Shown here: piece after piece, positions 1-34,017 of the stretch | How positions within the stretch are numbered: position 1 is the stretch's first letter | Layout of the letters: each line of letters starts with the position of its first letter | Origin: a virus | Strand: one strand, 5' to 3' | IMG/VR virus record: IMGVR_UViG_3300022602_000265 | Location: 1 to 34,017 of that record | DNA length: 34,017 bases | The notes under the pieces: model-generated | The model's input: the letters and a program-made list of their open reading frames with translations, nothing else | Database searches by the model: none | Told to the model about the DNA's origin: nothing | Translations under genes and position numbers: made by a program

Positions 1-127
1 TTTGCCCGCCTGATTGCGGTTTCGGCAACGCAGACATCAGCTGCGCCACACCTTGTGCCAGGTCCTCGATCTTGGATCCGACCTGTTTGTTCATGCTGTC
101 TTCGGCCTTCTGGATAATGGCCATCAG
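1..127. repeat. Terminal direct repeat, copy 1 (circular-contig overlap)
   Basis: These 127 bases are identical to the last 127 bases of the window (33891-34017). The repeat lies inside the portal reading frame, which is continuous when the two ends are joined. The length fits a k-mer overlap left at the ends of a circular or circularly permuted assembly. It is less likely to be a biological terminal repeat, because P22-like phages package by headful and have no fixed ends. The non-redundant genome would be 33,890 bp. Confidence 0.95.
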
Positions 128-2209
128 CTTGACTTCGAAGTCCGCATTGATTTTGGCCATCATGATGTCGCGGTCCTTCTGCTTGTCGTTAAGCTGGAAC
201 GCGGCCTGCTGGAGCTGGGCTTGTGCTGCCTTGAGCTCCTGTTGCATGTTGTTGATGATGGCCTGCACCTGCGGGGGAATGTCCTTCATGTCCTGGCCCA
301 TCAGGTTCGCAGGGACAGCCTTGGCCAGACGGGTTGCCATCTCTTCAGCACCCGGCCAGTCTTGGTTCTTGGCGATGAGATCCGCGACGAGCTGGGCGGT
401 CTGCGGCATGGCGCGGACGAAGTCCATCATGCTCTCGCTCGCCTCAATGCGCTTGGAGGCGTAGGACGGGCCAATGTCCACCGTCACACCGAACTTGCCG
501 ATCGTCGGGTTAAACACCTTCATTTTCTTGCCGTTCGGGCCGGGTTGTTCCTGGTAAGGAAGATTGGCGGAGGGATCAATGACCACCTTCTCTTCCTTGT
601 CGTCCTCTCTCAGGATGGTGATCTGGCGCTTGGTGTCGTAGATCTTCGGGATCAGGTCGATGAGCTGCCGGCCACAGTGCTTCAGCGAACGTGCCAGATT
701 GTCCATGTAGTGGAACGAGCCAAGGTCGCCAGAACGGCGAAGCTCTCTAATAGCCCGGCCAGATTCATCCATCATCCTTTCGTTCGGAGAGGCATCAAAC
801 CTGATCCCGGTCGTGGCCATCATGTCCTGTGCCGCGCCTTGTGCAGCCTGGACAACACCCGCAGGAACGCCCGCAAACTGCTGACGTTGCGGCGGTGGGG
901 CGAGGGTCCCACCCAGCGACACACCTCGGTACGGAAGGTAGGGATAGTTCCTCACGTTGGCCGAGCGCCACTGTTCCTCGTACCCTTCGATCTGCCCCTC
1001 TTCCACAATCCACGGAGCCTTCGGAGCCAGAGCGATCAACTCGGTCTCGCTGGTCTTCCAGTAGTTGTACATCCGTTGCGGGTCTTTGGCGTTTCGAATG
1101 ACGCCGCTGTAAAATACTTTGCCCTCGATATCGATCTCTTCGCCGATGACGGGAATGATAGGTATCCACAGGCCGAGCCATTCAGACTCCTCTAGCACTT
1201 CTGTCGCGGTGATTTTGTACCACTTGATCTTGCGTTTCTCGGACTTGCGCTCGTCCACGATCTCCAGCGCACCGGACTTGATCATGTCCTTGGTCCGTTG
1301 GGCGAGATCGTCCTTCCAGCCTACGTAGCCGTTGGAGAGCTTGACCAGGTCCTCCATGTCGATCTTGGTTTCGAAGTACTCCGCAATCCGAATGCCGTCC
1401 TTGCTGGACCATTCCTTGTACTTGTCGCCGATCCCGCCTTGGTCGTAGGCTTCAGTGTCCGCATCGGGATACTGAGCCTTGAACTCATCCATTGGGATCA
1501 TTTCGGTAACGAACGCATATTTGCAGTCCGCGCCGTCTGGCTCCTGGTGGTCGGGGTCGAGGTAGACAGTGAACGGGTTGCGAATCCGCTCAATCTTGAT
1601 CACCTGGTCAAAGCTGTCCGGTGCTTCCCAGTCGGTGCGGATGCGGAAATACCCAAACCCATTGGACACAGCCGACTCAAACGCGGTGTCATAGGCAATG
1701 TCTGCCGTGCTCTCGCGTTCAATGGCGCGGATCAGTCCACGATAAACCTTGGCTGCGTCAGGATCGGAGCGATCACCGACAGGAGACACGTTAATGGCTG
1801 GGCGGTTCTGACGCTGGTCATTGGTGATCTGATGCACAAAGGTCTGCATTTTGTTGATGGTCAAACAGGGGCGCTTGTCGGTGTTGCGCTGGGCGGCCAC
1901 GTCAGCCGGCCACTGCTCGCCCCGTTTGAACTTCAGATCTTCAAGCGCAGCCTTGCGGTTGTCAGATTCCGAATCGATGCAGCGGGTCATGCGCTTCCGC
2001 GCGCGCTCCAGCACCTCGTCGTCGGTCTCTTCTTCCTTGCGCTTCTCAGTCCCCAAAGGCTTCCAGTCGTCGCCCCATTCGTCGTCGTCGTATGCCTTCT
2101 TGTCGCCCTTGCCCATCATGGGGCCGCGCTTGTTCATACCCGCTTGGACAGACGGCATCTTGATCTTGCCGTCGTTGGGAGCTTTGCGGGGATTGTTCAA
2201 TTCGGCCAC
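1..2209 (-). CDS. Portal protein, P22 gp1-like (N-terminal ~736 codons; continues at 33890)
   Basis: The portal is the dodecameric ring at the head vertex through which DNA is packaged and ejected; it docks terminase and then the tail. I translated the minus strand from a GTG at 2209 (protein begins VAELNNPRKAPND). The frame stays open to base 1 and resumes in frame at 33890, ending at 33784, about 771 aa in all (P22 portal is about 725 aa). Family-like stretches include RCIDSESDNRKAALEDLKF, TINKMQTFVHQITNDQRQN, NPFTVYLDPDHQEPDGADC and a glutamine-rich helical C-terminus near NNMQQELKAAQAQLQQAAF. The start overlaps the preceding 70-aa gene by 13 nt. It lies directly downstream of the large terminase, as in P22. 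Family identity is from recognition, not a search. Confidence 0.9.
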   Translation of the reverse strand, partial: MAELNNPRKAPNDGKIKMPSVQAGMNKRGPMMGKGDKKAYDDDEWGDDWKPLGTEKRKEEETDDEVLERARKRMTRCIDSESDNRKAALEDLKFKRGEQWPADVAAQRNTDKRPCLTINKMQTFVHQITNDQRQNRPAINVSPVGDRSDPDAAKVYRGLIRAIERESTADIAYDTAFESAVSNGFGYFRIRTDWEAPDSFDQVIKIERIRNPFTVYLDPDHQEPDGADCKYAFVTEMIPMDEFKAQYPDADTEAYDQGGIGDKYKEWSSKDGIRIAEYFETKIDMEDLVKLSNGYVGWKDDLAQRTKDMIKSGALEIVDERKSEKRKIKWYKITATEVLEESEWLGLWIPIIPVIGEEIDIEGKVFYSGVIRNAKDPQRMYNYWKTSETELIALAPKAPWIVEEGQIEGYEEQWRSANVRNYPYLPYRGVSLGGTLAPPPQRQQFAGVPAGVVQAAQGAAQDMMATTGIRFDASPNERMMDESGRAIRELRRSGDLGSFHYMDNLARSLKHCGRQLIDLIPKIYDTKRQITILREDDKEEKVVIDPSANLPYQEQPGPNGKKMKVFNPTIGKFGVTVDIGPSYASKRIEASESMMDFVRAMPQTAQLVADLIAKNQDWPGAEEMATRLAKAVPANLMGQDMKDIPPQVQAIINNMQQELKAAQAQLQQAAFQLNDKQKDRDIMMAKINADFEVKLMAIIQKAEDSMNKQVGSKIEDLAQGVAQLMSALPKPQSGGQ

Positions 2210-2409
2210 GGGACTACCTCACCAGGGTCGAGGCCCAAGCGCATCGCCTCTTCAATCAATTCTAACGCTTCCGCCCGCTTTTGGCGATAGGTCCTTCCCT
2301 CAGGCATAGGGATCACCATGAAGTACTCTTGGCCGGCGTGATCGAACATGGACAGCCTGACCGCATGACAGCCAAGCACCACCGACCAGAAGCGAAACTC
2401 CTTATGCAC
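2197..2409 (-). CDS. Small conserved-type protein between terminase and portal (70 aa)
   Basis: Function not recognised. The frame begins with GTG at 2409 ([12 protein letters not shown]), overlapping the terminase stop by 8 nt, with an AAGGG-like ribosome-binding site about 8 nt upstream. It ends 13 nt inside the portal gene. The protein has an amphipathic C-terminal helix (AEALELIEEAMRLGLDPGE). Its position in a fully overlapping packaging operon supports real translation. A shorter form starting at the internal ATG near 2349 is possible. It could be a packaging accessory factor, but nothing in the sequence shows that. Confidence 0.7.
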   Translation of the reverse strand: MHKEFRFWSVVLGCHAVRLSMFDHAGQEYFMVIPMPEGRTYRQKRAEALELIEEAMRLGLDPGEVVPWPN

Positions 2410-3742
2410 CCAGCCACCCTTGCGAGCCGCTCATGGTGGTGACCCGCAAGGCCGGCGGGGTCTTTGGCCTAGCAATCTTGTGAGCCACGCCCAGCGTCCT
2501 TAGCGCATCAGCGCCGTGAGAAGACCAATCATGGACCGGGCTAGACTTATACTCGCCAAGTCGAGAATTATAATCCCGGCGATAATGGCTAAGCGCGTCC
2601 AGTCCAGCCTTGCACCGCGTCTCGTCAAACCAGAGCTTGGGGAAGAGCATTCGGGTTGCGTGGATCCCGTCTTCAAGCCCCAGCGACGGCGCGGTTTCAA
2701 ACTTAATGCCGAGGTCTCTAGCCGCTTCGATCCGAGAACGGCCAGTGCCAAGCTCTCTAACAGCAATGTCCGCCGGTGCCGTGTGTCGTCCATACAGATA
2801 CCCTTTCTTGTCCAGGACTGCTGCATAGTGCGGGAAGCCCTCGCCCGTGCACTCGTAATAATCCACCACCCGGATCTCGCGGCCCACGTCCTGCGTGAAC
2901 CAAATGCACATGGCATCGCGCATGCCGAGGTCCCACCAGGTATCCACTCGCACCGTCGGCTCGACAGGGACACGGGTGATCCGGCCTTCATTGCGAGCCG
3001 CCTGGAGCTGGTCGGTGTAGATCGCACCACCAACAATAGGCTCATCCCACCTACCATCCAGCAGGGCTCGGCGGGTCTGGTCGGGCAGCATCATCAGGCG
3101 TTCGCGATAGCCTGAATTGGTCAGGTGGGGATTGTCATGCAGGCGGGACGGGATGAACCGTCGGCTCCATGTTCTGTCCCCGTATGTCGTGCGGGTGTAG
3201 GTCGCATCACCCTCCGGCCCGATGCCGAAGCGATCAGCGATCCACTTCGCTCCTGGACCATCAGGGTTGCACGTCGCCCTCACGTAGACCGGCACGTCAA
3301 GCCGATCGGGAGCACGCAGGCGGGAGATCATGTACTCGTAGGCATGAGGCGAGGACCATTGCGCCAGTTCCTCCCAGCCTATCCATTGGAACTGCCGGGA
3401 CTGGTAGCGCTGCACGTCGCTATCCCTATCGAGGTAGCCAAACTCAATGCGGGCGCCCGAGGGAAACCGCCACTCGCTGCCTTGCGAGTTGAACTGTGCA
3501 GTGGGGCATATCACCGGATAGATTGCCCTGGTGCGGTCCACCACTTCCTTCAGCTCTGGGTAGGTCCTGCGGAGAATAAGCGCCCTATACTCCGCTTTGG
3601 TGTAGGCATCCCAGCCAAGCGCATCCATGATGAGGGCATCAGTCTTGCCTCCCCCAGCTGCGCCGCCATACAGCACTTCATCCTCTGGCGCTGCGAGGAA
3701 CTCATGCTGCCGTGGGGTGGGCGTCCAGACTGTTGGGATCAT
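2402..3742 (-). CDS. terL: Terminase large subunit (ATPase and nuclease)
   Basis: This is the packaging motor: an N-terminal ATPase translocates DNA into the prohead through the portal and a C-terminal RNase H-fold nuclease cuts the concatemer. In the 446-aa product I see a Walker A-type loop, [13 protein letters not shown] (about 25-37), a Walker B/acidic pair in FQWIGWEEL (118-126), and a coupling segment ATCNPDGPG (about 155-163). The nuclease acidic residues are in TWWDLGMRD (D270), PADIAV (D324) and [11 protein letters not shown] (D404, D411). The ATG at 3742 overlaps the stop of the 41-aa gene as ATGA. The length is a little short of P22 gp2 (about 499 aa) but all motifs are present. 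A headful mechanism is inferred from the P22-like context. Confidence 0.96.
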
Positions 3743-3864
3743 TTGCCTTTGCGGGCTTGGCTCAGTGCAATAGCAATCGCCTGCTTAAGCGGCTTGCCGG
3801 CCTTGCGCTCAGTCTTGATGTTGGCGCTGATAGCTTTGCGGGACTTGCCCTTCTTCAGCGGCAT
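3739..3864 (-). CDS. Very small basic phage protein (41 aa), between terminase subunits
   Basis: The translation begins [17 protein letters not shown] and ends [10 protein letters not shown]. It has many Lys/Arg residues and a short amphipathic segment, [15 protein letters not shown]. Tiny proteins of this look recur beside packaging genes in many phages; their role is not known to me. The start ATG at 3864 overlaps the upstream stop as TAATG, and the stop overlaps the terminase start as ATGA. These junctions make translation very likely. Nucleic-acid binding would fit the charge, but that is inference. Confidence 0.8.
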
Positions 3865-4025
3865 TAGATCAGATTCTGCACGGTGGCTCCTGGCTGCCAC
3901 ATCTCCGCCAGGAGCATCATTGCCTCGTCCTGGTTCTCGCCTCGCGCCATGCGGACTGCCAGTGCGGCATTGAGGACCGACAAGTCAGGGTCATACAGTG
4001 CTTGGGTGTTGAATTCGTCAAACAT
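3864..4025 (-). CDS. Small hypothetical protein in the packaging operon (53 aa)
   Basis: Not recognised. From the ATG at 4025 the protein runs [20 protein letters not shown] to [12 protein letters not shown] and is acidic and mostly helical, with a Met-rich core. In-frame alternatives are an ATG at 4037 and a TTG at 4055. I prefer 4025 because an AAAGGA element lies about 11 nt upstream and the overlap with the small-terminase stop is then only 8 nt. It ends in a TAATG junction with the 41-aa gene. It could assist the terminase small subunit, but only position suggests it. Confidence 0.65.
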
Positions 4026-4329
4026 CTCGCGGTGCATCCTTTCGAGGGAGTTCAATCACACCCATCGGCATCAGCGTCGGATCCTGACCCACTGCGACAG
4101 ACTGCTGAGCCTTGCCGTACCCTCTGTCTAGTAGCTCTTTAATAGCGGCGACCCTGGTGCCTTCGTTCTCTGCTTCGGTAGCCAACCGGGCAAGTTCCCG
4201 GAAGGCTTCCTCTGCGTGCTTGGCGGCTAGAGCCTTAATGTCAACGGTTGCCTTGTTAAGCGAACCTTTAGGCCGTCCCATGCCTGCGCGTGTCAGGTTT
4301 GCCGGGTTGCCTTTGCCACTAACGCCCAT
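4018..4329 (-). CDS. Putative terminase small subunit / DNA-binding packaging protein (103 aa)
   Basis: The protein starts MGVSGKGNPANLTRAGMGRP, a Gly/Lys/Arg-rich N-terminus with the GRPKGSLNK pattern seen in many phage small-terminase-like proteins. A helical region follows, with AAIKELLDRGYGKAQQ near residues 61-76. The small subunit normally recognises the packaging site and regulates the large subunit's ATPase. It is the first gene of the packaging run and lies 275 nt upstream of terL, with two tiny overlapping genes between. The assignment rests on the N-terminal pattern plus position, since this family is very divergent. It could instead be a general DNA-binding protein. Confidence 0.7.
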   Translation of the reverse strand: MGVSGKGNPANLTRAGMGRPKGSLNKATVDIKALAAKHAEEAFRELARLATEAENEGTRVAAIKELLDRGYGKAQQSVAVGQDPTLMPMGVIELPRKDAPRDV

Positions 4330-4351
4330 CTAAACACCGTCTAAATTAGAA

Positions 4352-4630
4352 TTACTTGGACTTCATTTTCATGCCGCCGTGCGGCTTGGTGGGGTGCTTC
4401 GGACCCATGGAACCGGAAACGCCCAGAGCGCCAGGAACGTGGCGGCTGTCCAGCATGCGGGGATGGTGCGGGCTGGTGGTCTCGATCTTGTGCATGGACT
4501 TGGTCGGACGGGAGCCGCTGCCGACGTGGTTCTTGTGGGGCGAGGACATTTGGGTCTTGATGGAGAGACCCTTAGCGTGCTTCGCGCTGTGGCGGTTGGT
4601 CGAGCCGGGGGCGTCGTGAAGAATGGACAT
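4352..4630 (-). CDS. His/Lys/Ser-rich basic protein (92 aa), unknown
   Basis: Not recognised. The sequence is strongly basic and low in hydrophobic residues (HDAPGSTNRHSAKHAKG near the N-terminus, HGGMKMKSK at the end) and is probably largely disordered. Several frames on both strands are open here. I chose this one because AGGAG sits 8 nt before the ATG at 4630, and the gene fits the minus-strand run with 21 nt to the small terminase. The ATG at 4635 in another frame is only 3 nt from the same AGGAG. A DNA- or RNA-binding or head-internal role is possible but unsupported. Confidence 0.6.
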   Translation of the reverse strand: MSILHDAPGSTNRHSAKHAKGLSIKTQMSSPHKNHVGSGSRPTKSMHKIETTSPHHPRMLDSRHVPGALGVSGSMGPKHPTKPHGGMKMKSK

Positions 4631-4699
4631 GTCATAAACTCCTGCCCCGTCGGGCGTTAATCTTTGGTTGATAATAAACCGTTAAGGATGTTTCCGCAA

Positions 4700-6511
4700 T
4701 TAGCTCATCGCTTCCTGAGCGATCAGCGCAGCACCGACAGTGCCAGCGAAACCAGACGGCGTGGTAATGGCCACAGTCAGGATGTCGGGCTGATTGCCCT
4801 GTACGTTGTTGTACAGCGGGAAGAACTGGGAAAGGTCGTAGGTCTGGAGACCACCGGACGGCAGCGGCGCGTTGTACACCACCTCCCCGCCAGTCAGTGC
4901 CGTGGCGCTAACATCCCGCTCACCGAAACTGTTCAAGCTGCCGAGGCTGTACATGGTCGCGAAGCTGGCACCCGTCAGCGTCACCGGCGAGGAGTAGGTC
5001 GAGCTGATGAGTTCCAGCGTACAGTTAGCCGACGAATAGATTTGCAAAGTCTGCGGGAGAATCTGGCCACGGTCAATCATGCCCAGGATGTAATTTCCTG
5101 AAGTGGCCGGCAGAACGGGAAGCGGGCCGCCCTGCACGTTGTCCACCACGGTGAGCGTGTTCTGCGTGTTGGCGATAATGCGGCCAACAGTGCCGAAACC
5201 GGTTTGATAGGTGATCGTCCCAGTGACCGTACCCGAAGCGGTCGTGTTGAACGTGAACGTCGACGCGGTCACCCCAGTAATCTGCACCTGGCCGTTGATG
5301 GTGCCTGTTGCGGTTGCGCCTGCGATGATGACCCAGCGGCCAACCGTCAGATAATTGGGATTGGCCGCCGTGGTGGCAGTGGCAACGCCACTTGTAATCG
5401 TGATGCCGGTGATTGATGCCGTAGCGCCTCGGCAGTAAATATATTTCCCGACCCACACGTTTGGGGTCAACGGGGTGCTGTTAAGCACAATGGTCGAAGC
5501 GGTCGCGGTCGAGCTGGCCGCCGTGATTGCCGCGCCGTTGGCCGGGAGCGTACCGTTGGAACCGGAGTAGTTGCTGTCCACCCCATATTCCATCGTACCC
5601 ATCGGGCGATAGCGCAGCGACAGCAGCGGATAACGGGTTGCAGCGGATCCAGGCGATCGGGTCGGCGTACCAGCGGCCATGCCGTAGCCGTAGGTAAACC
5701 CACGCTGTTGGTCCCGCTGTCCTTCCACGATAACCGACACACCCCAGTGGTTCATGGTCTGCGCGGCGGCAACGGTGCCGGTGTTGCGAAGTTCATAGCG
5801 AACCGGAAGGTTGCCAGTCCGCGCCCACGGGATGTTTTGACCGCCGTTGCCCTGGCCGATCTGGTGGAGAGTGTAGGGTTCCCCATTGAGGATCACACCC
5901 CAGCGCATGAGGCCGGCGCCGTACCAAGCGAACTCCATCCACATCATTTGGATCTGCTGCCAATTCAGGGACTGAGCCACACCGTAGGGGTCCTGCCATT
6001 GGTTGAGCGGGATTACCGTGTCGTAAGGAACGCCCTTGATGTCGGAGCGGTACATCACGCACATGCCAGTCGGGTTGGTGGCGGTGGGCGTTTGGATCTG
6101 CAACGCCATGCCGTTGGCGTCGTCTAGGAACCCGACCCGCTCAATGTGGTTTGTCGCAGGTCCGCCGAACACAAAGCCGGTAGCCATATACATGGTCTTG
6201 CCGGGCTGGTAGCGGTGATAGGGGCGGGTTTGACGGATCGCCAGGTCACCGGCGGCAGTCGTCACGGAGAGCTGGACGCCACCAATGCCGGAGGTCGGCG
6301 TGATGGTGGCATTGCCGGCCGTGTAGTTCTCCCAGCGCATCGGCTGGCCGGAATATTCGAAGTCAGCTTCGTACACGTTCTGGTGCGACGTGATCTTGAG
6401 TCGCCCGGTGTTGTCTCGAATCCGCTGCGGGAACTGGGTGACGAGGCTGTTCTTCTCCCCGACAGTGGTCATAACATTGGTCAGGTTGTTGAATTGGTCG
6501 ATAGTCGCCAT
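4700..6511 (-). CDS. Putative virion structural protein, beta-rich (603 aa)
   Basis: The product starts MATIDQFNNLTNVMTTVGEK and has no signal peptide or transmembrane segment. Residues ~1-300 look like a globular domain rich in aromatic residues (QMMWMEFAWYGAG). The middle (about 310-450) is Ala/Thr/Ser/Gly-rich with short beta repeats such as ITITSGVATATTAANP, typical of phage surface or fibre proteins. The C-terminus is again globular. An AAGGG element lies 7 nt before the ATG at 6511. It stands apart from the main structural cluster, between the DnaA-like gene and the small terminase. I infer a virion surface component, perhaps a head or tail decoration or receptor-binding protein; no precise family is claimed. 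Confidence 0.7.
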   Translation of the reverse strand: MATIDQFNNLTNVMTTVGEKNSLVTQFPQRIRDNTGRLKITSHQNVYEADFEYSGQPMRWENYTAGNATITPTSGIGGVQLSVTTAAGDLAIRQTRPYHRYQPGKTMYMATGFVFGGPATNHIERVGFLDDANGMALQIQTPTATNPTGMCVMYRSDIKGVPYDTVIPLNQWQDPYGVAQSLNWQQIQMMWMEFAWYGAGLMRWGVILNGEPYTLHQIGQGNGGQNIPWARTGNLPVRYELRNTGTVAAAQTMNHWGVSVIVEGQRDQQRGFTYGYGMAAGTPTRSPGSAATRYPLLSLRYRPMGTMEYGVDSNYSGSNGTLPANGAAITAASSTATASTIVLNSTPLTPNVWVGKYIYCRGATASITGITITSGVATATTAANPNYLTVGRWVIIAGATATGTINGQVQITGVTASTFTFNTTASGTVTGTITYQTGFGTVGRIIANTQNTLTVVDNVQGGPLPVLPATSGNYILGMIDRGQILPQTLQIYSSANCTLELISSTYSSPVTLTGASFATMYSLGSLNSFGERDVSATALTGGEVVYNAPLPSGGLQTYDLSQFFPLYNNVQGNQPDILTVAITTPSGFAGTVGAALIAQEAMS

Positions 6512-6513
6512 CG

Positions 6514-6828
6514 TCAGACCCTTAAATCGATTTTGCGCACTTTATCACGACGCATCCGCTCTTCATAGGCGCGGACACCGTGCAGGATTGTGGTGTGGTC
6601 ACGCCCACCAAACAGCTTGCCAAGCAAAGGATACGACAGCCCCGACAGCTTTCTGGCTTTCCACATTGCCTCCCGGCGAATGGCCGAGATGTCTTCGTGC
6701 GAATCGTAGGACATCATCCGTTCTAGGCTCACCGTGTGGGCGTCCGCGACCTCCCGAATAGCTTTCTTGGCCAACTGGTGGCGCTGCTGTGTGGTGGGTT
6801 CCACGTTACCTTGCCAGATCGAGAGCAT
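6514..6828 (-). CDS. DnaA domain IV-like DNA-binding protein (104 aa)
   Basis: The C-terminal half carries the DnaA DNA-binding signature: LSYPLLGKLFGGRDHTTILH, where bacterial DnaA has a similar GxxFGGRDHTTVLHA segment that reads the DnaA box. Preceding helices (REVADAHTVSLERMM, REAMWKARKLSG) also match domain IV. The AAA+ ATPase domain of full-length DnaA is absent. The start at 6828 is chosen because GGAGG lies 6 nt upstream; an in-frame ATG at 6858 would overlap the previous gene more and lacks this site. It sits next to the DUF1376 replication gene. It may bind phage origin or host DnaA boxes (inference). Confidence 0.88.
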   Translation of the reverse strand: MLSIWQGNVEPTTQQRHQLAKKAIREVADAHTVSLERMMSYDSHEDISAIRREAMWKARKLSGLSYPLLGKLFGGRDHTTILHGVRAYEERMRRDKVRKIDLRV

Positions 6829-6973
6829 CGTCCGCCTCCGCCGCCCTGTTGGTTTCACCCAGTCCTCGCGGCCTGACCTTGGAGCGGTAGATCCCGGCCT
6901 CCGGTAAACCCATGTATCTGCGCCAGACTGCCCTGGCGAAGCGATACCAATTCTGTTTCTCAGCGTCGGTCAT
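6806..6973 (-). CDS. Small hypothetical protein (55 aa) in the replication operon
   Basis: Found by translating the gap upstream of the DnaA-like gene. The protein begins MTDAEKQNWYRFARAVWRRY and ends ALDLAR. It is Arg/Trp-rich at the N-terminus. The ATG at 6973 overlaps the stop of the upstream gene as ATGA, and its tail overlaps the DnaA-like gene by 23 nt, carrying that gene's GGAGG. The two tight junctions support a coupled gene. No family recognised. Confidence 0.7.
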   Translation of the reverse strand: MTDAEKQNWYRFARAVWRRYMGLPEAGIYRSKVRPRGLGETNRAAEADDALDLAR

Positions 6974-7413
6974 GATCTCAGCCCCATAAGTTCCCGTGCC
7001 TTTAGCCTGCGGAGGCGGGCCTTTTCCATCAAATCTTTCCCAGCCGGCGGCATCTGGGTGATGTCCCGAGTGCCGGTCTCCTTCACCAGCATCTGGATGG
7101 CTGCCGTCTCATGCTCATCCGCCAGCATCTTCTGGATCCGCGCCTTGTCGAACAGGCTCATGCTTTCGTAAGCCACCACGGCAGCCTTCTTGGTTGGCTC
7201 GGCGAGCTGGATGCCTAACTCCCGAACGGTTCCCATCGCCTGGTCACGAATGCGCTCGTAGGCGATCATGGTGCGCGGTGTGAGCGTCATGTTGTCATAC
7301 CGCCAAGTTGCACCTGACAGGTAGCTGTACGCAAATTCCTCGCCATGAAGCTCCACAAACTTGGCTCGAACGTGCGCGGGTCCGTCAAATTGGGACCTCT
7401 CCCCATCCTCCAT
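6970..7413 (-). CDS. Hypothetical protein downstream of the replication initiator (147 aa)
   Basis: Not recognised. From the ATG at 7413 it reads MEDGERSQFDGPAHVRAKFV and is helical and charged, with a C-terminal basic segment (RLRRLKARELMGLRS). The frame is open further upstream to 7542, which would overlap the DUF1376 gene by 158 nt. I prefer 7413, leaving a 29-nt overlap, although the ribosome-binding site there is weak and translation may rely on coupling. It ends in an ATGA junction with the 55-aa gene. Its place between a DUF1376 protein and a DnaA-IV protein suggests a replication accessory role. Confidence 0.65.
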   Translation of the reverse strand: MEDGERSQFDGPAHVRAKFVELHGEEFAYSYLSGATWRYDNMTLTPRTMIAYERIRDQAMGTVRELGIQLAEPTKKAAVVAYESMSLFDKARIQKMLADEHETAAIQMLVKETGTRDITQMPPAGKDLMEKARLRRLKARELMGLRS

Positions 7414-8125
7414 CAGAGGCGATGCTTTCCGCTTCCGCCTGTTGGCGTTTCCATTGTTGGTGTCGGCGTTCCATTGCTGCGTAGTCAATTTGTGGTCCTT
7501 TCGGTTTGGTTGGCTTGACGGATCGGAGCCAGTTCCTGGCAACGGCGTTCCAGTCGGATCTGGCGGTCTTGAATTCGTAGTCCTCGAGCTTGGTCAGTTC
7601 CTGTTCAATCTGGTCAGCCGTCAGACCGGCTTTCTCGCCGGTATCGAAAACGGAATCGTCAAATTCGAAATTGGGAGGGCAGCGCCGAGACTTTCGAGGC
7701 CCTCTCTCTTCTTTCTTCTTTATGAGTTCTGGTTCTGGTTCTGGTTGGCAGAGCGGGAAGCTGCCGGTAGCTAAAGCTGCTTCTTTGTTTTTCAATGCCT
7801 TAGCATGCCCGCCGTTTGACGCTGCCACCCTTCGCTGTCTGACAGCTTCGGTATGTCTCGTCAGTTCACGGGTCAGACGGCGTTGCGTCATTTCACCGTT
7901 TTCAATGTCGAAGAACGCTAGCAGGGTCTCGCTCATGCGGTCCCATTGCGCCCTGGTGAGCTTGCATAATTTGGCCAGCTTAGCGGGATTGGCTGGCAGG
8001 GTTCCACCAGATCGCCACATACAAAACAGCAGCATCAGGTAAGCCCCGTGCTCCGTCGTGGTCAGGTGGGTTGTGTCGGCTAGATAGTCCCCAACGTAGA
8101 GCGGCATGAATGGTGGGGATGACAT
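7385..8125 (-). CDS. DUF1376-type phage replication protein (246 aa)
   Basis: The N-terminus (residues ~7-95) fits the DUF1376 pattern: MPLYVGDYLADTTHLTTTEH then GAYLMLLFCMWRSGGTLP, a winged-helix-like domain found in phage replication initiator proteins. A charged linker follows (QPEPEPELIKKKEERGPRK). The C-terminal region contains DWNAVARNWLRSVKP, also typical of these proteins. AAAGG lies 7 nt before the ATG at 8125. With no polymerase or helicase gene visible, this protein probably recruits the host replisome to the phage origin; that role is inferred from the family. It heads the run that ends with the DnaA-IV protein. Confidence 0.85.
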   Translation of the reverse strand: MSSPPFMPLYVGDYLADTTHLTTTEHGAYLMLLFCMWRSGGTLPANPAKLAKLCKLTRAQWDRMSETLLAFFDIENGEMTQRRLTRELTRHTEAVRQRRVAASNGGHAKALKNKEAALATGSFPLCQPEPEPELIKKKEERGPRKSRRCPPNFEFDDSVFDTGEKAGLTADQIEQELTKLEDYEFKTARSDWNAVARNWLRSVKPTKPKGPQIDYAAMERRHQQWKRQQAEAESIASDGGWGEVPI

Positions 8126-8253
8126 CGGACACCTTTAAGGTTGTCCAGCAAACGCTCTTCGCCTATCATCTGAAGGCTTTTAGCAATCGCCGGTCCATGG
8201 CGGTTTGTTTCAGAAGGGGTCGAGTTTGCCGCTCGGCCCCTTCGCTCTAACAT
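8080..8253 (-). CDS. Possible small gene upstream of the DUF1376 gene (57 aa)
   Basis: A minus-strand frame from the ATG at 8253 reads MLERRGRAANSTPSETNRHG and ends STLGTI, overlapping the DUF1376 start by 46 nt. A GGAG lies 9 nt upstream. The middle (SLQMIGEERLLDNLKG) looks protein-like, but the C-terminus looks like a shadow of the next gene. Otherwise 8126-8280 is noncoding and probably carries promoters for the divergent genes. Confidence 0.3.
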   Translation of the reverse strand: MLERRGRAANSTPSETNRHGPAIAKSLQMIGEERLLDNLKGVRCHPHHSCRSTLGTI

Positions 8254-8280
8254 CTTCCAATTCTCCCAGAGAGGCAAGCC

Positions 8281-8403
8281 ATGAAAAAGCCCATGAAAGC
8301 TAAAGGCTCCAAGCAGACGCCGCTCATGAAGGCTTCTGAGATGAAGGCCATGAAAGGCGCAAAGCCTTCAAAAAAGGACATGAAGAAGGCGAAGAGCTGC
8401 TAG
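8281..8403 (+). CDS. Lys/Met-rich 40-aa basic peptide, isolated on the plus strand
   Basis: The frame reads MKKPMKAKGSKQTPLMKASE, then MKAMKGAKPSKKDMKKAKSC and stop. About one third of residues are Lys and six are Met, so the peptide is very basic. GAGAGG lies 6 nt before the ATG. It stands alone among minus-strand genes, and its stop codon overlaps the end of the convergent 58-aa gene. It would need its own promoter in 8126-8280. DNA or RNA binding is plausible from charge only. Confidence 0.5.
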   Translation: MKKPMKAKGSKQTPLMKASEMKAMKGAKPSKKDMKKAKSC

Positions 8404-8576
8404 GCTCCTACCACGTTCCGCCAGTGCCACCTCACTCGGGCGCATAACACCTGCACCTCCAGCGTCACATAACCCGACATGGCCCACGCCCTGGCGGTCT
8501 GTTTCAGCTTGATTTCGTGGCGGCTGTAGATGGCCCGGCGGACAGCTTCGTCTATTAGTTTTTCTTTCAGGACCAC
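8400..8576 (-). CDS. Small hypothetical protein (58 aa)
   Basis: Not recognised. I place the start at a GTG at 8576 (VVLKEKLIDEAVRRAIYSRH) because AGGA lies 7 nt upstream and it overlaps the GcrA-like stop by 10 nt. The frame is open up to 8660, which would overlap that gene by 94 nt. The protein is helical, basic and Trp-containing at its end (VRWHWRNVVGA). It is the last gene of the early leftward run before the convergent 40-aa peptide. Confidence 0.55.
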   Translation of the reverse strand: MVLKEKLIDEAVRRAIYSRHEIKLKQTARAWAMSGYVTLEVQVLCARVRWHWRNVVGA

Positions 8577-8761
8577 CGCCTGATCCTGCGGTGCTCCAGG
8601 TCCTTCATCCCGCCCTGCCAGGTCGTTTGCACAAATGCTCGGGTCATGTGATACGGGCAATATATTTTCCCCCCGGTAGGTTCAGCGCAGAATAAATGCT
8701 CGTCGGTCTGTAACACCGGCCAGTGACATTCAAATTTGCCAAGCTGACCGAGAGTTTTCAT
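8567..8761 (-). CDS. Stand-alone GcrA C-terminal-like zinc protein (64 aa)
   Basis: The protein contains GKFECHWPV, then LFCAEPTGGKIYCPYH, the C-WP-x(n)-FC-x(n)-YC-x2-H pattern of the C-terminal domain of GcrA, the alphaproteobacterial cell-cycle regulator. In GcrA that domain contacts the housekeeping sigma-70; the N-terminal DNA-binding domain is missing here. The start ATG at 8761 overlaps the nuclease stop as ATGA. Three Cys and one His could hold zinc. By analogy it may bind host sigma-70 and alter host or phage promoter use; this is inference. It is one of the best host-range clues in the window. Confidence 0.75.
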   Translation of the reverse strand: MKTLGQLGKFECHWPVLQTDEHLFCAEPTGGKIYCPYHMTRAFVQTTWQGGMKDLEHRRIRRWS

Positions 8762-9093
8762 TTTTCTGCCGCCAAACTCAAGAGATGCAGGAACGTGTCT
8801 TCCTCAAGGTAGAACCGCCAGTCACCGTGATCGGCCCTGATGGCCAGAATTTCTACACCCGCCAGCCAGCCTTCCAGCGTCATCGGTGGCAGCTTCCGGC
8901 GCTTCACTTCGACGCGGAACGTCTGATCCCCAAACACCATGCGAAGGTCGCCCTGGAGGCCAGCGGATCCAATGCGGGTTCCGAATGCACCGGAGGCCGG
9001 CTGTTTACGCACCGTCACGCCAGGCACACGCTCGAGGAGTTTAAGCAGCTCTGTCTCACCGCGTGAGCCCTTGGACTTTGCCTTAATGGCCAC
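8758..9093 (-). CDS. PDDEXK-type nuclease, Holliday-junction-resolvase-like (111 aa)
   Basis: The order of motifs fits a small PDDEXK nuclease: KGSRGETELLKLLE with an early Glu, then GTRIGSAGLQGDLRMVFG giving the central Asp, and FRVEVKRRK giving the E-x-K pair. Such phage proteins resemble Hjc-type resolvases and can cleave branched DNA before packaging. I favour a GTG start at 9093 (VAIKAKSKGSRGE) because GGAG lies about 5 nt upstream and the overlap with the HTH gene is short. An in-frame ATG at 9147 would give 129 aa but a 65-nt overlap. It ends in an ATGA junction with the GcrA-like gene. Substrate is inferred. Confidence 0.75.
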   Translation of the reverse strand: MAIKAKSKGSRGETELLKLLERVPGVTVRKQPASGAFGTRIGSAGLQGDLRMVFGDQTFRVEVKRRKLPPMTLEGWLAGVEILAIRADHGDWRFYLEEDTFLHLLSLAAEK

Positions 9094-9253
9094 TGGGTCT
9101 CCAATGCTCGAGCGGTATTTTGGCTGCGTCGGCGATCTGAAAGGCAAGCTGTAAGCTAGGCGTACGCTTCTTGTTGGCCAGCTGGTGGGCGTAGGAATGA
9201 CCTAAGCCCATTCCGCGCAACCGATCGTAAATTTGTTTTGGCGTTTCGTTCAT
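9083..9253 (-). CDS. Cro/C1-type HTH transcriptional regulator (56 aa)
   Basis: The short protein begins MNETPKQIYDRLRGMGLGHS and continues YAHQLANKKRTPSLQLAFQI, a helix-turn-helix of the Cro/YdaS kind, with little else. It is transcribed divergently from the plus-strand block, across a region rich in inverted repeats, as expected for a phage switch regulator. The start is uncertain: in-frame ATGs lie at 9253 and 9268 and a TTG at 9301, and none has a clear ribosome-binding site. I chose 9253 as the minimal complete HTH. With no integrase visible, it may be an early/late regulator and not a lysogeny repressor. Confidence 0.75.
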   Translation of the reverse strand: MNETPKQIYDRLRGMGLGHSYAHQLANKKRTPSLQLAFQIADAAKIPLEHWRPSGH

Positions 9254-9260
9254 GCTGTCA

Positions 9261-9330
9261 TGTCGCATGATGTGTTGCGAATTGCAACTTTCCTGTTGCA
9301 ACGTGTGTCACGGTGTGCGACAACACATCA
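9261..9330. promoter_or_regulatory. Divergent control region with nested inverted repeats (putative operators)
   Basis: Between the HTH gene and the plus-strand block there are several inverted repeats: TGATGTGTTG at 9268-9277 with its exact complement CAACACATCA at 9321-9330; TGTCGCA at 9261-9267 with TGCGACA at 9316-9322; and TTGCAAC at 9282-9288 with GTTGCAA at 9295-9301. The nested symmetry centres near 9291-9300. This fits operator sites for the adjacent HTH protein, possibly with looping. I could not assign clear -35/-10 boxes. Confidence 0.6.
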
Positions 9331-9348
9331 ACAGCAAGGGAGACACAC

Positions 9349-9714
9349 ATGACCAATTACGCAACATGCGGTTTTGAAATCGAAATTGGCATCACAGCCG
9401 AATACGACGGCCCTGATCACAGCGTCGGATGCCCAGGCGGATATTACGACCACGAAGTCGTTGATATTGGACATATCGCATCTAAGATTGACCCAACCTC
9501 CAAGAAGCTTGTCTGGAAAACCACCAGCCTGCTTAAGGGTGTCGATCTTCGCTCCAAAGATATTCAGCAACTATTCGCCAACATCCTTGAGCATTGCGAC
9601 CTTGATGCTTTTGCTTCGGAAGCAGACGCCAACGCCAGCGATGCCTACGATTACGAGATGGACCGCCGCCGCGAGAGCGCACTGCTGGCCGGTCAAGCTG
9701 GGCGGGGGCTGTGA
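9349..9714 (+). CDS. First gene of the plus-strand block, hypothetical (121 aa)
   Basis: Not recognised. The start ATG at 9349 (MTNYATCGFEIEIGITAEYD) follows an AAGGGAGA ribosome-binding site 6-7 nt upstream; an upstream in-frame start at 9313 would lie in the operator region. The N-terminal half is beta-like with several Asp/His/Tyr residues (CPGGYYDHEVVDIGH) and the C-terminal half is an acidic helix rich in Ala and Asp. Its place right after the control region suggests it is the first gene expressed from the rightward promoter. Confidence 0.75.
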   Translation: MTNYATCGFEIEIGITAEYDGPDHSVGCPGGYYDHEVVDIGHIASKIDPTSKKLVWKTTSLLKGVDLRSKDIQQLFANILEHCDLDAFASEADANASDAYDYEMDRRRESALLAGQAGRGL

Positions 9715-9920
9715 TGATCTGGCACAGTGGTGGTGACGTGATGTGGAACGGCGCCCGCTTGCAGGCTTGGCAGGCTGAGTTTTTGGATGACTTGTGGGCC
9801 GATGAATGCCGCGCTGCGTTCCAGGCTAACGACAATCTCAACGCCGCCCGCATCCTTGTCCTTCGCGACGAACTCAACGCAGCGCTGACCGCTGCAATCA
9901 ATTGGAAGAAGTGCTCATGA
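9714..9920 (+). CDS. Small hypothetical protein (68 aa)
   Basis: Begins at the ATG at 9714 (MIWHSGGDVMWNGARLQAWQ), which overlaps the previous stop as TGATG and follows a GGGGG stretch about 5 nt upstream. It ends in an ATGA junction with the Erf-like gene. The C-terminal half is one helix (NAARILVLRDELNAALTAAI). Position suggests an accessory to recombination; no family recognised. Confidence 0.7.
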   Translation: MIWHSGGDVMWNGARLQAWQAEFLDDLWADECRAAFQANDNLNAARILVLRDELNAALTAAINWKKCS

Positions 9921-10513
9921 CCCCTGAATTTGCAAAGGCGCTGGTCGCCGCACAGAAGGCCACCTATCCGGTCTACAAGCAGGCCACCAACCCTGCGTTT
10001 CGGTCCAAATACGCCGATCTGGCGGCGGTTGTTGAGGCGACCATCCCGGCACTGAATGAAGCGGGGATCTCCGTCCTTCAGATGCCGGACTTTGACGGTG
10101 AGCAACTGATCCTTACCACGGTGCTAATGCACGTGTCGGGCGATAGCCTCACTCACGTCATGCGTATGCCGGTGAGCAAGCGGGATCCTCAAGGGATCGG
10201 TTCCGCCACCACCTACGCTAGGCGCTATAGCCTGCTGGCTATGACCGGCGCCGCACCGGAGGATGACGACGGCAACGCAGCATCTGGCCCAGCTCCAGCA
10301 GCCAAGAAGTCCAGCGCACAGGCGAAGAAGGACGGCGACTGGGACCGCATCATGGCGGCCATCAACGGATGCGACACCGAACAGGAGCTGGACACGTGGT
10401 GGGCCAAGATGGAACGATTCTGGGGTCAGATGCCCCAGGCGTGGCCCGACGCCGCAGCCAATGAGGTGGAGAAGCGCCGCAACGAGATCCTGGACCGATT
10501 GGCCGAGGCATGA
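9917..10513 (+). CDS. erf: Erf-family single-strand DNA annealing protein (198 aa)
   Basis: Erf proteins anneal complementary single strands in phage recombination and, in P22, help circularise infecting DNA. The first ~125 residues fit the family: KALVAAQKATYPVYKQATNP, FRSKYADLAAVVEATIPALN, then a beta region and GIGSATTYARRYSLLAMTGA, followed by an acidic APEDDDGNAA. After a low-complexity Ala/Lys linker there is a small helical C-terminal domain (about 140-198). The ATG at 9917 follows GGAAGAAG and makes an ATGA junction; an ATG at 9902 is also in frame. A following SSB-tip protein and this gene form a plausible annealing module. Confidence 0.9.
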   Translation: MTPEFAKALVAAQKATYPVYKQATNPAFRSKYADLAAVVEATIPALNEAGISVLQMPDFDGEQLILTTVLMHVSGDSLTHVMRMPVSKRDPQGIGSATTYARRYSLLAMTGAAPEDDDGNAASGPAPAAKKSSAQAKKDGDWDRIMAAINGCDTEQELDTWWAKMERFWGQMPQAWPDAAANEVEKRRNEILDRLAEA

Positions 10514-10866
10514 ATAGCGGAGGCAACCAGACTATGGCCGAGTTCAGTGTGGACGATAAGACCGTCAGGCACTGTCTCGCCATCCTCCAATCCCCCGACG
10601 CAGCACGGGCAAGAGCGGCTTACGAGTGGTCTGAAAAGCACCTCAAGGTCGTTCTCGCCCAAGCTGCCGGCCAATCAAACGCAACCACCGAAGCGGGAAG
10701 AGAGCGCGATGCTCTTCGATCTGAAGCCTACCAGGAAGCGTTGACATTATACCGGCTCAACGCCGAGACGTACTTTACTGCCAAGGATCGGAGGGACGCA
10801 GCCAGCGCCACCTTCGAAGCCTGGAGAACCCTTCAATCTAACGAGCGAGCTTTTGCGAGGACCTAA
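10510..10866 (+). CDS. Hypothetical helical protein after the annealing protein (118 aa)
   Basis: Not recognised. The ATG at 10510 overlaps the Erf stop as ATGA; a second in-frame ATG occurs at residue 9. The product is almost wholly helical and charged (ARARAAYEWSEKHLKVVLAQ, then RERDALRSEAYQEALTLYRL), consistent with a coiled-coil or helical bundle. It ends in a TAATG junction with the SSB-tip protein. Sandwiched between two probable ssDNA-handling proteins, it probably shares that pathway (inference). Confidence 0.75.
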   Translation: MNSGGNQTMAEFSVDDKTVRHCLAILQSPDAARARAAYEWSEKHLKVVLAQAAGQSNATTEAGRERDALRSEAYQEALTLYRLNAETYFTAKDRRDAASATFEAWRTLQSNERAFART

Positions 10867-11087
10867 TGGCTTACGAACAACGCCCCGGCGACATCTCCGT
10901 GTTTAAGGAGAAGACCAAGACCAACCCGAAGGCACCCGACTGGCGGGGCACGTACACCGACCAAGACGGCATCAAGTGGGAAGTCAGTTTTTGGGAGAAA
11001 AGCGGCACCATGCTGGCCGGGTCGATTAAGCCCGCTTTCGTCAAGAAAGTTCCGACCAACAAACTGGACGACGAAATCCCATTTTAG
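10866..11087 (+). CDS. 73-aa protein with SSB-like acidic C-terminal tip
   Basis: The protein begins MAYEQRPGDISVFKEKTKTN, contains beta-like segments (DWRGTYTDQDGIKWEVSFWE) and ends TNKLDDEIPF. The end closely matches the DDDIPF tip of bacterial SSB, which binds exonuclease I, RecO, PriA and other repair proteins. At 73 aa it is too short for a normal OB-fold SSB with linker. It overlaps the preceding stop as TAATG. It may be a minimal ssDNA-binding protein or a decoy for the host SSB partners; both are inference from the tip and the Erf neighbourhood. Confidence 0.75.
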   Translation: MAYEQRPGDISVFKEKTKTNPKAPDWRGTYTDQDGIKWEVSFWEKSGTMLAGSIKPAFVKKVPTNKLDDEIPF

Positions 11088-11137
11088 GGATCGGTTAACT
11101 TTCCCGCGATAAATTAACACAACAGAGGAGACACGTT

Positions 11138-11272
11138 ATGTGGAATTACGTACCCAAGCAGAAGAACTACGGCATCTTTGGCACCATGACCGGCCCGCAA
11201 GTAGCCCGCATCCTGATTGAAGGTGTGGTGCTGGGTCTGGTCATTGTCACTGCGCTGGTGCTTTCGCTGTGA
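11138..11272 (+). CDS. 44-aa single-pass membrane peptide
   Basis: Reads MWNYVPKQKNYGIFGTMTGP then a hydrophobic segment LIEGVVLGLVIVTALVLSL to the end. One transmembrane helix at about residues 26-44 is clear; the N-terminus is basic and aromatic. AGAGGAGA precedes the ATG by about 7 nt and resembles the initiation region at 9336-9348. The 50-nt gap before it (11088-11137) shows no other gene. Function unknown; early-expressed small membrane peptides often alter the host envelope or respiration, but nothing here shows which. Confidence 0.65.
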   Translation: MWNYVPKQKNYGIFGTMTGPQVARILIEGVVLGLVIVTALVLSL

Positions 11273-11346
11273 CGTTCCTCATCACCGTAGCGCTCTCCTT
11301 TGTTGTGGCCTACCTGGTCATCAGCCTTGTGAAAGGTGAAGAATGA
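11269..11346 (+). CDS. 25-aa hydrophobic micro-peptide
   Basis: A GTG at 11269 overlaps the stop of the 44-aa gene (GTGA) and opens a 25-aa frame, TFLITVALSFVVAYLVISLV followed by KGEE. It is a single transmembrane helix with a charged tail, and its end supplies the AAAGGTG ribosome-binding site for the next gene, whose ATG overlaps its stop. The two junctions suggest real coupled translation, but the frame is very short and has no independent ribosome-binding site. Confidence 0.45.
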   Translation: MTFLITVALSFVVAYLVISLVKGEE

Positions 11347-11900
11347 ACACCCCAGACGGTGGAGTCACTGACGAACCCATGCCGCCGGAATGGGCGCGGG
11401 CATATGCAGACGCGTATCCTGATCGCCTGGTGGAATATGTCGAACAGCAACACGCGGTCATCGACGACTTTGATGAGAAGGGCGTCATGACCCACACATC
11501 ACAATCAGAAAGGAACATTCCAATGAATTTTGACAACATCACTATCGGCCAAGCCAAGCAAATTGCGGCGCTGGTCAACGGCATCAAAAGTGAGCCGACT
11601 TGCACCGTAACGGCGCACGACCCCATTCCCGTTATTGTCTGCACGGACAAGCGCGGTGTGGTGTTCGGATACACGACGGACACCAATGCTCGCCCCATTG
11701 TTCTGACCGCTGCCCGCATGTGCCTGTACTGGTCCGCCGACGTGGGGGGCGTGTTTGGGCTGGCTGAAGTCGGGCCGACGAAGGACTGCAAAATCTCTGC
11801 CGTTGTTCCGTCGATCACGCTGGAGGGCGTGACTGCCATCATGTCAGTGGACGACAAAGCCGTGAAAGCTTGGGCCTCGGCAAAAACGCAGGGGCGCTGA
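11343..11900 (+). CDS. DUF6948-like protein with a second internal start (185 aa / 125 aa)
   Basis: The long form from the ATG at 11343 starts MNTPDGGVTDEPMPPEWARA. An internal in-frame ATG at 11523 (MNFDNITIGQAKQIAALVNG) has its own AAAGGA 8 nt upstream. The part after the internal start resembles the DUF6948 family as I remember it: a beta-rich region with IVLTAARMCLYWSADVGGVF and an AVVPSITLEGVTAI ending. The first 60 residues look like a separate small helical protein (DAYPDRLVEYVEQQHAVIDD). Either both forms are made or two genes have fused. Function unknown. The Gly-rich repeat gene follows immediately. Confidence 0.7.
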   Translation: MNTPDGGVTDEPMPPEWARAYADAYPDRLVEYVEQQHAVIDDFDEKGVMTHTSQSERNIPMNFDNITIGQAKQIAALVNGIKSEPTCTVTAHDPIPVIVCTDKRGVVFGYTTDTNARPIVLTAARMCLYWSADVGGVFGLAEVGPTKDCKISAVVPSITLEGVTAIMSVDDKAVKAWASAKTQGR

Positions 11901-11901
11901 T

Positions 11902-12093
11902 ATGGCTGCGATGCTTTTCGGCGAGCAACCCTCCGGCGACGGCGACGGCTACGGCTACGGCGACGGCTACGGCTACGGCTACGGCGACGGCGACGGCTAC
12001 GGCGACGGCTACGGCGACGGCTACGGCTACGGCTACGGCGACGGCTACGGCGACGGCTACGGCTCCGGCTACGGAGAGGATGTCAGCACATGA
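11902..12093 (+). CDS. Gly-Asp/Gly-Tyr dipeptide-repeat protein (63 aa)
   Basis: After a short leader (MAAMLFGEQPSG) the protein is 23 dipeptides of Gly plus Asp, Tyr or once Ser, ending GEDVST. AGGGG lies about 8 nt before the ATG at 11902, and the stop makes an ATGA junction with the next gene, so this frame and not the other open ones is the coding one. The alternating Gly/Tyr/Asp composition is that of a disordered, possibly phase-separating or adhesive peptide. No function is known to me; it directly follows the DUF6948-like gene. Confidence 0.7.
   Translation: MAAMLFGEQPSGDGDGYGYGDGYGYGYGDGDGYGDGYGDGYGYGYGDGYGDGYGSGYGEDVST
11935..12072 (+). repeat. Tandem GGC(G/T)AC hexamer array, 23 units
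   Basis: The 138 bases are 23 consecutive hexamers, each GGCGAC or GGCTAC with one GGCTCC near the end. Because the unit is 6 bp, copy-number change never shifts the frame of the Gly-repeat gene. The order of units is irregular (D D Y Y D Y Y Y D D Y D Y D Y Y Y D Y D Y S Y in protein terms), with 12-bp GGCGACGGCTAC blocks common. Slippage or recombination between units is likely to vary its length. Confidence 0.95.
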
Positions 12094-12773
12094 CCCACAC
12101 AGACCTGACCTTATGCGGCGGATGCGGGAAATACATTCTGGGCACGATCCGCATGTGTCCCGGCTGCGGATGGAGGCCCGACACCCCCGACACCGCCCCT
12201 AGCCAGAGCGCTGACCTGATAGCTGAGGCTGAGGACTGTCGCCAGACGATGGTAGATGGCGATCAATGGCGGTTTGCAAGAGTGACGCGCGACCTCATCA
12301 CCGCCCTCCGCGCAGCAGAGGAACGTGCCGAAGTTCTGCAATCCGAACTGACCGAGTTCCTTGATATTGGCTACTCGTTGGAGCGGATCGCAAACCTGAG
12401 CGAAAAATGGTCTGACAGTCTTGTCCGCCAGATCAACGAGATTGCCCGCGACGCACTCGACCGACGGTCAACGGACTACGCCGACGCCCTCCGCGCAGCA
12501 GAGGCTGAGAACGCGAGGCTGCGGGAGCCCGACATGTTCTGGGATTCGGAAGACCCCGAGAACGCAGCGGAAAGCGAAGATGATCTGGTGTCGCAAATCG
12601 GGTCGTTTGCACCAACCGTCATGCGCGTCATGAGCGCAGTTCGAATGCCGGATTATTGGATCGCCGCGACCTGTCCCGAAGACGACGTGGAATGGGTGAT
12701 CACCCGGCACAAAACGCGCGAGGAGGCGGAAGCCGCCCTTGCCGCCCGCCGCGCCCTTGGAGGTGAGCCGTGA
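12090..12773 (+). CDS. Zinc-ribbon plus coiled-coil protein (227 aa), cassette member 1
   Basis: Residues 9-27 hold a four-Cys zinc ribbon (LCGGCGKYILGTIRMCPGCG). The rest is helical with two similar coiled-coil segments (DLITALRAAEERAEVLQSEL and YADALRAAEAENARLREP), an acidic patch (WDSEDPENAAESEDD) and the C-terminus AALAARRALGGEP. That last segment is encoded by the 33-bp element repeated at three later gene ends. The ATG at 12090 overlaps the previous stop as ATGA. The two internal ALRAAE blocks suggest duplication within the gene. Function unknown; a protein-protein adaptor is plausible. Confidence 0.75.
   Translation: MTHTDLTLCGGCGKYILGTIRMCPGCGWRPDTPDTAPSQSADLIAEAEDCRQTMVDGDQWRFARVTRDLITALRAAEERAEVLQSELTEFLDIGYSLERIANLSEKWSDSLVRQINEIARDALDRRSTDYADALRAAEAENARLREPDMFWDSEDPENAAESEDDLVSQIGSFAPTVMRVMSAVRMPDYWIAATCPEDDVEWVITRHKTREEAEAALAARRALGGEP
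12741..12773 (+). repeat. 33-bp gene-end element, copy 1
   Basis: Encodes the C-terminus AARRALGGEP and stop of the 227-aa gene. It also contains GGAGGTGAG as ribosome-binding site and GTGA as the overlapping GTG start of the next gene at 12770. It is identical to the copy at 13902-13934. Confidence 0.9.
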
Positions 12774-13084
12774 GAAACAAATACGCCGGAAGTTGTGTTC
12801 AGTGCGGTCAGTCAGTTGCAGAGGGCGCGGGCTATTTCCAGCGCACCCACAGCGGCAAATGTCGGTGGATAGTGCGATGCATGGCATGCGTCGTCGCTGG
12901 CAAACTGGCGAAAGGCGACACGCTGTCACTTGCGCAACAGGAGCACGGCCGCCGCACACTTCGGACAAATTACCGCTCGGGAACATCTGGGGATTTAAAC
13001 GCATCTGACATGCGAAATATTCCCGATCAGGAAGACGATGTTTCAGAGGCCCAAGAATGGGAGGACTTTGATCGTGACTGTTGA
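12770..13084 (+). CDS. Small zinc-finger-like protein (104 aa)
   Basis: Starts with GTG at 12770 inside the preceding gene-end element (V/M-RNKYAGSCVQCGQSVAEGAG). Cysteines in SCVQCG and later CRWIVRCMAC form a plausible zinc-binding four-Cys site over residues 9-41. The C-terminal third is acidic and probably disordered (NIPDQEDDVSEAQEWEDFD). Similar short proteins with a CxxCG and a GxG turn are common in phage early regions. This gene does not itself end in the repeated element, unlike its neighbours. Role unknown. Confidence 0.7.
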   Translation: MRNKYAGSCVQCGQSVAEGAGYFQRTHSGKCRWIVRCMACVVAGKLAKGDTLSLAQQEHGRRTLRTNYRSGTSGDLNASDMRNIPDQEDDVSEAQEWEDFDRDC

Positions 13085-13454
13085 TCTCGATGCCTGCAAG
13101 CCGTGCCCATTCTGCGGCAGTCATGACTTATCCACCAACGGACATGGCGCTTACACCATAGTGGTGTGTTGCGATTGTTTGGCTGAAGGCCCGCACGGAC
13201 ATCCCAGCAAAGCCATTTCGCGCTGGAACACCCGAGCCAGTGCCGAAATCGACATGGTGACGTTAAGCCGCTCCGACCTTGAAAATTCTTACAACAAATT
13301 ACGGGAGGCGCTGGAACGCGGCGTCGAAATCCTGACATCGCCCGACATGCAGCAGTGGCGCTATGTCGAAGGCGGCGACATGCACTTTGACGTTGGAGTG
13401 TGGGTCAACGCCGCCCGCCGCGCCCTTGGGGGTAGCAATGACCCAACCACCTGA
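13074..13454 (+). CDS. Lar-like zinc protein with cassette C-terminus (126 aa)
   Basis: The N-terminal ~50 residues fit the Lar/restriction-alleviation type pattern: ACKPCPFCGSHDLST, then VVCCDCLAEGPHG and AISRWNTRA. A helical second part follows (YNKLREALERGVEILTSPD), and the C-terminus is NAARRALGGSNDPTT. The GTG start at 13074 follows AGGA by 8 nt and overlaps the previous stop by 11 nt. The terminal element differs from the other copies, lacks the usual in-frame stop, and reads 17 nt into the next gene. In E. coli Lar modulates type I restriction; anti-restriction here is only a family-based guess. Confidence 0.7.
   Translation: MTVDLDACKPCPFCGSHDLSTNGHGAYTIVVCCDCLAEGPHGHPSKAISRWNTRASAEIDMVTLSRSDLENSYNKLREALERGVEILTSPDMQQWRYVEGGDMHFDVGVWVNAARRALGGSNDPTT
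13410..13441 (+). repeat. Gene-end element, copy 2 (diverged, 1 nt shorter)
   Basis: The first 20 bases match copies 1 and 4 exactly; the rest diverges, is one base shorter and gives ATG instead of GTG as the next start at 13438. The length change puts the usual TGA out of frame, so the Lar-like protein gains a few residues. Confidence 0.8.
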
Positions 13455-13680
13455 ACACCTTTGGCTTGTCGTCGGACGGCCCGCGTCGGCTGATGCAGTG
13501 AAATGGGTCGCGGACCTTGTGGCCGAGAATACCCGCCTGACTGCCCAGCTTGCTGAACGGGAGGCTGCCAGCAACATCATCCGTGGAGTCAGCCAAATCA
13601 CCAGCGCAGATTTGTTCTTAACCAGCGTGGATCAACTTGAAATGTTGACCGCCCGCCGCTCCATTGGAGGTGAGCCGTGA
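13438..13680 (+). CDS. Short coiled-coil protein (80 aa), cassette member
   Basis: Starts at the ATG at 13438 (MTQPPEHLWLVVGRPASADA) with GGGGGT upstream, inside the preceding element. Its middle is a leucine-rich helix (DLVAENTRLTAQLAEREAAS) of the same type as the neighbouring gene products, and it ends TARRSIGGEP from element copy 3. It overlaps the Lar-like gene by 17 nt. Function unknown; dimerisation via the shared coil is plausible. Confidence 0.65.
   Translation: MTQPPEHLWLVVGRPASADAVKWVADLVAENTRLTAQLAEREAASNIIRGVSQITSADLFLTSVDQLEMLTARRSIGGEP
13648..13680 (+). repeat. 33-bp gene-end element, copy 3
   Basis: Same length as copies 1 and 4 with several substitutions in the first half. 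The second half, GGAGGTGAGCCGTGA, is identical and supplies the ribosome-binding site and GTG start of the next gene at 13677. Confidence 0.85.
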
Positions 13681-13934
13681 AGCTAAACCACACCATTGAG
13701 CAGCTTGCGGCCATGACGGTCCGCGCTGACAGCCGACCCCTTGCCGAGGACTGCCTTGCGCTGATCCGTGAGAATGAGAGGCTGCGGGAGGCGCTGGAGA
13801 AACTGCTTCACGCGGTCTGCGGACCAACAGGCTTTGCCGAGAGCATCCGTTACGACTGCAACAGAGCGTATCCGTGGCCCGCGCTCGACATAGCTGAAGA
13901 AGCCGCCCGCCGCGCCCTTGGAGGTGAGCCGTGA
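13677..13934 (+). CDS. Short coiled-coil protein (85 aa), last cassette member
   Basis: GTG start at 13677 within element copy 3 (V/M-KLNHTIEQLAAMTVRADS). A helix ALIRENERLREALEKLLHAV dominates the centre, and the C-terminus EEAARRALGGEP comes from element copy 4. It is the final gene of the plus-strand block. Its stop (TGA, 13932-13934) abuts the stop of the opposing metallophosphoesterase gene, making a TGATCA with no space between genes. Function unknown. Confidence 0.7.
   Translation: MKLNHTIEQLAAMTVRADSRPLAEDCLALIRENERLREALEKLLHAVCGPTGFAESIRYDCNRAYPWPALDIAEEAARRALGGEP
13902..13934 (+). repeat. 33-bp gene-end element, copy 4 (downstream gene missing)
   Basis: Identical in all 33 bases to copy 1. 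It still supplies GGAGGTGAG and a GTG at 13931, but the frame that follows stops after only seven codons because the opposing late gene begins there. It looks like the broken end of the cassette series. Confidence 0.9.
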
Positions 13935-15008
13935 TCAGCCGAACAATCGTTTGAGCCGCAGCATCGAAACAAACGCAACGTCGGTGATCGTTCCATCCAC
14001 CACCGTCATGTCCACCACACCCCACCACCAGCCGGTGCTTGAGTGCTGGGCGTAGGATTCAATCTCGCCCCAAGGCATTCCGCAGCCCACCTCGACCATG
14101 CTGATGGAATCAGTTGGCCCGATCTTGGGAGCATCATGCACCTGGCGGCGGTGGGTGTGGCCTGACACAATCGGACATGTCGTGTGATTGGCTGCCCGCT
14201 GAGGGCCTGTAGCGCCTCCGTAAGCCCGTCCAGCGCCATTGACGGGGTGATGCACAAACCCAACCCCATTGACGTAGAACAGCTCCCCATACGGCCGCAC
14301 ACGCCAGCCGAACTGCGTGAAGAGTTCATCCCGCTGAACGGTAAAGCTCTCCGCTGTCTCAGGGTTGGCGTTGCACCATCTTTCCAGGCGGTATTCGTGG
14401 TTGCCTAAAAGAATGTCCTGTTTGGGTCGATAGTCCGAAGCTATCCCCGCCCTCCAGGCTTGCAGGCTCTGCTTGAGGTTCTCCATGTCCTGGCGGATGC
14501 TGGGCTTGTGCCGGCCAGCCATGGTGTCGTTGCGATCATGTGCCGAGACACTGTCCCAGCTCGACCAATCCCCCACCTGGATGATCCGCTCAAACCTTTC
14601 CTTTGAGGCATACCGGGCAATCCACGTAAGCACTTCCAGCCTGTGAGGTTGTCCGGGGTTCTGATGGAGATCGCCAATAACAAGAAGCCGGGATCCATGT
14701 CCCGGCGTTGATATCACTGGATCTGCGGCCGGTGTGATGACTTGTCGTGGAATCGGCTGCTGGTATCTCTGCGGACGGTAGAGCGTCCAATCAGGCTCCA
14801 GACCCATAGTCGCGCAACGGGTGATCCGTGCCTCAAAGGAGCTTGTGGTCTTCACAAACCCATCTGCGACCGCCTTTTGAGCAGCCGCAGCTATGGCACC
14901 CATGCCCGATCCCGTGATGCCGCGGGGTCGGTATCCCGCCCGCAACTCAACCTCCACCCGCTCCATGGTTTCGCGAGCGGCCTCAAGGTTGAGAGGCGGA
15001 GTGCCCAT
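13935..15008 (-). CDS. Calcineurin-like metallophosphoesterase with N-terminal helical domain (357 aa)
   Basis: The metal-binding motifs appear in order: VIGDLHQN (about 110-117), QVGDWSSWDS (about 144-153), LLGNHEYR (about 201-208) and SGHTHRR (about 285). This is the full calcineurin-like set for a two-metal phosphoesterase. Residues 1-80 form a separate helical, possibly DNA-binding, domain (GAIAAAAQKAVADGFVKT). The ATG at 15008 overlaps the preceding stop by 1 nt. Substrates of such phage enzymes range from nucleic acids to cyclic nucleotides; nothing here decides. It is the last gene of the long minus-strand late run and ends stop-to-stop against the early block. Confidence 0.88.
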   Translation of the reverse strand: MGTPPLNLEAARETMERVEVELRAGYRPRGITGSGMGAIAAAAQKAVADGFVKTTSSFEARITRCATMGLEPDWTLYRPQRYQQPIPRQVITPAADPVISTPGHGSRLLVIGDLHQNPGQPHRLEVLTWIARYASKERFERIIQVGDWSSWDSVSAHDRNDTMAGRHKPSIRQDMENLKQSLQAWRAGIASDYRPKQDILLGNHEYRLERWCNANPETAESFTVQRDELFTQFGWRVRPYGELFYVNGVGFVHHPVNGAGRAYGGATGPQRAANHTTCPIVSGHTHRRQVHDAPKIGPTDSISMVEVGCGMPWGEIESYAQHSSTGWWWGVVDMTVVDGTITDVAFVSMLRLKRLFG

Positions 15009-15256
15009 CAGGGATTGTGCGGCGCCGAGAGCTTGGCAAGCTCGGTCTTGAGGAGATCAATCACGTTGACCGCAAACAGCCCGCCGGCGGATGCCGCGAT
15101 GTAGGCTTCCAATTTGTTCAGCAGCCACGTTTCCACCGAGATCACGCCGGGGATCACCTGGAACCATTGCACGGCTTTGTACACGTCAGCCGCAGCCTTG
15201 ACGGCGAAATCCTCAACGGTGATCTGGTTCTTGAGCAGTTGCGAGGTGAGCGACAT
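15008..15256 (-). CDS. Hypothetical protein in the lysis region (82 aa)
   Basis: Begins MSLTSQLLKNQITVEDFAVK and is helical with a moderately hydrophobic middle (AYIAASAGGLFAVNVIDLL). It overlaps the holin candidate stop as TGATG and the metallophosphoesterase start by 1 nt. The hydrophobic stretch is weak for a transmembrane helix. A lysis-accessory role is suggested by position only. Confidence 0.7.
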   Translation of the reverse strand: MSLTSQLLKNQITVEDFAVKAAADVYKAVQWFQVIPGVISVETWLLNKLEAYIAASAGGLFAVNVIDLLKTELAKLSAPHNP

Positions 15257-15435
15257 CAGTGACCCTTCAGCATGGCTTGCTTGTGTTTGTAGGACAGGTA
15301 GATCCCGATCAGCGCCATGACACCACCCACCACGGCCTGTGCCTGGTCATTGGTTGCATATCCATGGGCTACTAGAACGCCAGCAAAGCCCGTCAAGGCG
15401 TGGCGAATAACGGCGTCAATCATCTCTTGAAGCAT
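15256..15435 (-). CDS. Putative holin, two transmembrane segments (59 aa)
   Basis: Translating the gap after the lysozyme gives MLQEMIDAVIRHALTGFAGV, then a turn HGYATNDQAQAVVGG and a second hydrophobic segment VMALIGIYLSYKHKQ with a basic tail. Two helices around residues 8-23 and 34-48 and a short basic C-terminus fit small class II-type holins, and the pattern resembles the Pam3 gp28-like holin group. GAGAGGTG precedes the ATG at 15435. It follows the lysozyme gene by 41 nt. Pore function is inferred. Confidence 0.75.
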   Translation of the reverse strand: MLQEMIDAVIRHALTGFAGVLVAHGYATNDQAQAVVGGVMALIGIYLSYKHKQAMLKGH

Positions 15436-15476
15436 GATGCACCTCTCACGCGCGCTATATCACGCAACCCCTTGAT

Positions 15477-15923
15477 TTACAACCACACCCGCTCGTTCAG
15501 CAGCATCTGCCGAGCTTGGCGTTTCCACCGGGCGGGCGTCTGACATGCTGCGCGAGAGTCCAGCATATGCGCCGCTGCTCCAGACCAGTCCCCGCTCTTT
15601 AAGCAAGCCAGCGTCTGGGTGAAGGTGAGCAGCCCACCGATCCCGAGTTGGTAGGCCATCTGGACCACGACATCCTGGCGAACATCGGACAAGTCCCGCC
15701 ACCAAGGGATCTTCGCATCCAGCTCGCCGCAGATCATCTCGACCCGGTGGTCTAGCTCGGCATCCACCTGGGCGTCGGTCATCGTCGTGTTGGGTCCGAT
15801 CTCAGGCCCTGTAAAACCTACACCCACCGTCCACGGCGCCGCATGCGTCAGCGGATCGGGATAGGCGTGCAGGAACCGGCCCTCCTCGTTCTCGATGTCG
15901 TCAGCGAGGAACGGCGTCGTCAC
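15477..15923 (-). CDS. Endolysin, GH24-type lysozyme (148 aa)
   Basis: This muramidase would cut the host peptidoglycan at lysis. Residues 13-36 fit the GH24 active site: EEGRFLHAYPDPLTHAAPWT and then VGVGFTG. Glu14 and Asp23 have the usual E-x8-D spacing, but Thr32 comes a few residues later than in T4 lysozyme, a small insertion. The helical C-terminal lobe is present (QDVVVQMAYQLGIGGLLTFT, CQTPARWKRQARQMLLNE). No signal peptide or membrane anchor is visible, so release should depend on a holin. It overlaps the upstream 78-aa gene as ATGA. Confidence 0.88.
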   Translation of the reverse strand: MTTPFLADDIENEEGRFLHAYPDPLTHAAPWTVGVGFTGPEIGPNTTMTDAQVDAELDHRVEMICGELDAKIPWWRDLSDVRQDVVVQMAYQLGIGGLLTFTQTLACLKSGDWSGAAAHMLDSRAACQTPARWKRQARQMLLNERVWL

Positions 15924-16156
15924 TTGTCCATCTTCCCGTCGAGCTTGTCCTCAATCCTGCGCAGCGTGGCGCGGACTTCGGAGATCAGGTCCTTGAGGTC
16001 ATCCCGTCTAGCGTATGTGTTTGGGAGTTCCTGCACCAGATCGGTGAGGTTCTGTTCCAAAGACCGCATGTCCCGATAGAGCGTGGCGAGAAACCAACCG
16101 ATCCCGGTGAAGACCAGGGCGACTGCGCCGTCGAATGCTGCCTGCCAGTCGGTCAT
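15920..16156 (-). CDS. Membrane-anchored coiled-coil protein in the lysis cassette (78 aa)
   Basis: One hydrophobic helix at about residues 10-26 (GAVALVFTGIGWFLATLY) is followed by a charged coiled coil (LEQNLTDLVQELPNTYARRD, then EVRATLRRIEDKLDGKMDK). This is the architecture of an inner-membrane spanin or a small lysis accessory protein. No lipobox-bearing outer-membrane partner was found nearby. It overlaps the lysozyme gene by 4 nt. Spanin function is a guess from topology and position. Confidence 0.7.
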   Translation of the reverse strand: MTDWQAAFDGAVALVFTGIGWFLATLYRDMRSLEQNLTDLVQELPNTYARRDDLKDLISEVRATLRRIEDKLDGKMDK

Positions 16157-16164
16157 AGTGTCAC

Positions 16165-17778
16165 CTACAGATTGATTTCAAAGCCAGACACCGTCACGGA
16201 CGTTGTGCCCGAAACGGTAACGTAGATGCTTTGCGAGATCAGGCCAATATTGTACTGAGCAATACCACCGGCACCCGCATTGGTTTGAACGCCAGCCACA
16301 TAATTGGAAGAGCCGCTGGCGGTCCCGATGTACGCATAGTTTCCTCCCGTAATGGCGGGATTTACCGATCCATATGCACGGTAGGCGTTGGCTGGCACAA
16401 ATTTCAGACTGACCAAATTATAGGATGCGGACGATGATATTGACGCGCCGACAACAGCTGGAGTTTGATATTGCCAGTTTCGGCCATATTGAGTGAACGT
16501 GACAACGTTTGATGACCCGTCCGTCAACACGGCCCCGATCAGCGTTTTGTAGATGTAACCGCTGGGCAGGGTTGGAGCTGTTGCTGACAACGAAGCCAGA
16601 ACACCTGCGGATGATCCGTTTGAAATTGCCCAGACGTAATACCAGGTCGATGCGGCGACGGACCCTGTATCAAGCGTATTGACCGCGCCTGCCGACGCCA
16701 AATTAAGCGTGACGTTTACGTTCGTCGCCCGAACAACGTTGTTGCTTGAATCCTCCATAAGGATGGCATCTGCCGTCCACGCCGATGTTTTTACAGATGC
16801 CGTAAGCTGCGATCCCGCCAAGTTTCGGAAAGGTCCAGCCAAAGCCGCGCCTTGAATGATCGGCGATACAATGCTGGCAAATGTCGGGTTTGAAAGGTTG
16901 GGATTGACCAACTGAAACGCAGTGCCGTTATAAACGCACACACAAGCCTGTCCCGCCGCGATTTGCCCAGATATCAATGCTCCGCCAGACAAATTCACAA
17001 TGGACTTAGAGCCCAATCCAGAAACGTTTATAGTTGATGCCGTGGTGTTGGCATTAGCAGCCAGGAACACCACCACCTGTCCCGTGGTCAGGGCCGACAG
17101 CACAAACGTCGGGTTGACCACGTAGGCGTTCGCGGATCCCGTGTCGGGACCATAAACCACCGGCTGGCTGTTGATGGAGAGATACAGCGCGAAGCCACCG
17201 GCGCCCGAGTTAAGTACGCTGTTGTAGACCGCGATGACGACCTCACCGGACTGAATCTGGCCCGTCGTTGCCTGGACACCGTTGATGTAGGCATTCAGAT
17301 ACCCAAGCGATCCCACCTGGATGGTCACCGGCCCAGTGGAGGTGGCGGGGGCGGCGAACACATATGTGTTGTAGTTTGCATAGGCGACGGGCGTGGGCGT
17401 GTTGTTGGTGGGCGTCAGCGCAATGGCGTTCGTCCCGGACGCCGTGTAGCTAGTCCCGGTGAGCTGGCCGGCGGTGATGTTGTCGATGGTCCAGATGGCA
17501 TTCGTCGGCGGGTCGGTGTCCGTCGAGGGGGACAGAACGAACTTGTAAGCCGTGGAGTTGGTCAGCCAGAGGCCCACGGAGTTGCCCAGCGTGTTCTGCG
17601 GCTCCCCTCTGGCATTCAGCACGATGGGGTTGGTTTGGGGCGTGGATCCCGTGGAATCCGTGTAGGTCGCGAGTTTGGTCGTGGTCCCCGCCGCATAGGT
17701 ATACAGCAGCCCCCCAGAAGCCGGAACGCCTTGGATCAGAAACTCGGGGATGATGCCGGGAAGGAGCGAAACGGACAT
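16165..17778 (-). CDS. Tail fibre / receptor-binding protein with P22-like head-binding N-terminus (537 aa)
   Basis: Residues 1-~110 resemble the anchor domain of podoviral tailspikes: GGLLYTYAAGTTTKLATYTD, then NPIVLNARGEP and AYKFVLSPSTDTDPP. A long Ser/Thr/Ala/Gly-rich beta region follows, with no catalytic motif I can identify, and a C-terminal beta domain ends VTVSGFEINL. The N-terminus should attach to the tail and the remainder contact the host surface. It lies 9 nt downstream of the tailspike gene, so the phage has at least two surface-binding proteins. Confidence 0.85.
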   Translation of the reverse strand: MSVSLLPGIIPEFLIQGVPASGGLLYTYAAGTTTKLATYTDSTGSTPQTNPIVLNARGEPQNTLGNSVGLWLTNSTAYKFVLSPSTDTDPPTNAIWTIDNITAGQLTGTSYTASGTNAIALTPTNNTPTPVAYANYNTYVFAAPATSTGPVTIQVGSLGYLNAYINGVQATTGQIQSGEVVIAVYNSVLNSGAGGFALYLSINSQPVVYGPDTGSANAYVVNPTFVLSALTTGQVVVFLAANANTTASTINVSGLGSKSIVNLSGGALISGQIAAGQACVCVYNGTAFQLVNPNLSNPTFASIVSPIIQGAALAGPFRNLAGSQLTASVKTSAWTADAILMEDSSNNVVRATNVNVTLNLASAGAVNTLDTGSVAASTWYYVWAISNGSSAGVLASLSATAPTLPSGYIYKTLIGAVLTDGSSNVVTFTQYGRNWQYQTPAVVGASISSSASYNLVSLKFVPANAYRAYGSVNPAITGGNYAYIGTASGSSNYVAGVQTNAGAGGIAQYNIGLISQSIYVTVSGTTSVTVSGFEINL

Positions 17779-17787
17779 TGGAAACCC

Positions 17788-19563
17788 TTACGCAGCAGAC
17801 GGCGTGACGCTCAGGTCACCCTGGACGGAGATTGTGAAATACCAGTTTCCGGTGGCGGTTGATCCAACTGGAGACGCCCGCAGCGTGGCCGTGGCAAAGT
17901 CAAAGCTGAACGTGAACGATGCCGCGCCAGACGAGGCGCCCGTCGTGTTGCCAGCCGATGCAATTTGCGTGATTGCCGAGGTCGTTCCGGCGGACGCGGA
18001 ATTTAGGATCAGCATGTATGTTGCGGACGCAGACCCAGCTGCCCGATTGTTTTGTTCGACGTGGATTGTGATCATGCCGCCAAACGACGAAAGTCCATTT
18101 CTGGTTTTTGATCCGATGGTCGCAATAGTCGTGTTTGCGCCAGTTATGTTGACTGGAAGCCTGGACGCAATGTCTGTGACGCCATCTGACACAATTGGAT
18201 AAACGGCGGACGAACCAATAGTAACCGCAGAGAAATTAGAATCCTGCGGCGCCACAATCTTGAATGCGCCGTCTCCGTTAATCGGTGATCCGTTGGGGGA
18301 TCCAATTTCCTTGTATCCCTTGATCTCAAACAGTCCAGCCGCCGTGTCGTAAGTGGGCGAGCCGGCAAGAGTGATAAAGCTTCCAATTCCGACGCCGTTT
18401 GCGCTGTTGTTGTTGTAAGCAATGAATTGATCAATGGACATGGAAACGCCCAGAACAAAGCTCCCAGAACTTGAAAGGTAATACATCTGAAACGCACTTT
18501 TGGTGTTGGTTTCCGAACCACACCCAATCATCTTCAATCCACTGGTGTCTTGAATCACATAGCCATAGCCAGTGTTCGAATCTGAGCCACAAGATATTAG
18601 AGATGAGTATACGGTGTTGAATATGCGCCAGCCATCAGAAGCATTGCTATGGGAAAAACAAGCTTCAAAAACAAGACTTGTGCAGAAACCCAGAACCTCA
18701 ATGCCTCGCGTATTGTTTGAAAACGGCTGCACGTTTTTGAATCTGTACATGAAGGAAGCGCCAACAACCAAACCCCTGCCGTGACGGCTTCCTTGCAACA
18801 GGACATCCTCGACGAAACCGTAGGCCGCAGACGACTGCGGGCCGGTGGCGGTTCCGTTGTTGATTTCAAGATTGTCGCCGTAGGCGTTGGAGATGGTCAG
18901 GTTCTTCACGCCCGAGGCGTACACCGGGCCGATGGCGACGCCTGTCCCGGACGTCTGCGTCGAGAAATTCAGAAGCGTGTTCCAGCTTTCCCCCATCAAA
19001 ATGACGCCGTTTGCGGTCACCTTGATGGTTGAAGTGCATTTGTAGCCAGCAGCAGTTGTCGGAAACAAAACGGTCCCACCACCGGCATTTTGCACAGCAT
19101 TGATCGCAGCCTGGATTGCTGCGGTGTCGTCAGTCGTGCCGTCGCCTTTTGCGCCAAAGTCAAATACGCTGACCCAGTCGTTGAGCTTGGAAGTCGCAGT
19201 CCTAGCAACAGCGCCAGTTCCCGAACCTACATAAGACATGGCGGTCAGAGCAGTTGCGGCGGTCGTTGCGCCCGTCCCCCCGTTTGCAATCGGCAGCGTA
19301 CCCGTCACCCCAGTGGTCAACGGAAGCCCGGTCAAATTGGTTGCAACACCCGAAACTGGGGTTCCCAAAGCTGGCGCCGTGAGAATTGCGTTATTAATTG
19401 TCGGGGTGGTCAGCACCGGAGTGACAAGCGTCGGCGAGTTGGACAGCACAAGGTTGCCAGTCCCGGTGAGCGTGGTTGTGCCAGTACCGCCACCAGTGGT
19501 ATTCAGAATGCCACCAGAGGTGATGTTTTCGGCAAAAAGTGCCAGGTTCCTCGGGATAGACAT
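17788..19563 (-). CDS. Tailspike with pectate-lyase-type beta-helix (591 aa)
   Basis: The N-terminal ~120 residues carry the low-complexity fibre pattern [17 protein letters not shown] common in phage fibres. Next is the beta-helix signature [20 protein letters not shown] at about 134-153, the start of the pectate-lyase superfamily domain of tailspikes, followed by regular short beta repeats to about residue 450. The C-terminal part is beta-rich. Such spikes bind and often cut capsule or O-antigen polysaccharide. Substrate cannot be read from sequence. It overlaps the preceding gene by 1 nt. Confidence 0.88.
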
Positions 19564-20204
19564 TAGACAACCCTCACCTGGACCACGGAACCATTACGGT
19601 ACAATTGCCCCACTTGAACGCCACCACCCGCAGCGGCTGCGTCGTTGGCGTAATTCCCCAAACTCACACTTGCCACATTGCTGAGAGAAGTCGTGGCCGC
19701 GTTATAGATCGAGATGGTGGAAAGGCTGAACACGTCCACCGTGTCTCCAGAACCAGCCGCAACAGACAGCGTGATGGTTGTGCCATTGGTCGCGGTGTAA
19801 TCGCTCGGAGTTAGCAGAACACCGTTGAGATACACCAGCACATAACCCGGCGTGTAATTGGCGGTGATCGTGGTTTGGCCCACCGTGGTGTTGCGGACGA
19901 AGTTCTGGCTGATCGTGTTAAGACCAGAAGACCGATACCAATACGCAGGAGGATAGGTAACCGGGACCACCGTGGTGATGCCGCCGTCATCCGTTGCGGA
20001 TCCCAGCGCATAATAGAAAAAGCCTTGCCCGCCGTCGTTGATGGTGGAGAACCCGCGCACGTAGACCATTTGTCCAGGCGCAGCAGGAAAGGCCCGCAGC
20101 TGGGCCATGTTGTCGCAGGACTGGATGAACGTGTTGAGCTGATCGCCAGTGATGGCGGTTGCAGGCGTCCCCGTGTTGTAAGTTGTCAGCTTGGGAGCGG
20201 TCAT
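19563..20204 (-). CDS. Tail protein upstream of the tailspike, putative adaptor (213 aa)
   Basis: Starts [20 protein letters not shown]; residues ~30-85 have a conserved-looking segment ([38 protein letters not shown]), and residues ~100-165 form a beta domain with [20 protein letters not shown], a motif frequent in phage fibre and collar adaptors. The C-terminus ends [16 protein letters not shown]. It overlaps the ATP-grasp gene as ATGA and the tailspike by 1 nt. An anchoring role for the spike or fibre is inferred. Confidence 0.75.
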
Positions 20205-21523
20205 GGCTGCATATCCATTGCGTAGCCGAACTTGTGCAGCTCAGGCAGCTTCTCGATGACGCCGTCTCCGACATCGTTGCGGACGATCATGTTGGAGAAC
20301 TTGATCTTGTCCACGGCGCCATAGACCTTGTCTTTCGCCTTGGAAACCGTCTTCCCAAGTCCGGTCACCACCATAACATATTCGCCGCTGGTTTGATAAA
20401 TCGGCTTGTCCACGACCTTGCCATCCTGCATGGCCGGTCCCTTCCCGATCATCATATCCACCGGGTGTACCTGGTCCCACATCTCGTCCGCACCAGAAAT
20501 CGGATTCCCCTCAACTTCCTTGGGTTCAGCGTCACCGTAAGGATAACGAGGCTGCGCCAGGACCACACCCATGGAAACATCGCGGGAGACCTTAAGGCTG
20601 TCCTCACCTTGCAGAAGGTCAAACATCCACTGAGCCGGGTCGCAGGGGTGTGACGCACACTGGATGAAGAACGCAGGCCAGCCCAGCCGGCACGTGAACT
20701 CAAACGGCCAAGCCTTGCCCTTGCTGTCAATCCCGCAGCCGATGGCAAAGTCGCCCCGATGGCCAGCCTTCAAAAGCTCGGCCTCCATAGGCATCAACAT
20801 CTCGTCAGCCATCTTGTCTTGTTCGACATACTGGCAGACGGTGCCTTGCTCTCCGGTGTTGGGGCCAAAGTTGCCGGGCATCAGCTTCTTGTGTTCAAAG
20901 CAGATTTGCCACTTGTTGGGCAGGAACCCTTCCGGTCCAAACCACCCACTCACCCCCACCTCGGCAATCATGTCGATCTTCTCTTGAAGCATGACCTGGC
21001 CCTTGGGGTTCAACCCTTGCGCCTGCTTCCTCTGGAGCCAGCCCACCAGATCGGCAGGATCCGTGGAGACGTAGGACAGAGACTTGTCCTCGTTGTCGCC
21101 CATGGTCTTGAACACGTAGGACTTGTCCGACTTGCGGGCGAAGGTCTCAGCCTCTTTAAGGCTGTTGAAGACCTGATAGTCAGGGACATCAATGCCCACC
21201 CGCTTCATGGCATCCAGCCCAGCCTTGCGGTCGATCTCTAGCTTGGAGGACCGAACCGTTGGTGAGAATATTGTAAACCCCATGTCACGGTAACGATCCA
21301 GTTCGGGCATGAACTTGGCGTTGGCCGTGGTGACGATCAGGCCATTCTTCGCCCAAGACATGGACGGCTTCCAATCGTCCACAATAGTGATGCCGGGGAA
21401 GCCTTCACCGTTGCGCGTGGGTTTCTTGCTGTAGCGATACCACCGGACCTCATGCCCATAGGCTTCGCAGCGCACCGCAAAGTCGAGGCCGATGTTGTCT
21501 GCATCGATAAGCAAAACTTTCAT
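20201..21523 (-). CDS. ATP-grasp ligase, PurD-like (440 aa)
   Basis: The start MKVLLIDADNIGLDFAVRCE resembles the N-domain of phosphoribosylamine-glycine ligase. Later segments fit an ATP-grasp fold: YVFKTMGDNEDKSLSYVS (a Lys-bearing ATP strand, about 145-162), GQVMLQEKIDMIAEVGVSGW (about 185-204), and KAWPFEFTCRLGWPAFFIQC, where the E-F-x-C-R-x-G pattern mirrors the metal-binding E-x-N-x-R-x-G of GARS with Asn replaced by Cys. It sits inside the virion operon between ejection and tail genes with 4-nt overlaps on both sides. A ligase adding an amino acid or amine to a phage or host molecule is the likeliest activity; the substrate is unknown. Confidence 0.75.
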   Translation of the reverse strand: MKVLLIDADNIGLDFAVRCEAYGHEVRWYRYSKKPTRNGEGFPGITIVDDWKPSMSWAKNGLIVTTANAKFMPELDRYRDMGFTIFSPTVRSSKLEIDRKAGLDAMKRVGIDVPDYQVFNSLKEAETFARKSDKSYVFKTMGDNEDKSLSYVSTDPADLVGWLQRKQAQGLNPKGQVMLQEKIDMIAEVGVSGWFGPEGFLPNKWQICFEHKKLMPGNFGPNTGEQGTVCQYVEQDKMADEMLMPMEAELLKAGHRGDFAIGCGIDSKGKAWPFEFTCRLGWPAFFIQCASHPCDPAQWMFDLLQGEDSLKVSRDVSMGVVLAQPRYPYGDAEPKEVEGNPISGADEMWDQVHPVDMMIGKGPAMQDGKVVDKPIYQTSGEYVMVVTGLGKTVSKAKDKVYGAVDKIKFSNMIVRNDVGDGVIEKLPELHKFGYAMDMQP

Positions 21524-21885
21524 TTGCAGATCCCGTAGCCATCAAGCCCTAGCTCATGAGCTAATAGCATTTCCATGAGCATGGAGAAACGATGCTCGCG
21601 ACGGTACGGTGCGCGGGGATCATCACCCGGCTCGGCGTCATCTGGGTGCAGCTTGGCCTCCAGTTCAGCCTGGAACCGCCAGTCATGGGCATCCACTGCT
21701 TCTTGGGATACTCCCCGCCGCTTGCAGAGGTACGCCTCCACAAGCTCATGCAGGGCGATCAGCAGGGCTTCCGGCTCATCCCCTGTTGAGCGGATATGCA
21801 GGCAGTCGTCCGCAAACCACCAGTCACCCAGCGTGTCGTAGCGTTGCTCTTCGCCAGGGATGAAGCGGATGTCTATGCGGTTCAT
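21520..21885 (-). CDS. Protein with HExxE-type motif, possibly metal-dependent (121 aa)
   Basis: Begins MNRIDIRFIPGEEQRYDTLG and contains ALLIALHELVEAYLCKRRGV at about 40-59, an HELVE motif like the helix of small zinc peptidases but with Glu in place of the second His. A further His/Asp cluster follows (AVDAHDWRFQAELE) and a late AHELG. Proteins of this look are common in phage tail regions without known function. It overlaps both neighbours by ATGA junctions, so it is translated with the last ejection protein and the ATP-grasp enzyme. Catalysis is unproven. Confidence 0.7.
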   Translation of the reverse strand: MNRIDIRFIPGEEQRYDTLGDWWFADDCLHIRSTGDEPEALLIALHELVEAYLCKRRGVSQEAVDAHDWRFQAELEAKLHPDDAEPGDDPRAPYRREHRFSMLMEMLLAHELGLDGYGICK

Positions 21886-23471
21886 TGTTGAACACTCGGG
21901 GACAGAACTTGGCCGGCAGCCTGGGTGGTCAGTGGCAGCGCGTTAACTCCGGTCCTTTGGGGAACCTTGACCCCACGGCGCAGCATTTGAGATGCGAGCG
22001 CATTGGTCGATGGCGCGACAACAAAATTATTGAGCAGTCCACCAACACCCTTGGCGGTGGAACGTTCAGCCGTGCCAGAATCCGGGATGAGATCCCGCAT
22101 CACCGTATGATTGCGCTCGGCAAATGGTTGAAGCAGCGCATCGCCCGCCGCGTAAACCTTGTGCCTGACACCTCCAGCCTGCCGCTTTACCTCGCTGAGA
22201 AGATCACCAGTGCTGAAGATGCCTTCGCTGTTCAACCGCCGAGCCGATGCCTCTTCGACTCGAGTGAGCATCGCATAAGATTTATTGGTTGCCCGCAATG
22301 CATCCCTGACACCGGGGTCCGAATGCCGTTCAGCAGCGGACCTAAGGGCCATTTGCACATTGGACAATTCATCGCCCAGCAGTTGCTGCGCGGTGTCACC
22401 AGAACGCTTGTATATTCTGGAAAGATGCCCGACCTGCGATTCAATGTCTTTGAATGTCTGGCCGTCAATCCGATCGCCGGGCTTGAGACGCTTCAGGACG
22501 CGGCCATTGATGATCGCTTCCAATTGCTTTTCTTGCGCGGGCGGAAGTTCAGCGCCTCCCGCTCTGATCACGCTCAGATCGTGGACAAACTCATCATCGG
22601 CCTTGACCTTGATCTTAGGAATGATCTTTTCGTATTGATCGCTTAGAATTTGCTGAAGTTTTGCAATTCCTTCCCGCCCGACTTTGCCTGTGTACTTGAT
22701 CCCGAGGGGCTCCAACACTTGATTATAAGCGGCGACGTTCATGCTGCGAACAGAACGATCTTCCTCCTGGCGGATGGCCTGGCTGACAAACGGATTGCTC
22801 TTCGCACGTTGTTCGGCCCGCGCCAAAGCGCCGCCCGCGCGGCGACCCGGCGTGAGATAAATTCCTTGAGACTCCATGTCAGCGACATGCTGCGGATTGA
22901 TTTCAAACGTTTCTGCTTCCCAAGGTTCACGCACCGGCGGCTTCACGACACCTTTCAGCGCGTTCTTTCCAGCCGACACAGCACCGCCAAGGCCAGCCTC
23001 CAGGATGCGACCTCCCATGACACCAGCAGCGCCTTCGGGAACATCCAGAGCCGCACGTTTGGCTTGTTCAGCAAGCGTGGTTCTTGGGGCAGCACCAGAT
23101 TGCTGAGTGGCCCAATCGTATAACTGACCGCCAAGGCCAGCGCCCAGACCGACACCCGCAGCCTCCGTTGCTATACCGCCAAGACCAAGCGTCGGGATTG
23201 CCGCCACTCCAGCTTCCGGCAATGCCAATGCGCCACCGATGATTCCGCCCGCACCCGTCGCGAGTGCTCGACCCGTGTCGCGCCATTTATCGCTGAGCGG
23301 TTGCGCTCGTGACACCGGCTGAGCCTTTTTGACCGGCAGACCAATCTTGGCCTTGAATTGATCCTCCGGCAGATCGGCGTAATATTTCTTGTGCAGCGCC
23401 TCCGCCAGCTGGTCATCTGACAGGTCACTGTACTGCGGGAATTTCTGGCGAACTTCTGCGATTGTAGGCAT
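21882..23471 (-). CDS. Ejection (DNA transfer) protein, gp16-like position (529 aa)
   Basis: The N-terminus has MPTIAEVRQKFPQYSDLSDD and then LAEALHKKYYADLPEDQFKA, a short motif frequent at the start of podoviral internal virion proteins. Next is a Gly/Ala-rich membrane-active region (about 70-115: GGIIGGALALPEAGVAAIPT), then long helices rich in charged residues. These proteins are stored in the head and ejected into the cell envelope to make the DNA conduit. It is third in a run of three, matching P22 gp7-gp20-gp16 order. Individual equivalence is inferred from order. Confidence 0.8.
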   Translation of the reverse strand: MPTIAEVRQKFPQYSDLSDDQLAEALHKKYYADLPEDQFKAKIGLPVKKAQPVSRAQPLSDKWRDTGRALATGAGGIIGGALALPEAGVAAIPTLGLGGIATEAAGVGLGAGLGGQLYDWATQQSGAAPRTTLAEQAKRAALDVPEGAAGVMGGRILEAGLGGAVSAGKNALKGVVKPPVREPWEAETFEINPQHVADMESQGIYLTPGRRAGGALARAEQRAKSNPFVSQAIRQEEDRSVRSMNVAAYNQVLEPLGIKYTGKVGREGIAKLQQILSDQYEKIIPKIKVKADDEFVHDLSVIRAGGAELPPAQEKQLEAIINGRVLKRLKPGDRIDGQTFKDIESQVGHLSRIYKRSGDTAQQLLGDELSNVQMALRSAAERHSDPGVRDALRATNKSYAMLTRVEEASARRLNSEGIFSTGDLLSEVKRQAGGVRHKVYAAGDALLQPFAERNHTVMRDLIPDSGTAERSTAKGVGGLLNNFVVAPSTNALASQMLRRGVKVPQRTGVNALPLTTQAAGQVLSPSVQQ

Positions 23472-24802
23472 CAGCGAATCCCCAGCGGATCTTCTTTACC
23501 GGCAGCCGCAGCGCCCTCAACCGCGCCCATACGGCTGGCCGAAGCTTTTTCGGCGATGTCGGTCTCTTTCTTGATCTGCGCCACGAGAGCATCAACCTGG
23601 CCAGAAGCAAGATACGGAGCAATCAGTTTCCGCGTGACGGCCTTGTCGCTTTCCTTCGGCGTTCCTCGAGACTTGAGCGCCGCCCACTCGGACGCGAGGA
23701 AGTCAGCCGATGCCAGCGCGGCTGTAATTTCTGGGTTGCCGGTTTCAAATTGTCCGCCCTGGACAAACCTGTTGAGTAGCGGGCTTGGCACCTTAACGTT
23801 TAGGGCGCTCTGCGTTTCGCGGAAATTGTCAGCAGCTTGACGAACCGTCGGGATGACGTACTCCATGGAACCGGCCAGCTTGCCGGTGGTGCGAGCCTCT
23901 GCGGTTTCAGCAGCCAAGCCCATCTTGGCACGGTTCAATTGGTCGGGCGTGATACCGCGACCAGCCGCAGTCTTCGCCAGCAGATTGTTCAGTTTCTCAA
24001 GGTTCTTTGCGCCTTGAGTCCCGCGCCCATAGCCCTGGAACGCAGTGGTGTCGCCGCTGAGATAACGATCCACGGCAAACTGAGCGCCTTCATCCGTCAG
24101 GCCGCCCGCTTCCTTTTCCTTGGCGGTGCGTTCTTCGCGAGACTCTCGGCGTTGTTCAACCGCCAGACGTCCACGTTCAACCGCCAGCTTGCCGGTCTCA
24201 ATCTTTTCTTTGAAGCCTTGTTCCCGCCTCTTTTCCTGACGGTCGAGATAATCCTTGGAAGCAACGGAGAACACGCCAGGATCAAACTGACGGGGCATCT
24301 TGTGGCCCTTGGGCGCAATCTCACTGAGGTCGGCAAAGTCCTGATCCCAGACCTTCTGCGCGGCTGCTTGCTTCTCACCAACAGAACCTTTTGTGCTGGT
24401 ATAAGCTTCCATGGCTCGGCCGGCAGCGTCGTGCTGGGCTTCCTCAAACTTCATCATCCGCTCGGATTCCTTAGCATCCGTTTCGGCTTGAAACTTCGCA
24501 GTTTCAGCAACCGACTTGTCCATCAGCTGGTTTGCGGTGACCAGTTTGGAATAGGCGTCGAAATCCACACCTCGGATTTTGGCAAGCGTGTTCGTATCCA
24601 CCTTCTCGCCAGGCTTGAAATCGCTTTGCGCCAACAGGTCTTGGATCGCATTGGCCTTCTGCGAAGCAGCTTGCGCCGCCTGCATTTCCATCTGCTGGGC
24701 TTTTAGTTGTTGCAGCATGTTCGCTTGTTTCATCGCATTCGACGGATCGAATTGCTGAAACTGCGTGTTCAACATGCCGTAGATTGAGGTGTCGAGCGCC
24801 AT
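23471..24802 (-). CDS. Ejection protein, coiled-coil, gp20-like position (443 aa)
   Basis: A highly helical, Gln/Ala/Lys/Glu-rich product. The N-terminal ~70 residues include LQQLKAQQMEMQAAQAASQK, and the middle is a long charged coil (ETGKLAVERGRLAVEQRRES). No enzymatic motif is visible. It lies 2 nt after the gp7-like gene and overlaps the next gene by 1 nt. Length and composition are comparable to P22 gp20 (about 471 aa). Role in building the ejection tube is inferred. Confidence 0.75.
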   Translation of the reverse strand: MALDTSIYGMLNTQFQQFDPSNAMKQANMLQQLKAQQMEMQAAQAASQKANAIQDLLAQSDFKPGEKVDTNTLAKIRGVDFDAYSKLVTANQLMDKSVAETAKFQAETDAKESERMMKFEEAQHDAAGRAMEAYTSTKGSVGEKQAAAQKVWDQDFADLSEIAPKGHKMPRQFDPGVFSVASKDYLDRQEKRREQGFKEKIETGKLAVERGRLAVEQRRESREERTAKEKEAGGLTDEGAQFAVDRYLSGDTTAFQGYGRGTQGAKNLEKLNNLLAKTAAGRGITPDQLNRAKMGLAAETAEARTTGKLAGSMEYVIPTVRQAADNFRETQSALNVKVPSPLLNRFVQGGQFETGNPEITAALASADFLASEWAALKSRGTPKESDKAVTRKLIAPYLASGQVDALVAQIKKETDIAEKASASRMGAVEGAAAAGKEDPLGIR

Positions 24803-24804
24803 GA

Positions 24805-25605
24805 TCAGCCCCCAGTAAACGTGAAGTCAAGCGGGCTTGAGGCCAGAGGAGCGCCGGTCATGGCATAATTGGGCGACACAATCGGGTTGCCGCCGCCAAA
24901 CACGCCGCCAGAACCGCCGTAAAGCTGCTGCATCAGATAGGCGTTGGACAATGAACTGGCCCCGCCGCTTAAGGCGCCGGTCAAGGCGTTTGCTCCGGCA
25001 ATGCCAGCAGCACCTTGCACGTTAGCCGCGCCCATCAGGTTTTGACCGGCTTGCGTTGCGTATTGTTGTTGGGCAGCGCCCACTCCAGCCGCCGACGCCT
25101 GACCAATGCCGGTCAGACCCATCAGCTGGTTATATTGCTGTTGCTGTTGGGCTTGGTAGTTTTGAAGTTGCTGTTGGTAATCCATCTGGGCTAGACCCTG
25201 ACCCTGCTGTTGCAGCGCAAGCAATTGGTTGCCGCCAAGCCCGCCCGTGCGGGAGGCTGCATTCTGTGCGGATTGCAGACCTTGTTGCAGTTCAAACTGG
25301 TAAGCGGGCGAGGCTTGGAATTGCTGTTGGCTGAACGGGGTGTTTAACGCGCCCTGACCAATTGCACCCGTAGAACCCGGCATCAGGCCTAAGCCCTGTT
25401 GCAGTGCGGTGATGGCGGGCAGGCCAGCCTGTTGATACGGGGCGAGGTTGGCTTGTTGTTGAGCCAGCGCCTGCGCTTGAAGTTGGTTTGCCTGTTGTGC
25501 GGATGCCGCCTGTTGCGATGCAGCGTCCGACGCTGCGCCTGACGCAATCAGTGAACTTCCAACTGTGGCGGTGGCCATCAGAGCGGCAGCGGCAAAGAAA
25601 GGCAT
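24805..25605 (-). CDS. Ejection protein, Ala/Gln-rich, gp7-like position (266 aa)
   Basis: Starts MPFFAAAALMATATVGSSLI, a hydrophobic N-terminal segment, followed by a very Ala/Gln-rich helical stretch (QQAASAQQANQLQAQALAQQ) and a Gly/Ala-rich second half (ANVQGAAGIAGANALTGALS). Such composition is typical of small podoviral ejection proteins. AAGGA lies 7 nt before the ATG at 25605. It comes directly after the sulfotransferase-like gene. P22 gp7 is processed at its N-terminus; whether that happens here cannot be seen. Confidence 0.75.
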   Translation of the reverse strand: MPFFAAAALMATATVGSSLIASGAASDAASQQAASAQQANQLQAQALAQQQANLAPYQQAGLPAITALQQGLGLMPGSTGAIGQGALNTPFSQQQFQASPAYQFELQQGLQSAQNAASRTGGLGGNQLLALQQQGQGLAQMDYQQQLQNYQAQQQQQYNQLMGLTGIGQASAAGVGAAQQQYATQAGQNLMGAANVQGAAGIAGANALTGALSGGASSLSNAYLMQQLYGGSGGVFGGGNPIVSPNYAMTGAPLASSPLDFTFTGG

Positions 25606-25608
25606 TGT

Positions 25609-26160
25609 CTATTCCTTCAATTCGTCAGGCACCCACCATTCGTTTACGCCGTGCGCCATTTTGACGTTATAGCAAAAATCTGATTGGATGTTCAGATGCA
25701 TAAGTTGATGCAGCATCGGCTGGGAGGTTCCCGGTGTCAGCCAGTCAAGAGCATCCGAGATCGTCCAATAGTCCAGCTCCTCATACGGGATCACCCTGAC
25801 CAATGGGTGGTCCTCGTAGATTCGCAGCATGTCCTGGAGAGCATCCAGACGACGACGCAAGCGTGGGCTGGATATCCCGAACTGATTGAGGCTTGTCTCC
25901 ACCTGATCCACCGACCGGCGGATAATCAATGTCCTCGGGCGGAGTTCATCCAAGATTGAAGGCAGCAGCATTCCCAGACCGGAATCCGAGATGCCCACAT
26001 ACCGAAACTTGCTCTCGGTCCACAGCCGCACCAGCTCGGGCCAATCACTTAGCCAGGCGGTGGGTTCATGATGGCACACGCTTTCGGGTGTGGAAGTCGC
26101 AACAGAGAACCAGGCCGTCCGAGATCTGGGCAGGCCGGTGATGAAGAACGGTGTGCTCAT
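25609..26160 (-). CDS. Sulfotransferase-like protein in the tail operon (183 aa)
   Basis: From the ATG at 26160 (ATGA junction) the protein starts MSTPFFITGLPRSRTAWFSV; ITGLPRSRTAW resembles the P-loop-like PAPS-binding loop of sulfotransferases. The segment TLIIRRSVDQVETSLNQFGI at about 83-102 has the Arg and Ser arrangement of the second PAPS site. An acidic helix-rich C-terminal part follows. The frame is open further upstream to 26337, but that overlaps the 71-aa gene. It is small for the family (usually 250 aa or more), so it may be minimal or divergent. It occupies the slot where P22 has gp26/gp14. Activity is inferred. Confidence 0.65.
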   Translation of the reverse strand: MSTPFFITGLPRSRTAWFSVATSTPESVCHHEPTAWLSDWPELVRLWTESKFRYVGISDSGLGMLLPSILDELRPRTLIIRRSVDQVETSLNQFGISSPRLRRRLDALQDMLRIYEDHPLVRVIPYEELDYWTISDALDWLTPGTSQPMLHQLMHLNIQSDFCYNVKMAHGVNEWWVPDELKE

Positions 26161-26372
26161 GGACCCGTCAGCGCCGCAATGATGGCGTTGACCGCAGTGA
26201 CAATCTGCGTGGTGGTTGGGCTGGCTGGCAGCGGGGTGATAGCAGAACAGGACTTCTGCAAATTGCTCACCGCATTGGCCAGCGTGACGTTGTATTGGTA
26301 GTAGGCCGGCACCGGCTGACCATTGGGCTGCACCCATGGGCTAGGCGCGACTGGGGATACCTTGACAACCAT
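26157..26372 (-). CDS. Small protein after the gp10-like gene (71 aa)
   Basis: Reads MVVKVSPVAPSPWVQPNGQP then VPAYYQYNVTLANAVSNLQK and ends ATAI-type hydrophobics (IVTAVNAIIAALTGP). The N-terminus is Pro-rich and the second half is a single helix. It overlaps gp10-like by 1 nt and the sulfotransferase-like gene by 4 nt. Position corresponds to the needle (gp26) in P22, but it is far too short for that trimeric coiled coil. Function unknown. Confidence 0.7.
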   Translation of the reverse strand: MVVKVSPVAPSPWVQPNGQPVPAYYQYNVTLANAVSNLQKSCSAITPLPASPTTTQIVTAVNAIIAALTGP

Positions 26373-27787
26373 CAGCCAATCTCCGCAGACAGCAGAGCCA
26401 CCTTGTAGGGATCGGTGGACGATAGCTCAAAGATCCGATCTTGAGCCAATCCCCGGCGCTCAATCCCGAGCCGGTTGAACTTGATCCGTTGCGCGGTCTG
26501 ACCGATCAAACCCACAGGCTGAAAGAACTCTGACGTGAAGCTGGAAGAGTCAAAACTCTGGCGCAGCATCATCTGCGGATTGGCAACGGTGGAATAGTTC
26601 CCGGTGTCAGCCTGTATCTCAAGCCAAGAGATGCGGAAGGCATTGGCCGTGGTCTGGGGAAGCGCCCGCCAGCTCCGCAGCCATTTCCTCTGCTGACCGG
26701 CGTCAGTGTAAGTGTTGAGGTTGTAGGCATAAAGCTTGCCAGCGTTGTAATCCCCCACCACAACCTTGCCCGCGAAGAACTGACAGGTTGCCGTCTGGTG
26801 ACGGGAGAAGTTGCCGTTGCTGAACGCAAGCCGCTTGTGCCAGGCGGGATATCCCAGCTGCCTCGTTGCAGTCAGGTCCAGCACCCAGGTCTCATTACCC
26901 GAGGGGAAAGTGATCTGATAGAAGTAGTGGCCTTCCTGCTGGTAGGCGTAGGCGATGGCATCCGTCAGCGTGGGGTACTGAGCCGTGGCGTATTCCATGC
27001 CATGGGTCGAGACCCGTTCCGGCTGATACCCGTTTGCGAGATAGACCACGCCTTGGCCCTGGTCGTTCTGCGAGAGCCACAGGAGGTTGTCACCGACATT
27101 GCAGATCGAACCTTGCGCAATGCACCCGATCTCAAGCGACACACCGTCTAGGCGCTGGAAGGCAAACGGGGAAAGACCGGCATTCACCCACACAAACGTC
27201 CCGCGTTCCTTGAACACGTATATCTGCCGGTGAAGCTCGCCGATGCCGACGATGTTGGAGAGCTTGCCGTTTTCCACGCCGTAGTTCAGCGCCGGCCAGC
27301 TGGTCAGGTCGTTGATGGATGATTGCCAGATGTTGGACGTTCCGTTCTGACTGACAACACCGAAGCCGTCCTGGTACACCGCAAGGCCGGGATTGCTGAA
27401 TGGCAACGTGATGGAGTTAAGCGCACCGTTGACGATGCTATATCCCGCAATGCCATCAAACAGCGCCACCTGAGTCGCGTTGGCGATCATGGAGACCTGA
27501 CCGGAACCCGTCGCGATATTCCCAAGCAGCGACACGTTGAAGTTTGAGGTGACGATATAAACGCCCGTCCCCGACACCACGTACAGGTTGCCGTTGAAGG
27601 TCAGCATGCCACGAATGGGGCCATTGCCCACCGTTGCCAGGAGATCTAGACCCGGTGTGCCATAGAACGCACCGACTTGTGCGCCTTGCTTGGTCTCTAC
27701 GATCTCGGGATAAAGGTTGATGCACTGCTCAAGCGACAGGTCCCGCGAGCGGGAGACGTAGGCCGTGCCAAGGAAGGGGGTCTTCAT
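26372..27787 (-). CDS. Packaged-DNA stabilisation / tail hub protein, P22 gp10-like (471 aa)
   Basis: P22 gp10 closes the portal channel with gp4 and gp26 and carries the tailspikes; it is 472 aa, nearly the same length. The protein starts MKTPFLGTAYVSRSRDLSLE with QCINLYPEIVETKQG, the usual opening of this family, and has a beta-propeller-like body with repeated segments (NGNLYVVSGTGVYIVTSN, RQIYVFKERGTFVWVNAG, LDLTATRQLGYPAWHKRLAF). It overlaps the 84-aa gene as ATGA. Order after gp4-like and before the ejection genes matches P22. Confident family call. Confidence 0.92.
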   Translation of the reverse strand: MKTPFLGTAYVSRSRDLSLEQCINLYPEIVETKQGAQVGAFYGTPGLDLLATVGNGPIRGMLTFNGNLYVVSGTGVYIVTSNFNVSLLGNIATGSGQVSMIANATQVALFDGIAGYSIVNGALNSITLPFSNPGLAVYQDGFGVVSQNGTSNIWQSSINDLTSWPALNYGVENGKLSNIVGIGELHRQIYVFKERGTFVWVNAGLSPFAFQRLDGVSLEIGCIAQGSICNVGDNLLWLSQNDQGQGVVYLANGYQPERVSTHGMEYATAQYPTLTDAIAYAYQQEGHYFYQITFPSGNETWVLDLTATRQLGYPAWHKRLAFSNGNFSRHQTATCQFFAGKVVVGDYNAGKLYAYNLNTYTDAGQQRKWLRSWRALPQTTANAFRISWLEIQADTGNYSTVANPQMMLRQSFDSSSFTSEFFQPVGLIGQTAQRIKFNRLGIERRGLAQDRIFELSSTDPYKVALLSAEIG

Positions 27788-28038
27788 TCACCCTCCATCC
27801 AATGATTGAGATATCGTGCCTGCAAGCCCGTCAGAGCCGCCAGCATGACATGCGTGCCCGCATTGTCCCCATGACACCAGCCTAACGTCGTGTCCCTGTT
27901 GGGAGCCGCGTAGGCGTAAGCGATGGCCACAATCTCGCCACGCTTGGCTTCTTCCAGAATGCGTTCGAGATCCGCTACAATGTCAGCATCTGCTGTACCG
28001 GGAGGAACTCTGCCAAATGGCGAGATGACTTCACCCAT
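27784..28038 (-). CDS. Small protein between HNH endonuclease and gp10-like gene (84 aa)
   Basis: Reads MGEVISPFGRVPPGTADADI, then a helix and beta segments EIVAIAYAYAAPNRDTTLGW and a C-terminal helix. Phage-encoded small proteins with an IAIAYA strand and a GW turn are common, with no known role. Its ATG follows the HNH stop directly (TAAATG). It ends in ATGA with gp10-like. The gene may have been next to gp4 before the HNH gene entered. Confidence 0.75.
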   Translation of the reverse strand: MGEVISPFGRVPPGTADADIVADLERILEEAKRGEIVAIAYAYAAPNRDTTLGWCHGDNAGTHVMLAALTGLQARYLNHWMEGE

Positions 28039-28560
28039 TTACGTTCCCCACCTTTCATGCGGCCGGCGGTTCTGCGACTGGGTGGCGCAATCGGCCCAGC
28101 GGCAATTTTCAGGCTCATATATACCGTCATTGTTGATGCGGTCCAAGGTGTAACCGGGATGGGGGATCGGCCCCATGTCCTGTAGGAACATTTGGTAGTC
28201 AGCCCAGCGATCACATACGCGAATGCCACGCTCGTAATAGCTTCTCTTCATGGCAGCATTCCGTGCCGAGCATCTGCGGTGCATTGACATCCAGGCGCGA
28301 TATTCTGGCGTCCAGTTTTGGGTTTGCCCTGATCTGGCAGTCGGGATTGCCGGAGTCAGTTTGCGAGCAATCGATATGGGCTTTTGACAGCCGCAGGATT
28401 TGCTTTTCCCTGTTCGCAAAGTTTGCGCGTTAACGGTGCGCTCTACACCGCAATCGCATTTGCAGCGCCACACGCTTTGCCCAAGTTTGTTTGCACCGCC
28501 AAATTCCACGACGGTCCAAGCGCCAATCCGCTTGCCGGTAAGATCGATACGAGCAGACAT
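28039..28560 (-). CDS. HNH homing-type endonuclease with zinc ribbon (173 aa)
   Basis: The start at 28560 (MSARIDLTGKRIGAWTVVEF) has AAAGGAGG 5 nt upstream, the best ribosome-binding site in the region; an in-frame start at 28593 lacks one. Residues ~35-65 have VWRCKCDCGVERTV and SKSCGC, a zinc ribbon seen in phage HNH/AP2-like proteins, and the C-terminal part has YTLDRINNDGIYEPENCRWA, the typical HNH core. Free-standing homing endonucleases of this type sit between late genes without being part of the virion. The 64-nt gap before it (28561-28624) is unusual in this otherwise overlapping operon. Confidence 0.85.
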   Translation of the reverse strand: MSARIDLTGKRIGAWTVVEFGGANKLGQSVWRCKCDCGVERTVNAQTLRTGKSKSCGCQKPISIARKLTPAIPTARSGQTQNWTPEYRAWMSMHRRCSARNAAMKRSYYERGIRVCDRWADYQMFLQDMGPIPHPGYTLDRINNDGIYEPENCRWADCATQSQNRRPHERWGT

Positions 28561-28624
28561 GTAAACCTCCTTTTGATTGTGGGAGGCTAACACTTATACC
28601 GAAACCGCTCAACCCCTTATGGGA

Positions 28625-29359
28625 TCAGGTCCCGCCCGCACGGTCGCGATATATGTTGTAAACTGGAGATGCGCGGCTAACGATCTCGGGATCAAACACG
28701 GCCTTGATCGGCGTCATGTTCGTCCGCTTGATGTTGCCAAGCGCTTTGGCTGCGGAGCGCACCAGCAGGGGATTGGCTTCCGCGTCGGTGAAGTAGGGCT
28801 GAAGCTCAAGGGCGAGGTTCGTCGTGATTGCCAGCTTGTAGCCCAGCGGCAGCGACATGTTCGTCGAGAGTGTGGGAAACTCCTGGAGCTGGAGGTAGCT
28901 GTCAAAGAACAGCGTGTACGCCTGCTGCGGCACTGGGAAGATATTGATGATGCCCAGCGGATATTGCGGGTCATAGAACATGGTGTCGGGGATGTCCGAC
29001 GTGTTGGTCTTGAGACCGATCAGGTTCCACTGATCTTGCGTAATGACCGCGATATCATAGTCGTTGTTGTTGGTGTCGCGGATCCGCGCCCGACCAGGTC
29101 CTTCGGGGATGCGGAGGGGGCGAACCGATACGCCCGTCCCCCCCGTTCCACACGTGTACGCAGCGGTGCCTGGAACGAGAGTGAAGGACTGTTCCAGGTT
29201 GGCATACGTGACAAGGTTCTCATTCGACCATGAGTCCATCAGGTCGTTGAGGACAGACAGGCCAAGCTGCGCGTCGGAGCTATTGAGCGTTTCCGTCGCG
29301 GCATACACCCCAAGCTTCTGAAGTGCGTCAAGGATCAGCTGGCCTGCGTTTACGGTCAT
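28625..29359 (-). CDS. Tail accessory / head-completion protein, P22 gp4-like (244 aa)
   Basis: The protein begins MTVNAGQLILDALQKLGVYA with LNDLMDSWSNENL, a typical opening of podoviral gp4-type head-completion proteins that bind under the portal. Family-like segments follow: FYDPQYPLGIINIFPVPQQ and LPLGYKLAITTNLALELQPY near residues 125-185. At 244 aa it is longer than P22 gp4 (166 aa) but similar to many environmental relatives. It overlaps the preceding gene by ATGA. It should seal the head with the gp10-like protein. Confidence 0.85.
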   Translation of the reverse strand: MTVNAGQLILDALQKLGVYAATETLNSSDAQLGLSVLNDLMDSWSNENLVTYANLEQSFTLVPGTAAYTCGTGGTGVSVRPLRIPEGPGRARIRDTNNNDYDIAVITQDQWNLIGLKTNTSDIPDTMFYDPQYPLGIINIFPVPQQAYTLFFDSYLQLQEFPTLSTNMSLPLGYKLAITTNLALELQPYFTDAEANPLLVRSAAKALGNIKRTNMTPIKAVFDPEIVSRASPVYNIYRDRAGGT

Positions 29360-29709
29360 GACGGTTCTTTCTGCCTACCGCGCTTCGGAGCCAGCTCACG
29401 CTCTTCCTCGGCACTGTGAACGAGCTTGTCACCGACCCACTTGGGATATTCCTCGGGGATGTAGTCCGGTGCCGGAGGAATCGCCGCTGCTTGGGCGAAG
29501 GCTTCCGGCGAAGACGATCCGATGGTGTAATATCCTTGGGCGCGGTGTTGCTCCTCCTGGTCCACATTATACACCAAGACCGGCGGATATTTATCGGGCG
29601 TGCCTTGCCAGTTTGCCTTTTTGTCGGAAAGGTATTCCTCGACCTTTTCCGTCTTTCCCCGCTGGCTGTGCGGGTGATGCATGTGCTTCGGATACTCGTT
29701 GTGTTCCAT
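29356..29709 (-). CDS. Hypothetical acidic/His-rich protein (117 aa) overlapping the glycosyltransferase gene
   Basis: Starts at the ATG at 29709 (MEHNEYPKHMHHPHSQRGKT), with GAGGA 6 nt upstream. It overlaps the preceding gene out of frame by 119 nt. The frame is open up to 29745. The product is charged and Pro/Glu/Gln-rich (EEYPKWVGDKLVHSAEEERE) and probably partly disordered; the HMHHPH cluster is notable. It ends ATGA into gp4-like. Function unknown. Confidence 0.7.
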   Translation of the reverse strand: MEHNEYPKHMHHPHSQRGKTEKVEEYLSDKKANWQGTPDKYPPVLVYNVDQEEQHRAQGYYTIGSSSPEAFAQAAAIPPAPDYIPEEYPKWVGDKLVHSAEEERELAPKRGRQKEPS

Positions 29710-30430
29710 CAATAGTCCTCGCCCGGTCTCTGAAGGTGGAAACACCGTCGGTCAGTGTGCCGGTCCACGTCTTGGACCCACGGTGCTTAAAGGCAATGTC
29801 AGGATCAACCCACATCTCATAGCCACCAGCGGTCAGGGCGTTGGAGAACGCATAGTCCTCGCCCCACCACCACTCATCCGCGCCAGGGCCTGAGTTGAAC
29901 ACGGCGTGGTACTTCACACGCTCGCCGCTGATCTCCACGTCACGGAACACCGGAGCCTTGTAGTACAGGTCCTCCAGCACATGGCGCTTGATACGCAAGA
30001 AGCCTGTAGGGACGTGCGTTGCCATGATCAGGCCATCACGTTCCACCAGCTTGCGAGTGTCTGCATGTGCTGCCAAGGATACCGGCCAGTCGGGCGTGTC
30101 CTGTTTTTTGGGGTAGACGCCGCAGATCACATCTTCCGGGCGGTTCAGAAACTCAATGACCTTGTGTGCCGGCCAGCCGAGGTCGTCATCAAGGAAGAAG
30201 AGATCCGTAGCCGCAGGCGTGTCCAGAAACTCCGCCACCATCTTGCTGCGGGCCTTGGCGATGAATGGGTCACCGCATCGCTGAGCCCAGCCCCTGGTAA
30301 ACCCGGCCTTCTCGCAGGCTGCGTCTGTAGCCAGGGCTGAACGCAAAAAATCCACCGTGACTTTGTGATCTAACGAGGGAGTCGCGAAAATCACGTAGGT
30401 CACGGTGGATATCCAGTCGGGGAGGGACAC
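29591..30430 (-). CDS. GT-A type glycosyltransferase-like protein (279 aa)
   Basis: The core has LFFLDDDLGWPAHKVIEFLN at about 78-97, a DxD-type metal/nucleotide-sugar site, and later EWWWGEDYAFSNALTAGGYE and VDPDIAFKHRG (about 190-220), matching the late acidic and His motifs of GT-A glycosyltransferases. The last ~60 residues are basic and Gly/Lys-rich (PAGKDGKGRGIPFRQKGK) and lie over the next gene in another frame, so they may be a recent extension. The GTG start at 30430 has a weak ribosome-binding site; later GTGs are possible. It may glycosylate a virion protein or host sugar (inference). Confidence 0.8.
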   Translation of the reverse strand: MSLPDWISTVTYVIFATPSLDHKVTVDFLRSALATDAACEKAGFTRGWAQRCGDPFIAKARSKMVAEFLDTPAATDLFFLDDDLGWPAHKVIEFLNRPEDVICGVYPKKQDTPDWPVSLAAHADTRKLVERDGLIMATHVPTGFLRIKRHVLEDLYYKAPVFRDVEISGERVKYHAVFNSGPGADEWWWGEDYAFSNALTAGGYEMWVDPDIAFKHRGSKTWTGTLTDGVSTFRDRARTIDGTQRVSEAHASPAQPAGKDGKGRGIPFRQKGKLARHAR

Positions 30431-30444
30431 ACCCCGAGACAGTA

Positions 30445-31509
30445 TTACGGCGCAGCCACCAAGCCAAGCGAAACCAGAGCCGCGTGGTCAGTGGTGGGTC
30501 CACCGTTCATGGAGGTGTAAGCGGTGGAGGAACCAGCCGCAGGCACCGCACCGGGGAACACGCCGATGGTGTAGGTTTCCGACGGAGGCACAATCGCCGC
30601 CGAAGTGTTGTTGACGTAGGTTATCGCCACCGTGTTGGCAGCCGACACGCGATAGCCACCAATGCCGAGACCCGTGGTGAAGGTCGGCTTGTTGACGTAG
30701 ATCTGCATGTTGGCGTTGATGCCAGGCACGGTGAACGTCTGTTCCGCCGTGGTGTTGGCAGCCACCGAGGTGGGGGTCAGCGTGGCGGTTACGGTCTTCA
30801 GCACCGGAGCGACCTGGATTTCGGGCGAGGCGTAAATCAGGTAGGATTCCGCAGCGGTCGGCGTGATGGTTGCAGCCGTCAGGTTCTGGTAGGTGATGCC
30901 GAGCGTGTTGGCAGCCACGGCGCGAGCATTGAGGATAGCCAGACCAGCCTGAGAAGCCGCCTTGTTGACGATAACCGGCGAACCAGCAGCCAGACCCGAG
31001 ACCGTGAACTGCTGTTCAATGGCCGTGTTCGGACCCACCGCAGTCGGGGTGAGCGTAGCCGTCAGCAGCATGGTGGCCGGGATGGCGGTGACAAGGTAGG
31101 TTTCACCGGCAGTCGGGGTGATGGCAGCCGCCGTGTCGTTGGCGAAGTTCACCGCCAGGGTGTTCGCGGCCGACACGCGAGCCGACGGAGACAGAGCCAG
31201 ACCCGCCTGCGTGGTGGGCTTGGTCACCACGACCAGCTGGCCGGTGGCGAGACCCGTGACCGTCAGGGTCTGTTCAGCAGCCGTGTTGGCGGCAACAGAC
31301 ACCGGGGTCAGCGTCACAGCGTAGGTGGTCACCACGCCCACATAGCCCTTCAGGGAGCCCTGCGAGGCCGGCTGCACGATGCCGGGGTTGGCACCGTAGA
31401 AACCGATCAGGTCGGTGGACGAGGAACCAAGGACAGTGCCCTGGCTGTTCTGATCCGAAAGTTGCTTCGGACCCTTCGTGGCAGTGGAGGCGGCGGAGAC
31501 GACGGGCAT
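30445..31509 (-). CDS. Head decoration or fibre-like protein with three tandem ~85-aa repeats (354 aa)
   Basis: The N-terminal ~60 residues hold GSSSTDLIGFYGANPGIVQP, a pattern of small phage head proteins. Then three related domains follow (about 64-148, 149-235, 239-315), each with TLTPxxVxxNTAxEQ, a T-V-x-G-L strand, an AANTL/V element and AITP near the end. The repeats look like immunoglobulin-like or similar beta sandwiches, as in decoration proteins and fibres. It lies two genes after the coat. AAGGA precedes the ATG. Surface location is inferred; the repeats may change number by recombination. Confidence 0.8.
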   Translation of the reverse strand: MPVVSAASTATKGPKQLSDQNSQGTVLGSSSTDLIGFYGANPGIVQPASQGSLKGYVGVVTTYAVTLTPVSVAANTAAEQTLTVTGLATGQLVVVTKPTTQAGLALSPSARVSAANTLAVNFANDTAAAITPTAGETYLVTAIPATMLLTATLTPTAVGPNTAIEQQFTVSGLAAGSPVIVNKAASQAGLAILNARAVAANTLGITYQNLTAATITPTAAESYLIYASPEIQVAPVLKTVTATLTPTSVAANTTAEQTFTVPGINANMQIYVNKPTFTTGLGIGGYRVSAANTVAITYVNNTSAAIVPPSETYTIGVFPGAVPAAGSSTAYTSMNGGPTTDHAALVSLGLVAAP

Positions 31510-31521
31510 GGTTCTGGTTCC

Positions 31522-31746
31522 TTACGAGGGCTTTACGAGCAGCATCTGCGGGTTGGACCAGCGTGTTTCCATGCCGGTCTTGATGGATTGAGCAATGGCG
31601 TCCTTGAACGGACCAAGCACTTCCTTGGTTGCCATCGGGCCGACCGGGAGGACACGGCCATCCTCAGTCCGCTCAACGACAACCTGGTAGAGATCCACCT
31701 TGAAGGGTGACTTCCACCCTTTAGGCATTTTTTTCCGTTCGAACAT
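31522..31746 (-). CDS. Small protein after the coat gene (74 aa)
   Basis: Starts MFERKKMPKGWKSPFKVDLY; basic N-terminus, then a beta-like segment QVVVERTEDGRVLPVGPMAT and a helix. It lies 11 nt after the coat stop and 12 nt before the decoration gene. A minor head protein would fit the location; no family recognised. Confidence 0.75.
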   Translation of the reverse strand: MFERKKMPKGWKSPFKVDLYQVVVERTEDGRVLPVGPMATKEVLGPFKDAIAQSIKTGMETRWSNPQMLLVKPS

Positions 31747-31757
31747 CTTTGCCTCAA

Positions 31758-32951
31758 TCAGCCGGTCAGGCGCACGCCCAGTTCAGGGTAGAAGGTGGTG
31801 GTGCCGTAGAGGATATCGATTCTCGCTGGGAAAACGTCGTTGTTGATATCGTAGGCACGAATGATCCGCATCGAGATACCCTTGTAGGTTTCGCGAGCCT
31901 TGAAGTCGACGCCTTCCGGCAGCTCCAGCGGCACGGTGACGAGACCGAAGCAGTCCTTCACGAAGCCGACGTTCTGCGGATAGGTCACGTTGGCCGAACC
32001 GGAGATGACCGTCACACCGGCGAGGTTGGCAGGCGAGACAGACACGGTCTGGTAGGCACCCGTGGTGCTGATGGCCGGGTAGATCGGCAGCGTGGCGTTG
32101 CCGCTCGCATCCGACGAGACCGGGCCGGTCACCAGGAAGTTCTGGAGGGCGCCGGTGGACTTGCGGCTCTTCGGGTTGATCGCGTAGACGCCCGCGATGG
32201 TGATGACTTCACCGCCGAGGAAGAGGTTGGTACGAGAAGCCGTCCAGCCGTTGGTGACCAAGTTCGAACCCGACTGGCTGGCACCATTGACCACACCCGT
32301 ACCGGCGTAGTTGCCGTTGGTGAGGTTGGCGACGTTCTGGTCTTCGTAGATCTCGAAGTTGGCGATGTTCGCCAGGTAACCCTTCAGGGCCGGTTCAGCC
32401 ACCGACTTCACGTACACGCCGATCAGCGCATTCGCCAGCGCCCAGTAGGCGGCGGGGTTCAGCACCAGCACGCGACCGTCTTGCGGAACCGCGCCCTCGT
32501 CCATCCGCTGACCGACAGCGGCCAGAGCGGCGAAGCTGTTCGGAGCCGTACCAGCACCCTGCGGGCCGACCCAGTTCTGAAGGGAGGTGGTGTTCTGGAG
32601 AACGTCGTAGTCCAGCTGGTTGGCCAGTTCGGCAGCAGCCGGCTTGATGTACCGCTCGGAGAACTCTTCCACCGTCAGCGTCAGGTCCTGAGACGAGAAC
32701 TGGAAGTCCACGTGCTTCTGGTTGGAGATCGTGATGCTGGTGGACGGTTCGCTGATGTCCTGGATGGACAGGCCCGGACCCGAGGACACGAGGAAGCGGT
32801 TGGGCTTGCGGATCGTGACCGAGGAACCGATCTTGACGAACTGGTTCTCGAACTGGCGGTTCACCTTACCGGCGGCGACCAGGTTGTTTTCGAGGATAAC
32901 CAGCGTCTCCTTGGTGATGACGCTAGGATTAAGAAGAGCGTTGTTAGACAT
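31758..32951 (-). CDS. Major capsid (coat) protein, P22 gp5-like HK97 fold (397 aa)
   Basis: The coat forms the icosahedral shell around scaffold. The N-terminal region MSNNALLNPSVITKETLVIL with NQFVKIGSSVTIRKPNRFLV and the helix segment RYIKPAAAELANQLDYDVL match P22-type coat proteins. A region at about 225-310 (ASRTNLFLGGEVITIAGVYA onward) fits the inserted I-domain of P22 coat. The C-terminal segment GISMRIIRAYDINNDVFPAR then RIDILYGTTTFYPEL is also typical. Length is slightly under P22 (430 aa). The start ATG lies in a predicted hairpin (32947-32981). Strong family call. Confidence 0.93.
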   Translation of the reverse strand: MSNNALLNPSVITKETLVILENNLVAAGKVNRQFENQFVKIGSSVTIRKPNRFLVSSGPGLSIQDISEPSTSITISNQKHVDFQFSSQDLTLTVEEFSERYIKPAAAELANQLDYDVLQNTTSLQNWVGPQGAGTAPNSFAALAAVGQRMDEGAVPQDGRVLVLNPAAYWALANALIGVYVKSVAEPALKGYLANIANFEIYEDQNVANLTNGNYAGTGVVNGASQSGSNLVTNGWTASRTNLFLGGEVITIAGVYAINPKSRKSTGALQNFLVTGPVSSDASGNATLPIYPAISTTGAYQTVSVSPANLAGVTVISGSANVTYPQNVGFVKDCFGLVTVPLELPEGVDFKARETYKGISMRIIRAYDINNDVFPARIDILYGTTTFYPELGVRLTG

Positions 32952-32981
32952 CCGAGGCTTCCTTATGACGCCCCGGATGTC
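32947..32981 (-). promoter_or_regulatory. Inverted repeat sequestering the coat start codon
   Basis: GACATCCG at 32947-32954 and its complement CGGATGTC at 32974-32981 can form an 8-bp stem with a 19-nt loop in the mRNA. The coat ATG (32949-32951) lies in one arm and its AAGGA ribosome-binding site lies in the loop. A 10-base direct repeat (TCCGAGGCTT, 32951-32960 and 32980-32989) overlaps the same stretch. It may couple or limit coat translation relative to scaffold. Confidence 0.6.
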
Positions 32982-32987
32982 CGAGGC

Positions 32988-33875
32988 TTAACGGCGACGA
33001 GAGGCAGCGATTTCGGAGGCACGCCGTGCAGCGTACTCCTCCATGGTTTCTTGGTCGGGAGATTTGGGACCGGCATTGGAACGCGAACCAACAGGCTTGA
33101 TTGGATCAGGCTTGCGGCTCGGCGTCGGTGCTTCAGACTGAGCACTCAACCGGGCTTCGATCTTCCCAATTTCACGAACAGCCTGGATCGGGTCCAGTTT
33201 GGCGATCCTTGCCGCAGTCTCGGGGTTCTGTCCGAGATAGTACGCGACAGCGGGACCGTCTTCGGACTCAAGCATGGCCTGCGCCATCGGCAGACTGATC
33301 TGGAGATCGTCGCGTTCGGCAACCGCCTCAAAGTCGGGGTGGTCAGCCATGAACGTTGCGCGACGATCAGACCATTGAGCCTGTGTGCGCTCCATCTGAG
33401 CCTTCTGGCTTTCTTGAGAAACCCGTTGCCGCTCCTCTGCCCTCGCAAGCTGTTCAGCTCGGCGTGAGGACCAGTTAATCAGTGCCTCGTCATACGAATC
33501 AGGATCGTCGAACTGATGCCGCCCAGGGCGGGGATCGTCCGTCTCGACCTTCTTCGCCTCGGCCTTGGTGCTGATAGCTTCCAAAGCACGAGAGAGGTCC
33601 TGCTGGAGTTGCGTGGCCTTCTCTTCAGCCGCCCGCCTCTTGTTGCGCTCAATAGTAATCTCACGCTTCAACCAAGCCGGTGTGCCATCGGATTTGTCGT
33701 CCTTTGGACTTTCGCCTGCGGATTTCTCAGCAGTATCTGCCTTATCCTCTTTTTCCGGCTTGTCGTCAACTTGACCAGTCGGGTTAGCCTTGAACTCCGG
33801 GAAGTCCGATGTCGCTGACAGTGGAGGCCCCGCCTTCGGGGTTGCTTCCATCGTCGTTGCGAGTTGATCCGGCAT
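32988..33875 (-). CDS. Scaffolding protein, P22 gp8-like (295 aa)
   Basis: Helical, charged and low in aromatic residues, as expected of scaffold: KREITIERNKRRAAEEKATQ, LQQDLSRALEAISTKAEAKK and ARAEERQRVSQESQKAQMER. A basic C-terminal coat-binding type region is present (RRASEIAASRRR). The length matches P22 gp8 (303 aa), and it lies between portal and coat as in P22. The ATG at 33875 has AGAAGGA 7 nt upstream. The gene overlaps the 3' end of the portal gene by 92 nt in another frame. No later ATG precedes the portal stop, so the overlap is probably real. Confidence 0.85.
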   Translation of the reverse strand: MPDQLATTMEATPKAGPPLSATSDFPEFKANPTGQVDDKPEKEDKADTAEKSAGESPKDDKSDGTPAWLKREITIERNKRRAAEEKATQLQQDLSRALEAISTKAEAKKVETDDPRPGRHQFDDPDSYDEALINWSSRRAEQLARAEERQRVSQESQKAQMERTQAQWSDRRATFMADHPDFEAVAERDDLQISLPMAQAMLESEDGPAVAYYLGQNPETAARIAKLDPIQAVREIGKIEARLSAQSEAPTPSRKPDPIKPVGSRSNAGPKSPDQETMEEYAARRASEIAASRRR

Positions 33876-34017
33876 TCATCATTCCTTCTGTTTGCCCGCC
33901 TGATTGCGGTTTCGGCAACGCAGACATCAGCTGCGCCACACCTTGTGCCAGGTCCTCGATCTTGGATCCGACCTGTTTGTTCATGCTGTCTTCGGCCTTC
34001 TGGATAATGGCCATCAG
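33784..34017 (-). CDS. Portal protein, C-terminal end (continues from base 1)
   Basis: This is the 3' end of the portal gene described at 1-2209. Unique bases are 33784-33890; 33891-34017 repeat 1-127. The frame reads to QSGGQTEGMMNAGSTRNDDG and stops at 33784. The last ~30 residues are Gly/Ser/Asn-rich and overlap the scaffold gene, whose ribosome-binding site lies in the portal codons around 33883-33889. The junction at 33890/1 is in frame, which supports a circular map. Confidence 0.88.
   Translation of the reverse strand: MMAIIQKAEDSMNKQVGSKIEDLAQGVAQLMSALPKPQSGGQTEGMMNAGSTRNDDGSNPEGGASTVSDIGLPGVQG
33891..34017. repeat. Terminal direct repeat, copy 2
   Basis: Exact copy of 1-127 as described there. 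It should be trimmed to obtain the 33,890-bp circular sequence. Confidence 0.95.

Follow-up and report, generated by a model that had tools for sequence, protein, structure and literature searches.

The small-gene region of this phage is punctuated by a 33-bp element that we consider, with a probability of about 75%, to be a recombinogenic gene-boundary (linker) sequence, i.e., a sequence that couples the translation of adjacent genes and serves as a short homology patch for recombination. It is present in four copies in register (repeat family D4) in the window, by which we mean the whole 34,017-bp stretch analyzed (IMG/VR virus record IMGVR_UViG_3300022602_000265). Genes have been exchanged at the element, and it is shared across phage lineages.

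Genome and setting

Identical direct repeats of 127 bp at the two ends of the window (1-127 and 33891-34017) suggest that the genome is complete and either circular or terminally redundant. Domain and PHROG searches identified genes for a large terminase, a head-closure protein, DNA-ejection proteins, a tail spike, an endolysin and a primosomal protein. The packaging and head proteins are P22-like, and the gene set follows a P22-like podovirus plan. The same searches found two genes of recombination type:

8758-9147, minus strand: RusA-like Holliday-junction resolvase gene (PHROG 244, E 5e-10)
9902-10513, plus strand: Erf-type single-strand annealing protein gene, upstream of the elements and on the same strand (PF04404, E 1e-21; PHROG 2324, E 3e-37)

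The Erf-type protein is a candidate recombinase. An ORF at 11902-12093 (63 aa) consists of nearly nothing but a 6-bp-based repeat encoding (D/Y)-G, and since the version in the relative L010 carries F/S-G variants, it is variable in length and composition. A search of 50,697 public phage records with the window gave no near DNA match, and in distant mode only matches at chance level. Among INPHARED phages, no DNA match to the window above E 1e-5 was found.

Anatomy of the element

The four copies are arranged as follows:

12741-12773, plus strand: copy 1; closes gene 12090-12773 (AARRALGGEP-stop), with the Shine-Dalgarno match GGAGGTGA and the GTGA start of gene 12770 (sequence; repeat family D4)
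13410-13442, plus strand: copy 2, diverged (GGGGGTAGCAATGA, 70%); closes the Lar-like gene as AARRALGGSNDPTT-stop, with the next ATG at 13438 (sequence, repeat family; left half recurs in the L010 junction)
13648-13680, plus strand: copy 3 (91%); closes gene 13438-13680 as TARRSIGGEP-stop, with the next GTG at 13677 (sequence, repeat family; right half recurs in the L010 junction)
13902-13934, plus strand: copy 4 (100%, identical to copy 1); closes gene 13677-13934 as AARRALGGEP (sequence, repeat family)

An earlier note on this DNA had described four copies of a ~33-bp element, and all four are indeed in register; the copies it called diverged are those at 91% and 70%. It had also described each copy as a protein tag, a ribosome-binding site and an overlapping GTGA start in one. 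This holds for copies 1, 3 and 4, each of which has a GGAGGTGA Shine-Dalgarno match and a GTGA stop/start. Copy 2 has GGGGGT in place of GGAGGT, and its junction is not of the GTGA/ATGA form because the gene that it closes (stop at 13452-13454) runs 17 nt into the next gene, which starts with ATG at 13438. Nor does every copy start a gene, as the GTG of copy 4 at 13931 opens a frame of only 7 codons (MISRTIV-stop). At this position L010 and L011 carry a gene beginning MIQPxLFPEQ..., of which the window keeps only the 3' end, from about 13952. The GTG and its 7-codon frame are probably the scar of a lost downstream gene.

Pairwise identity among copies 1, 3 and 4 is 91-100%, and copy 2 is 61-70% identical to the others, while the 60-bp flanks of any pair of copies are at chance level (22-38%; 22-30% for copies 1, 3 and 4). 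With the codon use of this phage, the probability that AARRALGGEP, if encoded twice independently, would have the same bases throughout is ~3e-6, and the chance of exactly these six AARRAL codons is ~9e-4 per copy. The repeat is thus far from chance.

The bases CTT GGA GGT GAG CCG TGA encode L-G-G-E-P-stop and at the same time contain GGAGGTGA, which is complementary to the 3' end of 16S rRNA; GGAGG lies 6 nt before the stop-overlapping GTG. The LGGE "tag" is therefore a peptide shadow of the ribosome-binding site. Other tails in the gene pool follow the same logic, i.e., ILAALGGEP, which has its 3' 21 bp in common with the element, and RFHAAEGE, which has a GGAGGGTGAG...ATGA of its own. The boundary sequence behind the RFHAAEGE tail (CGCTTCCACGCTGCGGAGGGTGAG..ATGA) is found at L010:13453, L010:15187, L011:12711 and in L097 (reverse strand, near 1443), with different genes after it, and repeats the logic of the element in another sequence.

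Such tails might also arise if selection acted on the tail peptide, e.g., as a C-terminal docking helix or a degradation signal, together with a strong Shine-Dalgarno sequence, and recombination were incidental. This would agree with ARRALGGEP, ILAALGGEP and RFHAAEGE all ending in codons that contain a Shine-Dalgarno sequence, by which LGGE is dictated. However, the AARRAL codons lie upstream, outside the ribosome-binding site, and are not explained by it, yet the same codons are used across genes and phages despite the low chance per copy. We consider this explanation unlikely; as a partial cause, selection on the C-terminal peptide could contribute to the conservation of the element.

Genes and boxes of the region

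The genes around the copies, and the boxes within them, are:

12090-12773, plus strand: mosaic gene of 227 aa with the element at its end and shared internal boxes (sequence comparison)
12182-12235, plus strand: intragenic box ADLIAEAEDC..., an island or short block in relatives (island scan)
12301-12321, plus strand: intragenic box, first copy of ALRAAE (CGCCCTCCGCGCAGCAGAGG, again at 12485; repeat search, island scan)
12483-12527, plus strand: intragenic coiled-coil box ALRAAEAENARLRE, with 37-43 bp found unchanged in at least 5 relatives whose flanks are unrelated (island scan)
12770-13084, plus strand: gene started by copy 1 (GTG); the 3' part from 12952 is common to relatives, the 5' part is not (sequence comparison)
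13038-13454, plus strand: Lar-like restriction-alleviation gene closed by copy 2 (PF14354, E 7e-10; PHROG 599, E 9e-14)
13438-13680, plus strand: small gene of 80 aa, MTQPPEHLW..., a cassette absent from L010 (sequence comparison)
13522-13565, plus strand: intragenic coiled-coil box AENTRLTAQLAERE, with 32-34 bp found unchanged in L010 and L005, where the context is unrelated (island scan)
13677-13934, plus strand: small gene of 85 aa, MKLNHTIEQ..., with a head common to L010 and L001 up to the ENERLREAL box, a differing middle and the element as tail (sequence comparison)
13952-13986, plus strand: 3' remnant of the MIQPxLFPEQ gene, intact in L010 and L011; backbone homology picks up again here (relatives comparison)

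The element had been reported to close four successive small genes. Gene 12770-13084, begun by copy 1, ends ...EDFDRDC without the element, which is therefore carried by four of five genes and not by four in succession. The Lar-like gene passes the curated cut-off of its family (PF14354, 39.4 bits against 28.6), and among the small proteins, Lar is the only one to which Pfam and PHROG searches assigned a function. Among the variable-region genes of relatives (L011:13316-13884; L097, reverse strand, 96-788; L095:1529-2137) are DUF3310 and HNH endonuclease genes, a putative cytosine methyltransferase recognized by its VLDLFSGIGG motif only, and an MRVLVACEYSG gene. By its gene content, the variable region may be an anti-defence or accessory locus.

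The shared helices of these proteins had been read as a sign of duplication and divergence. With ordinary duplication, the small genes would be paralogues in which the C-terminal helix and the ribosome-binding site of the next gene stayed conserved and the remainder diverged. Several of the proteins do have a loose common plan (head, coiled coil with ENxRL, tail helix), and genes 3 and 5, like genes 3 and 4, are weakly similar (E 0.01-0.05). In a paralogous tandem array, however, the bodies would be homologous over their full length, whereas only the last 8-11 residues align well and the bodies of the element-bearing genes have no significant protein similarity beyond them. Precisely at the edges of the element, the DNA identity falls from 91-100% to chance level. 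Synonymous positions agree, and in other phages, near-identical cassettes or heads are combined with other tails and have other neighbours. In addition, the Lar and coiled-coil genes suggest different folds under the same tail DNA. Ordinary duplication is therefore improbable, and the ENxRLRE boxes are shared modules separate from the element.

The shared parts were also sought by an island scan of the entire 34-kb window, in which near-identical stretches of 20-62 bp with unrelated flanks were recorded and the simple-repeat gene at 11900-12095 was excluded. Nearly all islands lie in 12182-13934, where they correspond to the four element copies and the boxes at 12182-12233, 12301-12321, 12483-12527 and 13522-13565; elsewhere there are only five small clusters (8213, 9577, 11131, 11479 and 16922). 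The first of these, outside the cassette region, includes a 31-bp island (8213-8243) with unrelated flanks that is common to L004, L010 and L011. As the islands comprise both elements and intragenic boxes, the region is made from standard parts, and the element is one of several kinds of joint. Scans with the two coiled-coil boxes gave matches mostly in the same phage group, plus L113, L114 and L116.

Exchange at the element in relatives

All relatives are metagenome contigs. L010, L011, L012 and L013 are close relatives found via the Erf gene (Erf 96-99%, backbone mostly 83-94%), and the other loci were found by an exact search for the element, so that many loci were picked by the element itself. 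L010 and L011, found independently of it, add to the island pattern on their own. In both, the small-gene region has conserved flanks on the left and the right and a patchwork interior.

The proposal that whole genes are gained, lost or swapped at the element is borne out by several comparisons. One is that between the window, with the order [Lar]-E-[MTQPPEH]-E-[MKLNHTIEQ], and L010, with the order [Lar]-E-[MKLNHTIEQ]. L010 is without gene 13438-13680, and its sole junction (...CTTGGGGGTGAGCCGTGAAGCT...) consists of the left half of copy 2 and the right half of copy 3, with the GGGGGT of copy 2 at the left and the GAGCCGTGAAGCT of copy 3 at the right. A crossover within the element would be expected to yield just such a hybrid, whether the gene was lost or gained. 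The Lar-like gene is 99% identical between the window and L010, through the element, while the adjoining backbone is 91-92% identical (P ~3e-11 at backbone divergence).

L004, L011 and L097 have the Lar gene end in common. Within the element or directly after it, each of the three continues with a different gene (MSLCYLD..., MKLNWTRE... or MKLKVLDLFSGIGG...). L094 and L095 agree in the final part of a gene and in the element, and their gene heads and next genes differ. The MKLNHTIEQ cassette is complete in both L001 and L010 (98.4% over 244 bp), with the homology bounded by element copies at both ends; outside it, the two loci have nothing in common longer than 68 bp, and their surroundings are unrelated.

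The element is not the sole switch point, as most breakpoints of the region lie elsewhere. Only 10 of 104 ends of long-homology blocks fall in the element, against 3.6 expected (the ends not being independent), so that most exchange occurs at other positions, and the element is modestly favoured as a breakpoint without being the main one. Some of the other ends are in LREAL/ENARL boxes within genes. The Lar-like gene, for example, is 96% identical to that of L004 and L011 only up to 13313 (LREAL), after which a different middle is followed by the element again.

As every relative is a metagenome contig and the junctions lie at repeats, assembly chimeras, in which short repeats have misjoined segments, must be considered. 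A repeat of 33 bp is shorter than the usual assembly k-mers, which counts against this, and the reading frames are intact. The same arrangements are also seen in separate assemblies that bear different metagenome numbers (L010/L093, L011/L096/L098, L005/L006, L092/L099 and L003/L004). We regard chimeras as very unlikely.

Spread across phage types

The cassettes cross phage types, because L002 encodes a baseplate wedge protein as found in contractile-tailed phages and L001 and L091 have another terminase family than the window; L001 also has primase/helicase genes. L002 carries the element with two successive cassettes that end in ARRALGGEP and ILAALGGEP; MTLREK and MKLNRTRE heads come next, and the gene families are those of L010. 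Erf is present in the window, L010, L011 and L092, and RecT in L113. L002 had no match to ERF, RecT or Rad52, three families of single-strand annealing proteins; its sequence may not be complete, or it may rely on RecA or on a different annealing protein. The core of the element was not found in about 74 other Erf-bearing phage loci, and the element therefore does not generally accompany Erf.

In 84,980 prokaryote genomes, a degenerate form of the element gave 12 scattered, chance-like matches (19-25 of 30 bases identical), from which neither a host nor a prophage can be identified. The earlier note had reasoned that the cassette idea would fail if related phages had the same genes without the element, or if the element matched only by codon bias in unrelated genes; the idea withstands both tests, and the element is not a codon-bias match. 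In contrast to the scattered matches in prokaryotes, exact copies are located at gene junctions, in related as well as unrelated phages.

Proposed mechanism

What we infer concerns the recombinase, the benefit and the use made of translation coupling. The 3' half of the element would provide a near-ideal Shine-Dalgarno sequence (GGAGGTGA) and an overlapping stop/start that couples the translation of the next gene, and the 5' half would provide the last codons of the previous gene (AARRAL); a gene body between two copies would be correctly closed and the next gene correctly opened. As the same DNA closes many of the non-essential small genes of these phages, each copy would offer a patch of roughly 20-34 bp identity. 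A crossover at the element, between co-infecting phages or between copies within one genome, would be homologous, probably by phage single-strand annealing, and would lead to whole genes being gained, lost or swapped. The recombinants would stay translatable because the patch holds both the closing codons and the opening signals. Intragenic boxes (ENARLRE, LREAL, ENTRLTAQLAE) would have the same role for gene halves.

The minimal pairing segment is 23-27 bp for Red-beta and 31-34 bp for RecA (PMC3945230), so an identical patch of 33 bp would be enough for annealing recombination. The Erf of phage D3 is an active recombinase that recombined diverged DNA as well as Red did (PMC3945230). A link between Erf and exchange at the element is plausible.

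A site-specific system with integron-like attC sites or transposon ends could likewise leave one copy per cassette end and cassette-like gain and loss, but it deserves hardly any credence, as the element has no inverted repeat of 7 bp or more and a fold no better than shuffles, the switch position varies within it, and no integrase, transposase or DNA invertase was found among the window genes scanned (most of them).

Beyond the boundary function of the element, we tentatively suggest, as a doubtful but possible extension, that phages of the same waters have a common pool of interchangeable small genes. These would be built from standard parts (heads, coiled-coil joints and tails closed by one of a few boundary sequences), with boundaries kept because their carriers can exchange genes, as a counterpart of integron cassettes without a dedicated recombinase and across unrelated phage types. 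The pooled genes possibly have anti-restriction and host-takeover roles.

Relation to known systems and significance

That short boundary (linker) sequences may act as recombination sites is an old idea from work on the lambdoid phages (Susskind and Botstein, 1978; Clark et al., 2001, on HK620; both as cited in PMC3029335). These sequences lie between modules, are common to different phages and are proposed as homology for module swapping. The same features are seen here, with a short conserved sequence between unrelated modules (91-100% identity against 22-30% in the flanks, and the island scan) and module exchange or loss with junctions at the element (the L010 hybrid, the L001/L010 cassette and the L004/L011/L097 switches). 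Compared by description, not by sequence, the element differs in being mostly coding, in occurring at several junctions per genome and in having intragenic boxes besides.

ATGA-linked small genes are likewise known from the nin region. Lambda ninR is described as a chain of interlinked genes (Kroger and Hobom, 1982, as given in PMC8022706), which are non-essential, small and tightly packed with overlapping ATGA stop/start motifs. Set against this described ATGA linkage only, the element is one specific sequence of 21-33 bp at several junctions and in unrelated phages. The start-associated sequences (SAS) of cluster K mycobacteriophages are also conserved, near many gene starts per genome and mostly outside structural genes; however, they are 13 bp long, rarely in ORFs and seen as regulatory, whereas the element forms coding 3' ends and marks exchange points (PMC12699233). 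Integron gene cassettes, too, are small interchangeable genes with a common end sequence, but the element has no attC-like structure, the window proteins scanned include no integrase, and the exchange fits homologous recombination. Our literature search found no prior description of coding boundary repeats beyond these lambdoid sequences, ninR and SAS. As far as searched, what is new is a coding boundary sequence at several junctions of one genome, with visible hybrids, sharing between unrelated phage types and intragenic companion boxes.

These results bear on an old debate about the origin of phage mosaicism, in which illegitimate joining at random is set against homologous recombination where short boundary sequences are shared. 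At most junctions boundary sequences cannot be found (PMC3029335), and about 70% of mosaics are without detectable traces of homology (PMC3945230). Here, one system displays a boundary sequence of a length near the minimal pairing segment, the hybrid products of crossovers, two arrangements that differ cleanly in the presence of one gene, and a cassette common to different lineages, all of which makes the homology-driven model directly testable. It also suggests a possible route by which anti-defence genes may pass between unrelated phages.
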